Positions 1 to 64,000 of a stretch of DNA of 64,000 nt are shown in pieces. Every line of letters begins with the position of its first letter. Positions within the stretch are counted from its first letter, which is position 1. Source of the DNA: Oryzias latipes (taxonomy: Eukaryota; Chordata; Actinopteri; Beloniformes; Adrianichthyidae); contig NC_019867.2 in assembly GCF_002234675.1 (NCBI RefSeq), positions 32,430,614 to 32,494,613 on the forward strand, read 5' to 3'. The notes under the pieces are model-generated. The model had not been told where the DNA came from and ran no database searches. It saw only the letters and a program-made list of their open reading frames with translations. Both the position numbers and the translations under genes were made by a program.

Positions 1-2175
1 GTTCCTGTGGATCACGGCCCATTTGGGGCCTAAATGTCTCTGCCACAGAGCCGCTACCTTTCTATAAACAGCGAGGCAGTGTTTAGTCCGACTCTGCTAA
101 TGGTCAGACATTCATCCAAAGTCATTCAAGTAACATTGAGGTAATCCCCTGAGGGTCTTGATTGATTTTCTGCCTGATTGATTCCAGTTTTCTGCAGCTG
201 TTTAGGCTAAGCTCACAGCAGAGCAGGCGGCCATCGTGTGACGGTCCAGGCGACTCGTTCAGACCATCGCCATAAGAACTGCCAGAGGTGGGACCAGGTC
301 ATTGTTTTGCAAGTCATGAGTAAGTCTCAAGATTGATTGACAGATCGTATTCATTGATTGTCCTGCAGTTTGATTAATTGGATGGTATCGGATCAAACCA
401 ACATGAACCTAATTTGATTGGATGTTGAGACGGCAGCCCACACAGATACAAAGATACAGGGACAGAGAGGTCGCGGTCTATGTCAACATAGTTTTTAGCA
501 TAGTTTTAAAGTGCAAGTTGAGTCTAAAGTCATCAAATTCGTGACTGGAGTCCACACCACTGAGAACTGGACTCCTGATGACCAGAGATGCTGAAAAGTC
601 TTCAGTCTGTGGTGTCTGAGCGGATTCTGTTGACTCTGAAGCTCCACAGAAGATCCGTCGGCTGGGAGGATTTTAGTGAAGGCTGCACGTGTTTGCTCAC
701 AGCATGTTCAAAGTCTGACAGTATTTAATATCTCAGTATTCAGAGTCCTGAGTGGAGTGCCCCCTGGAGGGTAGAAAGCAGCAGTTTTTGTTTGTCTGCC
801 AACCGTGTGGTTTAAAAAAACAGTTTTCCCATCAGATGCTTTGATCACAGTGGAGACAGAGCAGGACTTTATTTGACACAGAAAGTAGAATCCAGAGTCA
901 AGCAGGTTGTAGGTTTGTGGGATCAAACACACTAATATTTGCACTGACACTTTGTCAACGATAAGAGTACAACTTGTTTTCCTAATTGATCTAATAATTC
1001 TTTCATATATACTTATTTTTAAGCTTCAACATTATAACAAACTAAAACCACTTAGAGTGCAAAAAAAGGCCTTCACTATTATAATAGCATAGTGTACACA
1101 AACGCTGCACGACCACGAATGCTAGGGTTGTGACGATACCATCGTCCATCATGAGGGCTGACTGACATAACGATTGAGAGACACCAACGTGATGCCCTCG
1201 CCCCCCCCACGCTGCGAGTCGACACGTCAAAATATCTTGATGGGATCAATGGTCGGATTAGAATTCAACCGTGTACATGGACCCCGGATTATAACAAACG
1301 TTCAAATGGGTCACACTTTCGGTCGGAAGAAATCATTCACACATGCGCAGTAGTGTTTGAAATCCCGGAAGAGGAACTTAGTCCCGCTAAGAGGATACAT
1401 ACATAGATATCTGTCAGCTCCGTAATATCCTAGATAATCTTCTAAACATGCTTTTATTAATGTTATTAATATTATGAAGCGCCTGTTCGCTCATCATTTT
1501 AATTTTAATCCGTGTGGTCAGTGCTTTTTCTGTTGAAGAACGGAGCCGGAAAAAGCCAGGGCTAGATAGGCTAACACGCGCTAACAACATTTAGCCTTTG
1601 ATGAACATAAAATCCATGCGTGAAACGCTGCAAACTGCATCTTGGCTGAACGTAAATATGTGGGAAAAGCATCAGCCTTTATTTTGTCGGGACACGACAG
1701 GAAACACAAATCCACGTGATTGTTTGAACGGTTTCTAAGGACTGAGTCACATTTCTGCTTTAAGCTCACGCACTGCCCCAAAGCCGCTGAGTGAGCGGAC
1801 GGTCCGAGCTCTGCCCGGACACACACTTTTACCGGAAGACCCGGTTCTCCTGAGTTCGGCAGCTCGTTCACCTAGAGCTGCGGGAATCGCAGTCCAAAGT
1901 CTCCCACACATCGCGCACACGTAACAAAGCATCCTCCCTTCCCATCAAACACAAAGCTATACGTCCGTCTGCTCTGCTCTGCTCAGACACACGGTCACTG
2001 GGTCCACCGGTCCACTTGACTAATCAAGTTCAGGAGCAGACTACTTCTTTTCTATTTTGTTACAGTCACTTCCCTCTGTTTATACTGGATCATCGCGGAT
2101 GAGTCATTAGTTGGGAAATAAAATATATAAAGTAATAAAGTAACATAACGAATAATAATTAGGATTTTTTTTCTA
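1..2175. other. Unassigned left-end sequence
   Basis: No open frame here has recognisable protein similarity, splice structure or family signature. A stretch near 1120-1180 (gggttgtgacgatacc...) looks like the end of a degenerate DNA-transposon-type repeat, but I could not find a partner end. The only clear feature is a solitary 1.5-unit match to the downstream 17-bp satellite at 1097-1124, listed separately. Confidence 0.5.
1097..1124 (+). repeat. Solitary copy of the 17-bp satellite unit
   Basis: The sequence acaaacgctgcacgaccacgaatgct matches about 1.5 consecutive units of the array that starts near 2176, yet stands alone about 1 kb upstream in otherwise non-repetitive DNA. It could be the ancestral seed of the array or a stray copy. 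Confidence 0.7.
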
Positions 2176-5100
2176 TGACCACGAACGCTGCTAGACCAAG
2201 AATGCTGCACGACCACGAACGGTGCAGGACCAAAAACGCTGCAGGACCACGAACGATGCACGACCACGAACGCTGCAGGGCCACGAACGCTGCAGGGCCA
2301 CGAACGCTGCTAGACCAAGAATGCTGCACGACCAGAACCGCAGCAGGGCCACGAACGCTGCAGGACCACGAATGCTGCACGACCACGAACGGTGCAGGAC
2401 CAAAAACGCTGCAGGACCACGAACGATGCACGACCACGAATGCTGCAGGACCACGAACGCTGCACGACCACGAACGCTGCTAGACCAAGAATGCTGCACG
2501 ACCACGAACGGTGCAGGACCAAAAACGCTGCAGGACCACGAACGATGCACGACCACGAACGCTGCAGGGCCACGAACGCTGCATGAGCACGAACGCTACA
2601 CGACCACGAACGCTGCAGGGCCACGAACGCTGCTAGACCAAGAATGCTGCACGACCAGAACCGCAGCAGGGCCACGAACGCTGCATGACCACGAACGCTA
2701 CACGACCACGAACGCTGCAGGGCCACGAACGCTGCTAGACCTAGAATCCTGAACGACCACGAACGGTGCAGGACCAAAAACGCAGCAGGACCACGAACGC
2801 TGCAGGACCACGAATGCTGCAAGACCAGAACCGCAGCAGGTCCAGAAACGCTGCAGGACCACGAACGCTGCAGGAACACGAATGCTGCAGGACCACGAAC
2901 ACTGCACGACCACGAACGCTGCAGGGCCACAAACGCTGCATGACCACGAACGCTACACGACCACGAACGCTGCTAGACCAAGAATGCTGCACGACCACGA
3001 ACGGTGCAAGACCAAAAACGCTGCAGGAACACGAACGCTGCAGGACCACGAACGCTGCAGGACCAGAACCGCAGCAGGACCAGAAACGCTACAGGACCAC
3101 GAACGGTGCAGGACCACGAACGCTGCAGGACCAGAAACGCTACACAACCACGAACACTGCAAGACCATGAACGCTGCACAACCACGAACGCTGCAGGGCC
3201 ACGAACGCTGCATGACCACGAACACTGCAAGACCATGAACGCTGCACAACCACGAACGGTGCACAACCACGAACGCTGCAGGGCCACGAACGCTGCATGA
3301 CCACGAACGCTGCAGGACCACGAACGCTACATGACCACCAACGCTACAAGACCACGAATGGTGCACGACCACGAACGATACATGACCACGAACGCTGCAG
3401 GGCCACGAACGGTGCAGGACCAAAAACGCTGCAGGACCACGAACGCTGCAGGAACACGAATGCTGCAGGACCACGAACGCTGCACGACCACGAACGCTGC
3501 TAGACCAAGAATGCTGCACGACCACGAACGGTGCAGGACCAAAAACGCTGCAGGACCACGAACGATGCACGACCACGAATGCTGCAGGACCACGAACGCT
3601 GCACGACCACGAACGCTGCTAGACCAAGAATGCTGCACGACCACGAACGGTGCAGGACCAAAAACGCTGCAGGACCACGAACGATGCACGACCACGAACG
3701 CTGCAGGGCCACGAACGCTGCATGAGCACGAACGCTACACGACCACGAACGCTGCAGGGCCACGAACGCTGCTAGACCAAGAATGCTGCACGACCAGAAC
3801 CGCAGCAGGGCCACGAACGCTGCATGACCACGAACGCTACACGACCACGAACGCTGCAGGGCCACGAACGCTGCTAGACCAAGAATGCTGCACGACCACG
3901 AACGGTGCAGGACCAAAAACGCTGCAGGACCACGAACGCTGCAGGACCACGAATGCTGCAAGACCAGAACCGGAGCAGGGCCACAAACGCTGCATGACCA
4001 CGAACGCTACACGACCACGAACGCTGCAGGGCCACGAACGCTGCTAGACCTAGAATGCTGAACGACCACGAACGGTGCAGGACCAAAAACGCAGCAGGAC
4101 CACGAATGCTGCAAGACCAGAACCGCAGCAGGTCCAGAAACGCTGCAGGACCACGAACGCTGCAGGAACACGAATGCTGCAGGACCACGAACACTGCAGG
4201 ACCACGAACGTTGCAGGGCCACAAACGCTGCATGACCACGAACGCTACACGACCACGAACGCTGCTAGACCAAGAATGCTGCACGACCACGAACGGTGCA
4301 AGACCAAAAACGCTGCAGGAACACGAACGCTGCAGGACCACGAACGCTGCAGGACCAGAACCGCAGCAGGACCAGAAACGCTACAGGACCACGAACGGTG
4401 CAGGACCACGAACGCTGCAGGACCAGAAACGCTACACAACCACGAACGCTGCAGGGCCATGAACGCTGCACAACCACGAACGCTGCAGGGCCACGAACGC
4501 TGCATGACCACGAACGCTGCAGGACCACGAACGCTACACGACCACCAACGCTACAAGACCACGAATGGTGCACGACCACGAACGATACATGACCATGAAC
4601 GCTCCACCACGAATGGTGCAGGACCACAAACGCTACACGACCACGAACGCTGCAAGACCACAAACGCTACACGACCACGAACGCTGCAAGACCACGAATG
4701 CTGCAGGGCCACGAACGCTGCAAGACCACGAACGCTAAAGGACTACGAACACTACACGTCCACAAACGCTGCACGACCACGACTGGTGTAGGACCACAAA
4801 CGCTTCACGACCACGAACACTGCAAGACCACGAACGCTGCAGGACCACGAACGCTACACGACCATGAACGCTGCAAGACCATGAATGCTGCACGACCACG
4901 AACGCTGCACGAACGCTGCACGACCACGAACGCTGCACGACCACGAACGCTGCATGACCACGAACGCTACACGACCACGAACGCTGCTAGACCAAGAATG
5001 CTGCACGACCACAAACGCTGCAAGACCAAGAATGCTGCACGATCATGAACGCTGCACGAACACGAACGCTGCACGAACGCTGCACGACCACAAACGCTGC

Positions 5101-5226
5101 ACGAACGCTGCACGACCACAAACGCTGCAGGGCCACGAACGCTGCATGACCACGAATGCTACACGACCACGAACGCTGCTAGACCAAGAATGCTGCACGA
5201 CCACGAACGGTGCAGGACCAAGAATG
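2176..5226 (+). repeat. 17-bp minisatellite array, left block
   Basis: About 180 head-to-tail copies of a 17-bp unit close to ccacgaacgctgcagga, with recurring variants (ggtgca, gctaca, ccaagaatgctgcacg, ccagaaccgcagc). Variant blocks recur at long distance: the marker catgagc occurs at 2582 and 3721 (1139 = 67x17) and aagaccagaaccgcagcaggtcc at 2821 and 4113 (1292 = 76x17), showing higher-order segmental duplication inside the array. Since 17 is not divisible by 3, each frame cycles through one 17-residue peptide. Few units create stops, so long spurious frames exist on both strands. I do not treat these as genes. Confidence 0.95.
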
Positions 5227-5442
5227 AAATAGAAATAGAAATATCTTTATTTGTCATTGTACATGTACAACGAAATTACAGTGCAATTTTTTTTCCGGTG
5301 GAATAAAAAGTCAAGTAAGAATAGAAAACTAAAAACTGCGAAATAAGACAATATAAGAAAGATATGTTAAAAAATATACAACAAAATATAAAAGGAGGTT
5401 ACACCTTCTCCGGTTATTGCACACTTCCCTAATAAATAAACT

Positions 5443-8391
5443 TTACTTAGCAGCGTTTAAGGCCACGGTGGCTCTCGGATAGAAGCTGTTTTTTAATCTG
5501 TTTGTCCTTGTTTTAATTGTTCTGTATCTCCTGCCTGAAGGCAGCAGTTCAAACTGGGAATGACCGGGGTGTGATGGATCCAGCAGAATGTTTTGAGCCT
5601 TTTTTAGGCAGCGGGAACTGTACAGTTCTTCCAGGGATGGGAGAGGGCAGCCGATGATCTTCTGGGCTCTCGTGGCGACTCTCTGGAGAGCTGTCCTAGC
5701 CGCAGCTGTGCAACTGGCAAACCAGGCACAGACACAGTACGTTAAAATGCTCTCTATTGAGCAGCGGTAGAAGGACACCAGCAGTTTCTCACTCAGTTTG
5801 TTTTTCTTTAAAAGCCTGAGAAAGTACAGTCTCTGCTGGGCCTTCTTCACCAGAGCAGTGGTGTTGGCGCTCCAGGTCAGGTCCTGCTCAATGGTGACGC
5901 CCAGGAGCTTGAAAGCAGCCACCCTCTCCACACAATCCCCACCAATAGACAGTGGCTGAATGACAGTTTTTTTCCTCCTGTAGTCCACCACCATTTCCTT
6001 GGTTTTTGTTGTGTTGAGGATTAGATTGTTTTTTTCACACCAGACACAGAGCCGCTCCACCTCGTCCCGGTAAGCGGACTCATCATTCCCAGAGATGAGC
6101 CCCACTACTGTGGTGTCGTCTGCAAACTTAATGATGGTATTGCTGGGGTGGGTGGAGGTGCAGTCTTGTGTGTAGAGGGTGTAGAGCAGGGGGCTCAGCA
6201 CACAACCCTGTGGGGAGCCGGTACTGAGGGTGAGAGCTGTCGACGTGTGGGACCCTACTCTAACCCTCTGGGGGCGGGCTTTCAAGAAGTCCAAAATCCA
6301 GAGGCATGTGGAGGTGGGGAGTCCGAGGGCCTCCAGTTTGGAAACAAGTCTGTGAGGGAGGATGGTGTTAAAGGCGGAACTGAAATCCACAAACAGCAGC
6401 CTCACGTAGTTCCCCGGTTGCTCCAGATGGGGCAAAGCAGTGTGGAGAGTGGTGGTGATGGCATCTTCTGTGGACCTGTTCGCCCTGTATGCAAACTGGT
6501 AGCTGTCAAGTGTTGATGGAAGGCATGAGGTAATGTGGTTGCGTACCAGTTTCTCAAGGCATTTTGTGATGATCGGGGTCAAGGCGACGGGTCTATAGTC
6601 CTTGAGGCCTGTGATTGTGGATGTTTTGGGCAGAGGGACAATAGTTGAGGATTTGAGGCAGGGTGGGACAATGGACTGATGTAAGGAACGATTGAAGATC
6701 TTAGTAAAGACCCCCGCCAGCTGGTCTGCACAGTCCTTCAGCACCTGTCCAGTGATGCCATCAGGTCCGACAGCCTTCCTCGGGTTCACAGACCTCAGCG
6801 TGCGCCTCACCTCATGTTCCTCTACCCTGAGGGAGGGGCCGTTGTTCGCTGATGCCTGTAATGCAGCTGTCTCTGGTGGCTCCACCTCGAAGCGGGCAAA
6901 GAAGAGGTTAAGCTCCTCTGCCAGTGAAGGGTTCCCATCAACAGCAGCAAGGTTTGGTCTGTAGTTGGTTAGATGTTGGATCCCTTGCCAAACCTGCCGT
7001 GTGTTGTTTGTTTTGAGGTTGTCTTCCATTTTTTGCTTGTAGTCTATTTTGGCCTGTCGGATGCCTCTCTTCAGGTTTGCTCTGGCAGAGCTGTACAGGT
7101 TCCTGTCACCGGACCTGAAGGCTGTGTTCCTCTCCCGCAGCAGTCGCTGGACCTCTCTGGTCATCCAGGGTTTTTGGTTTGGATACACTCGGATGTGCTT
7201 TTCCACAGTAACAGTGTCTGTGCAATGGTTGATATAGCACAGGACTGCTGCTGTGTGCTCCTCCAGGTCTGGGTGGTCGAAAATCTCCCAATTTGTTCTT
7301 TCAAAGCAGTCCTGCAGCTGGTGGGAGGCACCTTCGGGCCAAGTTTTAATAGTCTTTCTTTTGGTGGGAGCCCGTTTCCTGAGGGGGGTATATGCAGGGG
7401 CTAGGAGCAGGGAAATGTGGTCTGACTGGCCCAGGTGTGGGAGCTGTATAGCTCTGTAGCCATGTTTTATGTTGGAGTAAACTTTGTCTAATGTTTTTTC
7501 CCCTCTGGTGGCGCATTTCACATGCTGATGGAACATCGGGAACACAGATTTTAATTCAGCATGGTTAAAGTCCCCGGCAATGATGTGCACAGCCTCAGGA
7601 TATTTGTCTTGGTTGCTGCTAATCGTGCTATGCAGGAGTCCCAGTGCCGAGTTAGCATTAGCATCTGGTGGTATATACACAGCAGTTGCCATGACTACAG
7701 TGAACTCTCTTGGAAGATAAAACGGGCTACATCTGACAGTCACATATTCCACGTCCGGAGAGCAGTGACTGGCTACAGTCACTGCTCTCCGGACGCACCA
7801 GTTATTGTTCACATATATGCACAATCCCCCTCCTTTGCTCTTACCGGAGTCGCCGCTCCTGTCGTAGCGATGTGCCGTGTGGCCTGCTAGCTCGATAGCC
7901 GCGTCCGGTATGGATGAATGAAGCCAGGTCTCGGTGAAAATCAAAACACAACAGTCCTTGACGATCCTGTTTGTTGCCACTTGGAGCTGAAGTTCGTCCA
8001 TTTTGTTTCCAAGGGAACGTACATTAGCAAGAATAATGCTAGGGAGCGGTGGTTTGTTTGGGTTCTTACGCAGCTTCGCCAGTACACCAGCCCGGCAACC
8101 CCGCTTTTGTTTTCTGTCCCTGCGCCGCCTTCGCCTCCTCCCTGTGGGGATGGTAATCCACGGGGAGCCCGGGGTCCTGATAATATCCTTCGGGATGTTA
8201 TGAGAGTGAAAAAAGTCGGCTGTAACCGCTTGTTCACATTGTAATCCTAACTTTAGGAGCTCATGCCGGCTGTAGATGTTGTCTGCCCAGCAGGATGTAG
8301 TCCAAACGATAAGTAGTTCACAGAAAAATAGCCATAAAAAGCACCGGAAAAGAGAGCACAGAGCCGCCGCGTCTATGCGCGCCGCCGCCAT
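5443..8391 (-). CDS. LINE A endonuclease / reverse transcriptase, intact 982-codon ORF
   Basis: This single open frame encodes the enzyme for target-primed reverse transcription. In order: a hydrophobic, Cys-rich N-terminus (about 10-35); an Arg-rich run (85-97); an apurinic-type endonuclease (about 119-330) with LANVRSL, the FTETWL glutamate (E154), GDFNHAE (D273) and SDHISL (D323/H324); a reverse transcriptase (about 580-830) with VDFSSAF (D669), GSPQGCVLSP and the FADD catalytic pair (D758/D759); and a C-terminal region ending in SGRRYR...RLKNSF. I chose the ATG at 8391 because its context (acaccATGG) is strong and the open frame upstream is only 17-bp satellite read-through. No stop or frameshift interrupts it. 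No separate ORF1 was seen. It could be recently active, but activity cannot be judged from sequence. Confidence 0.9.
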   Translation of the reverse strand: MAAARIDAAALCSLFRCFLWLFFCELLIVWTTSCWADNIYSRHELLKLGLQCEQAVTADFFHSHNIPKDIIRTPGSPWITIPTGRRRRRRRDRKQKRGCRAGVLAKLRKNPNKPPLPSIILANVRSLGNKMDELQLQVATNRIVKDCCVLIFTETWLHSSIPDAAIELAGHTAHRYDRSGDSGKSKGGGLCIYVNNNWCVRRAVTVASHCSPDVEYVTVRCSPFYLPREFTVVMATAVYIPPDANANSALGLLHSTISSNQDKYPEAVHIIAGDFNHAELKSVFPMFHQHVKCATRGEKTLDKVYSNIKHGYRAIQLPHLGQSDHISLLLAPAYTPLRKRAPTKRKTIKTWPEGASHQLQDCFERTNWEIFDHPDLEEHTAAVLCYINHCTDTVTVEKHIRVYPNQKPWMTREVQRLLRERNTAFRSGDRNLYSSARANLKRGIRQAKIDYKQKMEDNLKTNNTRQVWQGIQHLTNYRPNLAAVDGNPSLAEELNLFFARFEVEPPETAALQASANNGPSLRVEEHEVRRTLRSVNPRKAVGPDGITGQVLKDCADQLAGVFTKIFNRSLHQSIVPPCLKSSTIVPLPKTSTITGLKDYRPVALTPIITKCLEKLVRNHITSCLPSTLDSYQFAYRANRSTEDAITTTLHTALPHLEQPGNYVRLLFVDFSSAFNTILPHRLVSKLEALGLPTSTCLWILDFLKARPQRVRVGSHTSTALTLSTGSPQGCVLSPLLYTLYTQDCTSTHPSNTIIKFADDTTVVGLISGNDESAYRDEVERLCVWCEKNNLILNTTKTKEMVVDYRRKKTVIQPLSIGGDCVERVAAFKLLGVTIEQDLTWSANTTALVKKAQQRLYFLRLLKKNKLSEKLLVSFYRCSIESILTYCVCAWFASCTAAARTALQRVATRAQKIIGCPLPSLEELYSSRCLKKAQNILLDPSHPGHSQFELLPSGRRYRTIKTRTNRLKNSFYPRATVALNAAK
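7752..7795. repeat. Perfect inverted repeat inside the LINE A ORF
   Basis: Two 19-base arms, cgtccggagagcagtgact at 7752-7770 and its exact reverse complement at 7777-7795, are separated by 6 bases (ggctac). The hairpin lies in the endonuclease coding region (about residues 199-213) and keeps the frame open. Perfect arms of this length are not required by the protein family. Confidence 0.95.
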
Positions 8392-8410
8392 GGTGTCAAC
8401 AATGCTGCTG

Positions 8411-9112
8411 AATGCTGCACGATCATGAACGCTGCACGAACACGAACGCTGCACAACCACGAACGCTGCACAACCACAAACGCTGCAGGGCCACGAACGC
8501 TGCATGACCACGAACGCTACACGACCACGAATGCTGAACGACCACGAACGCTGCAGGACCATAAACGCTACACGACCACGAACGCTGCAAGACCAAGAAT
8601 GCTGCACGATCATGAACGCTGCACGAACACGAACGCTGCACAACCACAAACGCTGCAGGGCCACGAACGCTACACGACCACGAAAGCTGCTAGACCAAGA
8701 ATGCTGCACGACCACGAACGGTGCAGGACCATAAACGCTGCAGGGCCACGAACGCTACACGACCACGAACGCTGCAAGACCAAGAATGCTGCACGATCAT
8801 GAACGCTGCACGAACACGAACGCTGCACAACCACAAACGCTGCAGGGCCACGAACGCTGCATGAGCACGAACGCTACACGACCACGAATGTTGAACGACC
8901 ACGAACGCTGCAGGACCATAAACGCTACACGACCACGAACGCTGCAAGACCACGAACGCTGCAGGACCACAAACGCTGCACGAACCACGAACGCTACACG
9001 ACCACGAATGCTGCAAGACCAAGAATGCTGCACGACCACGAACGCTGCACGACCACGAACGCTGCAGGGCCAAGAATGCTGCATAACCACGAACGCTGCA
9101 TGACCAAGAATG
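8411..9112 (+). repeat. 17-bp minisatellite array, middle block
   Basis: Continuation of the same array between LINE A and LINE B, about 41 units with more acaaacgctgc, atcatgaacgctgc and gaacacgaacgctgc variants. The register is continuous with the left block once LINE A is removed. Repeated sub-blocks (for example the atcatgaacgctgcacgaacacgaa segment at 8423, 8609 and 8797) show local duplication. Confidence 0.95.
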
Positions 9113-10292
9113 ACCAATCCTACCTGGCGGAAAGAACCATGTGTGTCAGTTTAGGTGGTTATGAATCCACCACAGCTCGGGTTCCCTATGGGGTCCCACA
9201 AGGGTCGGTTTTGGGACCTCTTCTGTTTTCTTTATATCTGTTACCTTTAGGGTCCATTCTAAGAAAACACTGCATTTCCTTTCATTTATACGCTGACGAT
9301 AGTCAGATCTATCTGCCACTAAAAAAGGATAATCTCTCTGTGACGCGGCTCCTGTCATGTCTCCATGACATTAAGGACTGGATGGCCCTAAGTTTCCTGA
9401 GTTTGAATGAAAAGAAAACAGAAGTTGTAATTTTTGGACCGAATGATTTTAGTGGACCGTCCCCGATTGATCTGGGCTCTCTGACTGGTTTCTTAAAATC
9501 AACTGTTTCTAACTTGGGTGTTAAATTGGACAGTAATTTTAGGATGGACCAACAGATAAGCTCTGTAGTGAAGTTAAGCTTTTTAAGCCTTCGCCAACTT
9601 GCTAAGGTAAAACCTTTTTTAACACCTGCACACTTTGAAACAGTAATCCATGCTTTCATCACGTCCCGGCTGGATTACTGCAACTCTCTTTATCTTGGAC
9701 TCAGCCAGTCGTCTCTCTTGCGTCTCCAACGTGTTCAAAATGCATCTGCTCGTCTTATGGTTGGAGCACGCAAAAGAGACCACATCACGCCGATCCTAGC
9801 ATCGCTTCACTGGCTGCCTGTGCATTTTAGAATTCATTTTAAGATTCTTCTGCTTGTTTTTAAATCTTTACACGGTCTTGCCCCGCTGTACCTCTCTGAG
9901 CTTCTCACTCCCTATTCGCCGGCACGGTGCCTCAGATCAGCTGATCAGATGCTTTTAGAGGTACCGAGATCCAGACGGAAGCTCAGAGGGGACAGAGCTT
10001 TTGCTGTAGCCGCTCCAAAGCTGTGGAATACTTTGCCGCTGGCCATTAGAGAAGCCCCTTCACTGTCCATTTTTAAAACCCGTTTAAAAACCCATTTTTA
10101 TGCTCTGGCTTTTAACCCAATATGAAGACCACTGTTTTTCTAACTGTTTACTGTTTTCTATAGTTTTATCTCCCTCTGTGTTTTCCCCCCCGTAACATGC
10201 TTTAATGTTTTTTACTGTTGTGTTCAGCACTTTGTCTCAACTACTGTTGTATGAAAGTGCTATATAAATAAAGTTGAGTTGAGTTGAGTTGA
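9113..10292 (+). mobile_element. LINE B, 5'-truncated L2-type retrotransposon
   Basis: The copy starts inside the reverse-transcriptase domain and ends with aagtgctatataaataaag followed by a (gttga)n tail, the classic L2/Maui-like 3' end of teleosts. It lies in the 17-bp array, with gaatg at 9108-9112 and 10293-10297 as the target duplication. The array resumes in exact register after it. It is in the opposite orientation to LINE A. Confidence 0.9.
9115..10125 (+). pseudogene. LINE B reverse transcriptase, C-terminal part only
   Basis: An open frame of about 336 residues encodes the second half of an L2-type polymerase. It starts near a YLAERT-like motif, then shows [13 protein letters not shown], the catalytic LYADD box and the conserved C-terminal segment ([32 protein letters not shown]). 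The endonuclease and the first RT blocks are missing through 5' truncation, so the copy cannot mobilise itself. The frame is still free of stops to its natural end, which suggests a young insertion. Frame continuity into the satellite upstream is accidental. Confidence 0.88.
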
Positions 10293-10434
10293 GAATGCTG
10301 CACGACCACGAACGCTGCATGACCACAAATGCTGCACAACCACAAACGCTGCACGAACACGAACGCTGCACGACCACGAACGCTGCACGACCACGAACGC
10401 TGCACGACCACGAACGCTGCACGACCACGAACGC
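10293..10434 (+). repeat. 17-bp minisatellite array, right block
   Basis: About eight further units, increasingly uniform (acgaccacgaacgctgc), close the array at 10434, where it passes abruptly into unrelated sequence (atcagtctacttg). The register continues that of the middle block across LINE B. Confidence 0.95.
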
Positions 10435-12000
10435 ATCAGTCTACTTGTTGACATCACGCTCTGATCTTCTCTCAGTTCTGAAGAAGACCACAAGAAACTC
10501 CTCCTGTTGGGACAGGCGCTTCGCCGCAGTTCAAGGGCAGCTGTCCTTGGTTCTTGTTTAAACTCTTCCAGGTGTGTGTTTGTGTGTGTGGGGGGGTCTT
10601 TTCATTTTGAGCTGTGCTGAGCTTCTGGGAGCCTCAGATTTGAACATGTGTGTTCATAGCCTCTTAATATTTGATGATGCTCGGTCAGCCTCCTCTGGCT
10701 GTCTGCTGTGGTCAGCTGACTTCTTTCACCTTCATATATGATTTACATTGTTTACTCGAGAAAACAACCCACGAAACCTCCAGCGAGCTGTTCTAAATTA
10801 AGCGCCATCTTAAAGTTTTATGGGCTTCACAAACGCCTTGCCTCATCCCCCTCAGTCCCCCCCTCATCAGATCCCAAACCCCTATCTTTGCAAACCTGAG
10901 TTGCTATGGACACCCGTCTTACCATCCTGTGATCAGATATCAAGGAATGAAACCAGCAATATTCCGATCAGAGGTCGACCGCCCTACCACTGCACCACGG
11001 CCGCTCCATTAACCCATTACTCACGTTGCAATCAGCCTTCCTCTTGAGTAGCCATACATCTTCATTTACACCAGGTGTCCCCAAATATGTCCTACATATT
11101 TACCAACCAGCCTAGCGTTGAAGCTCCGTATTGGCTAAACACACCTGATCCAGGTAATCAGCAGCAAATATCTGAAGGTAAAAATGTGTCTAAATGAATG
11201 CACTTGTAAATTTGATGTGAGAACTTGTAATATAGAATGTGAATACTTGTGCATCAAAAATCTGCATCTGTGTGTAAAAATCTTCTGCTGTGAACTGACA
11301 CATTCCCATTTGCATGTGTTTCTTTAGAGTTCCAACTTCAAATCTGTGATTCCAACTGCTCAAATGTGCTTCTGCGTGTGCTCCAATCTGCTGGCGCAAA
11401 TCACAAGTGCGCTACAACTGCGCTCTGACTTCTGACACATTCCTTGCGAGAAACTTGTGTCAAAACTGATCTGTGTCCGAAAATGGAACTGAGGGGGGAG
11501 GGAGGGTTAGAGGAGGCAGAGTCCACCAATCAGAGTGCAGCACTTAGAGGACTTGGTAAAGTTAGAAAGGTCTTCACAGATATGGACTTCCTGCTTCAAT
11601 AACTCTTCTTACAAACATTCAAATGTGACAGCAAGTATCTCAATCATTCTGTATTAACACAGAGAGTGAACTACAAATGCATTTCTAAAGGAAAAAGTCT
11701 GTTTTTTCCTGCATTTTAATGAGAAATGATCTCTTCGTGCTTTAGATGCAGACATGCAGCGCGACAGCTGCCAAAGGATCGTCAACAGGAAAATCATCTT
11801 TGTTGTAGCAGAACAACAGGGTCAGGGCTATTGAGCAGCTTTATTATAAAGCATATGGATTTTTTTTTGTCCTGTCCAATAGCTGGGCAGGCAGATGAGA
11901 ACTGAGGGCCTCTTGTGTTGGACATATTTTACTTTAACAAGAGGGGTTATTAATCTTCAGACAAACCAGAGGTATGTCTGAATAAACCCCTTTTGTAATT
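10435..12000. other. Intergenic, mostly unassigned
   Basis: No supportable gene. A tRNA-like SINE head lies at 10941-11008 (listed). The phrase acacacctgatccaggtaa at about 11140 recurs near 42728 and belongs to a dispersed repeat that I cannot name. The rest (11180-12000) has no feature I recognise. Confidence 0.5.
10941..11008 (-). repeat. tRNA-derived SINE head fragment
   Basis: Read on the minus strand it begins gcggccgtggtgcagtggta (A-box-like) and contains ggtttcattcc (degenerate B box) at tRNA spacing. A related head occurs at 19202-19261. No SINE body or tail was recognised, so this is a fragment. Confidence 0.6.
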
Positions 12001-12994
12001 GAGGCCAAACTTTATTAATTTCAATCATGTTTGTAAATCTTTGGTGTTGGACCGGACGGAAAAGGAAAGAAGGGAAGAAGAGGGAGGGATGTTAGAGGGG
12101 GGGGGGGGTGATAGTGGGAGGGGGGGGGGGATAAGACCATGAAGCAGCATAGAGCAGACAAGTTACGGTAGGGTTCAAATGTAGTACAAAAAGGGCGGGG
12201 CCTGTTCACACACACTGAAATATTATCAACACACCTGCTAGCTGCAAAAATGTCCACATGTCAACATGTACACAAAACAGATAGTGTTCACGAACGCATA
12301 CTTATGCCTTAAAACCAACTAGTGTGAAATATTTCATTCATTCAATCACGTAAACTATTAGTGCAAAGGTGAGCTAACACCTGTGCTCAGGTGAGTGTTT
12401 ATGTTCTTCTAAAATGGATGGTGGAATGTGAAAAGAAGGAGGGAGAGTGCCCAGCCATCCCCACACCAAGACCCCCGCCGCAGGAGCAGCGGCAGCCGGA
12501 ACCCCCCAACGCCACATGGCAGCAGGCAGGGAACAACCGCCCCCCGGGCGACCAAATCCGCCACCCAGGCCAGGGCCAGCAGGACCGCCGCGAGGCCCCC
12601 AGAGCCAGAGAGCAGGGAGGCACGGGGGTAAAGAGAGCGCCGCCCCAGCCCAACCAGGAGAGCAGCCCCCCCGCCGCGCCGGGAGAGCCCAACGCAGGCC
12701 CCCACCCGAGAAGGGTGCCCACAGCCCCAGACGAGCACCCCATCACCACCCAGGAGTTCTGGTCATCCCCCCGCCCCAACCCCAGGTACAAGCCAGGACC
12801 CCCCAAGGGAGACCCGCTCCGCACTCCAGGCAGCCACCCACCCGCCCCACGGTTGGTCCAGGGAGGAGCAAAGCAGGGGCCCGCCGCCCCCGTCCAGAAG
12901 GGAGGCAGCTGGCCCCTGCCTTGCTCTGTGGCCCGACCAGGCTCGGCCACAGTTGGAAATTTGGCAGGGCCCAGCGCTCAGGGGCAAGGACCAG
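12000..12994 (-). repeat. GC-rich dispersed repeat, left half
   Basis: G-run and purine-rich DNA (12055-12130) is followed by very GC-rich sequence (12440-12994). Read on the minus strand, about 12740-12880 corresponds to 34720-34820 on the plus strand: both can be read as a peptide with GCLECGAGL...GWG, and they share gcctggagtg and similar phrases. It is therefore a copy of an interspersed family, not a gene. The several overlapping open frames on both strands are compositional. It is interrupted by the Harbinger element and resumes at 14541. Confidence 0.65.
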
Positions 12995-14540
12995 GGGCCT
13001 CATTTATAAAGGTTGCGTACGCACAAAAGAATGCGTACACCACTCTCTACGCAATAGTTGAGATTTATAAAAAGCAAACTTGACGGGAAAATGTGTGGTC
13101 CTTCACGCTCTGACCCAGGCGTACGCACAAAAATGGGTGAAATGAGAAACGGCGACACCGTCGGCAGATGGAAGAAACACGTGAAAGTGAAAATGACAAT
13201 ACTGCCTCTCATAAATAACATGAAGACTTCACAAAGCAAGTCTTACAATTAACAGCTACACCAACACCCGTTTGATCGATCAGCAGTGAAACAAACAAAA
13301 AAATCAAACCAAAATTACAACAGAAATTCAAATGAACACATATTTGCAAAAAGAAAAGTGAAACATGTTCTGCAATATTGGCATGTTGTGCAATTCATCC
13401 TCATAAATAATATAGTTAACAGAACGAAATAATGTACAAAACTGATATTCTCGTCAATGTGTCCGTCTGGCGGAGCAGATATAGGTGCGGGCGTGCGGAC
13501 AGACGGACAGACATATTAATTGTCCACTAGGGAAAGTTGTTTTCATAGTAAAACATTTCTTCATAAGCTACAGAATTATGGTATTCATGCATATGCCTTT
13601 AGTTTGTTTTATTTTTCATAAAACAATGTATGGCGTATGTCTCCACCATTCAGAAAGCAACAAGAAATTACATTTGCTGATCAATTTCCCATTTCCACAT
13701 GGATTATTACCGACATCTGTAGCTTGTCAGATGTAAATAAATGGATGGAAATAAAATGCCCCATCACAATGCGTAATGACGCACAATGGCTGATCTTGCG
13801 CTCTTAGAGGATGTGGCAAATGGAAGAATTCGGAGTGAACGCATCTTTAAACGGCAAGAAGACTTGCTGGCAAACGAGGACGAGTGGCTTATGAGCCGGT
13901 TCCCACTTCCTCGAGCCGTCCTCTTGGACCTCTGCGGCCTTTTGGGCCCGGCGTTACAGTGGAGCACTCGGAGGAACCAGGCGTGTCACCCGGTGCAGCT
14001 GGCGCTCCGGTGCCCCCCCCGGTGGCAGAGACACTCTGGCGATGCAGCGCCAGACGTTTTTTATGCCTCGACTTTGATGTCCGACCATTTCTTTTTTATT
14101 TCGGCCACGGTCCGAGGTTGTGAGGCTACAGCATTACGGCGTTTGCCGCTCACGTGGCTTTTTGGCATTAGTAATGCCCACACTGTGCCCTCCACACAAC
14201 ACTTTTCTCCTCTTTTCCACCTCGCCAACCATAACTTCTACTTCACATTGAGTGAAGTTACGTTTTTTTTCATTTCCTCTCTGTGTTTGCCATGATTTCG
14301 CAATCAATGAATATTCCTTTGTGGGCGTTTCACGGACTATTTATGGGCAACTATGGGCGTGTCATGAAGCCTCAAAAGCTGCATTTAGAATCGGTTGTGA
14401 TTTATTAAGGGAAAGATGCGTAGGATGTGCGTGCGCACGGTTTTATAACTCCGAATATTTCTGTGCGTACGCACGTCCTATGTTTCATCCGTACGCCACT
14501 TCTGACGCAAATCCTACACAAAGTTTTAGAAATGAGGCCC
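12995..14540 (+). mobile_element. PIF/Harbinger DNA transposon, degenerate copy
   Basis: Terminal inverted repeats start GGGCCTCATTTATAAA on the left and, on the minus strand, GGGCCTCATTTCTAAA on the right. Subterminal tgcgtacgcac motifs occur near both ends. The 3-bp duplication CAG (12992-12994 and 14541-14543) fits the CWG target preference known for fish Harbinger elements. It is 1546 bp long, and the only coding remnant is a transposase N-terminus. It split the GC-rich repeat that continues on both sides. Confidence 0.85.
13786..14040 (+). pseudogene. Harbinger transposase N-terminal remnant
   Basis: From the ATG at 13786 about 65 residues resemble the N-terminus of Harbinger (HARBI1-type) transposases: a LLEDVANGRIR-like start, DLLANEDEWL, SRFPLPR and LLDLCGLLGPAL. 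After STRRN the similarity stops abruptly. The frame then runs on through unrelated residues, consistent with an internal deletion or frameshift. No DDE catalytic core follows before the right terminal repeat, so no functional transposase is made. Confidence 0.75.
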
Positions 14541-14687
14541 CAGAACCCACCCCCCAGGGACACGGACACCCCCGGCTCAGGTGTAATGTGAACCCCCTCC
14601 CCGCGCAGAGAGAGCACCGCCGGGCCCAGGAAACCTTCACCCAGGGGACACGGCCGCCGTTGCCAAGGGCCCCGTGGTGAGTGGTGA
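14541..14687 (-). repeat. GC-rich dispersed repeat, right half
   Basis: The same C-rich composition (cccaccccccagggacacggacaccc) as before the Harbinger insertion resumes immediately after the duplicated CAG. It ends where LTR-like sequence begins at about 14688. Confidence 0.6.
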
Positions 14688-14893
14688 GTAAAGTAACTTA
14701 GCTTGGAAGGTAAATACTAAAAGGCCAGACATAAGCACCGGAGTGAGTATAACGAACTGGCGCTGAATTCTGGTGAGAAGATCCCTTAAGAAGGCCGGCA
14801 GGGTGATGAGGAGATGAAGGTCAGCTGGTTCCAATCAGCAGAGCAGGCGCAGGAGCTGAGGGAGGGGGAGGTGAACTGACAGGCACCGTGACA
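14688..14893 (-). mobile_element. Truncated LTR related to the solo LTR at 19775-20277
   Basis: It shares ordered blocks with the 3' part (plus coordinates) of the solo LTR: acttagctt, gagcaccggagtgagta, a diverged gatctcctgaagaagg block, gatgaaggtcagctggt and the terminal ggcaccgtgaca. In element sense the LTR starts TGTCACGGTGCC at 14893. The far end is missing, cut by the GC-rich repeat. Confidence 0.7.
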
Positions 14894-14981
14894 GAGGCGT
14901 TAAACGGGCCTTTAAGCAAAGAAATGCTGTAGCGTTGTGTTCATTGTCAAGTCTCTAAATGTCTCTCTTTGATCAAATGAA

Positions 14982-15054
14982 TGTTTCTGCCCAGTTTCGA
15001 GCTGGGGACCTTTCGTGTGTGAGGCAAACGTTATAACCACTACACTACAGAAAC
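14982..15054 (-). tRNA. tRNA-Val (CAC)-like gene, probably degenerate
   Basis: The 73-nt minus-strand sequence folds as a cloverleaf: acceptor GTTTCTG / CAGAAAC with discriminator A, A box TAGTGTAGTGG, anticodon loop CTCACAC (anticodon CAC) and T stem CCCAG / CTGGG. It closely resembles vertebrate tRNA-Val-CAC. Defects are visible: a mismatch closing the anticodon stem (C31-A39), a D-stem mismatch, and CTCGAAA in place of TTCGAAA in the T loop. No clear T-run terminator follows within about 20 bases. It is likely a pseudogene or a weakly expressed copy. A tRNA-derived SINE is less likely because no body follows. Confidence 0.6.
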
Positions 15055-17025
15055 CTTAGTGACAGATGACATAAAATAACACACTAATGTAATTCACTCT
15101 ACTGCACTCTACTGCAACAAAAAGAGAGTAATTTGACATTATGAGAAAATCTGAACTTGAGATCCAAATAAAAGTAAAGGCTTCAAGTATCAACATAATT
15201 CAAGGTTTCCTTAAATTGACGTCTTTAGTGGTCATTTCTGTGTTCTTGTTCTGATTTACTGGTTTGGTTTATGTGGTTGCTCATTTCCCTTTCTCTGCTT
15301 TCTGTGCAGGCTGGCTGTGACTCCGCCCATTCTCCGTGTGATGCTTGGAGCAGTCACAGCTGCCTGCACTTTGCCAATCAGTCTGTTCCCTGAGGTTATC
15401 CTTGTAGATAAATCCCTGGGACTTTTCTTCAAATGTGCTTGTGGTTTTTCCCTGCATCTGGGTTTCCTCTTGTTTCCCTAATCGTGACAGTTCTTGTCAT
15501 TAATGTACTTTGTGAGAGTTTGACGGCATGGGGGGGAAGTCAGGTGTTGTGCATGCTGGATCTTTGTTGTAGGAGCTCTGAGTGACTCTTACAGTGGACA
15601 CTGGAAACATGTGATAAACAAAATTACTCGCAATAAATGTGTCCAGCTCTGTGCGAGTTGCATGTTTCTGGGCTGTAAAATCAAGTTGGGCTTGATTCAG
15701 TGACGTTGCTTCATCACAGGAGCACACGGAGCTGCAGCAGTTTTACTCTGACTTTTTTACAGATGTCAATAATGTCTTTGAACGGGACAAAACGTGCATT
15801 TAAGGTAAAAAAGCGTCTTTTTCTATTTACCCCGTTTCACCATGGTTCACTGCTACTTCCTGATTTGACCCAGGCACAGCATGGAGAAAGCGTCATCATG
15901 CACCCGCCTACTTGCTCCTAAACCAATCATAATCTCCTATTTGACTACCCCTCCCTCACACAGAAAAACACTGGTAGATGAAAAGTGCTCGATTAAAAAA
16001 AAAGAGTGCTTGCAGCTCATTCAACCGCATCAATAAACTGAGAAGTAAATTTATATTGAATACATTGCAATTGGGATGAAAGTAATTAGTTAGATTACTC
16101 TGCTACTTAACTTATGACGCCGTTAGGACTTTTCCGTTTGTCAGTCATTATGCTTGGTATTGGTTTTACAGTTTTGCTCCCAAAACTGACCACAGGGGTG
16201 CTGGATTCAACAAGCTACTATGAGAAAGTACCTTTGACAGGTCACTAGACCATCACAGGGATGTCCCACTTCTGTCCAGTCCAGGTTCTTGTAACTGACC
16301 ACGCCTGTTCCTGACTATGACAGAATCATTTCTCTATTGGCTTTTTCCAGTTTGAGTTCAGCATACATCCACTTCTTGTTCAAAGCAGTTGGAGAACAGC
16401 TCCCACACGGTTCCCTGTGCTTTTCCCAGCACCCCCCTCTGCCCACCCATGTCAGTTCGTGTTTTCAGAGTTCAGGTGGTTCTGCTTCCGAAACACTGCT
16501 TTAAGTGAAAATATCAGCCTGAGCTAACCTGCTGTCTGGTGAGCTAGCAGGCTAGCTGCCTGCTGTCTGCAGAGGATGTGCCGCTTCATCAATATTTTTT
16601 GCAAATCTAAATATACTCAATCGTCACCGTACACAAGTCACTAGCACTATTTCTGTCCCACAATGTGCTCAATCTGCAGGTCTGCTGACAGGGACAAATA
16701 TACACACAGAAGGGATCCTGTGTGTCCAGAGGAGAACGCTGCTCTTCATACCTGAGAGCACCACACTCCACATGCAAGCCAATGTCACATCCATGCGCTG
16801 TTTTTAAATGGTCGAGATTAAATGGTGCATACTTCTATTTTCTACCTTTTTTGAAGACCCAAAGTGCTTTCCTATGAAGTATTGCCAATCTGTGAAAAGG
16901 TTTCATACCTCCAATAAGAGATTTGTGTGTCTGTTAAAATGTTAGCCGGTAGAAGAGAAAGTGTCCGTCTGTAAAAACATTTTGTACTTTTGTACTTATA
17001 TTTTGTACTAACGTCTGTAAAACTA
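15055..17025. other. Intergenic, no gene recognised
   Basis: Mixed-composition DNA with only short, unrecognised open frames (for example 15500-15727 minus and 15700-15921 plus). I see no splice-consistent exons, RNA genes or repeat termini. Confidence 0.5.
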
Positions 17026-17094
17026 CACTCCCCGACCACTTTGCTAGTACCAGGCTGGACCCCCTTTTGCCTTCAGAACTGCCTTAAGGGGCCT

Positions 17095-17758
17095 ATATCA
17101 GGCAAAATCCACTTTTTGAATTTTTAAGTGTTAAAAACTCTTCCAGGAAGAGTCTGAGCTGCCAGCTCCGCCCCCACGCTAACAAACATGCCCACTTTCT
17201 TAGTGGAGCTAGCTAAACGCTTTCCTTTTCTATGCACAATATGAACATTCATCTTTGCAAAAGTTTGGATGTTGTTTGTTTTCGTGGACGAAACGCAGAC
17301 ACGCTGCAGAGGCCGCCTCTAGGTTGACGTCATAAAATGAGTGACACCCACAAGGACAGAAAGGCGGAGCCTCAAAGATTGTGTCGTTCTACTTCCAGGT
17401 AGGAAAATGAAGTGTGAAAATAACTCTTATTTAATTTAAATAAGTCTTTAGTGTGCCAAAGGTTAATATACGTGGATAAAGTTTATTCTGAAAAGTTTAA
17501 GAAAAAGCATGATATCGGACCTTTAGTGAAAGTGACACTTCTTGTAAACTGGTACACTGTAGGTCTACTAGAAGTGTCACTGATCCAATTATTGCACTTA
17601 AGTCATTTGTTATATTTGCAGGAAACATATCAATATTTTAACAAAAATTGAATAGTTAATTTGATTAAGTAATTACTTTTAGGATGCTTTCACTGAGGAA
17701 TCAAACTTAATTACCTTTTGAACAATGTAACAAATAGATATAACTAATTATTTTATAA
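17095..17758. other. Unidentified insert inside the Tc1 copy
   Basis: The sequence begins ggggcctatatcaggcaaaatcc and replaces the Tc1 3' coding part. It has no gene. The GC-rich first half turns into AT-rich DNA after about 17420. It may be a second dispersed element or a deletion-filler. I found no convincing terminal repeats. Confidence 0.45.
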
Positions 17759-17769
17759 AGAAATATTCG

Positions 17770-18520
17770 CAACACTGGTCAGAAAAGGATGGACATGGTC
17801 AGCAGCAATACTCAGGTAGGCTGTGGTGTTGGAACCATGCTCAACTGGTACTAAGAGGTCCAAAGTGAGCCAAGATAACATCCCCCACACCATGACACCA
17901 CCACCACCAGCCTGAACCGTTGATACAAGGCAGGATGGATCCATGCTTTCATGTTGTTGAGGCCAAATTCTGACCCTACCATCTGAATGTGGCAGCAGAA
18001 ATGGAGACTCATCAGACCAGACAATGTTTTTCCATCTTCTATGGTCCAGTTTTGGTGAGTCTGTGTAAATTGTAGCCTCAGGTTCCTGTTCTTAGCTGAC
18101 AGCAGTGGTACCCGGTGTGGTCTTCTGCTGCTGTAGTCCATCTGCCTCCAGGTTGGACGTGTTGTTCTTTCAGAGATGCTCTTCTGCAGACCTCGGTTGG
18201 AACCACTGGTTCTTTGAGTTCCTGTTGTCTTTCTATCAGCTGGAACCAGTCTGGTCATTCTTCTCTGACCTCTGACATCAACAAGACATTTCCGTCCACA
18301 GAACTGCTGCTCTCTGGCTATTTTCTCTTTTTGGACCATTTCTGTAAACCCTAGAGATGGTTGTGGGTGAAAATCTCAGTAGATCAGCAGTTTCTGAAAT
18401 CCTCAGACCAGCCCGTCTGGAACCAACAACCATGTTCAAAGTCACTTCTATCACCTTTCTTTCCCGTTGTACTGCTCGGTTTGAACTGCAGCAGATCATC
18501 TGGACCATGTCTACATGCCT
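17770..18520 (-). pseudogene. Tc1-like transposase pseudogene
   Basis: Minus-strand fragments in several frames match successive parts of a Tc1-type transposase. These are an N-terminal helix-turn-helix region (VVGSRRAGLRISETADLL...TTISRVYRNG, about 18350-18440), a middle part (RRMTRLVPADRK, about 18190-18270), a diverged catalytic stretch around the frame break near 18000 (WSDES-like) and a GGGGVMVWGMLSW block (about 17870-17910). At least two frameshifts and the loss of the whole C-terminus, including the last catalytic acidic residue, make it non-functional. Confidence 0.85.
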
Positions 18521-18529
18521 ACACGCATT

Positions 18530-18605
18530 GTTACCGTTACAAAGCCCATGGAGACGACTGTTGTTGTGAATTTGGGCTATACAAATAAAATTGAATTGAA
18601 TTGAG
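18530..18605 (+). repeat. LINE 3'-tail insertion
   Basis: The segment reads cccatggagacgactgttgttgtgaatttgggctatacaaataaa followed by attgaattgaattgag. The ctatacaaataaaattgaattg ending is typical of a short L2-type or SINE 3' tail. The flanks (acacgcattg and gttgctgatgtgtgatt) are neighbouring parts of the Tc1 end, so the tail inserted into the transposon. Confidence 0.75.
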
Positions 18606-18687
18606 TTGCTGATGTGTGATTAACTTATTGGAAATTTGCGTTAACGAGCAGTTGGACAGGTGTGCCTAATAGAGTGGCCGGTGAGTG

Positions 18688-19769
18688 CATTTCATAACTG
18701 TAGAAATAAATTTCCTTCTGTAAAATTGTTTTATTTGTGTGTAAAACGTTGGGAACACATGTGAGCATGCGCATTGATCCACAACCCAAGGTACAAGCAC
18801 AATTCCTTTGTTTCTCAGAGAAACGTTCCAGCAGCCTTTTACTGTCATCCAATTGGTGCGCTGTTTGGACCAGCCGATTGGATGACTGATATTCCTGCCA
18901 TGAACAGATAATGTGTTTAGTCTACATGGAGGAGACATGATAATATGGTAGAACCCACCCAAAATATGGTAAGTGACATACTTTACTACAACATTACAAC
19001 AACAGAAAATAGGTGTTGGTCGTTATTAGTTTCATGAAATTCTGATGATATCTTCTGGCATTTTTACTTGAGTCCTTCATGCACAACAAAGAAAGTTTCA
19101 TTTTTTCCTGGCATGGATATCAGGCCTCTAATCAGCTGGTCCAAGCAGTGGAGTGTGGGGTTCAGTGTCTTTCCCAAGGACACTTTGACACATAGGCGGA
19201 AAAGGCGGGAACTGAACTTGCAACCTTCGATTTGAGGTCTACCGCTGCAGCATGGCCGCCCAGATTAAAACACATAATTCATCATAAGACAGGTTTGACA
19301 CTTCAGTCTGGTTTAGCTAACTTTGATAAAAACAAGCTTGATATTATAAAAGTAAACTGCAATGTAGTACTCACCTAGAGGCAGTGGAACAGAAGGAATG
19401 GATTACAATTGCTGATTACTTTTTACTATTGCTGAAAACATGAAGGAAATGCTTTTATTCAGACTATTTTTATAAAAACACATTATATAGTGTGAAGGGA
19501 TGGTTTAAATGCTTTAGTACAACAATAGTGAAAATACTTCAGGAAGACGTCTAACACTCCCCTAAAGGAAGGACTCGTGACTGACAGGTTGTGATTTATT
19601 GATTATACCTTGAGCAGAGTCATCATGATAATCTCAACTCTGCAGGCGGAAGAATTGCTCTTTTCATTAAAGTTTTTGTGTTTGAGAATGAAGGATTGTG
19701 TGTGGGTAAGAAAAAAAACACAACCTAAAAAAAAAAACAGGTTACTTGTGTTTAACTGGACTTTCAGAT
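18688..19769. other. Intergenic with one SINE fragment
   Basis: No gene is recognised. A tRNA-like SINE head is present at 19150-19261. The remainder is AT-rich unique-looking sequence. Confidence 0.5.
19150..19261 (-). repeat. tRNA-derived SINE head fragment
   Basis: On the minus strand it reads gggcggccatgctgcagcggta (A-box-like), then ggttgcaagttcagttcc (B-box-like), and continues into ccaaggacactgaa phrases common in fish repeats. Same class as 10941-11008. Confidence 0.65.
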
Positions 19770-19774
19770 GTTCC

Positions 19775-20277
19775 TGTCATGATACGATGGCTGGGCAGAC
19801 CCAGATGCTGTAAGCCGGAAGAAACTCAGGAGCAGGGGTAGGATCAGAATATTTAATAACAGAAGTAGTCCAGAACAGGTGAGTCAGATTCGGGGTTCCG
19901 TGGGAATCCAGAGCAGCACGAGGCGAGACCGGAACCAGCTTGTGGCGAGCTTGAGCGCCGAGGATGGCGGGAACCAGCTTGAGGTGAGGCGGAGCGCCGA
20001 GGACGGTGTAACCGGAGCGGAGCGAGGAACCAGCGTGACCAGAGGTGAATGGACCTGAAGGCGTAAGACAGGAGTGGGTAAGTACAAGGCTTGGATAAGA
20101 GAGCGAGGTTACTTAGCTTAGGACCAGGCGTGAGCACCGGAGAGAGTACAACGGACTGGTGTAGTATGCTGGGGTGGATCTCCTGAAGAAGGTCTGCCTG
20201 AAGATGAGGTGATGAAGGACAGCTGGTACCAATGAGAGAGCAGGGAGGGAGAGGCAGCAGCCGGAGGCACCGTGACA
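19775..20277 (-). mobile_element. Solo LTR, Gypsy-like
   Basis: A 503-bp unit with the canonical TG...CA ends (tgtcatgata ... accgtgaca) flanked by a perfect 5-bp duplication GTTCC (19770-19774 and 20278-20282). In element sense (minus) it starts TGTCACGGTGCC and contains an ATTAAA-type polyadenylation signal (ttattaaatattc) about 80 bases from its end. No internal coding region is present, so it arose by LTR-LTR recombination. A truncated relative lies at 14688-14893. The Gypsy assignment is inferred from general LTR style only. Confidence 0.85.
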
Positions 20278-20282
20278 GTTCC

Positions 20283-21317
20283 TGTAACTTCATTTTTTGT
20301 CCTGGAGTTTTTGGCACAATTCTGTAATATTTAGCTCATCTAAACTCTTTCTATTGTTGAAAATCAAAAAGATCTTCTGAGGATGAAATTCCTCTGGTTA
20401 ACCCTCTGTGTGTGAGTGGATGATTATGTCTTTTGAGCTTTTTGCTTCAGGTTTTGTTTTCATGTTTTTTTAGGCGTGTGTTGCTTCTCCTAGTCTTTCA
20501 GGGGTTTTGCTGCCACATTCTTGGCGGTTATGCTTTTTTTATGTTATATTTTATGTATATAGGAGAAGCTTGTTCTGGTTTGTCTCTGCGTAAAAATAGA
20601 GAAACCTTCTGGATTAGTCCAGATAAGAAGGGTGAAGAAATGTTGACTTCTGCATGCACACCTGAGTGTCAGGTGTGCATTGAAAGCAGTTTCCATGTGG
20701 GCGTGTCCCCTACCCCCGGCCCGGTTGTTCACCTCTCTGCCGGCAGACGACAGACGCAGCTACAAGCCAAAAATGTAAAAATGCAGCGTGACCATGGGGT
20801 GAGGGGGGTGCTTAGAGGGGACATAAACTGTTCCTCTCCACTCTAAGTGATGCAGTGATAAACGGGCTGGGGGTGGAGTGGGGGGACAGGGGGGACATGG
20901 GAGCGCAGAATACCACAGAGGATCTGCAGATAGCCTCATGCTGTTCCAGTAGCATCAACCTGATGCCTTTGGAATGAAACCGACCTGTTGTTTTGCTGAT
21001 GGGGGGTGGGTGCTTAGAGCTATGTAAACATGTGCACTGCACCATTTTATGGACCCCCCCCCCTGACCTGCATTGTTGGTGCGGTCTTGGTCCCTTCCCT
21101 CCTCCAGTTGTGACTCTCTCCCTGTTTGCATTGATCCGGTTACAAACTGAGCTTGGCTCACAGAGCGCCACTTCCTGTTGGCGGCGAGCTCCGGCGCTCT
21201 GTGGACCCGAGGTTTTTTGTTTCGTTTGGATTGGAATTGAATCTGTACTGTTATTGCAGTAAAACACATCATACATCTGCACCCTGTAGATCAGAGTGTA
21301 GGTGAAGAAATTAACAG

Positions 21318-21351
<34 letters not shown>

Positions 21352-21880
21352 CTCTTTTCTCTGATCCAAGCAGAAAGTTTCAATGTAACCGTTTTTCCAT
21401 GAACCCTCTGTCCTGTTGGGAAAATAAGGCATCAAGCTTTTGGTCAAGCTGCCTCTCAGTCTGTGTCTTAAGTGTCCGGTGTGTCACTCCACAAAGTTCC
21501 AACAGCCCGCCTCTTGCCTTTTGCTGCTTCAAGACTGGCGGATAATTCAGAACTCTGATCCCAGTTGCCAGAAATTTGATGATGAAACTTCAAAATAAAC
21601 TGTTGGGATGACTCATCAACCTCTGCCTGCCCCGCGCATCACTGGCGTATCCACTCAACTTCCACTCGAGCAGGAAGGGTCTGCTTTCCCGCTCTTCAGC
21701 TTCTGAGTGAATGCAAAGACGAGCAGATCAGATCCTTTTTCAGAGTGAGGAAAGGGAAAAATGGAGTCATGGGTGCTCATAGGGCTGCACAGGACAGCAG
21801 AGACCAGTAGAAATAGATAGTGCTCCTGACTCAGAAGCCAGACTGTTGCTCCTCCTCCACCAAAGAACCCTGGAGACCAT
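20283..21880. other. Intergenic, no gene recognised; long poly-C tract
   Basis: Open frames here (for example 20812-21447 minus) contain a poly-glycine run produced by the 31-base C tract at 21319-21349 and have no recognisable domain. No splice-consistent exon was found. Confidence 0.5.
21319..21349 (+). repeat. Homopolymer C tract (31 bases)
   Basis: An uninterrupted run of 31 cytosines. Comparable runs occur at 43563-43581 (19 C), 49936-49953 (18 G), 54501-54525 (25 G) and 63391-63416 (26 G). Lengths are assembly-sensitive. Confidence 0.9.
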
Positions 21881-21883
21881 GTT

Positions 21884-22036
21884 GACCTGGGCGTATCGCT
21901 GACCTGGGCGTATCGCTGACCTGGGCGTATCGCTGACCTGGGCGTATCGCTGACCTGGGCGTATCGCTGACCTGGGCGTATCGCTGACCTGGGCGTATCG
22001 CTGACCTGGGCGTATCGCTGACCTGGGCGTATCGCT
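21884..22036 (+). repeat. Nine identical copies of a 17-bp minisatellite
   Basis: The unit gacctgggcgtatcgct is repeated exactly nine times (153 bp) without a mismatch, then breaks at gacttcgcc. It differs in sequence from the 17-bp array at 2.2-10.4 kb. Identity of all units implies recent expansion and probably variable copy number. Confidence 0.95.
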
Positions 22037-23035
22037 GACTTCGCCATCTCCAACAACGCTGGCGACCATCATTTCTATGTCAAGGTGACCTGACCCTCAT
22101 CAGTGAAAAGGACGGTAGACCGTTGGTGTATTGTCCAGGTCACATGGTCTGTACTGCAAACATCCACGGTGGTGTCTTGGTGTGGGTAGAGTCTCCTGCA
22201 ACGGTTGTCCGTCATTCCAGTCAAAGCAGTGGAGTCGGTGGTGAATGGTTAGTCTGGAAACCCGAGTCCCCCTCCCATCTGGTCAACAGGCCTGCATTCT
22301 GAAAACAGACAGGAGCCCAGTACGATTTCTCGTGAGGAGAACCGAAAACAAACAAATGTCCAACGCCTCTGCCTCCAACAGTTCTGCAGATGCCTGTCCG
22401 ACCTCCCTTTTTGATTTAGAATTGGTTGTCCTGGTAACAGAAAAGAATAATGAATTGAAGAGATGCAAGGTCAGTAATTAACAGTACGCTCATTTCAACT
22501 CCTCACTGCAGACATGGGAGTGTTGGTTCACAGTCCTTGCATTGGGTGCTATCAGTTTGTATCTCAGAATCCCTCAGCTTCCTCAGACGTCTCCTTCCTC
22601 CAGAGGGAATTTACAGAAGAAAAGAATCCCAACACGGCAGCAGCAATGTGTAGGTCAGCAAAAAGCAGTCTTAAAAACAACAGTTAGATAAAGTACATCC
22701 AACACTAAACCACGTCAGAGGTCCTTGGGTTCTGGTCATGGTAGTGGTCTGTCACTGAGGTGGACAACGCTCTGGTTTGGCTGTTTGTGGAGGGAAACTC
22801 AGACGGTGAGTAAGGTTCTGTTGAAAACCAAGTGTGCACCCTTAGAATGAAACAAAAAATGAAATATGAATGATTTGTTCGGCTGGGCGTGTGCACGAGT
22901 CCCCTGAAACTATAAACTGCTGCTGGGCTGGGAGAAAAGAGACAAACTATTGAGGCAGGTGTTCAGGTGCTGTCCTGTAACCTGTGACGCTACTTAGTCA
23001 CAAAAACACAAAATCAGGTGGTTCTGTCACCCCAA
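22037..23035. other. Intergenic, no gene recognised
   Basis: Short frames only. Around 22070-22330 phrases such as tctgtactgcaaacatccac and cagtcaaagcagtggagtc look like unique sequence. I see no domain or RNA structure. Confidence 0.45.
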
Positions 23036-23346
23036 TGCTGTGGTGCAGTGGTTAGCGCTCTTGCCTTGCAGTGATAAGGCCTTAGTTCAAATCCTAGCTG
23101 GGTCCTTTTTGAGTGGAGTTTGGATGTTCTCTCTGTGCAAGTTTTGAATTTTCTCTGGGAACCATCCAAACACGTGCTTCATAGGTGGGTTGGTGTCTCT
23201 AAATTGCCCCTTTGTGTGTGTGTGTGTGTAGGTGTGTGTTTGTGTGAGTAAGAGAGGGTGAACTTCGCCCAACAGCAGCAGGGACAGGCTCCAGCGACCC
23301 CGTGACCCTGACGGGGATTCAGCAGGTTTTAAGGTGAATGGATGAT
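23036..23346 (+). mobile_element. tRNA-derived SINE, nearly complete
   Basis: The head has an A box (tggtgcagtggttagcgctc) and a B box (agttcaaatcc). The body carries phrases common to a widespread fish SINE (gtggagtttggatgttctc, ctctaaattgccc, a TG-rich run, gggacaggctccagcgacccc, gtgaccctgacgggga), and it ends gaatggatga. The ATGG-type 3' tail is short here. The same body is found in minus orientation at 48741-48826, next to the large ATCC array. Confidence 0.88.
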
Positions 23347-25989
23347 CTCAAAAAGAGAAAGTGAAGTGAAAAAAATAACATCACTAACTTATTGTGAGCA
23401 GTGTGTTTCCCAAGAGAGTTTTTCTACAGCTTTTTTAAAGATCTGATGTAATGAATGAACTGCTGCTTCCACACCGACATGTTCTTCAGCTTTTTAAGTG
23501 AAACAGAAAAGAAATCCCATGTTTATTTCTTTATTTATTTGCCACATTTGACCTACAAACTGGCTGCACGTCATCTTCTAAAATACACTAATGTGTGCGT
23601 TCAGTGTTAGGCTTAAAAGAAAATTTGAAAAACCGGTTCACTCTGGAAGAAAATACAAATATAGGAAATTTGAAGAGAAGTTTATGGACATGAGGGAACC
23701 AAAAATATGAGAATTCCTTCAGCTAAAATGAAACTTTGAAGACAAAAAGGAGAAAAACCAAATTTAACTACTGTAACATGATGTTCCAGCCCCACACCTT
23801 TACTGAGTTTGCCTTCTGGGTTGAATCTTTATTCGTTTTGTGTCGTCGCCTCCACATCAGTCTTTTATGGCAGAAGCAGCTCAGAGCCCCTCCTCACAAA
23901 CCTTGTTAAGGTTATTTCATGTTATTTGCCTGGAAAAACAAAATCCTCTGCAAGTGGAGGAGCTTCCCAGAGCTCCAAACAAACATTTAGAAGATTTTAT
24001 CGATTGTTGTAATTGCTGTTAGCTGTTGCTAAGTGTTGCAGGTCTACACATTGGGGCTGAAAACCGTAATTGCATTTCTTTCTAGGATTTGCGGTGGATG
24101 GCACCAACATGTGCACCGGAACTGCCGCAAACAGCCGCTTTAATGCAGACTTCATGAAATCAGTGCAATGGAAAAAGAGGCTGAGCTTAAACAAATGGAC
24201 GTCCGGAGGAGGCGCGTGCTGGTTTCGATGGCTCACGTCACTCAAGCAACAGTTTCTACGCTCGTGACAAACATCATGACCTCCACAGAGGAATCAAAGT
24301 TTGTCCGCGCGCTCGATTCCTGCAGTCATTTAAAGTTGAGTCTGACCCTTTCCAATGTGCAGATAGACACAAAACAGCGTGCAATCCCGCTATGCGGCAT
24401 ACTTGTGAGGTCTGAGCATTTGGATCCGTTTTCCAGTCTTTTCTGGATTAATCAACGATTATGCCTGTTTAGCACGGAACCATGTTGGTAGATCAAGTTT
24501 TGCCGCGTCGTCCAGTTTGCACGCTTTTACAGACAAATACCAGCTCAGAGTATGGAAGTCATGCAGCTGAAGGTGAAGGCGAAAGTGAAGGTGTCACTCT
24601 GTGAGCAACCAACTAAGCAGAAGTTTTGCTTTTGGCCGCTGCTCCAAAAACTGAGTCCAAAGGCAGAGCAGTTAAAGGGAATGATTCTGAGATGTTAGAC
24701 GGGGACTAGAGGTGCGACCTCTGTATGTACATATGTATATAACATCCTCTGAATCCATCTAGTAAAGTTCCTCAGTAACATCATCTTATACCAGATTTGT
24801 TTCCTTGATTAATCAAAGTAGCACCACTAAGAAATCAAAATTCAAGAATTTTGGACTTGAATCCTGAACTTAGTTACTTAGTTTGTTTGACTGAATTAAT
24901 AATAATTTATGAACTTCTTCAAGAGAGCTCAAAGTCCTGAAGCAGACCAAAACAAAAGTTCAAGAAACGAATAGAACTAGTAAAGCAAACATCTGACGTC
25001 ACAGCGCAAACCAAACCTCAGATGGTCGCTTTTGTTCTCTGAAGCTTGGACCTTCAGTGCTGCAGTTCCTGAAGGCGCCGCTTGGTGGCGCACGTGGTTC
25101 ATTTTCAACCCCCCAGCTTCAAACCGATCCGATGCTGTTTCTTCAGCATTAATAAATGCAGATAAAATCCGTAAGCAGAGTAGAATGTACTCGTGTCACA
25201 TAACAAAAAAGATGTAGTTACATGTCATCTGTACACATTAATTTAAATCTCAGTCCCGGAGAATGAATCCATAAAAACATCTTTGCGTAAATTGGACAGC
25301 CTGTCGGTCTAAATGCTGCAGAGCGGCAGCTGATATCTTCACGCTTTTAACTCGTAATAAACACGTTCGTTCAGACGTTTATTTTAGTGCATTAATGTAT
25401 AAATGTGGTTGATTATTTTTTCCTTTATTTTTGAAAAGCTGCAGGTTTTTGCGCATAAAAACGGCCTTTAAAGGAAATACAGCGACTGTCAGAAAAAGAA
25501 TTTTAGGAATCCAGCTGAAGAGAAGAGCTTTGACTTCTCTTTTCTAGAATCTCTTTCTCCTTCAGCTCTTTATTCCACATCTTTCCTTTTTTCTAAAGAC
25601 AGCTGCCTCCATAAACCGTTTATGTTCAACAATAAGACCAAATTCCAATGTAAAGAAAATCCTTTCAAGTAGAATTGATCTCAATCCTTTTCTAGTTTTA
25701 AATTAAAATAAAGACCCAAGTAATCCTAAAAAAATAAATAAACGCAAAATATAAATAATTTAAGTAGAAAAAAACGTACTAATTAACTTAAAAAATTGTG
25801 TTTTTTAGAGAAGAATAATACACAGTCTGTTGTTCGTGAGATTAAATGCTTTTAAATCCTAAAATTTAGACCAACTATATTTATATTTCAAAATTCAAAT
25901 TTTAGATTCTGTCTTTTTTGTCAAAAAGTAAAATTTGTTTTCTGAAAAAACAATTTTATTTGACTTTAAAGAAGAAATTGAAAAAAAGC
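23347..25989. other. AT-rich intergenic region downstream of prdm8
   Basis: No supportable gene. The frames at 24070-24491 are not recognised. From 25,200 to 26,000 it becomes AT-rich with many A/T runs. The prdm8 transcript probably ends around 25,990-26,010 (minus strand). Confidence 0.5.
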
Positions 25990-26010
25990 CACAGATGAAA
26001 ATAAATCTAT

Positions 26011-26016
26011 TTTATT
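26011..26016 (-). terminator. Candidate polyadenylation signal of prdm8
   Basis: Plus-strand tttatt reads AATAAA on the minus strand, about 585 bases downstream of the prdm8 stop codon. It is the first good match after the stop that I noticed. The real cleavage site is unverified. Confidence 0.45.
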
Positions 26017-26598
26017 GTCAATGCATTTAACATAAATTAGATAAACTATCGAGTAGTAAATTTCTGCAAAAAGGAAGAACACACTGAAACTATTCCCCAC
26101 TGACACAAAATATGACACTTTGTTTTTTCAAATAAAACCAATTCATCACATTGTAATGTATAGACTGCATCTTAAATCAATATCTCATATTACATGCACG
26201 CAAATATAGTCCGACATAAAATTCCCAATTTGTGTCCATATCGATAGTAAAGCATGAAAATGCTGGCTGGGCTGTAAACCATGACGACGTGTGACGGTGG
26301 CGTAACTCATCTCCATATTTGCATTTTCATGATATAAAATACAACTTACTGTACATTTACACATATTTAAATCTTCCCTTCGGTGCGTCATAAATAGATT
26401 CCTTTTCAAGTCCAAATGCATTTGCACATACTCAAAACTGGACGTTGGTCTGTTTCACAGGGGAGGAACAGGAAACGGACAGGTGTGAGGGGCGTGTCCA
26501 AACTGAAGACAGGTGCAAAGGGGGTTTGGTGGCTTTGAGTGTTCGGTCTCCAGTAGGAGCCTAAATCCAGGCGGGTCCCGGTCCTCGGAGTCCTAAAC

Positions 26599-28520
26599 TC
26601 AGTTGTGGGAGGTCATGTGCCGTGACAGGTGGTGCCGCTCCCGGAAGGACTCGTTGCATATGGGGCACTTGAGCTTCTCCTCACGCCGCCGCTTGACCAG
26701 AGGCTCCATGGCGTATTCCTTTTTATGGTGCGAGCGCATGTGGTAAACCAAGTCTGAGGTCATGCGGAAAGAGGCGTTGCACTTGGCACACCAGTTCTGT
26801 GCCGGCAGGCAGAGGGAGGTGAAGGAGGGGGGCAACAGGGTGAGGGCGGAGGGCATCTGAAGCTGGATGGGTCCAGAGTTCTTGGGCCAGAAGGCAGTGG
26901 CGTAGACGAAGGGGTTCTGCTTGCTCATAGCGCCCGGCACCGGGCAGTTGGCTCCCAGCTCTGCGCCCTGCAGCTTGGCGGCCAGGTGGTCCGCCTGGTA
27001 GAGTCTGCTGGAGGAGATGGTGTCACCCACCGCTGGGTGGCAGTCCAGCAGCTTCGGGGGCATCACTAGGGGGGAAATCTGCGAGAAGGAGCGGGACGGC
27101 TGGCTGAAGGCGCTCTTCCTCTCGCCACCGCTGCCGCCGCCCTGCTGGCTGACGGAGGTAAAAGCGCTGCCCAGGGACAAGCTCTGCGGCGGCTGCGTCT
27201 CAGAGAGCACCTGCCTGATGCCCAGGTTCTTCTCAGGAGGATTCCCGCTGGGGCGGCCTCCCTCTTTGTTTTCAGAGTTCCTGGTGCTGCTGTGGTGTTT
27301 TGGGTTCTGAGGGGGCTTCCGGACCTCTGTGAAGGCGCTGCGCTTGGCCTCCCCAGGATCCGTTGAGCCTGGCGGGGAGAAGGACCTCTGGTTCTCCTCT
27401 AAGCTGTAAACTCCTCTGTAGTTCTGAGCAGAAGCTTCCAGCTCGTCTTTGGACTTGGTCTGCAGGAGGCCCGGCCTTCGGCTTTCTCGCTCATCTACGT
27501 CCGAGAACTTCCTCTTCCCTGAGCTCTCGCTGCAGATCTCGGCCTCCTTGTCGCTCGGCGGGCTGGTTCGGTTCTTTTCCAGATCCCGGGCCAGGTTGTG
27601 GAAGTCGGTGGAGGGCTTGGTGCTGTCCTGAGGGTTTCCAAAGCCTTCGGAGCGGCCCAGCTTTGGGCTGGTCCTGGGTGGGGGGCTGTTTGCGTGCTCT
27701 GTGCTTCTGTCTCTGCCGGACTCCTCGTCTGCTGAGCCGCCGCCCTGCAGTCTCTTGGAGCAACGGAACCGCAGGTGGGCCAAGAAGGGAAACTCAAACT
27801 GGAACCGCTGGTTGCAGTCTGGGCAGGTGTGATGGGCTGAAGCTGCAGGCAGAACCAGGACATTGGATCAAACGTTGGAGCTGTTTTTAATGACGGACTG
27901 TCAGAGGATTACTGTCAATAAGTCTTAAGTGGGGAGGGGCTAACTGCTCACCTTTACTCTTTGCGGGGGCCCTGCTGGAGCTGAGCAGCAGCAGGTCGAT
28001 CAGGTCCGTGCCATACCAGACCAGCAGCTCCTCATCCTTCTCGATGCGTCGAAGTGAGCGATAGAAGAGCTGCCCGTTCTTCACGTAGGCCTCCAGGTTC
28101 TGCTCCTCCTTGTCCCGAGCGGACTGGACCAGCCGCAGCCACATCAGACCCTCCGAGGTGCTGTTGGCCGCGGACGTGTCCACCTGCGCGCGCGCAAACA
28201 AAGGCTCACTTTTATATTTCCATAAATGTAAAAAAAATCTGGTTTTGATTTTTCCCTGAAAGAAATTAAATTACTCGAGACAAGAAGTCGTTCGGACTCA
28301 CCCTGAAGATGTACGGAGCCGCGCGCTTGTCGGTGGACTTGAGCGCGAGGAAGGCGATGCTGTCGTACATGGACGTGTGGCTGAGCGCGCACGGCCCGAA
28401 GATGGCGTGCGCGGGGATGTCGCACGTGGTGAAGACGCTCGTGAAGATGTCGGTGAGACACTGCTGCACCGCTTTGGCGTCCCCGTCCCAGACCAGCTTC
28501 TGAGAGCCGGACTCCTCCAT
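26599..28520 (-). CDS. prdm8: PR domain zinc-finger protein 8, three coding exons, 564 aa
   Basis: The coding exons (minus) are 28520-28302, 28183-27952 and 27842-26599, with GT-AG introns of 118 and 109 bases. Lengths 219+232+1244 sum to a frame ending in TGA at 26601-26599. Residues about 13-132 form the PR (SET-related) domain, starting near LVWDGDAKAVQQ and ending at LLVWYG. An atypical C2HC finger follows (C157, C160, H173, C178), then a long disordered Ser/Pro-rich middle with FHNLARDLE, KRSAF and SAFSQPSRSFSQ blocks, and two C-terminal C2H2 fingers (C502/C505/H518/H522 and C543/C546/H559/H563). PRDM8 is a nuclear repressor of neural and retinal genes in vertebrates, partnering a bHLHE22-type factor. 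That role is family knowledge. Mammalian PRDM8 is longer (about 690 aa), mainly through Gly/Ala expansions in the middle. The start at 28520 gives the family-like MEESGSQ. Fish can have two paralogues, so this may be prdm8 or prdm8b. Confidence 0.93.
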
Positions 28521-28530
28521 GTCCCACTGC
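28521..28530 (-). promoter_or_regulatory. Probable splice acceptor just upstream of the prdm8 start
   Basis: On the minus strand cgcccgcag|tgggacATGG gives a good acceptor 6 bases before the ATG, suggesting that the 5' UTR lies mainly in one or more upstream exons. I cannot place those exons. Confidence 0.5.
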
Positions 28531-28714
28531 GGGCGCGAGACACGCACACGTGAGCGCGCGGCTTTCACAGTGACCACATACACCAAATAAAGCGGCAAAA
28601 CTGAGGAACCGTAACCCCTAAATGCTCTTTAGAATTCTTTTTCCTGCCTTTACTCCTGATCCTTCAATCAGGTTTTATTCGTCATTTTAATCTGTTTCAA
28701 TGGGATGAAGTTAT

Positions 28715-28846
28715 TATACATAATTATTATTGTTGTGGTTATTATAATTATTATTATTATTATTTTATTATTATTATATATTTTTTATTATTATTATTAT
28801 TACTATTTAACATTATTATTATTTAACATTTTTTTTTATTATTTAA

Positions 28847-28903
<57 letters not shown>

Positions 28904-28912
28904 CATCATCAT
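28715..28912 (+). repeat. (ATT)n microsatellite
   Basis: About 200 bases of att/tta triplets with short interruptions, ending in a few atc triplets, about 200 bases upstream of the prdm8 start. Weaker taa repeats occur at 29424-29490. Confidence 0.95.
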
Positions 28913-29049
28913 CAGTATCCTAAGTAGTAGTAGTAGTATTAATATACCAATAATATGTTGCTGTTTTTAAAGGACACATACTGCTTGACCTGTTAATGTG
29001 AACATTAACCTATTTTTAAATAATGTTAATTTGTAAATTAGAAAAAGTG

Positions 29050-30600
29050 TCACTAACATTCCTCGTGGAAGCTCCTCTTCAGCCAAAACTCCCAAAATCC
29101 CCGTAAGACTTCCACTTTTAACGAGAATGTGCAGTTTGAAAAATGAAAAGGAAATATTCTGAGCGCGCGCTCCTCCGCACTTTTAATTTGCCAAAGCTCA
29201 ATAGTCACATTTAACCGGAGAGTCCGGCGGCTTCCCGCCGCCATAGCCTCTTTAGGAACGCACGCACGCGGCAGCGCGTGGCTCCTCATTACCATAATCT
29301 CCACTTTTCCTCTGAGACTGTAATTAAAGCAGCACGAGCGGCTTATTATCACCGCTGAGTGCGTGTTCACGCGGCACAAGTGCGCGCGAAAACACGCTCC
29401 TCCTGGCTAGAATACACCAACACACTAATAATAATAATAATAATGATAATTTAAAAAAGAATAGTAATAATAACAACAATAATAATGAGGGCCTCGCTGC
29501 CTTGGAGGCGTTAAAGTCACGGCGCCGCCAGTTAACAGCCAATAAAATAAATGTGAGCATGAAAAAATAAAGCAGTGAGCGTTCCGGGCCTGAGCCGCCG
29601 CGCGTCTTTACGCACCCGCTCCTTTGAATGCAGCTCCAAAAACACGAAAACCAGAGGATTCACCGGTGCAACAGGAACGGGATCATACCGATAAAATTTT
29701 TAATTTTTTAATCAAATATACTTGTTGGCATAAAATAAGACCAAAGACAAATGAGGAGAAGCGACGCTTCGGCTGCTCAGGCTCCTCTTTTTATTTGATT
29801 CTTTATGAATCAATGTTGATGCCGTGGATCCTAACTAAACTGGAATATTTGTACCTGAAGATGATCCATTTTTCTTGAGGTTTGTGTGATTTAGTGCAGC
29901 TGAGCCTTTCTTTAGGACCGCTGCAAACCTGAACGAGCTTTCAGAAAGCAGCTTCCATTCGCGCTCCGTGAGGACGGAACCGACCCAGACGCGGTTCGCA
30001 GACACGGACCCTGTTATAATGAAGGTTCTGTGTCCATAAAGTGCTCCTTCAGAGGCAGGCCGAGTGGGTGGGGGATGCTACACCCATATGCTACAGCGGT
30101 GCCAGGCGCTCTAAATCAGCGCCGCGGAGCCACATCTGCGCCTTCTCTCCCCTCCGCAGACGCACAGCCTTTAGCGCTCGCAGGACGAACGAAACTCAAC
30201 CCAGAAATCCTCCAAAACTATCCCGAATCGCGCGTTTGGGCTTCACCTACCTCTGCGTCGACCAGGATGAGCAATAATCCACAAACGGTTGGAGAGCGCA
30301 GCTGCGGCGCAGAACCGTCAACAGTCCCGGGAAGAAGCAGCAACTACAATACGGCTCCGGAATCAAGCTGGGGGCTCGGTGGAGGTGGCGGGGCGCTCCC
30401 GGGTTGGCCCAGAATCAGTTCATGCCCCCCCCCGGCGCGGTGAAAGTGACAGTGCTGCGGCAGAGGCTCGCCGACGCTGGCGGGGCGGACGGATGAAGGT
30501 AGACAGAGGAGCAGACGCAGGCGCACAGATGGGGCCGCAGCTCTGGCTGACTGGCGCGCAGACACACACTTTTTGTTTGCGGCACATAATCTACCCAATG
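29050..30600 (-). promoter_or_regulatory. CpG-rich region upstream of prdm8, candidate promoter / 5' UTR
   Basis: The block 29050-29400 is rich in intact CpG (gcgcgcgctcc, gcacgcacgcggcagcgcg) and contains homeodomain-type taattaaa and tttaattt sites. A second CpG-dense block spans about 29580-30560. No open frame in it has a recognisable domain. By position it is the likely promoter and first non-coding exon(s) of prdm8. This is inference; no TATA box or initiator was identified. Confidence 0.45.
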
Positions 30601-33600
30601 AGGCGTGTCACTCTCCGTCTCCTCCCTTTAACTCTTCCCTGCCCGACTGTCATTAGATGCGATTTATGGACACGGAGGGATAAAGAGCCCCCCTCCCCCC
30701 GAACACCTCCTCCCATTATTATTGTAATTCAAATCACAGAAGTTGGTGGTTGTATTGGAGTAAAGTGACATTCAGCCGGTGGGATGCTGGGAAAAAATCT
30801 TGAGTTCGATTAATATTGATCACAAAAATAACAAAAATAATAATTATAATATTTTAACATTTAGACGAAATACTTTTAGAAATAAATTAAATGTAAAAAA
30901 TTAGAAAGGAAAAAACATAAAATGTTTGTCTAAAATCCTGCCCCGCCTGTGATTTAGTTTGCTTTCTTTTTTTGGCTCTTTTTTTTCCTGGGGGGTGGGG
31001 GGTGTGTGTGTGTGTCAGGAAATCAATCCCGCGGCGGTGTGCGCTCTGCGTGCGGTCAGACGGACCGCGCGCCCGGCGCATCTCTGCTGCCTGCAGTGTG
31101 CTCACGGCCACATAGGGGGCGCCAGAGTACCATTTGCTGACGTTGGAGGCACATATTTTGATGCAGACGGACGACCGTTCAGGGTGGACCCTGACCCCAC
31201 CTGTGACCCCCACCTGTGACCCCCACCTGTGACCCCGTCAGGACAGAACAGGTGAAGAAGGGAGCTGCAGAGGAGAACTTTCCCTTGAACCTTTATGGCA
31301 TCTGTGCGGCAGAAACCGAATTTAAGATGTAAGGACTTTTTATTCTGGACATCAACAAGAAAACAGATTTCTGCATCCAAGAGCTGAAAGTGATGAGACT
31401 GTTTCAGATTAAACGGATCCGTGACGCTTTGTAGTAAATCTGATTCCCGCTGCTGTGTTTTCCTCCTGAAAATGATTCAATTAAAAAAATTGAATTTTTG
31501 CTACACAACAAAAATCCACTTGGATCTTTTTTCTCACCACATTTTTTTGTTTGACTAGAAACAAAGAACAAATGTTTGCAAAATGTAAAAGCTTAGCGAA
31601 GAACCAAACGAGTTGCAGAGACTCACACTTTTCCTATAAAGCTTCACACAAACAGCAACTGTCAGCTTCATCACCAAAAAGCAGTTTCAGCCTCGGAGGA
31701 AACAGTTGGACTGCAGAGCGAGACAGAAGTGATGCTGACAGGTCTGCAGACAATCAGCTCCTCTTCATCTGCTTCCAATTTCAAATCTCCTTTTTGAATA
31801 ACTAATTCATAATAACCATGATTCCTTTTTGCTAAAGACGGCAGCATATTAAGGACAAAGCGGAGTGTAAATCCTCAGAAACATTCTGGCCTCACGGAGG
31901 AAAAAACAGTTTTGTTTGCACAGAGCTGCAGGTTTTTCCGGTCATCACATGAACACAAAATGATTTATGATGAAATTACAAAATCCATTGACAACTTTCA
32001 TATTTTTTCCTCCTAAAAACCCAAATGGTAAATGCGGTCCACGGGTTTCTTTGGTATTTGGTGAGTGTTAAAACGACGAGGCTGTTTTCTCTGAGAGCTG
32101 CGGACAGCCAGACGCAGATCTGATGGTTTCTGGGAGGCAAAAACAGACGTTCGTCATCACCTCTTCGTCCGTCTTTACGCCGTCGTTTAGGGATTTCTGG
32201 TGCAGAAAACATGACTGAGGGTTCATTTTTTTATCTTTGAAAAGAAAGTAATTGACCATAAATGACAATAACCAGTGGAGGGACTGTCTCTTCATTTGCC
32301 CTTGTACCTAATGTTATGGTGTGGTATGTATAAGTAATGTTTTCATCTGGTTCTTTTATTCAAACCCTTTTAATGAATTATTTTTTGATGAACTATTGTA
32401 ATTTTTCGTGCTTCTTAACTTGTGTTGTCTTGACACTGTGCCTCTTTAATGTAGCGGGTCTGTGTACTCATCTATTTATCTATCTGTCCGTCTATGGTGA
32501 ACGATGTGAGATGCTGGGAATATTCAAACACTGACTCATTTTTAGTATTTGGAAGGTGAACAGACCTTTTTCCAGTCCAGGTTTCTGTGGATGAATCATG
32601 GAAAACATCAGTTATGTTCTTTAGAGAAAATATCGTCTCTGACTCAAAATGAAAAATCCTTCCGAACAGCCGACTCGGTGCAGAACAACTTCAGTGGTTC
32701 TGGAATGAAAAAAAATTGTTCTTTTCTGAACGCTGTGCAGCAAAGCTTCTCATTAAATAGGAGGAACGTTTCATGATTGACTTTCTCAGCTCCATCAGAT
32801 TTTACCACAGAATTTTTTTTTTTTTTGGAGAAATCAAAATCTGGAAGAAGAAAACCTCTCTGAATGAAACCCTAACTCCAGTGAGACTCTGCTGACTGCA
32901 AAGATCCAGAATAGGCTGTGGGTCTGAGGAGGTCGCTGATGAAGGTCGCTTGTCTTCTTGAAAAAGGATGCTTGCGTTTTCAGACGAGGCCGATTAAGTT
33001 AAACATGTAGGTTAGTGAGATCAGAGTTCAGGACCTGGAAGGGAACGGCTTTTAGGATGACCGCTCTGAACGTCTCCTCACATTTGGAGGAGTTGAATTG
33101 TTTAGTTTTCATGCAAGACGGACCAAAAGTCTCGTTTTGGAAACAAAAAGTGGTAATTGTAGATTTACGTGCAGAGACATGAGGAGGACCTGAGTCAAGG
33201 AGATTGACAGACCAACAGAATAGCTGGTGAAGCTGTCACAGCTCGTCCGTCACAGGAAAAGATGAGTTCAGTGGGAAACCTCTTTAGCTGCTTCAGGAAA
33301 CCACGACAACCACCCAGAACAAGGCGGTTCAGCCCAAACCATTAATGCAACACTCACATTGTGAGCAGCGTGGATGTTTCTCTAAATGAGCTGTCCAGCC
33401 GGAGCTCCTATCAAGTCAAACGGCCTGAGGATTAAATAGTGGATGAGGAAGCACTTCCATGTTTAATTCAACCTCACTGAGCTGCACTCGCTTTCCTGTG
33501 CTCAATTACAAAACCAGGATTTGACAGATTAATATCTCTTTTTACCCGCCTCTGTTCTGCAGAACCGCCTCAGATCCAAACTTTATCTTTCATCTGCGTC

Positions 33601-33900
33601 TCCATCCTGGTTTCCTCACGACTTTCCCTTTTCATGCAAATAAACAAGAACAAAAGCTTCCTGCACTTTTTCAGCGTTCTTTCATGTTTTCAAGGATTGC
33701 AGGAGATGGGAGCTGGCAGTCCTGACGTCTCATCAAATATTAGGCAGACCGTGAGCTGGAGGAGTGAAATGAAGCAACTGGAGGGGCGGCAGCACCGATC
33801 TTTGACGATAAACACATCCCAGAAAAACACGCTTCCTCTCCCACAGGAACGACACGCCGAGCATGTCTGTGTGGAACACACGGCTGTAGAAATCACTGTC
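30601..33900. other. Intergenic upstream of prdm8
   Basis: No gene is recognised. There is a short imperfect tandem repeat of cccacctgtga at 31194-31235. A block at 33330-33560 looks like possible conserved noncoding DNA (see findings). The rest is unremarkable. Confidence 0.5.
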
Positions 33901-33906
33901 CACTCT

Positions 33907-34140
33907 CTCACACACACACATACACACACACACACGCACGCACGCACACACACACACACACACGCACGCACGCACACACACACACATCTACACACATCTA
34001 CACACACACACACACATCTACACACACACACACATGCGCACACACACACACACATCTACACACACACACACACACATGCGCACACACACACACACATCTA
34101 CACACACACACACAAACAAACACGCACACACACAGACACA
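33907..34140 (+). repeat. (CA)n microsatellite with interspersed CGCA and CATCTA units
   Basis: A compound dinucleotide tract containing cacgcacg blocks and repeated cacacatctacaca modules. Predicted His/Thr or Val/Cys frames across it are artefacts. Confidence 0.95.
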
Positions 34141-34171
34141 CATTGACACAATGCCGGCATCAGAATATCAT

Positions 34172-34337
34172 GCTGGAATCATGAATCATTCTGGAATCAT
34201 TCTGGAATCATTCTGGAATCATTCCGGAATCATTCTTGAATCATTCTGGAATCATTCCGGAATCATTCTGGAATCATTCCGGAATCATTCTGGAATCATT
34301 CTGGAATCATTCTGGAATCATTCTGGAATCATTCTGG
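34172..34337 (+). repeat. 11-bp minisatellite
   Basis: About 15 copies of ggaatcattct with a few tgg/cgg variants, 30 bases after the CA tract. The period is not a multiple of three, so all frames stay open and give the same repeating peptide. Confidence 0.95.
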
Positions 34338-34479
34338 AGCTGGGCGTGTTGCTCAAGGACAGAAAGTGAAGCAAAGCGACAGTTTTCCACTCAGAGCTTG
34401 GTCGCTCTGTCCATCAACAGGTAAAATCCACAGTTTAGCAAAATGAAAAGAAACTGGTTATTACGACTTCATCTTAGCA

Positions 34480-34890
34480 TACAAAGCTTGTGGGGGGGCA
34501 TGACCCGTGGGGGTTGGCTTCCCGGGCCTCACAGCTCTCTCTCCACAGGGACAACGATCCCTGACTTCTCTGGGCCAGGGGGCTGGGGGTGTCCGTGTTC
34601 CTGTGGTGCTGGTTCTGGCCTACCTGGGGGGGGCCTGGTTAGCCCCCGTTCCCTCATCTGGGACTCCCACTCTTCTTGAGTGTCATCCTCTTGGGCGTGG
34701 GGGGGGGGGGGGGTGCTGTCTTGCTCTCTACTGGACTTCCTGTTGGTGGGTGAGTGGTTGCCTGGAGTGTGGGGCGGGTCTCCTTTGGGGGGGGCTGGTT
34801 CACAGCTGGGGCTGGGGTGATGATAGTAATATTTGTGAAGGTTATTTTCTCCTTCGCTGCCCCCCCCCTCCCCATGTTAAATCTAGAAAC
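34480..34890 (+). repeat. Second copy of the GC-rich dispersed repeat
   Basis: The plus strand is G/T-rich (gggggggcatgacccgtggggg ... cctggagtgtggggcgggtctcc). Its conceptual reading GCLECGAGL...GWG matches the minus strand of about 12740-12880. Probably the same interspersed family in opposite orientation. The open frames are not treated as a gene. Confidence 0.65.
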
Positions 34891-37435
34891 AGACAAACTG
34901 GTCCAGTCTGTCTTCAAGGTTTGGTTGGGAACAGATCAGTGCACAAAGGTAGTAATTTGAAGTTGACTCACTTTTCCGTTTGGCTTAACGTGTTTGAAGA
35001 GAGCAAACAGTTAGAGATGTGGTTAAAAAACACTTCAAGCAGGAAAAGGTCAGATCTCCCTCAAAACAAATCCAGGTTTCCAGTCTGTTAACCTTTTGTG
35101 GAATGTGGAGTTCTGCTGGAAGCCCGGTCTGTGGCTCGGCTGTTCAGAACTTCCACTGCGACGGTCCGATCCTGGTGCTGCTCTCAGAGGCTGCATGGCA
35201 CTCAGGTCCCCATAAAACCCAACACCACCGTCCATGCTGGGAGGGGGGGGGTCTTGCTGGTATTTGTGAGGAATTAAACATTTCAGCTGAAGTTGTCGTC
35301 AGCATTTCTGAGACAAAGTGTGAAAAGCTCAAAAGCAGCACCTGCTCCCATCGCTTTCCTGTCAGCCAATCAGCTCAGCCTGTTTCCACCTCTTTCCATG
35401 CACTCATCAGAAAACAGTGTCACTGTGCAAACAGTGGCCCTCAGACCCCCCCCCCCTGGAGCTTTTCTGTCTCTGATGGTTTTCAGACGAGCTTTAACTC
35501 TGAAAATCCGTGTGAGGGCAGCTTCCAGAAAGAGACATGCAGGAGCCCCGGAGAGGCGTGATCCTCCGTGTTCTTCTTCACACGTGAACACACAGACCCC
35601 GTAGAGGAGGCCGGTCTTTGTCTCCCTCCTTCCCCTTCATCCCTCCGTCTTTGTGGTGGGAGCGGCAGAAGCTGCAGAGAGGACTCGGCGCCGGCCAACA
35701 AAGCAATTGAAGCATTACTCCCCCATCCCTCTCTCCCTCTGTTCAGGCCTTGCTGTGTTTTTGGCAGTTACTACTGACCATCATGGACGTCAATGCCAAT
35801 TTCTGTGAAAACTGGCACATATGGCAGCTGAAGTGCCATATGCCATACAGAATATTTTCTGGCCATTTCCCCCATTCCTGCCGTCGCTGGATCTGGTCTA
35901 AAAGTGGCTCTTTATTAGTTCATTCACTCCCATTTTTAAGAGAAACCTTGTCGACTATTTGGTGTTCTGTCTCCCCGATCCTCGTTTATTCTTCATTTCT
36001 CTCCATCTGCTCCGCTTGATGTGCGGCGACAGGAACGGCGAGTTCGTTTAAGGTGCTGCTTGGGGAATAAAGCCTTCGCCTAATTCACAGCTAAATGGGG
36101 GATTATTGCTGGTGCTGGAGCTCATCTCCACGCTCTGATTTATCTTTCATTCTGTCGTTAAATTGGTTTATTGCTGTTCTTGTGGCTTTTGATGTCTTGT
36201 CTGTTTTGTTCAGTGGCTAATTAAAGTACGGATCCTTTTGTTTTCTATCAGGAATGATTTGGAACAGACATCCAATGAGGAATAAATTGTGAGTTTTCAG
36301 TCTGGACAGCAGAGTTTTCAGTGGAGAAGATCTGGATTGTGTTTCTTTTTATTAACTTTGTGTCATTTTTTTGCAGCTGCATGAAGTTTCTGTTTTCAGG
36401 TTTTGTGGATGCTGTGATGATTGACAGATAGAAAGCAGGATCTTTAGCCCCTCCCCTCTTCCTGCATAGTCTTCTGAACCTTGTTAGGAGTAGGTTTACG
36501 GTTTCTGAGATGCCCCCCCACTGCCCGCGCAGCCAAAGATGCTTAGATACTAGAAGAAGAGATCTGCGACAGCTGACAGAAATCCATACATATTTCCATA
36601 ACGTGATTTTTTTAACAAAAGGACGAGTCCTGGGCTCTTCCTCCTCTGTCTCACACATACATTCCACATTCCTCTTCCTCTCTCCTCGTCCTCACACACA
36701 TCCTCCTCAGAGCTTCTGCCTCTCCCTCGTAAAGAAGGTCTGCATCTTCTGCCACGCTGGCAGCATTTGTTCAGCGGAGTCGCCCGCGGATCCTCCTCTG
36801 AACATGTGTCTGTCGGGCGGCGGTCCACAGGACGGGGCTGAACCCCGCGCACAGCGTATTCTGCAGATCCGGGGTCAAAGTGACGGGGCAGATTTCTCCA
36901 CATACATGAAAGCACTACTCCTCACTGTCATTTGGTCACGCTTTGAGAAAACAAGCTTCAAGTATTTTGGTGTCAGGAATTCCATCGATTCAAATAAAAG
37001 TCCCATTGGAGTTCATGATCGTCTTCTCATCTCTTAAAGTTCTTCCTCGTTGACGGTGATGATCAGGTGAGTTTCATGCGTGGACTTTAACATGATGAGA
37101 TGCTGCACACTGACACACGTTAGGGGGGGGGGCTGGTGCCCAGCTGCATGCAGAGATGACCCCAAAGTCCTGTTTTCTGCAGGAAATGACCCCCCCACAG
37201 CTGCAGCTAGACAACCACACTCGCGCTCTGAACTGGAAATACCCTCTGGAGGGGGTCTGTCTGAGAGGTCCGTCGTCTTCCATCAGTCTAAGAAGCAGAT
37301 CTGACTGGAAACGAATCAATGGTGTTTGGTGAGATTCAGACTTTGTCACAAAGATCTGAGTCTGCGCTAAAGCTCCACGTTCAGCTGCAGCCAATCAAAG
37401 ACCTCCAGCAGGAACCAGAGGAAGCTGATTGATGT
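34891..37435. other. Intergenic, no gene recognised
   Basis: Several overlapping frames (35019-35561 and 36510-37037 plus; 36248-36667 minus) have no recognisable domain or splice context. A TAAT-rich block at 35950-36240 is a weak candidate for conserved noncoding DNA. Confidence 0.45.
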
Positions 37436-37680
37436 GTAGGTGTGTGTGTGTGTGTGTGCGCACGTGTGTTTGTGTATGTGTGTACGTGTGTGTGTGTGTT
37501 TGTGTATGTGTGTAGGTGTGTGTGTGTTTGTGTATGTGTGTAGGTGTGTGTGTGGTTGTGTTTGCGTATGTGTGTAGGTGTGTGTGTGTGTGGCTGTGTG
37601 TGTGTATGTGGGTGTGTGTGCGTGTGTTTGTGTATGTGTGTGTGTGTGTGTGTGGTTGTGTTTGTGTATGTGTGTGTGTG

Positions 37681-37715
<35 letters not shown>

Positions 37716-37863
37716 TTGTGTTTGTGTTTGTGTATGTGTGTCTGTGTAGGTGTGTGTGTGTGTTTGTGTATGTGTATGTGTATGTGTGTGTGTGTGTGTG
37801 TTTGTGTGTAGGTGTGTGTGTGTGTGTGTGTGTGTGTTTGTGTGTAGGTGTGTGTGTGTGTTT

Positions 37864-37934
<71 letters not shown>

Positions 37935-38220
37935 TGTGTAGGTGTGTGTGTGTGTGTGTGGGTGTGTGTGTGTGTTTGTGTGTAGGTGTGTGTGTGTGTG
38001 GGTGTGTGTGTGTGTGTGTGTTTGTGTGTAGGTGTGTGTGTGTTTGTGTGTAGGTGTGTGTGTGTGTGTGTGTGTGTTTGTGTGTAGGTGTGTGTGTGTG
38101 TATGTGTGTAGGTGTGCGTGTGTGCGTGTGTTTGTGTATGTGTGTGTGTGTGTGTGTGTGGTTGTGTTTGTGTATGTGTGTGTGTGTGTGTGTGGGTGTG
38201 GGTGTGTGTGTGTTTGTGTG

Positions 38221-38260
<40 letters not shown>

Positions 38261-38443
38261 TGTGTAGGTGTGTGTGTGTGGGTGGGTGTGTGTGTGTGGG
38301 TGGGTGTGGGTGTGGGTGTGTGTTTGTGTGTAGGTGTGTGTGTGTGGGTGGGTGTGTGTGTGTGGGTGGGTGTGGGTGTGGGTGTGTGTTTGTGTGTAGG
38401 TGTGTGTGTGTGGGTGGGTGTGTGTGTGTGTGGGTGGGTGTCA
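37436..38443 (+). repeat. 1-kb (TG)n compound microsatellite
   Basis: About 1000 bases of alternating TG with regularly interspersed tttgtgtgtagg, tatgtg and gtgggtggg modules. The 371-residue His/Thr frame on the minus strand and the Val/Cys frames on the plus strand are artefacts of the alternating sequence. Confidence 0.97.
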
Positions 38444-39676
38444 TCCCAGCATCCAGCTGTACTTTTGGGCCTGAATGCTCATCTTCCTCCAAACTCCAAC
38501 TGCCAATCAAGTGGTGTCATGGCCGCCTGAAGCTTCATTTTCCACCAAAGAGTCGGAGCTGTTGGCAGCGGCACTTTCACCTTCCACCCTGTGCTGCATA
38601 AGTTCAATAACGTCTTTTCATCGTCCTCACAAGGAGGAGACCATGATCCACTGACTTACAATGTTGTCACGCTGCCACATTTTCTGATTTCTGGTCAACA
38701 TTAATCTTAGCGTCACATTTTCAAAAAAGCTGTTATTTGAAACGAGGACAGGAAGCTTTCCCTAATGCTTGAGGCTTGTTTCCTCTCTGGATGTGGCTCA
38801 GCAGGTTGGTGCCAAGAGGCTAAAAACTAGAACTCCCACTGAGTCTGAGCGTTCGGCTCACCAACCGAAGACCCAAACATGAGCTTTCCTGTCAGAACCT
38901 TTGGAGCAGGAAGCTCTCCACTCGCGTCTGCTTTGTAATCACATTTTTGATCCGTCACATGTTTGAGTCTTCCTGTTCTTATGCGTCACCATCAGTTTTT
39001 CTGTGTCCTGGGCCAAGCACACCTTTTATACCAGGTGTGTCCACCCTCCACCCCCCCCCTACTGTCTGTAAAGGTTTCCCTGTCAGTCATGTGGTTCTGC
39101 ACAGAAGGAGAACAAGCCTGCATCACAGAACAACAGCTCGAGCCGTGCAACAGCCTGAAAACCATGGAAGGACAAAGCAGTGACACTTGGGTTCACACTT
39201 GTATGAAGGGCGTCAAAAACCATCAAGAGCTCCAGGGAGTTCTGAAACTCCTCCAGCCAGAACTTCACCAGAGCAGTAAACACTAAAGTTTCCAGAACAG
39301 TCAGAGACAGCAGGGATGACTTTAGAGAACCAACTAACAGAAAATGCAACACCAATCTATTAAATCTATCAACTAAATGTGTTTTTAATTCACTTTAACA
39401 ACAAAACCCTCTAGGGGGGAAGCAGGACTCTGAACTCACTCAGGAGAACGTTTGCCTCTTTTCCCCAAGTCTACTCATCTGATGCAGTCGTTCAGACGGG
39501 AAGAAAGTCAGCTGTCAGTCAGACATGACTCCACATCCCAGTCTCTGTGTGTAAACATGCATGCATGCTTCATCCATCAGAGCTACAGTCACATGATCCC
39601 ATCTCTGTAGTTCAGCCCACATGAAGAATCTCACCTAAAGAAGAAAAAAATCTACCAGTAAAAATGGGAGCATTAT
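38444..39676. other. Intergenic, no gene recognised
   Basis: No family signature, exon or RNA gene was seen. The short frames at 38947-39355 are not recognised. Confidence 0.5.
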
Positions 39677-39860
39677 TTTGATTTGATTTGATTTGAAATG
39701 GTTTATTTCAAGCAATAAAATAGAAATAATACACAAAAACAATACAATCATCAGTTATACATTCATACAGTAACTAATCAAACTTAGGATAATTAGACAT
39801 ATTGATAAATATTGCTTTAAAGGGAGTGGAAGGAAGCGAACTTATATAATCCCACCCCGT
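39677..39860 (-). repeat. LINE-type 3' end with (TCAAA)n tail
   Basis: On the minus strand it ends attgcttgaaataaaccatttc followed by aaatcaaatcaaatcaaatc, a retroposon tail with AATAAA just before a pentameric repeat. The upstream sequence (to about 40300) is AT-rich and may be the rest of the 3' UTR. No coding part remains. The family is not identified. Confidence 0.6.
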
Positions 39861-42800
39861 TATTCTATAACCATTTTATTACATGATTTATCAATATCCG
39901 GTTCCCAGTTTTTATCAGACAGAATTAAGAATCATAAAGTATCAATAAAGCACATGACAAAGATGAATTACTTAATTATTATGTAAAAATAACTATTTCA
40001 GAAATCAACATGGCAAATGCAGATCATTTATCCAAAATATATGCAGATTATGTTACTTATAAAAGTCATTGATGTGATTAAAAATAATACTATATCAGTA
40101 AAATAGACATAACACTGTTTCAGAGATTTTCATAGCAAAATTTCATCAAGTATCAAAAGTTAAAAATATGTGCAAAATTATGTTACATTAGGAAAAAATT
40201 TGAATCAATTTATCAATTTTCGGAGAAAGTGAAGTATTATCATTAAAATTCAATCAATATAACCATTTTCAATAAGTGATTAATCATTTGTTTTACTATT
40301 TTTTCGTATTTATTTATTTTAATAATTATTTTTTTATAATAACGTAATGCTGTGAGGGGAAAACAAAAAGGCTCCATAATCTGTCGATTGTCTAAGGTTG
40401 GTGTTTCTTCTTCTGCTGAATAACAGCCGTTCTTCTGGTTTAAACAGAGTTTATAGTTCTCTTCACTGTTATGTCTGCAGACATTAGATTCAGGTCCAAA
40501 TCCTTCTTCAACGTCAAACACCCACAATACAAAAAAGAACATACACAGCCATAAAACATCCTCCACAAAGTATCGGCAGAGCATCTTCACCACAAACTAA
40601 TGAGACAATTGAGCTCCTAAGCACTAAAGGCCGTGTCCCACAGCCACCACCACCTTTCAGCTTCTTCCACGGATCAAATGTCTGTCTTTTGTGATCCATG
40701 TGTGATCTACGTCATTCATGAGTGTTTCTTGTGTCGTCATGCGTCGTTGTCCTCAGATGTCTGTTGGGGTGTCAGCCGACGGTTTTTTCGTGAATTCCGT
40801 TTTCAGTTGTTCAGAATTTTTGTTCACTTCAGAATTACTCAGTTTAGGCCTATTTAGTTTTTTATAAGCAATTACTTTCTAAATCGTACTCGATTGGTTG
40901 GGATTTTTGTGAGATGCAAACACAAATGTGTGTCTTTCCACGCATGCAGCACCAAAGTATTACTTTCATATCACGTATGCGGCACACATATCACGTCCTG
41001 ATAGTGTAATTGATGCACAAATCACTAATGAATTGCAGATAAACCGCACAACAATCAGTAATCAATGATTGTGTCCCTAGAAGCTGACGGAGGACATCCG
41101 TGTGGTCTGCACCTGTCAGAAAGTGGTTTGTTTGCATGTTTTCCGTCTGTGGCGGAGACAAAGGCCTTTTTCTCTGGGGTGGGAGACAAGAATGTAAAAA
41201 TATTTCCTCTGGATGGGTCTCTGTTTTCAGACCTGTGCCCCCTGCTGCCACCGACACCCCAGGCAAGTTGCCAGAGCAGCTCAAGGCTCAGAGCAGCTCT
41301 GAGCCGCCGTGGCAAGGCCTAATGTACCGGGTTCCTCTGCCCTGGGGGGCTCAGCTCACAATAACACAGTGAGGAGGAAGGGACTACATGTCTGCCCCCC
41401 TCCCTACAGACACACCCTTTAAATGCTTTCAAAGCAGTGACACCCACATTCTTTTTCAGCCGCAACTTCATCTTTAATTCACAAAAACAGCATCATGCAC
41501 CCGGATCCATTCAACCGGATGTTAGTTCAAGTTACCCGAGATTTTACAAAAGAACGACCCCCCCAGCCGACCCCAGAACTATAAGTCTTAAGCTGACAAT
41601 GCAAAAAGACAAATCTGCCATGGATGAATCAGATGTCAGACGGTGATGTACGGCGGCCGACAACCGCTATTGCAGCAAAAAATAAAAGAAGACGTAGCAA
41701 TAAGGTTTTTTTAGATGCAACTGTTTCTTTTTTGCTGCAATGGCGGCTCTTGGTCACCGTAGTGATGCAGTCAGCTGCTCACCTTCCAGCTCCTTCCAGC
41801 TCAAACTAAACGGGAGGCTTTGCAGAGAACACAAAACAACAAAAAAGGAAGGACGCTTCACTTTGAAAGATTTCCTGCTAAAAGCCACCAGTCAGACTCC
41901 CCCAGGTTTGGTTATTTTCAGAGAACCCCTGTCCATGTAAGGGAGCTGAGATTGTGCAGGAATTTGATTAAAATGCATGTCAGGGAATGAAACTCAGCCC
42001 CCAGCGTGAATCTGAACCTCTGTTTGAAATCTTTAAAGAGCAGCGGCCGTCCTGATGCCACAGGGCCCAAAAAGCAACAAACATGTGGGATGGAAATGAC
42101 AGATGATGTGGGACGCCTTGAGGAGGAGTTTCCAGCGCCACCAATGGCGTGCTCAAACCTCCACCCCTTCAAAGCCTCCCCGGCCCAGAAAGGCCGGAGG
42201 AGCCGCTCAGAAGACCAAATCAAAGGCAACAGCAGCAAACAAACACGTCCCGGCGGCATCTGCAGGCGGACGCCGCCAGCAAACTCTGTGCCTCCGTTTT
42301 GGGGGGGGGTCTCCCGTCAATGCAAAGGGACACAGCTGCTGAGCAGAGGGCGTCGGAGATGTGTTTGGATGAGTGTGGCCTTCTCCGACTCCCCACACAG
42401 GAGAAGATCGCTTCTGTAAGTCCATCTTTCAGAGACAGACAGGAGGGACTCAAGGTCGACTGGCAGGTTCCAGACACAGAAAAGTCCTGGGGGAGCTGCA
42501 CAGGCTGGGGGGGGGGGGGTCTTTGGAACCCGTCCAGTGAGGAATATTCAAAGAGCAGCTTCCTATGAGTCAGGAAAGAGGGAGCCCCCCCACGAGGAAG
42601 CACGTGCCAAACCAGGAAACTGATCAAAAGGAAACTGATCAGAATCCAATCCTCTCCATAAACTTGGCTTTTTTCAAAGCTAACAGACTCAAATATCCCT
42701 CCACCTTTGACGTTTTTGGTTTGCAGGACACACCTGATCCAGGTAACCAGCAGAAAGACGGACAAGTCAAGGACGAGGAGCCGGTGGACCCAGAAATAAC

Positions 42801-44600
42801 TGAAAAACAGAAAAGATGCCTGGATAAGAATACATTTCAAAATAGCCTTTTTATTCAGAAGCTCACACTGGACCAAATGATCCATCACCTCATCACGGAA
42901 AAAGGAAGCTGATCAAAGCTGTTCTAAACGGGGGGGGGTCCTTTAACTTCTGACCCTGACTATCATGGATGACTGTGTCTGACCATAATTGCTTTGAAGC
43001 CTCTCTTCCTCAAAGACACTTCAGCCTTGATGAATGACCCCCGTCTTAACGAAGCGCTGCCATCGCCCCCGGCATGGTTTCCCCCGAACTTCCTCTGGGG
43101 TCACTGTCCCTGACTCCATCAACCTCGCTCGCATCAGGGCCAAGCAGACGGCGTCATCCCATACTCTTTCACAGCAGATCGACCTCAGCCATCCCCTGCC
43201 CTGTCCTGTGACGGCACGTGAAGGCGGTGCAGAACGTCCCGGACACGCCTGTCAGGGCAGAGCTCGTCTCCGAGATCCTGATCCAGACTTTAGATTCTGC
43301 CATTACAAAGAAAAGGACAACGCAAAGTCTTCCAATGTTTGAAACACTGGGCTGAAAGTTCGGACTCAAACTTTCAGGACATCCGGAATCGTCCTTTTTC
43401 TCGGACAGGAAGTTTGTCGGCTTTTCCAAATCCCTTGAAGGCGTTCCTTTGGCTCCGGCCCAGCAGGCTTCTGATGGCAGGAGCAGATAAAACAACACTT
43501 CACACTGTTGCAGCTGCATGACTGACATGCTGGATATTAAGCTGCAGATCTCAGAGACTCTGCCCCCCCCCCCCCCCCCCCGCCTGTGGAAGTTAGAGAA
43601 ACTTTAGGATCCTGCAAATCTTTCACAGTCAGTCCAAGGATGTGACCTATTCAAGTGTTTAAGTGCCAGAATCTAACAGAGCATCTAAGTGAAGAACCCC
43701 CCACCACCACCACCACCACACCACCACCACCCAGCCCCCACCACCCCTGCACTGTGGTGTTGAGCTGACATGACTGCAGGCTCAGGCACTGCAGCTCAAT
43801 GTCCGGCTAAATATTGCTGAGATTGGCTGGAGTTTACTGGTACTGTAAGTGTTCCCATTTAATGCCACGGCCCCGGACCGCTCCTCCACAGCCCTCATTA
43901 CTGTCACTGCGCTTTAAGATTACAACAGGGACCCTTCACCAGAGAGGAGGCTGCCGGCTTGATTGCCAAGAGAGCCGTGAAGCGGAACTTGCTTCCCATC
44001 CATCCAAACCTCTTATGTTCGTCTGAGGAGACCGGACGCCGGAGCCTAAACTCCTGTCAGCCTGTGAGGCCGGTAATCGCGTTAGAAGTTCACACGGTGG
44101 GCTGAGATGAAGAAACTGTGCAGTGCTAAAGGATGGACAGAAGAGCAGCGCAGCTCTGTGCCGGGCAGGTGTCAGGTAAGCCTCAGGGCCGACGGCGAGC
44201 TTCTCTCTGACTGGTTCTTTCACGGTCCATCAAGAATTCAGCTGAATCTTGAATTTCATATGTATCTGAATTTGGCTTCAGCGTTTATCATTTAAAATCA
44301 AAGATTCGTTTTTAGTATTTTCCCATAAATTCTGCTTAGTTTCTTGGATCTTTGAGATTCTAATTTGTCAGCGTGGTTCTTTACTTTGGACCACTGGTCA
44401 TCACAGAGGGTCTGGGTCAGCGGAAGTGGAAGAACTGCAGGCTCTCCACAGATACAGAAATCCTTCAGAGTTCATTCATCCTCCACCACTTTTATCAAGT
44501 TCAGTCCAAGCGGGTGTAGATCTATGACGGCACCGGTTTCTGCTTTTCATTTGGACGTCTGCCCCTTTTACCCCCCTTTCAGAGACTGCTGGGGTAGAAC
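39861..44600. other. Gene-poor interval, nothing firm
   Basis: AT-rich to 40,500, then mixed sequence. Frames at 41055-41372, 42006-42912 and 43034-43528 have no recognisable domain, and both strands are equally open in places. The phrase acacacctgatccaggtaa at about 42728 is shared with about 11140. Other features are a 19-base C run (43563-43581) and a ccaccacca microsatellite (43699-43745). Confidence 0.45.
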
Positions 44601-44603
44601 CCA

Positions 44604-44632
44604 ATGTGCACGAGACCAGGTCTCGTGCACAT
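44604..44632. repeat. Perfect 29-bp palindrome
   Basis: Arm atgtgcacgagacc (44604-44617), one central base (a), and its exact reverse complement (44619-44632). It lies in otherwise unremarkable DNA 280 bases before the ATCC array. Confidence 0.95.
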
Positions 44633-44914
44633 GACAGAAACTCACAGAGAAAACAAAGGTTGACAGGCAGTAGAACGGAAAACCAGACACTTAAATGCAC
44701 GAGGGCAATTACCTGAAATGAAGGCAGCTGAGGGAAGATCAACCTTAACCTGGGGAGAGACGAGGAAAACAAAACCAAAGAAGCATCACAGAAATCCAAC
44801 AGTCCTCACATCTAATACATTTACACCAGAACACTATGAAAACTAAGAAACAGCAGAAAAACATGAACACCTGGAAAAAACAATGCAGGAAATACAAAAG
44901 CAAATGCTTAGAAA

Positions 44915-47900
44915 ATCCATCATCCATCCATCATCCATCCATCATCCATCCATCCTTCCATCCTTTATCCATCCATCCATCATCCATTCATCATCCATCC
45001 ATACATCATCCATCCATCCATCCTTCTTCCACCCTTCATCCATCCATCATCCATCCATCATCCATCCATCCTTCCATCCTTTATCCATCCATCCATCCAT
45101 CATCCATCCATCCTTCCATCCTTTATCCATCCATCCATCATCCATTCATCATCCATCCATACATCATCCATCCATCCATCCTTCTTCCACCCTTCATCAA
45201 TTCATCATCCATCCATCAACCATCTTTCATCCATCCATCATCCATCCATACATCATCCATCCATCCATCCTTCTTCCACCCTTCATCCATCCATCATCCA
45301 TCCATCATCCATCCATCCTTCCATCCTTTATCCATCCATCCATCCATCCATCATCCATCCATCCATCATCCATCCATCCATCTATCATCCATCCATCCTT
45401 CATCCATCATCCATTCATCATCCATCAATTCATCATCCATCCATCAACCATCCTTCATCCATCCATCATCCATCCATCCATCTATCATCCATCCATCCTT
45501 CATCCATCATCCATCATCCATTCATCATCCATCAATTCATCATCCATCCATCAACCATTCATCATCCATCCATCATCCATCCATTCATCATCCATCCATC
45601 ATCCATTCATCCTTCATCCATCCATCATCCATCAATTTATCATCCATCCATCATCCATCATCCATCCATCATCCATCCATCCTTCCATCCTTTATCCATC
45701 CATCCATCCATCCATCATCCATCCATCCTTCATCCATTCATCATCCATCCATCATCCATCCATCCATCCATCCATCCATCATCCATCATCCACCCATCCT
45801 TCATCCATCCATCCATCCATCCATCTATCCATCATCCATTCATCATCCATCAATTCATCATCCATCCATCATCCATCCATTCATCATCCATCCATCATCC
45901 ATCCATTCATCATCCATCCATCATCCATCCATTCATCATCCATCCATCATCCATCCATTCATCATCCATCCATCATCCATCCATCCATCCATCCATCCAT
46001 CCATCCATCCATCATCCATCTTTCATCCATCCATCATCCATCCATCCATGCCTCTATCATCCATCCATCATCCATCCATTCATTATCCATCCATCATCCA
46101 TCCATCAACCATCCATTCATTATACATCCATCATCCATCCATCATCCATTCATCATCCATCCATCCTTCATCCATCCATCCATCATCCATCCATTCATCA
46201 TCCATCCATCCATGCCTCTATCTATCATCCATCCATCCATGCATCCATCCATCATCCATCCATTCATCATCCATCCATCATCCATCCATCCTTCATTCAT
46301 ACATCCATCATCCATCCATCATCCATCCATCCTTCATTCATACATCCATCATCCATCCATCATCCATCCTTCATCCATCCATCATCCATCCATCATCCAT
46401 CCATACATCATCCATCCATCCATCCTTCTTCCACCCTTCATCCATCCATCATCCATCCATCATCCATCCATCCTTTATCCATCCATCCATCCATCCATCA
46501 TCCATCCATCCTTCATCCATCTATCATCCATCCATCCATCCATCATCCATCCATCCATCTATCATCCATCCATCCTTCATCCATCATCCATTCATCATCC
46601 ATCAATTCATCATCCATCCATCAACCATCCTTCATCCATCCATTCATCATCAATCCATCATCTATCCATTCATCATCCATCCATCCATCCTTCATCCATC
46701 CATCATCCATCAATTCATCATCCATCCATCCATCCATCCATCCATCCATCCTTCATCCATTCATCATCCATCCATCCATCATCCATCATCCACCCATCCT
46801 TCATCCATCCATCCATCCATCCCATCATCCATCCATCATCCATCCATTCATCATCCATCCATCATTCATCCATTCATCATCCATCAATTCATCATCCATC
46901 CATTCATCATCCATCCATCATCCATCCATTCATCATCCATCCATTCATCATCCATCCATCCATGCCTCTATCTATCATCCATCCATCCATGCATCTATCC
47001 ATCATCAATCCATTCATCATCCATCCATCATCCATCCATCTTTCATTCATACATCCATCATCCATCCATCATCCATCCATCCTTCATTCATACATCCATC
47101 ATCCATCCATCATCCATCCTTCATCCATCCATCATCCATCCATGCATCCATCCATTCATCATCCATCTATCATCCATTCATCATACATCCTTCATCCATC
47201 CATCATCCATCCATCATCTATCCCTCATCCATCCATCCTTCATTCATCCATTCATCATCCATCCATCATCCATCCTTCATCTATCCTTCATCCATCCATG
47301 GTCCATCCTTCATCCATCAATTCATCATCCATCCATCAACCATCCTTCATCCATCCATCATCCATCCATCCATTCATCATCCATCCATCATCCATCCATT
47401 CATTATCCATCCATCATCCATCCATCAACCATCCTTCATCCATCCATCATCCATCCATCCATTCATCATCCATCCATCATCCATCCATTCATTATCCATT
47501 CATCATCCATCCATCATCCATCCTTCATCTATCCTTCATCCATCCATGGTCCATCCTTCATCCATCAATTCATCATCCATCCATCAACCATCCTTCATCC
47601 ATCCATCATCCATCATCCATTCATCATCCATCCATCCTTCATCCATCCATCCATCATCCATCCATTCACTATCCATCCATCATCCATCCATCATCCATTC
47701 ATCATCCATCCATCATTCATCCATTCATCATCCATCAATTCATCATCCATCCATTCATCATCCATCCATCATCCATCCATTCATCATCCATCCATCATCC
47801 ATCCATCCATCCATCCATCCATCATCCATCTTTCATCCATCCATCATCCATCCATCCATGCCTCTATCATCCATCCATCATCCATCCATTCATCATCCAT

Positions 47901-48740
47901 CCATCATCCATCCATTCATTATCCATCCATCATCCATCCATCAACCATCCATTCATTATACATCCATCATCCATCCATCATCCATTCATCATCCATCCAT
48001 CCTTCATCCATCCATCCATCATCCATCCATTCATCATCCATCCATCCATGCCTCTATCTATCATCCATCCATCCATGCATCCATCCATCATCCATCCATT
48101 CATCATCCATCCATCATCCATCCATCCTTCATTCATACATCCATCATCCATCCATCATCCATCCATCCTTCATTCATACATCCATCATCCATCCATCATC
48201 CATCCTTCATCCATCCATCATCCATCCATGCATCCATCCATTCATCATCCATCTATCATCCATCCATCATCTATCCCTCATCCATCCATCCTTCATTCAT
48301 CCATCCATCATCCATCCATCATCCATCCTTCATCTATCCTTCATCCATCCATGGTCCATCCTTCATCCATCAATTCATCATCCATCCATCAACCATCCTT
48401 CATCCATCCATCATCCATCCATCCATCCATTCATCATCCATCCATCATCCATCCATTCATTATCCATCCATCATCCATCCATCAACCCTCCATTCATTAT
48501 ACATCCATCATCCATCCATCATCCATTCATCATCCATCCATCCTTCATCCATCCATCCATCATCCATCCATTCATCATCCATCCATCCATGCCTCTATCT
48601 ATCATCCATCCAACCATGCATCCATCCATCATCCATCCATCCTTCATTCATACATCCATCATCCATCCATCATCCATCCTTCATCCATCCATGCATCCAT
48701 CCATTCATCATCCATCCATCATCCATCATCTATCCATCCG
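44915..48740 (+). repeat. 3.8-kb (ATCC)n array
   Basis: Almost uninterrupted atcc/catc units with variants (attc, ttcatc, atcaatt, atgcctctatc) that recur as long blocks. For example, the tggtccatccttcatccatc block appears near 47300, 47550 and 48353. The array joins directly to a SINE 3' end at 48741, in the orientation expected for an expanded SINE tail (ATGG on the minus strand). Frames of more than 1200 codons rich in Ser-Ile-His-Pro are open on the plus strand, but only because the unit contains no stop. Confidence 0.97.
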
Positions 48741-48826
48741 TCTTCTTGACCTGCTAACATCCCTTTAGGGGTCAGGGCCAGTCCCAGCTGCTGTTGGGCG
48801 TAGGGGGGTGGGGTCCACCCTGGACA
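48741..48826 (-). mobile_element. SINE 3' fragment whose tail is the ATCC array
   Basis: On the minus strand it reads ctgtccagggtggacccc, then cctacgcccaacagcagctg, ggactggccctgacccc and taaagggatgttagcagg, then runs into gatggatgg units. This is the same body end as the SINE at 23036-23346 (cccaacagcagcagggacaggctccagcgacccc...). The head is missing. Confidence 0.85.
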
Positions 48827-50107
48827 GATCTATACATTTTGTACTTCATTGATTGCAGCGCTCTGTATTCACTTCAGGTTAAACCTTTCAGTCAGTTTCA
48901 CAATAGTTTATTATCAGACCATTGAATTATGGACAAGTACAACATAGAGCTAAGACATCGCAGATCCCAGAATACAAGACCTGGTCAGTTCTTTCAGGAT
49001 TCAGTCTCTGATCCACAACATTGTTTCAGGCTTTTCCCTTCAGGAGTCGCCACAGGGAGTCAGCTTTACTGATCCGCACAGGTGATTTGGCAGAGATTTT
49101 CATGCCGGACGGCCTTATGACAACACTGTATTGTATCCGGGCTGGGGACCGGCACAGGGAGGCCCAGACTTTGGCCCCTTTGTGGCTGCATAGCCAGGCA
49201 GCAGCACGAAGGGTCTTCGAGGACCCCCTCTGGATGAAGCTCATCATGCCTCCTGGAAAACAAACGCTGGTTTCCTACATGCAGGCAACTGAACCATCCA
49301 GCCGATTTTGTCTGATATTAAAACGTTCACGTTGGTGGTTGAAGAGCGATCTCACTCTAAAGTGAGTCAGAGCACAATTACCATAGTTAGTGATCTCAGT
49401 GCAGACGAGGAATCAAACAAGATTCTCTAGGCAGTCCAGGAAATAAATGATTGAAATGTTTGAGGGGACATGACAACTTTAAGACAGATGTAGATTCTAT
49501 TTTCTGACAGAAAAACTTCTTTCACAGTTCAGCTTTGACTCACTTTTATTGTTCCTCATTTGCTGTTTTCTTTGGAGGCCTGCAGTGACTGGAGCTTCTC
49601 TGCCTCTCATGCTCTGAATCCACATCTGAACTCTGGAAGCCCAACGGGGCACGGACGAGGCAAAGCCAACTGATGAAGTCTTGGCAGTCTGGTGGCGATG
49701 GGGGAAAAGCACAGTACTGAAAATGGCAGCTGTCAAGAGATGTGAGTCTGTGAGCGAGCATGCGAGCCCCCCCCCCCACCCCATCAACACATCCCGTTGT
49801 GGTCTGAGTGAGGATTTTGTCACATGCAGTCGGTATTCCAGGTCATCAAAGTAAATGCAGACGGGCAAGCTTGTCAAGTTGAGTGAGGAGGTCTGTCTGC
49901 CGAGTGCGCCTGCTTAGGTGAACCCATTATAGCATGGGGGGGGGGGGGGGGGGTCCTCGTCCTCAGTGATCCAGTAAAAACTCAGGAACAAAAAACCCTG
50001 AACAGATCCTCATATTTTCAATAAATCCTATATTCTAGAGTCAAACGCAGGAATCAAATCAGAGGTGAAGCCATGAAAGGAAATTACTCCACAAATATTT
50101 CTCCTGA
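48827..50107. other. Intergenic with a repeat fragment
   Basis: At 49021-49215 the phrases gagtcgccacagggagtcagc, catgccggacggcc and gtatccgggctggggaccgg belong to a common fish interspersed repeat, in degenerate form. An 18-base G run lies at 49936-49953. No gene is supported. Confidence 0.55.
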
Positions 50108-51258
50108 CCTGCTTTGACAAATCCATCCATCATCCATCCATCAAATCTGTACATCCATCCATCATCCATCCATCAAATCAGTGCATCCATCCGTCATCCA
50201 TCCATCAAATCTGTACATCCATCCGTCATCCATCCATCAAATCTGTGCATCCATCCATCATCCATCCATCAAATCAGTGCATCCATCCGTCATCCATCCA
50301 TCAAATCTGTACATCCATCCGTCATCCATCCATCAAATCTGTACATCCATCCATCATCCATCCATCAAATCAGTGCATCCATCCGTCATCCATCCATCAA
50401 ATCTGTACATCCATCCGTCATCCATCCATCAAATCTGTACATCCATCCATCATCCATCCATCAAATCAGTGCATCCATCCGTCATCCATCCATCAAATCT
50501 GTACATCCATCCGTCATCCATCCATCAAATCTGTACATCCATCCGTCATCCATCCATCAAATCTGTGCATCCATCCATCATCCATCCATCAAATCAGTGC
50601 ATCCATCCGTCATCCATCCATCAAATCTGTACATCCATCCGTCATCCATCCATCAAATCTGTACATCCATCCATCATCCATCCATCAAATCAGTGCATCC
50701 ATCTGTCATCCATCCATCAAATCAGTGCATCCATCCGTCATCCATCCATCAAATCTGTACATCCATCCGTCATCCATCCATCAAATCTGTGCATCCATCC
50801 ATCATCCATCCATCAAATCTGTACATCCATCCGTCATCCATCCATCATCCATCCATCAAATCTGTACATCCATCCATCATCCATCCATCAAATCTGTACA
50901 TCCATCCGTCATCCATCCATCATCCATCCATCAAATCTGTACATCCATCCATCATCCATCCATCAAATCTGTACATCCATCCGTCATCCATCCATCATCC
51001 ATCCATCAAATCTGTACATCCATCCATCATCCATCCATCAAATCTGTACATCCATCCGTCATCCATCCATCATCCATCCATCAAATCCATCCATGCATCA
51101 TCCATCCATCAAATCTGTACATCCATCCATCATCCATCCATCAAATCTGTACATCCATCCGTCATCCATCCATCATCCATCCATCAAATCCATGCATCCA
51201 TCATCCATCCATCAAATCCGTGCATCTATCATCCATCCATGCATCCTGCTTTGACAAA
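50108..51258 (+). repeat. 32-bp minisatellite flanked by a 14-bp direct repeat
   Basis: The interior (50122-51244) consists of about 35 units of caaatctgtacatccatcc plus gtcatccatccat (32 bp), with alternating ctgtac / cagtgc / ctgtgc and gtc / atc variants and a longer 75-bp higher-order unit from about 50830. It is bounded by identical 14-mers, cctgctttgacaaa, at 50108-50121 and 51245-51258. This resembles a target-site duplication. Confidence 0.93.
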
Positions 51259-51339
51259 AATATTGACATAATATAATATTTTATCTCACTTAATACCTCA
51301 GTCTGATTGGCTGCAGGGTGTGAGAGCAGCCATGTTGTT

Positions 51340-51690
51340 GGCTTAGAGGCAGGAGGCAGAGCTGGAGGCAGCAGAGATCCAGATGCTGAGGTTCTCTGTG
51401 GGACCAGGATGGATCAGGACTGAATCCATCAGAGGAACAGATCATGGATGTTCTGGAGATCCATGCAGGGAAGCAGATGGAGACGTTTGAGAGGAAGAGC
51501 AGTGATGATGAGCATGATGATGAGGATGGTGAAAAGATGCTGAGGGTGGAGCTAGCAGGAAAGAGAGGAAGACCAAAGAGGAGGTTTATGGATGTAGTGA
51601 AGGAGGACATGAGGGTGGAGGATGTGGAGGAGGTAGACGCTGTTTTCAGCCCAAATCCAAAAACCTGTGCTGTTTTCTAGGGCTTAGTTT
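51340..51690 (+). pseudogene. Degenerate LINE 3' coding fragment
   Basis: A short frame (51444-51680) reads ...LRVELAGKRGRPKRRFMDVVKEDM..., the GKR-GRPKRRF-D-V--DM signature found at the C-terminus of many fish LINE polymerases. Upstream sequence in the same orientation is consistent with more of that domain but is frameshifted. There is no RT core. Confidence 0.65.
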
Positions 51691-52954
51691 CTGCAGAGCA
51701 GCAGGAGTTCATTAGAAATTCACCTCTGAGTTGTGGATGGGACCATTGGTGCGAAGCAATCCTACCCTCACTTCCCATCATCCATCTGTTTCCACTCTCA
51801 CACCCTCAACCTGACAATATCAGAGCCATCCATCCGTCCAGTTCTGATCCAGATTCTAGCTCAGACCAGGAGAACAAAGACGATCATGGATCTGTTGGTC
51901 TGCATCAGAATGGAGCAGAGCAGGGAGACTTTGAAGCAGTGATGTCACGGCTGCAGGCTTCCTCAAACTCCTGAGTCACAGTGATATGAATACAGAAATA
52001 CTCAGAAATGCAACAGAAAAGCAGCTTTGATGGTAAAAACTAAAATGAAGCTGAAATAAAAACATTATTTTTAAAGAAGAATATTTGCGATGAATGTTCA
52101 GCAGGAAAACTCTTTAAATGTTTTAATCTTTAAATGTCTCCTGGATTAAACCTCTGACACCAAGTGTTGCAAATACGCTTCAAAGCACTTCCACTCAGAA
52201 TACCGCCGTGTTCCTCCACTTCTGGTTGATGATTTCCAATTATTTAAACAAAATCAAGTCAGGTGTTGGCGTGTGGAGGATATCGTTTGGATACACTCAT
52301 CAGAACATGTCACCTGTTTCAGTCAAATATGACGTAAGAGGCAAAAGAAGAGCCAGAAGTTTCTGAAGAGTGAAGGCTCCAGTGACAGGCTGGAAGAACA
52401 TCGACAAGATGAACTGTGATCAGAGCGAATCGCTCCTCGCTGTCCCGCTCTTTGTGCCCATGGCGCTTTCAGCTGGGACCGGGGGACAGGGGGTGGGAGA
52501 AGGGAGGTGGCGGGGCTGAACGCCTTATTTGTTGGCATCTTAGGCAACAGCAAGGCTTGTGGACTTCTTGAAAACAGTTATTTCCCCTGCGGGGACAGGG
52601 TGCTGTGGGACAGTCATTAAGCTGTGAAGGCATGAGTCTTCCCCATCAGCCCCATCAGCCCCCATCAGCCCCATCAGCCCCCATCAGCCCCATCAGCAGT
52701 CAGAAGCGTCATGGCCTCACATGGAAGCAAATGGCTCCTTGAAAGCCTCCTTGCTTCCACCTCAGTGGCTGCAGACTTGCTGCTCCTTTTTATTCCACGT
52801 TGCCCTTTTTGGCTCTTCTGAACCGTCTTGGAATGAACAGTTCTTTACACAATTTCCATATTTCAGAATTAAATGTAACTTTTACAGTCTGACTGCAACA
52901 GTTTTTTTCTTCAAAGGTGAATGTTTCAGTCAGGTGGAGTCTTCATCAGTGTGT
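51691..52954. other. Intergenic, no gene recognised
   Basis: Contains a short tandem repeat of ccccatcagcc units (52645-52700). No domain, exon or RNA gene was recognised. Confidence 0.5.
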
Positions 52955-53525
52955 ATCCTCTCCAGTTAGTCCCAAATGCTGCCGCAGACTCCCAACCAAA
53001 ACCAGCAGGAGAGACCACATTACTCCACGTTTAGTGTCTCTGCACTGAATGTGTTAGAATCAATTTTAAGATTTTAATGATTGCTTTTAAAGCACGCTGT
53101 GGTCTGGCCCCTAAATATCTAGCTGATCTCCTCGTTCCTTATGTGCCTGCTTGCAATCTTAGATCTTCGTCAAAAGACTTTTTAACCATCAGATTGACGG
53201 CCACAGGAGACGGGGCCTTTGCTATGAGAGCCCCAACACTCTGGAACGGTCTCCCAGAAGAAATCGGGCTCGCTGAGTCCCCACCAGTATTTAAATCTCT
53301 TCTAAAAACGTACCTTTACAGTGGTGCTTTTAATGCTTGTGCTGGTTCTTACATTTAAACTTGTGATATTATTGATTTCAGTGATTTGATAGATTTTAAC
53401 CGCTGTTTTATTTTGTCGTACTGTATTCTGTTTCTAATCCTGGTCTTTTGTCTCAGGTGAATTGTACAGCACTTTGTAATCTGGATTACATGCCATATAA
53501 ATAAAGTTTCTTATTTTTATTATCA
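52955..53525 (+). mobile_element. L2-type LINE 3' fragment
   Basis: Degenerate C-terminal polymerase coding sequence (QLVPNAAADS..., then an open segment with FKILMIAFKA, LAPKYLADLL and LWNGLPEEI) is followed by a 3' UTR ending tgccatataaataaagtttcttatttttattat. The C-terminal domain layout is like LINE B, but the sequence and tail differ, so it is another L2-group family. It is 5'-truncated with at least one frame break around 53040. Confidence 0.85.
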
Positions 53526-56500
53526 GAGGGACTGGTCTCCTCCCCTTTTAAACGCCGTGACTCTAGAGTGACTGTGGGAACAGTGACATGCTACATTCAT
53601 GTGTTGCTGAACTGAAAGGGCTCCTTGTCTCAGCCCTCATAGGTCTGAAAGAGCTCATCAAATCTAAGTGCAGGCCGTTTAACCGAGACGACCCTCACTA
53701 AGATCTGCATTTAACATTTCTATTCATCTATAAAGACGGAAATGAGAACAAGTGAAAACTGCAGTGGAGTCGGTCAAATCAGCTTGATCCAGCTGAAAGC
53801 AAAATGACAAACAGGAAAGAATTCTTTACAATAGAATGACTTGTCTTTAGAAAACATGTCATCGTGAACAGATGTACAATAGATTACAAAGAACGATCAT
53901 AAAACCCTTTTCAGTTCTGCCCTTCAACAAATAAAGCAGGACTCAAACCCTGTAGGGCTTTTTGTTTCTCAGAGGAGAAAATGCATCAAACATTTCCCAC
54001 ATTTTTATCTATTTTATTAATGAGTGAAAATGAGCTATCTTCAAAACTTTTTTTTTCAAGATGGCATGTTTTCAACTCAATGGATTTATGTAGACTTGTT
54101 TAATGACCAAGATTGTCTTCGTTTCTGCCGTCCGCACTGAGGCCTTTCAGGGCTTTTCTTTAATCGCATCATTTCCTGCAGACGCTCCAGAAACACTGGA
54201 GTTTGTAACGTGTTTCAGCAAATCTGTGAATCCCAACAACACACGCATTTAAAGAGGGAAAAGTGTGGCAAGCGCAGGAATGAAAGTCAGACATGTTTCC
54301 AGAGACGGGGACGCCTCGGGACGCCTCAGAAGCCTGACGTTTGCAGAGGCAGCTGTCAGCCCGGAAGAGTCAGAGGGAAAAAATAACACAAAGGTGGTGA
54401 GAGGAAACACTGCAGCGCTCAGTGCATCACCGGGGGCGCAGGCCTTTTGATGGACAAAGCTGCCAGAGCAAAGCTGCATATCAGCCAAGTAAATTAAGCA
54501 GGGGGGGGGGGGGGGGGGGGGGGGGCAGCTGGGAGCATGTTCGTTTGCTGCCTGTCACTGACTCCACCCGCTTCTTCTGCATTTGCAGCCCTGTCTCCGC
54601 CTCTTTTGTTTTAGATCTTCGGGTGTTGCTTTGCTAACTGTTAGAAATATCAGAACTGAAACCGCCATCTCCTCACATGTGGGAGGAGTCAGGACGGCGA
54701 CTTGCTATTAAAACCTTTCAGGAAACCTCAAAACCGATCTTAAAAAAAAGCGTTTTCATTTGATGAGGAGTTTGTTTTATTCCATATTGTTTTTATACTT
54801 TATTGGTTGGGATCTGTTTGTTCATACTCTCATGTTTGTTGGGAAGAGAATGTTGTGGTCATTTTCTTTCTGTCACATTTTTTGTTATTAATTGATTGTA
54901 TTTTTTGAGTTATTTGGTCATTTTTCATGTTTTTCTTTAAACACTTCCAGCATTTTGATACTGAGAAAAGCAACAGCAGTTCCTGTGTTTCTTTTCTTTA
55001 TTAGATTTATTTTTAAGGTTGTTTTGACATTTCCATATTTGGAAGCTCTTTGTGTTGTGAATATTGTAAAATGTTCAGTTGGTTTTTGCCTCTGATGCAC
55101 ATCACTCTTTGCAGCAGATTAGCCGTCTGTGTGGGGTTTTGTGCTTGAAAGTGTTCACCCTTTGTCCTGCGTTTAACCTCCGTACTGCACATTGTGGTAA
55201 AAACGCAGAAGTGCAGCACGTCTGCAGAAAAGACGCATTGCAAACGCTGAGCCCCACATGTGCGCTGAACACACAGAATAAGAGTAGTAACAGATTTGAA
55301 CTCAGTATTTGTAAGATTTTGTACACTTTGTTGGGTCTTTGAAACAGGAAGTTAAAATCCCCACAGGAGCCCACTGCTGGTCGATACTTTGACTTAAGTC
55401 TTCTCCATCTTTTGTAAATGACTTTGGTCTGATCGTAAACGGCTCTTTGGAAACAGTGATGCGGTTTCCTGTTAACATCAGAGAAACCTGGCAGAGAAAG
55501 TGTCAACCTGAAACATGTGAATGAAGAACCCAGAAGCTGCCATTGTGTCCCCCCCCCACACAACTAAACCTGTACGTCTAAAGGAGCTCCCCCCACTGAA
55601 CATCAGGAAATGTTCCCTCTTTGACATCAATCAGTTCAGCCTAATGTTTCTGCAGATTAGTACATACCCCCCCACGCAGGTTTCCGCTTCTTCCCATGAC
55701 ACTTCACGCCAAAGAAATCCCTGACGTCTCAGCAGTGCGGTAAAAGAAGTTGATAAGCTCATTCTGAAACAGCCCAGCGCGCCGTCCAACAGTGTATTAA
55801 TCCCGACCTCCCTCTAATCCAATTAAACATGGGAGCAGAGGTGCTGTCATCGCCAAACATGTTTCTGCAGGAGCCCGCTAAAAAAGCCTCCAGACAGATT
55901 AAGGCAAAGAAGATCCTTAATTTGTTAATCACTGAACTCTGCTGTCAGCGATAGGGGAAATGAGCACGTCTTCATGCTCGGCCCTGAAATGAGCGGTGAG
56001 TCAAGCATGAAACACAAAGGGGGAATCAAGAACAATTACCGGGAAATGAAGAGAGGATCAAACGTGGATCCTTTTCATTTTCTGGACAAGGCCTCGCTGC
56101 CTGTTGCTCTGCCAGCGCCAACGTCTGCCTCCGGAGACGGAGTTTGATCTGCTGGAAACAGAGCCTGTGAAGGAGTTTGACCCGCATGTGGGTGTTCAGC
56201 TTCAGTCCCACACCCCGACTCCACCAGAAAACAAGCGGGAGCACTGAGAGCTGCCCCCCCCCCCCCGTCCCACAGACCTCCAGTGTCCCAGTTTCATGAA
56301 GCGTTGCACATAAATCCCAGTCATTTTTACACTTTTGTACACCACAGCTGTGCCTGAATGGTGGAACTGGATCTTTTTATTTTTGGGGGGACAAGAGAGA
56401 AGCAAACTTTGGGAGAGTGACAACAGCAGAGTGGAAGACCTCTACAACAGAAAGGATCAAAACACACATTTCAAAGCTTTTCTCCTTGTAATTAATATTA

Positions 56501-58289
56501 AACCTGCAGTTCTTGTTGCCGAGGTGCTTCTCCTAATGTAGATCAGTAGAAATTCTCAAAGCCCGGATGGGCCGGCATTCACAAAACAGGGGCGGAGCAA
56601 TCAACACTTTGATTTGGTTAGTTTGGCAGTGCTTAAAGAAGCTTTTATTGATGATTTCTAAATCTTCATCAATATTCATACTAATATTGACTCAAAAATT
56701 GGGGGCAAATGGGAGGGCAAAGCTTTTTGCTGGGTGGCAGTTCTCCCCTTGACCCCCCTGTAGCTCTGCCCCAGCTCAGATTTGTAGTATGAGCTGACCC
56801 CAATTCTTAGCATAAATAATGAGGATTTCCTGGAAATTGTCTTCTCTGAGGAGCGGAAATCCTAACATGTGATCTGTGACACGAGTCACTATTTTTAATT
56901 TGCCTTCTTGGCCTTTTATGAGCTCTTTAGGATGGAAGCTAGACCGTCTCCAGCTGCTCCTCCACCGAGTTCCAGACTTCAGCACAAAGGACAGAAGACT
57001 CAAACTGATGTCTACATCCAAGAAGACAGGCTTCCAGTGTTTACCAGCTTTAGGTGCAAACACAAAAACATGTCAGCAGACAGCAGGAGAAGGAGTGGAG
57101 CATCAGCTGGAGCGGCCATGAGTTTGGGAAGCGGGAGGCCGGTCCTGGAAAAACAGCGTGAAAGGAGACAGACTGACACATGCGGTGATTGGCGGCGTTG
57201 TTGCCTCGACTGCTGAGCAGCAGAACGCTCCCTGCCAGCATGGAGACCTCTGGTTTCTCTACGTTTGCCTCCCCATGGATGACATGAAGGAGGGGACTGA
57301 CCGCTCTTGGTTAAAGGACGTCTGAGCTTCGGCGTTCGCTCATCTTCTCCGCCATCTGCCGCGGCCGACCCACAAACTTTCACAACAAACTGATGAAGGT
57401 GATGTGGAGCAGCTGAGTTTGCAATGAGATGAAAAATGGGCCGCTAACAGCAACTCAAGATGGTCGTGGTGTGGGTTTCTTAGTCCCTTTACACACGCAC
57501 GCACACACAATGTTGTGTGTTTCAACACTTGACCTCAAGTCGTGATTGATAGATGTTGTTTACCTCTGGGAAAGGCACTCAATTTCAACTTAAGACGCCG
57601 TTAGTGACAAACAATGCTTTCTCAAAGGAGGAAAAACAAGCTAAAATAACAGTTATTAAGATAATTATGAGTTATAGATGCTATTAGGGCTCATTGAATC
57701 TTTGTTGTTGATACTCATCCTTCTTTGTTTTTTCCTCTAATTTGAACCCTTTTATATTAACGATGAGGATTCCCGAACAGCAGCTCTGAAGTTTAAGGAC
57801 CTCCATACGACAGAGGAGACGCAGTGAAGGTCACTTTGTTGGTTTGCCCTCCTAAAAAGAAACTGACAGTCTGTCATTCTAATGGTAGCTTCATTTGAAC
57901 AGAGATGAGATCAAGAAATCAACTTTAAAGAAGTGATTTACATTTGTTTGCATTTCATAGAAGGAAACGAGTATTTGATCCCTTGAAAGCGTTAAGAGTT
58001 CTGGTTGACACAGACCACCTAGACCCTCCCATCAACCTGTCACCTGAACTGAAGACTCCTGTTTGGACCCTTGACAGTAAATGAGAACCGGACTGAACAA
58101 TCTTGTGGGGTCCAGATGACCCCACTCCCAACATAACGTTGGGAGTGGGGTCATCTGGACCTCAATAACTTAGAGCTGCTGGATAATCACCAAAAACAGC
58201 TCATTTTGTTCAGGCTGTGCAGACGTTTCCTCTGAAAGCTTTTCACGCTTCAATACGACTAACTCGTTTCTCTCTGTGTAACTCGCTCT
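53526..58289. other. Gene-poor interval between prdm8 and antxr2
   Basis: No supportable gene. A 25-base G run occurs at 54501-54525. The TAAT-containing segment 55780-55960 is a candidate conserved noncoding block. The hairpin at 58109-58161 is listed. Frames at 55102-55563, 56776-57063 and 57012-57383 (minus) are not recognised. Confidence 0.45.
58109..58161. repeat. Perfect 24-bp inverted repeat, 5-base loop
   Basis: Arm 58109-58132 (begins ggtccagatgacccc, ends tcccaac) and its exact reverse complement 58138-58161, with loop ataac. A stable cruciform or hairpin is possible. There is no T-run or gene next to it, so it is not read as a transcription signal. Confidence 0.95.
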
Positions 58290-58294
58290 GCTTC

Positions 58295-58510
58295 CCTGTG
58301 CAGTGGTTAGCACTTGCACCTCACAGCAAAAAGGCCCACAGGTTTGAATCCCAGCTGGGTCCTTTCTGTTTGCATGTTCTCTCCCTGCACACAGTCCAAG
58401 TGTCATAGGTTCATGGATTACTTTAGAATGGCCCCTCCAGGGTGAATGTGGGGTCCTGGGACAGACTGGGGACCTGACCCCGAGACCCTGAGAGGGATAC
58501 AACGGGAACA
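58295..58510 (+). mobile_element. tRNA-derived SINE, diverged
   Basis: The head gtgcagtggttagcacttgcacctcacagc with B box aggtttgaatccc is followed by a body that shares ctgggtcctttctg, tgcatgttctctccctg and ctgagagggata-like phrases with the SINE at 23036-23346. The middle is shortened and the ATGG tail is absent. Confidence 0.8.
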
Positions 58511-61500
58511 TGTAGGCTGTTGTGTTTTTGCTGTTTGTCGTGGATTTATCTGTTGATGAGTTTCTACACTTTGCTGCTTTTAGAAATTAAAGTTGTCATT
58601 TTTATCTGTCACTTGTGACTTCTCCTTCAGCCGAAACCCCTTGTGACGAATCGATGCACTGAATCCATTTCCCCAGCCGGCTGCATGCTTGCGCACACAC
58701 ACCTCCCCAAACAAAGACAAACACGCCGTCTCTTTGTTGTACGGAGGCCCGATCGGGAAACTGCAGCCAGTGAGCTAAAACACTGAAGCGAAAGAATTAA
58801 CATTCCAATTAAAATCTCATTAGACTTTGATTTGCCAGATAATTATCCTCGTGTGCCGCTGTTCTCTGGACTATTGTGATTTGATGAGGTGTGTTATAGT
58901 AATTACCTGGCTAGTTGTGTGACAACTAGAGAAAAGAAAGTCAATTTTGTTTGTTCTTGTAATCCATGTTTTAGTCCAACCTGAGCTGTAAATAATTGTT
59001 TTTTATTCTTAATGAGGTGAGAAAAGAAACATGACCAGAATTCAGATGTGGATATTTTCAGTGAAAGCACTAAATTCATAACAAAACTAAGTGCTATTGT
59101 TCTTCTCACACTTTGAAAGCCTGTAATGAAGTTGATTCTGTGCACACTTAGCAACCCTTTAACAGCAAAAAGGTTCCTTTTAAAGCTGAGTTTTTTATTT
59201 AGAGGACAGATCTGAACATCCGTCTTAACTTTCTTATTAATAGGTGTTTGTGTCTGTTTTCGTGTGTTTGTTCTGTAGTTTCTTGGGGTTTTGGAGGTTC
59301 AGGTCCCGTTCAGTTTTGGGCTTTTCTCTTCCCGCAGCAGGTTTGAGCGTTGAGCTGTTTTCTGAAACCTGGTTTTGCTTCTTGATCTGTTTTTACACTT
59401 GATCATTTTTCCTCCTTTCACATTTTGCCCTATAAAGAAAACTTCTTTCTTGTTTGTCTTTTCAGTTTTATTTTCTCATTAGGCCGACGATTTCCTTCTT
59501 CTTTGCTTGTTTTTTTAGTGAGGAACCAGTTTGGAGTGAATCAAAAAGCACAATATGCCGATGTTTTGTGGTTTTATCTCACAGAAGTCCAAAGTTTGCA
59601 CTGTCATCCATCAGGACATGACCCGTTCTCCAAACTGGATCACCACTTTCCTCTTTGGTCTTTACTGTTTCTTCTCTGCCACCGAGTCTCTCTGAAAACC
59701 AGTTCAGGAGCTGACACTCCCTTTGGAAACATTTCAACGGACCCACCTTCACGTTTACCACAAGTCACGATTATTTGAAGTATTTGTAGTCCCAGTTATA
59801 ATCAACATTTCATGGGTAATTCCAGAAATAAAAGGATTGACGGCTCATGAAGAACAGAGATTGGATTTTGACACACCAGTGACATACCTTCATATGTATG
59901 AGCAGAACTGCAGTAAACAAGGGAAATCCTATAATTCCAACATTTGTAGCAGCAGATTCAGGTAAACCAGGTAGAGCTCTCAACAGCCGTTGTGTAATTA
60001 ACCCCCCCCCCCAAATCCATCTGCAACACGTTACTCTTGCGTTGTTTGAGGAGGGCTGATGGGATGAGACACAGCCAGGAATTTCCTGCCTTTCCTGGAG
60101 AAACCCACCTGATTGTGTTCATCTAACCTGCGGGGAAGTTTGTCAGAAACACAGGAGCTATGAAATGAAGTGATGCTTCTACAGTAAATAGACACAACTG
60201 TGAAAACATTTGCATGATCTGCCTTGGTTTTCCTTTGCAGACTTTTGGACCGCTGCGCTGCCACATGGTCATGCTGCATTTCATCAGACGGTGCAGCTCC
60301 GCCGGTGGAGAGCAGCTTTCCTTTCTCTCAGCTCCACCGTTGGCTTTAGGAGTCTGGCTCTGGTGGAAGAAGAAGGCCACTAAATCATCCAGATTTGGGG
60401 ATTAGAAGCCCTCCACAGTGAATATAAAGACACCTGTAGTCTAAATGCAAAGATAAGTAAGCGGAATCTGTGAGCTTTGGAAACCTGCACCACAAAGGAA
60501 ACACGAGTGAGCTTTTCTTCTTCTGTTCTCCTCACTGTGGCCTGATAAAACGAAGGAACTGATGGAGGCAGAGAAGAAAGTCAACTAAAAGCGTCTTCAG
60601 GAGTTCTGCAGCGGCGGTCAAGCTGGGAGAAAACTTCCATCTACACGTCAGAATATTCAGAATTTACAGGGAAAGGTGTACGAAAAAAAATATTTATATT
60701 TCTCTGAGTGATTTAAGACTGTGGAATCGTTTGAATACATACAAATCCATTTCTTCAGCATCCACTGCACATGTTCATCTGTGACGGAAAACAAACTTAT
60801 TTTAAATCACATTTCTGCTTCACCGTTTTCTTTTTGTTGTATGAAAATATGTTGCTTTTAAATCCTAACATTCAAAAAGTCCAAATATGTAAAATAATCA
60901 TTTAAATTTTGTCCAAACAGACAGAACCAGACATTGCTGCTATGATCCACAGGGGTCAACCGGGGTCGACATGTCCTCTGCATCCGTTTCTCTCATCGTT
61001 TTGTTTCCGGTGAACATCCATGTACCTCATCTTTCTTCTTCCTGTTTTGAAAACCTCTTTTAACTCGGGATGAATACAAAAATGTACAAAATTATCACAA
61101 CATGAAACCTTATCGCAAGTTTGCATGCAGTTCTTTTGCGCATGCGTCGTTCTGAGACCTTTATGTGCTCTCGGAAGAAAAAAGAAACAAGGTGAAGAAA
61201 ACACGATTAAAGCTTAAATACAAAACACGTTGTTTTCTCGTGAGTCTCTTTCCTTTGCTGTTATTCTGGGGTTTAAATGTTACATGTCGATCATTACAGG
61301 AAGGCTGAGTTACCCAATGGACAGGGTTGTGGGTGAAATACAGCTGCGGTCCTGAGTATTTCTGTCTCACGAGCGACAAAACATCTGTCTGTATGATGAC
61401 ATCTGTGAATATGATGCGCTGGACAAATCATTTTTTATGAACATGTTCTCATCTAAAAGTCCATTTTAGTTATTTAACAATGGTAAAAACTTTTTTCCAC

Positions 61501-62192
61501 TAAAAAACCTTGAAGCCAGCACCGGTTGTCAAATGTACGAGCTTCCTGTGGACCCGTGAAGGCAGCCGAACTTTTCCTGAAGTTGTCCCGTTAGCGGATG
61601 CGACCTCTTTCTTCAGACTCGGTCGGTTCTGGAGGACTCTGTCTTCTGGGTACGGCGGGTTCCGGCGGGTCCGGGGAGCGGCTCCGTGACTCAGAGACAT
61701 GTAGAAATCCAGCCGCTGACGTCGTTGCGGGGTTTCCCTAAATGCTGCACCGCGGTCAAGTGAGCCGACATCTGCGGAAGCGCGGTCACGCCAGCCGTCA
61801 CTGACTTTTAGCATGCGCGTTTACATCATAGTTTACGGTACACACACCCAGCGAGCTGGAAAGACGGCATAAAGCGCTGATATCACCCATGTCACTGTTA
61901 TACCCATTATAGAAATTACATGTACTGTACTCTGAAATAAATGAGAGTTATTGCATGCCCTGTATCGTTATTTGATGTACAAATGTATTCATTTGGATTG
62001 CATGTCTGTTCATTCCATAATAAACTACCAGAAATAACGTGTTTTGTCTGAAATATAATAATCAGACAGATTCTAAAAGTGAGATTCAACACTGACAAGA
62101 GTGTTTTGTGGGTTGTTGAGCATGACATGGAATGGAATCAAGCAGAAATGAAGAAACTCCAAGTAAATTCACATCTGGTCCTGTCAACTCTT
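58511..62192. other. Gene-poor interval upstream of antxr2
   Basis: No gene is recognised. 58790-58920 is rich in homeodomain-type sites (caattaaa, agataattat, gtaattacc). 61540-61860 is CpG-rich (tgacgtcgttgcgg, cggcgggtccgg) and could be a displaced promoter for the gene that starts at 63175, but the intervening satellite makes this uncertain. Confidence 0.45.
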
Positions 62193-63181
62193 TCTAAAGT
62201 TGCTTCATTTAAGGTGACACAAAACTTTCACTGGATTATTGTTGGTAATGATGTTCACTAATATCACAGCAAGTTTGATGAAAAATGACTGGAGAATATT
62301 AGAGATATTAAAGTTATAGAACATTTTGGGTCTCCTCATTCACAGACAGTGTGTAATATGTAAACCTTACAAAATGCTACTTCTTTCAAAGGTGACGCAA
62401 AACTTTCACTGGATTATTGTTGGGAATAATGTTCACTAACATCACACTAAATTCGATGAAAATTGACTGTAGAAAAGTAAAGATATTAAAGTTATAAAAC
62501 AATCTGGGTTTCCTCATTCACAGGCAGTGTGTAATATGTAAACCTTACAAAATGCTACTTCTGTCAAAGGTGACGCAAAACTTTCACTGGATTATTGTTG
62601 GGAATAATGTTCACTAACATCACAGCAAGTTTGATGAAAAATGACTGGAGAATATTAGAGATATTAAAGTTATAGAACAATTTGGGTCTCCTCATTTACA
62701 GACACTGTGTAATATGTAAACCTTAAAAAATGCTACTTCTTTCAAAGGTGACGCAAAACTTTCACTGGATTATTGTTGGGAATAATGTTCACTAACATCA
62801 CAGCAAGTTTGAAGAAATTTGACTGGAGAAAATTAAAGATATTGACATTATAGTACACCTAAGCATCCTGCCTTGACAGATAAAGTAAAACATGTGAACC
62901 ATCCAAAATACCACTTTTTTCAAAGGTGACGCAAAAATTTCACTGGATTATGGTTGATAATGATGTTCATGATCATCACAGCAAGTTTGAAGAAATTTGA
63001 CTGTAGAAAAGTAAAGATATTAAAGTTATAAAACAATTTGGGTCTCCTCATTCTCAGGCAGTCAGTAATATGTAAACTTTACAAAATGCTACTTCTGTCA
63101 AAGGTGACACAAAACTTCCACTGGATTATTGTTGGTAAGGATGTCCATGATCATTACAGCAAGTTTGAAGGAAAATGACTG
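62193..63181 (+). repeat. 178-bp satellite array, about 5.5 monomers
   Basis: The landmark ggtgac(a/g)caaaa recurs at 62213, 62391, 62569, 62747, 62925 and 63103, exactly 178 bases apart each time. Monomers contain tggattattgttgg, atcacagcaagtttga, aatgactg and atattaaagttata and differ by scattered substitutions but no net indels. The last monomer stops inside aaaatgactgg at about 63181, where antxr2 exon 1 coding sequence begins. Confidence 0.96.
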
Positions 63182-63332
63182 GAAAAAAGTTTTGGCGGCC
63201 TTCTCCAGGGAAGGGGAACCGGTGGGCTCCCGCCGCCCTGACGCTGCTCTGCCTGGGCTTGGTGGCGTCATGCTGCGGCGCGGACGAGGCGTCCTGTCAC
63301 GGAGCGTACGACCTCTACTTTGTCCTGGACAG
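63175..63332 (+). CDS. antxr2: Anthrax toxin receptor 2-like, exon 1 only (partial)
   Basis: This exon encodes an N-terminal signal peptide and the first strand of the von Willebrand A domain of a type I membrane receptor. In vertebrates that receptor binds collagen and laminin matrix and is also used by a bacterial toxin. From the ATG at 63175 the frame gives 52 codons plus 2 bases: a basic N-terminus, a hydrophobic core (APAALTLLCLGLVAS), a cysteine, then AYDLYFVLD, followed by the donor AG|GTAAGG at 63333. That VWA start and splice position fit ANTXR1/2. I prefer antxr2 because prdm8 is the neighbour. The next exons (with the MIDAS DxSxS) lie outside the window. An in-frame TGA is at 63166-63168, so 63175 is the only in-frame ATG, and it lies in the last satellite monomer. 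Confidence 0.75.
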
Positions 63333-64000
63333 GTAAGGGGGTCGAGGCCCCCTCCTCGGGGGATCGGGTGGGGCTTCTGGCCACAGTGAAGGGGGGGGGG
63401 GGGGGGGGGGGGGGGGCATGGTCACGAGGAGACCGCTGAAGGCGACTCAAACTGTATCATGGACGTGCTTCAAACACCTGCTCGTTTCTGGGGCTGCGTG
63501 ACGTCACACACCCCACCCGCTGCACCTGACCCTCGCTTAACCCATGCACAGCTGGTTGGGGGTCCGAACCGTAGACCGTATGTGAACTGGACTCGGTGTG
63601 TGACCCCTCCCTCTTGTTTTCCAAACAGGAAGTACCTTCTAGAGAAATAATCAGCTGTTTCTCGTTCTATTGGTCAGAGGAAACATTCTTGCTCTGATTC
63701 CCCATTTAAACTTCTGTTCATTTTATTCCTGATACTTTTCCAAGTTGCGGTTTCCCATAATAAAGTAGGTGGTGCCCTCTGGCCCCCACCTCAAATGTTC
63801 ATGATTTTATGTTGCTTGCTTTCAAGTGGTAGGGGCGTGGCCTTCCAGCAAGCTCACTCCTGATTTGAGTGGTTGCCATAGAAACAAGGGCTCAGACTGC
63901 CTCGCACCAGTCACTGCTTACTGTCTTCCTCTGGCTCCAACATGGCGGCGTCCGTATTGCTAAAAAATGGCAATTTAATTGACTTGAAATGGTTGGAGCC
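63333..64000 (+). other. Start of antxr2 intron 1
   Basis: Begins with a good donor (GTAAGG) and contains a 26-base G tract at 63391-63416. The right edge (about 63840-64000; ggttgccatagaaacaaggg, tccaacatggcggcgtcc) reads like a dispersed fish repeat, but its ends are outside the window. No second exon was found. Confidence 0.6.

What the first reader, a model, noticed from the sequence alone, without database searches (positions are those of the whole stretch)
63166..63332. The antxr2 start codon lies inside a satellite monomer
The only in-frame ATG for the signal-peptide exon (63175) is at the same monomer position as the ATG at 62285 in the first unit (890 = 5 x 178), and an in-frame TGA at 63166 closes the frame upstream. 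The initiator and codons 2-3 (ATG ACT GGA) are therefore satellite-derived, and host-like coding sequence starts immediately after. Either a satellite expansion replaced the native 5' end and supplied a start codon, or the true start is in an upstream exon, or the assembly joins non-adjacent DNA.
Basis: partly seen in the sequence, partly recalled or inferred. Interest (0 to 1): 0.75.

Follow-up and report, generated by a model that had tools for sequence, protein, structure and literature searches.

The report
Repeat insertion abuts medaka antxr2 start
In medaka fish a short stretch of repetitive DNA sits directly against the start of the antxr2 gene, but a related fish shows that the start codon was probably already at this spot, so the repeat more likely squeezed in beside it than created it.

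Summary
A 178-bp tandem array of 5.5 units (62211-63190) runs into the signal-peptide exon of antxr2. The ATG at 63175 lies in the last half-unit, an in-frame TGA sits at 63166, and the exon has no other in-frame ATG. The exon peptide is identical (53/53) to NCBI's Oryzias latipes antxr2 isoform X1, annotated with the same start, so the window is medaka or a very close relative.

The reading 'the satellite supplied the start' is weakened by relatives. The O. javanicus protein has M-S-G-K-F-W-R-P at the homologous place (medaka M-T-G-K-K-F-W-R-P). That Met lies 57 residues from the end of DLYFVLD, the commonest spacing among the fish orthologues held. The initiator looks ancestral in position. 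Twelve bases (63172-63183) fit both the satellite and a native start, so the junction may have formed at microhomology.

A CpG-rich upstream block (61500-61875) and the CpG-rich exon 1 region are separated by 1.3 kb of CpG-poor DNA, suggesting an insertion into the native promoter or leader. The array may lie in a 5'-UTR intron; this is inferred. No transcript, read or relative's DNA could be examined. It is a known kind of event with an unusually intimate junction.

The parts
61500..61875 (.). CpG-rich block upstream of the array, putative native promoter / 5' leader
   Evidence: GC 0.57, 33 CpG, observed/expected 1.09. Promoter role inferred.
61759..61760 (+). Best-scoring splice donor between 61300 and 63170 (exon would end at 61759, TCAA|GTGAGC)
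   Evidence: Score 3.85, 98.6th percentile of 7373 GT sites in the window; recalled weight matrix; no transcript evidence.
61876..62210 (.). AT-rich, CpG-poor segment to the left of the array, probably part of the inserted DNA
   Evidence: GC 0.34, 2 CpG, observed/expected 0.20; no other copy in the window.
62211..63190 (+). Satellite-like array, 178-bp unit, 5.5 copies, units 75-96% identical to one another
   Evidence: TRF, nhmmer and pairwise identities, column counts at the right end.
63058..63058 (+). Best-scoring splice acceptor in the array (exon would start at 63058); the same site recurs at 62346, 62524 and 62702
   Evidence: Score 5.56, 98.9th percentile of 7742 AG sites; recalled weight matrix; no transcript evidence.
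63166..63168 (+). In-frame TGA that closes the antxr2 frame upstream of the ATG
63172..63183 (+). Tract (AAAATGACTGGA) that fits both the satellite and a native start; probable place of the junction
   Evidence: 12 of 12 bases equal at least one full monomer; M-T-G against M-S-G of O. javanicus. Microhomology is inferred.
63175..63332 (+). antxr2 first coding exon (signal peptide): 52 codons plus two bases
   Evidence: 53/53 identity with O. latipes antxr2 isoform X1, P0001; tblastn; donor at 63333.

Best explanation
About 1.3 kb of CpG-poor repeat DNA (a 335-bp AT-rich segment plus a 5.5-unit, 178-bp satellite-like array) was inserted in the medaka lineage between the CpG-rich promoter block and the first coding exon of antxr2. 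Its right end joined within the first few codons, through about 12 bases shared by a monomer (AAAATGACTGGA) and the native start (ATG, Ser/Thr codon, Gly codon). The initiator kept its ancestral place and frame, and from codon 4 on the sequence is native. Translation most likely still starts at 63175. Transcription most likely begins in the upstream CpG-rich block, and most of the array is removed as a leader intron or bypassed. Shown: the array, the junction, a Met at the homologous place in O. javanicus, the CpG discontinuity. Inferred: that it is an insertion younger than the split from O. javanicus, the microhomology, the promoter position, the splicing.
For: O. javanicus P0002 aligns KNMSGK-FWRPPPRKG with RKMTGKKFWRPSPGKG of the window; from that internal Met it has the modal 57 residues to the motif end, seen in 59 of 138 Met-starting proteins, with 55-59 in 92 of 138. 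Of 11 models longer than 62 residues, 9 have an internal Met at 56-58. Only 3 of 2076 blind satellite joins give M-[S/T]-G(K) directly before the exon, against 511 with any open in-frame ATG. At 63184 medaka has A, all five full monomers G: Lys instead of Glu; Lys is at position 4 in 41 of 60 sequences of that length, O. javanicus included. CpG per 100 bases: 8.8 (61500-61875), 0.60, 0.51 (array), 7.3 (63191-63600). NCBI's medaka protein starts at the same Met.
Against: Medaka has 52, not 57, residues before the motif end. Satellite similarity goes on to 63190, past codon 4, as if codons 1-5 were satellite. Evidence for the native start is protein-level, from one Oryzias species whose model carries 27 further residues upstream; those residues have no credible match in the window (best E 0.74 at 53232; best in 59000-63170 E 8.8). 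The O. melastigma model (P0003) lacks MSGK altogether. Without a gap, the bases upstream of the ATG fit O. javanicus no better than ordinary ATGs. No target-site duplication or right flank marks an insertion.
Confidence: 0.55

Rival explanations
1. The satellite replaced the native 5' end and supplied the initiator and codons 2-5; the likeness to the O. javanicus start is coincidence.
For: Codons 1-3 equal two monomers, and similarity runs to 63190 with one mismatch. A blind join gives an open in-frame ATG in 511 of 2076 cases, 212 of them within 6 codons. Positions 2 and 3 vary among fishes, so new residues would be tolerated. The medaka N-terminus is shorter than the usual 57.
Against: M-[S/T]-G(K) arises in only 3 of 2076 blind joins; Lys at codon 4 is not what any full monomer would give.
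Confidence: 0.15
2. The true start lies in an upstream exon spliced into the antxr2 exon downstream of 63175, and MTGKKFWRP is not translated in the main transcript.
For: A fair acceptor lies at 63209 (97.4th percentile). Four open, in-phase ATG-donor combinations exist between 59000 and 63100. Some fish models (P0003, P0007, P0023, P0040, P0042) have other residues before the RW/QW/GW position.
Against: None of the four uses the best donor or the CpG-rich block. FWRP is shared by medaka and O. javanicus at protein level. NCBI's medaka isoform X1 starts at 63175. Three of those five models (P0007, P0023, P0040) lack a first Met, as in incomplete models.
Confidence: 0.12
3. The assembly joins non-adjacent DNA, or collapses a longer array, at 63190.
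For: The junction is in repeat DNA, and the window is rich in simple and tandem repeats.
Against: NCBI's medaka protein carries MTGKK joined to FWRP, though perhaps from the same assembly. The homology of MTGK to MSGK would be odd for a misjoin. CpG-rich DNA on both sides fits one interrupted block.
Confidence: 0.1
4. The monomer arose in place, by tandem amplification of the old antxr2 leader including its start codon.
For: The monomer carries ATGACTGGA, resembling a native start.
Against: The two array ends are out of phase (5.5 units). The monomer is CpG-depleted (observed/expected 0.19) in a CpG-rich setting. Monomers continue after GGA unlike the exon from 63191 on.
Confidence: 0.05

Closest known systems
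1-10 kb insertions close to transcription start sites in medaka strains (Ichikawa et al. 2017, PMC5705604; passages seen)
   Same: Same species group; an insertion of about 1 kb in front of a gene.
   Different: The reported 101 insertions with raised transcription increased GC and CpG; this one is AT-rich and CpG-poor and reaches the first codons. antxr is not mentioned in the main text.
Short satellite-like arrays in euchromatin near genes, TCAST of Tribolium (PMC3411249; passages seen)
   Same: A short array of satellite-type monomers next to a gene.
   Different: The words 'start codon' and 'exon' do not occur in that paper's main text; here the array touches the initiator.
Satellite junctions in molluscs (PMC5139131; passages seen)
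   Same: Abrupt change from mid-monomer to unrelated DNA.
   Different: The passages describe neighbours as anonymous DNA or mobile elements; here the neighbour is a coding exon. 'Microhomology' does not occur in that main text.
Oyster non-autonomous Helentrons with central tandem repeats (PMC7492417; passages seen)
   Same: Short array (a few units, monomers mostly 160-180 bp in the oyster set) with AT-rich flanking sequence on one side.
   Different: Those elements have left and right flanks; here the array ends directly on the exon with no right flank.

Membership tests
antxr2 (teleost orthologue), first coding exon | Signal-peptide exon ending in the conserved CHGAYDLYFVLD with a phase-2 donor | tested here: met
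   53/53 identity with P0001; 145 of 149 proteins held carry the motif; donor at 63333. Pfam gives no family for this short piece; the best PDB match is anthrax toxin receptor 2, E 0.067.
antxr2 (teleost orthologue), first coding exon | Initiator Met about 57 residues before the end of the motif | tested here: inconclusive
   Medaka has 52 because of one extra residue and six missing; the Met itself aligns with that of O. javanicus.
Satellite-like tandem array | Head-to-tail monomers over 100 bp with high mutual identity | tested here: met
   178 bp, 5.5 units, 75-96% pairwise identity among the units.
Satellite-like tandem array | Same monomer at other places in the genome | not testable with these tools
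   No other copy in the window; the whole-genome search did not complete.
Helentron-type element with central repeats | Left and right flanks around the array | tested here: not met
   The array ends on the exon at 63190; an AT-rich left segment exists. A truncated element is not excluded.
Helentron-type element with central repeats | No target-site duplication | tested here: inconclusive
   Longest match between the ends is 7 bases, reached in 19.1% of shuffles.
Start codon supplied by a repeat | No initiator at this place before the insertion | tested here: inconclusive
   A Met is present at the homologous place in the O. javanicus protein, which speaks against it; relatives' DNA could not be read, and the O. 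melastigma model lacks this stretch.

The most novel reading that the evidence does not exclude
The satellite array is the working 5' end of medaka antxr2: transcription starts inside the CpG-poor array, and the initiator with codons 2-5 is read from satellite DNA that replaced the native start with a near-identical one.
Probability: 0.1. Interest if true: 0.6.

Novelty: new member of a known kind. Interest (0 to 1): 0.33.

Why it matters
It is a checkable case of repeat DNA apparently separating a conserved gene from its CpG-rich promoter block while the start codon survives in place. Three medaka strain assemblies, 5'SAGE tags and RNA-seq are described in print (PMC5705604, passages), so the age of the insertion, the leader structure and any effect on expression can be read directly. 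It also shows that base identity with a repeat does not prove that a start codon came from the repeat: over bases shared at a junction the two sources cannot be told apart.

Tried and rejected
The 53-residue exon alone found no homologue, because the search keeps only proteins of similar length. Pfam finds no family in the exon. Rfam gives no match at E <= 1 in 61300-63500. The bacterial promoter scan is near its shuffles (5 found, mean 3.6) and does not apply to a vertebrate.

Satellite pattern scans: 0 in viral contigs and 0 in prokaryote genome contigs for a 22-mer; 6 viral contigs for a 17-mer. Compared with 61800-63340, those six match over 17-22 bases around the 17-mer, plus one 34-base match at 82% and weaker scattered ones (best E 4e-4); judged chance for such a scan. 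Neither collection is meant to hold fish DNA.

A target-site duplication CTGGAAA (61856, 63179) was considered and dropped: 19.1% of shuffles reach 7 bases. The O. javanicus 27-residue extension was sought in the window without a credible match (in one search the output was cut, so its separate query was not seen there). In-situ amplification of the old leader was considered and set low. A one-base-gap fit of the upstream bases to O. javanicus ranks 63175 first among 3016 ATGs for 4 and 6 codons, but ungapped it is ordinary, so it is not used as support.

Paper searches for a 178-bp fish satellite, for antxr2 in zebrafish or medaka, and for repeat-supplied start codons or dispersed satellites showed no paper on this locus in their listings, which are capped. 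I read passages of six papers only.

Full report
What is there. The window ends in the first coding exon of antxr2. Five full 178-bp monomers and a half-unit cover 62211-63190. The half-unit runs into the exon: ATG 63175, in-frame TGA 63166, no other Met in the 53 codons, donor CAG|GTAAGG at 63333. Column by column, 18 of 19 bases from 63172 to 63190 equal at least one full monomer, but only 1 of 9 from 63191 to 63199. The ATG occurs at this monomer position in 3 of 6 units.

Which gene and organism. The padded exon query returned 117 proteins at E <= 10 among 121 candidates. First is 'anthrax toxin receptor 2 isoform X1 [Oryzias latipes]' (P0001), 53/53 identical and beginning with the same MTGKK. 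A full-length search scored 7992 candidates (those sharing most words), found 1659 at E <= 1e-100 and listed 120. With the first search I held 149 proteins, each standing for a cluster at 90% identity. Of these, 145 carry the DLYFVLD-type motif and 138 of those start with Met. The distance from Met to the motif end is 57 in 59 of 138 and 55-59 in 92 of 138; medaka has 52.

The start looks ancestral in place. O. javanicus (P0002) reads ...TSVKN-MSGKFWRPPPRKGRLVDGRNQW..., and tblastn aligns KNMSGK-FWRPPPRKG with RKMTGKKFWRPSPGKG in the window. Counted from that internal Met, O. javanicus has the modal distance of 57. Of 11 models longer than 62 residues, 9 have an internal Met at 56-58, so the long O. 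javanicus model does not by itself argue against a start at MSGK. Medaka has one extra Lys and lacks six residues further on, which gives 52. Against this: the O. melastigma model (P0003) lacks MSGK, and the 27 extra O. javanicus residues have no credible counterpart in the window (best E 0.74, far away).

Native or satellite bases. If a monomer were joined blindly to the exon, an open in-frame ATG would appear in 511 of 2076 joins, but M-[S/T]-G(K) directly before the exon in only 3. At 63184 medaka has A where all five full monomers have G; this is Lys instead of Glu, and 41 of 60 sequences of that length have Lys at position 4. On the other side, bases 63185-63190 again fit monomers. Among 3016 ATGs of the window, 63175 ranks first for combined upstream and downstream fit to the O. 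javanicus start over 4 or 6 upstream codons when one gap is allowed, and two ATGs reach its sum over 8. Without a gap its upstream fit is ordinary (30%, 68% and 40% of ATGs do as well), so I do not lean on it. The simplest reading is a joint inside the 12 bases 63172-63183; whether those bases are satellite or native cannot be decided from one genome.

Setting. CpG density per 100 bases is 8.8 in 61500-61875, 0.60 in 61876-62210, 0.51 in the array and 7.3 from 63191 to 63600. This looks like one CpG-rich promoter region split by about 1.3 kb. That the upstream block holds the promoter is inferred. A leader running unspliced from 61760 would carry 37 ATGs. The best donor in 61300-63170 is at 61759, and the best acceptors recur in four monomers (63058, 62524, 62702, 62346), so removal of most of the array as a leader intron is possible. 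With the 63058 acceptor, upstream ATGs at 63070, 63086, 63141 and 63147 would remain; the weak acceptor at 63160 would leave none. All splice scores use a weight matrix written from memory.

Rivals. An upstream coding exon spliced to 63209 has four open, in-phase candidates between 59000 and 63100, none using the best donor or the CpG-rich block. A misjoin cannot be excluded without reads. In-situ amplification is unlikely, because the array ends are out of phase and its CpG is depleted. A boundary repeat (CTGGAAA) is at chance level.

Compared with what is known. Short satellite arrays near genes are known in Tribolium (PMC3411249), abrupt satellite junctions in molluscs (PMC5139131), arrays of similar monomer length inside oyster Helentrons (PMC7492417), and 1-10 kb insertions near start sites in medaka (PMC5705604); of each I saw passages only. 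This case differs by reaching into the first codons. The Helentron label fails on one structural feature, the right flank. No listing or passage I saw describes this locus.

Verdict. A real junction, probably ordinary in mechanism, with an instructive twist: identity with a repeat made a probably conserved start codon look repeat-derived.

Noticed in passing
62346-62391, 62524-62569, 62702-62747, 63058-63103: Four of the five full monomers carry an acceptor-like and a donor-like site 46 bases apart (97th-99th percentile of the window), like small pseudo-exons (recalled weight matrix).
   Followed up: partly
62146-62158 and 62198-62210: A 13-base inverted repeat (92%) whose right arm ends exactly one base before the array begins, perhaps a structural feature of the element.
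   Followed up: no
61486-61514 and 63165-63193: A 29-base, 76% inverted repeat links the upstream CpG-rich region's edge with the junction at the start codon; may be chance.
   Followed up: no
26599-28617, - strand: Reading frames with C2H2 zinc fingers that look like prdm8 (name recalled, not tested), the usual vertebrate neighbour of antxr2 (recalled).
   Followed up: partly
2177-5224, 8410-9110, 10293-10434: Three arrays of the same 17-bp minisatellite (GACCACGAACGCTGCAG register) around what look like reverse-transcriptase reading frames at 5443-8754 (-) and 8803-10125 (+) (identity of the frames from inspection only).
   Followed up: no
63391-63416: A run of 26 G in the first intron just after exon 1, a likely trouble spot for sequencing.
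   Followed up: no
P0003, P0007, P0023, P0040, P0042 (homologues): Several fish antxr2 models have unrelated short peptides before the W of the signal peptide: missed starts by automatic annotation, or alternative first exons.
   Followed up: no
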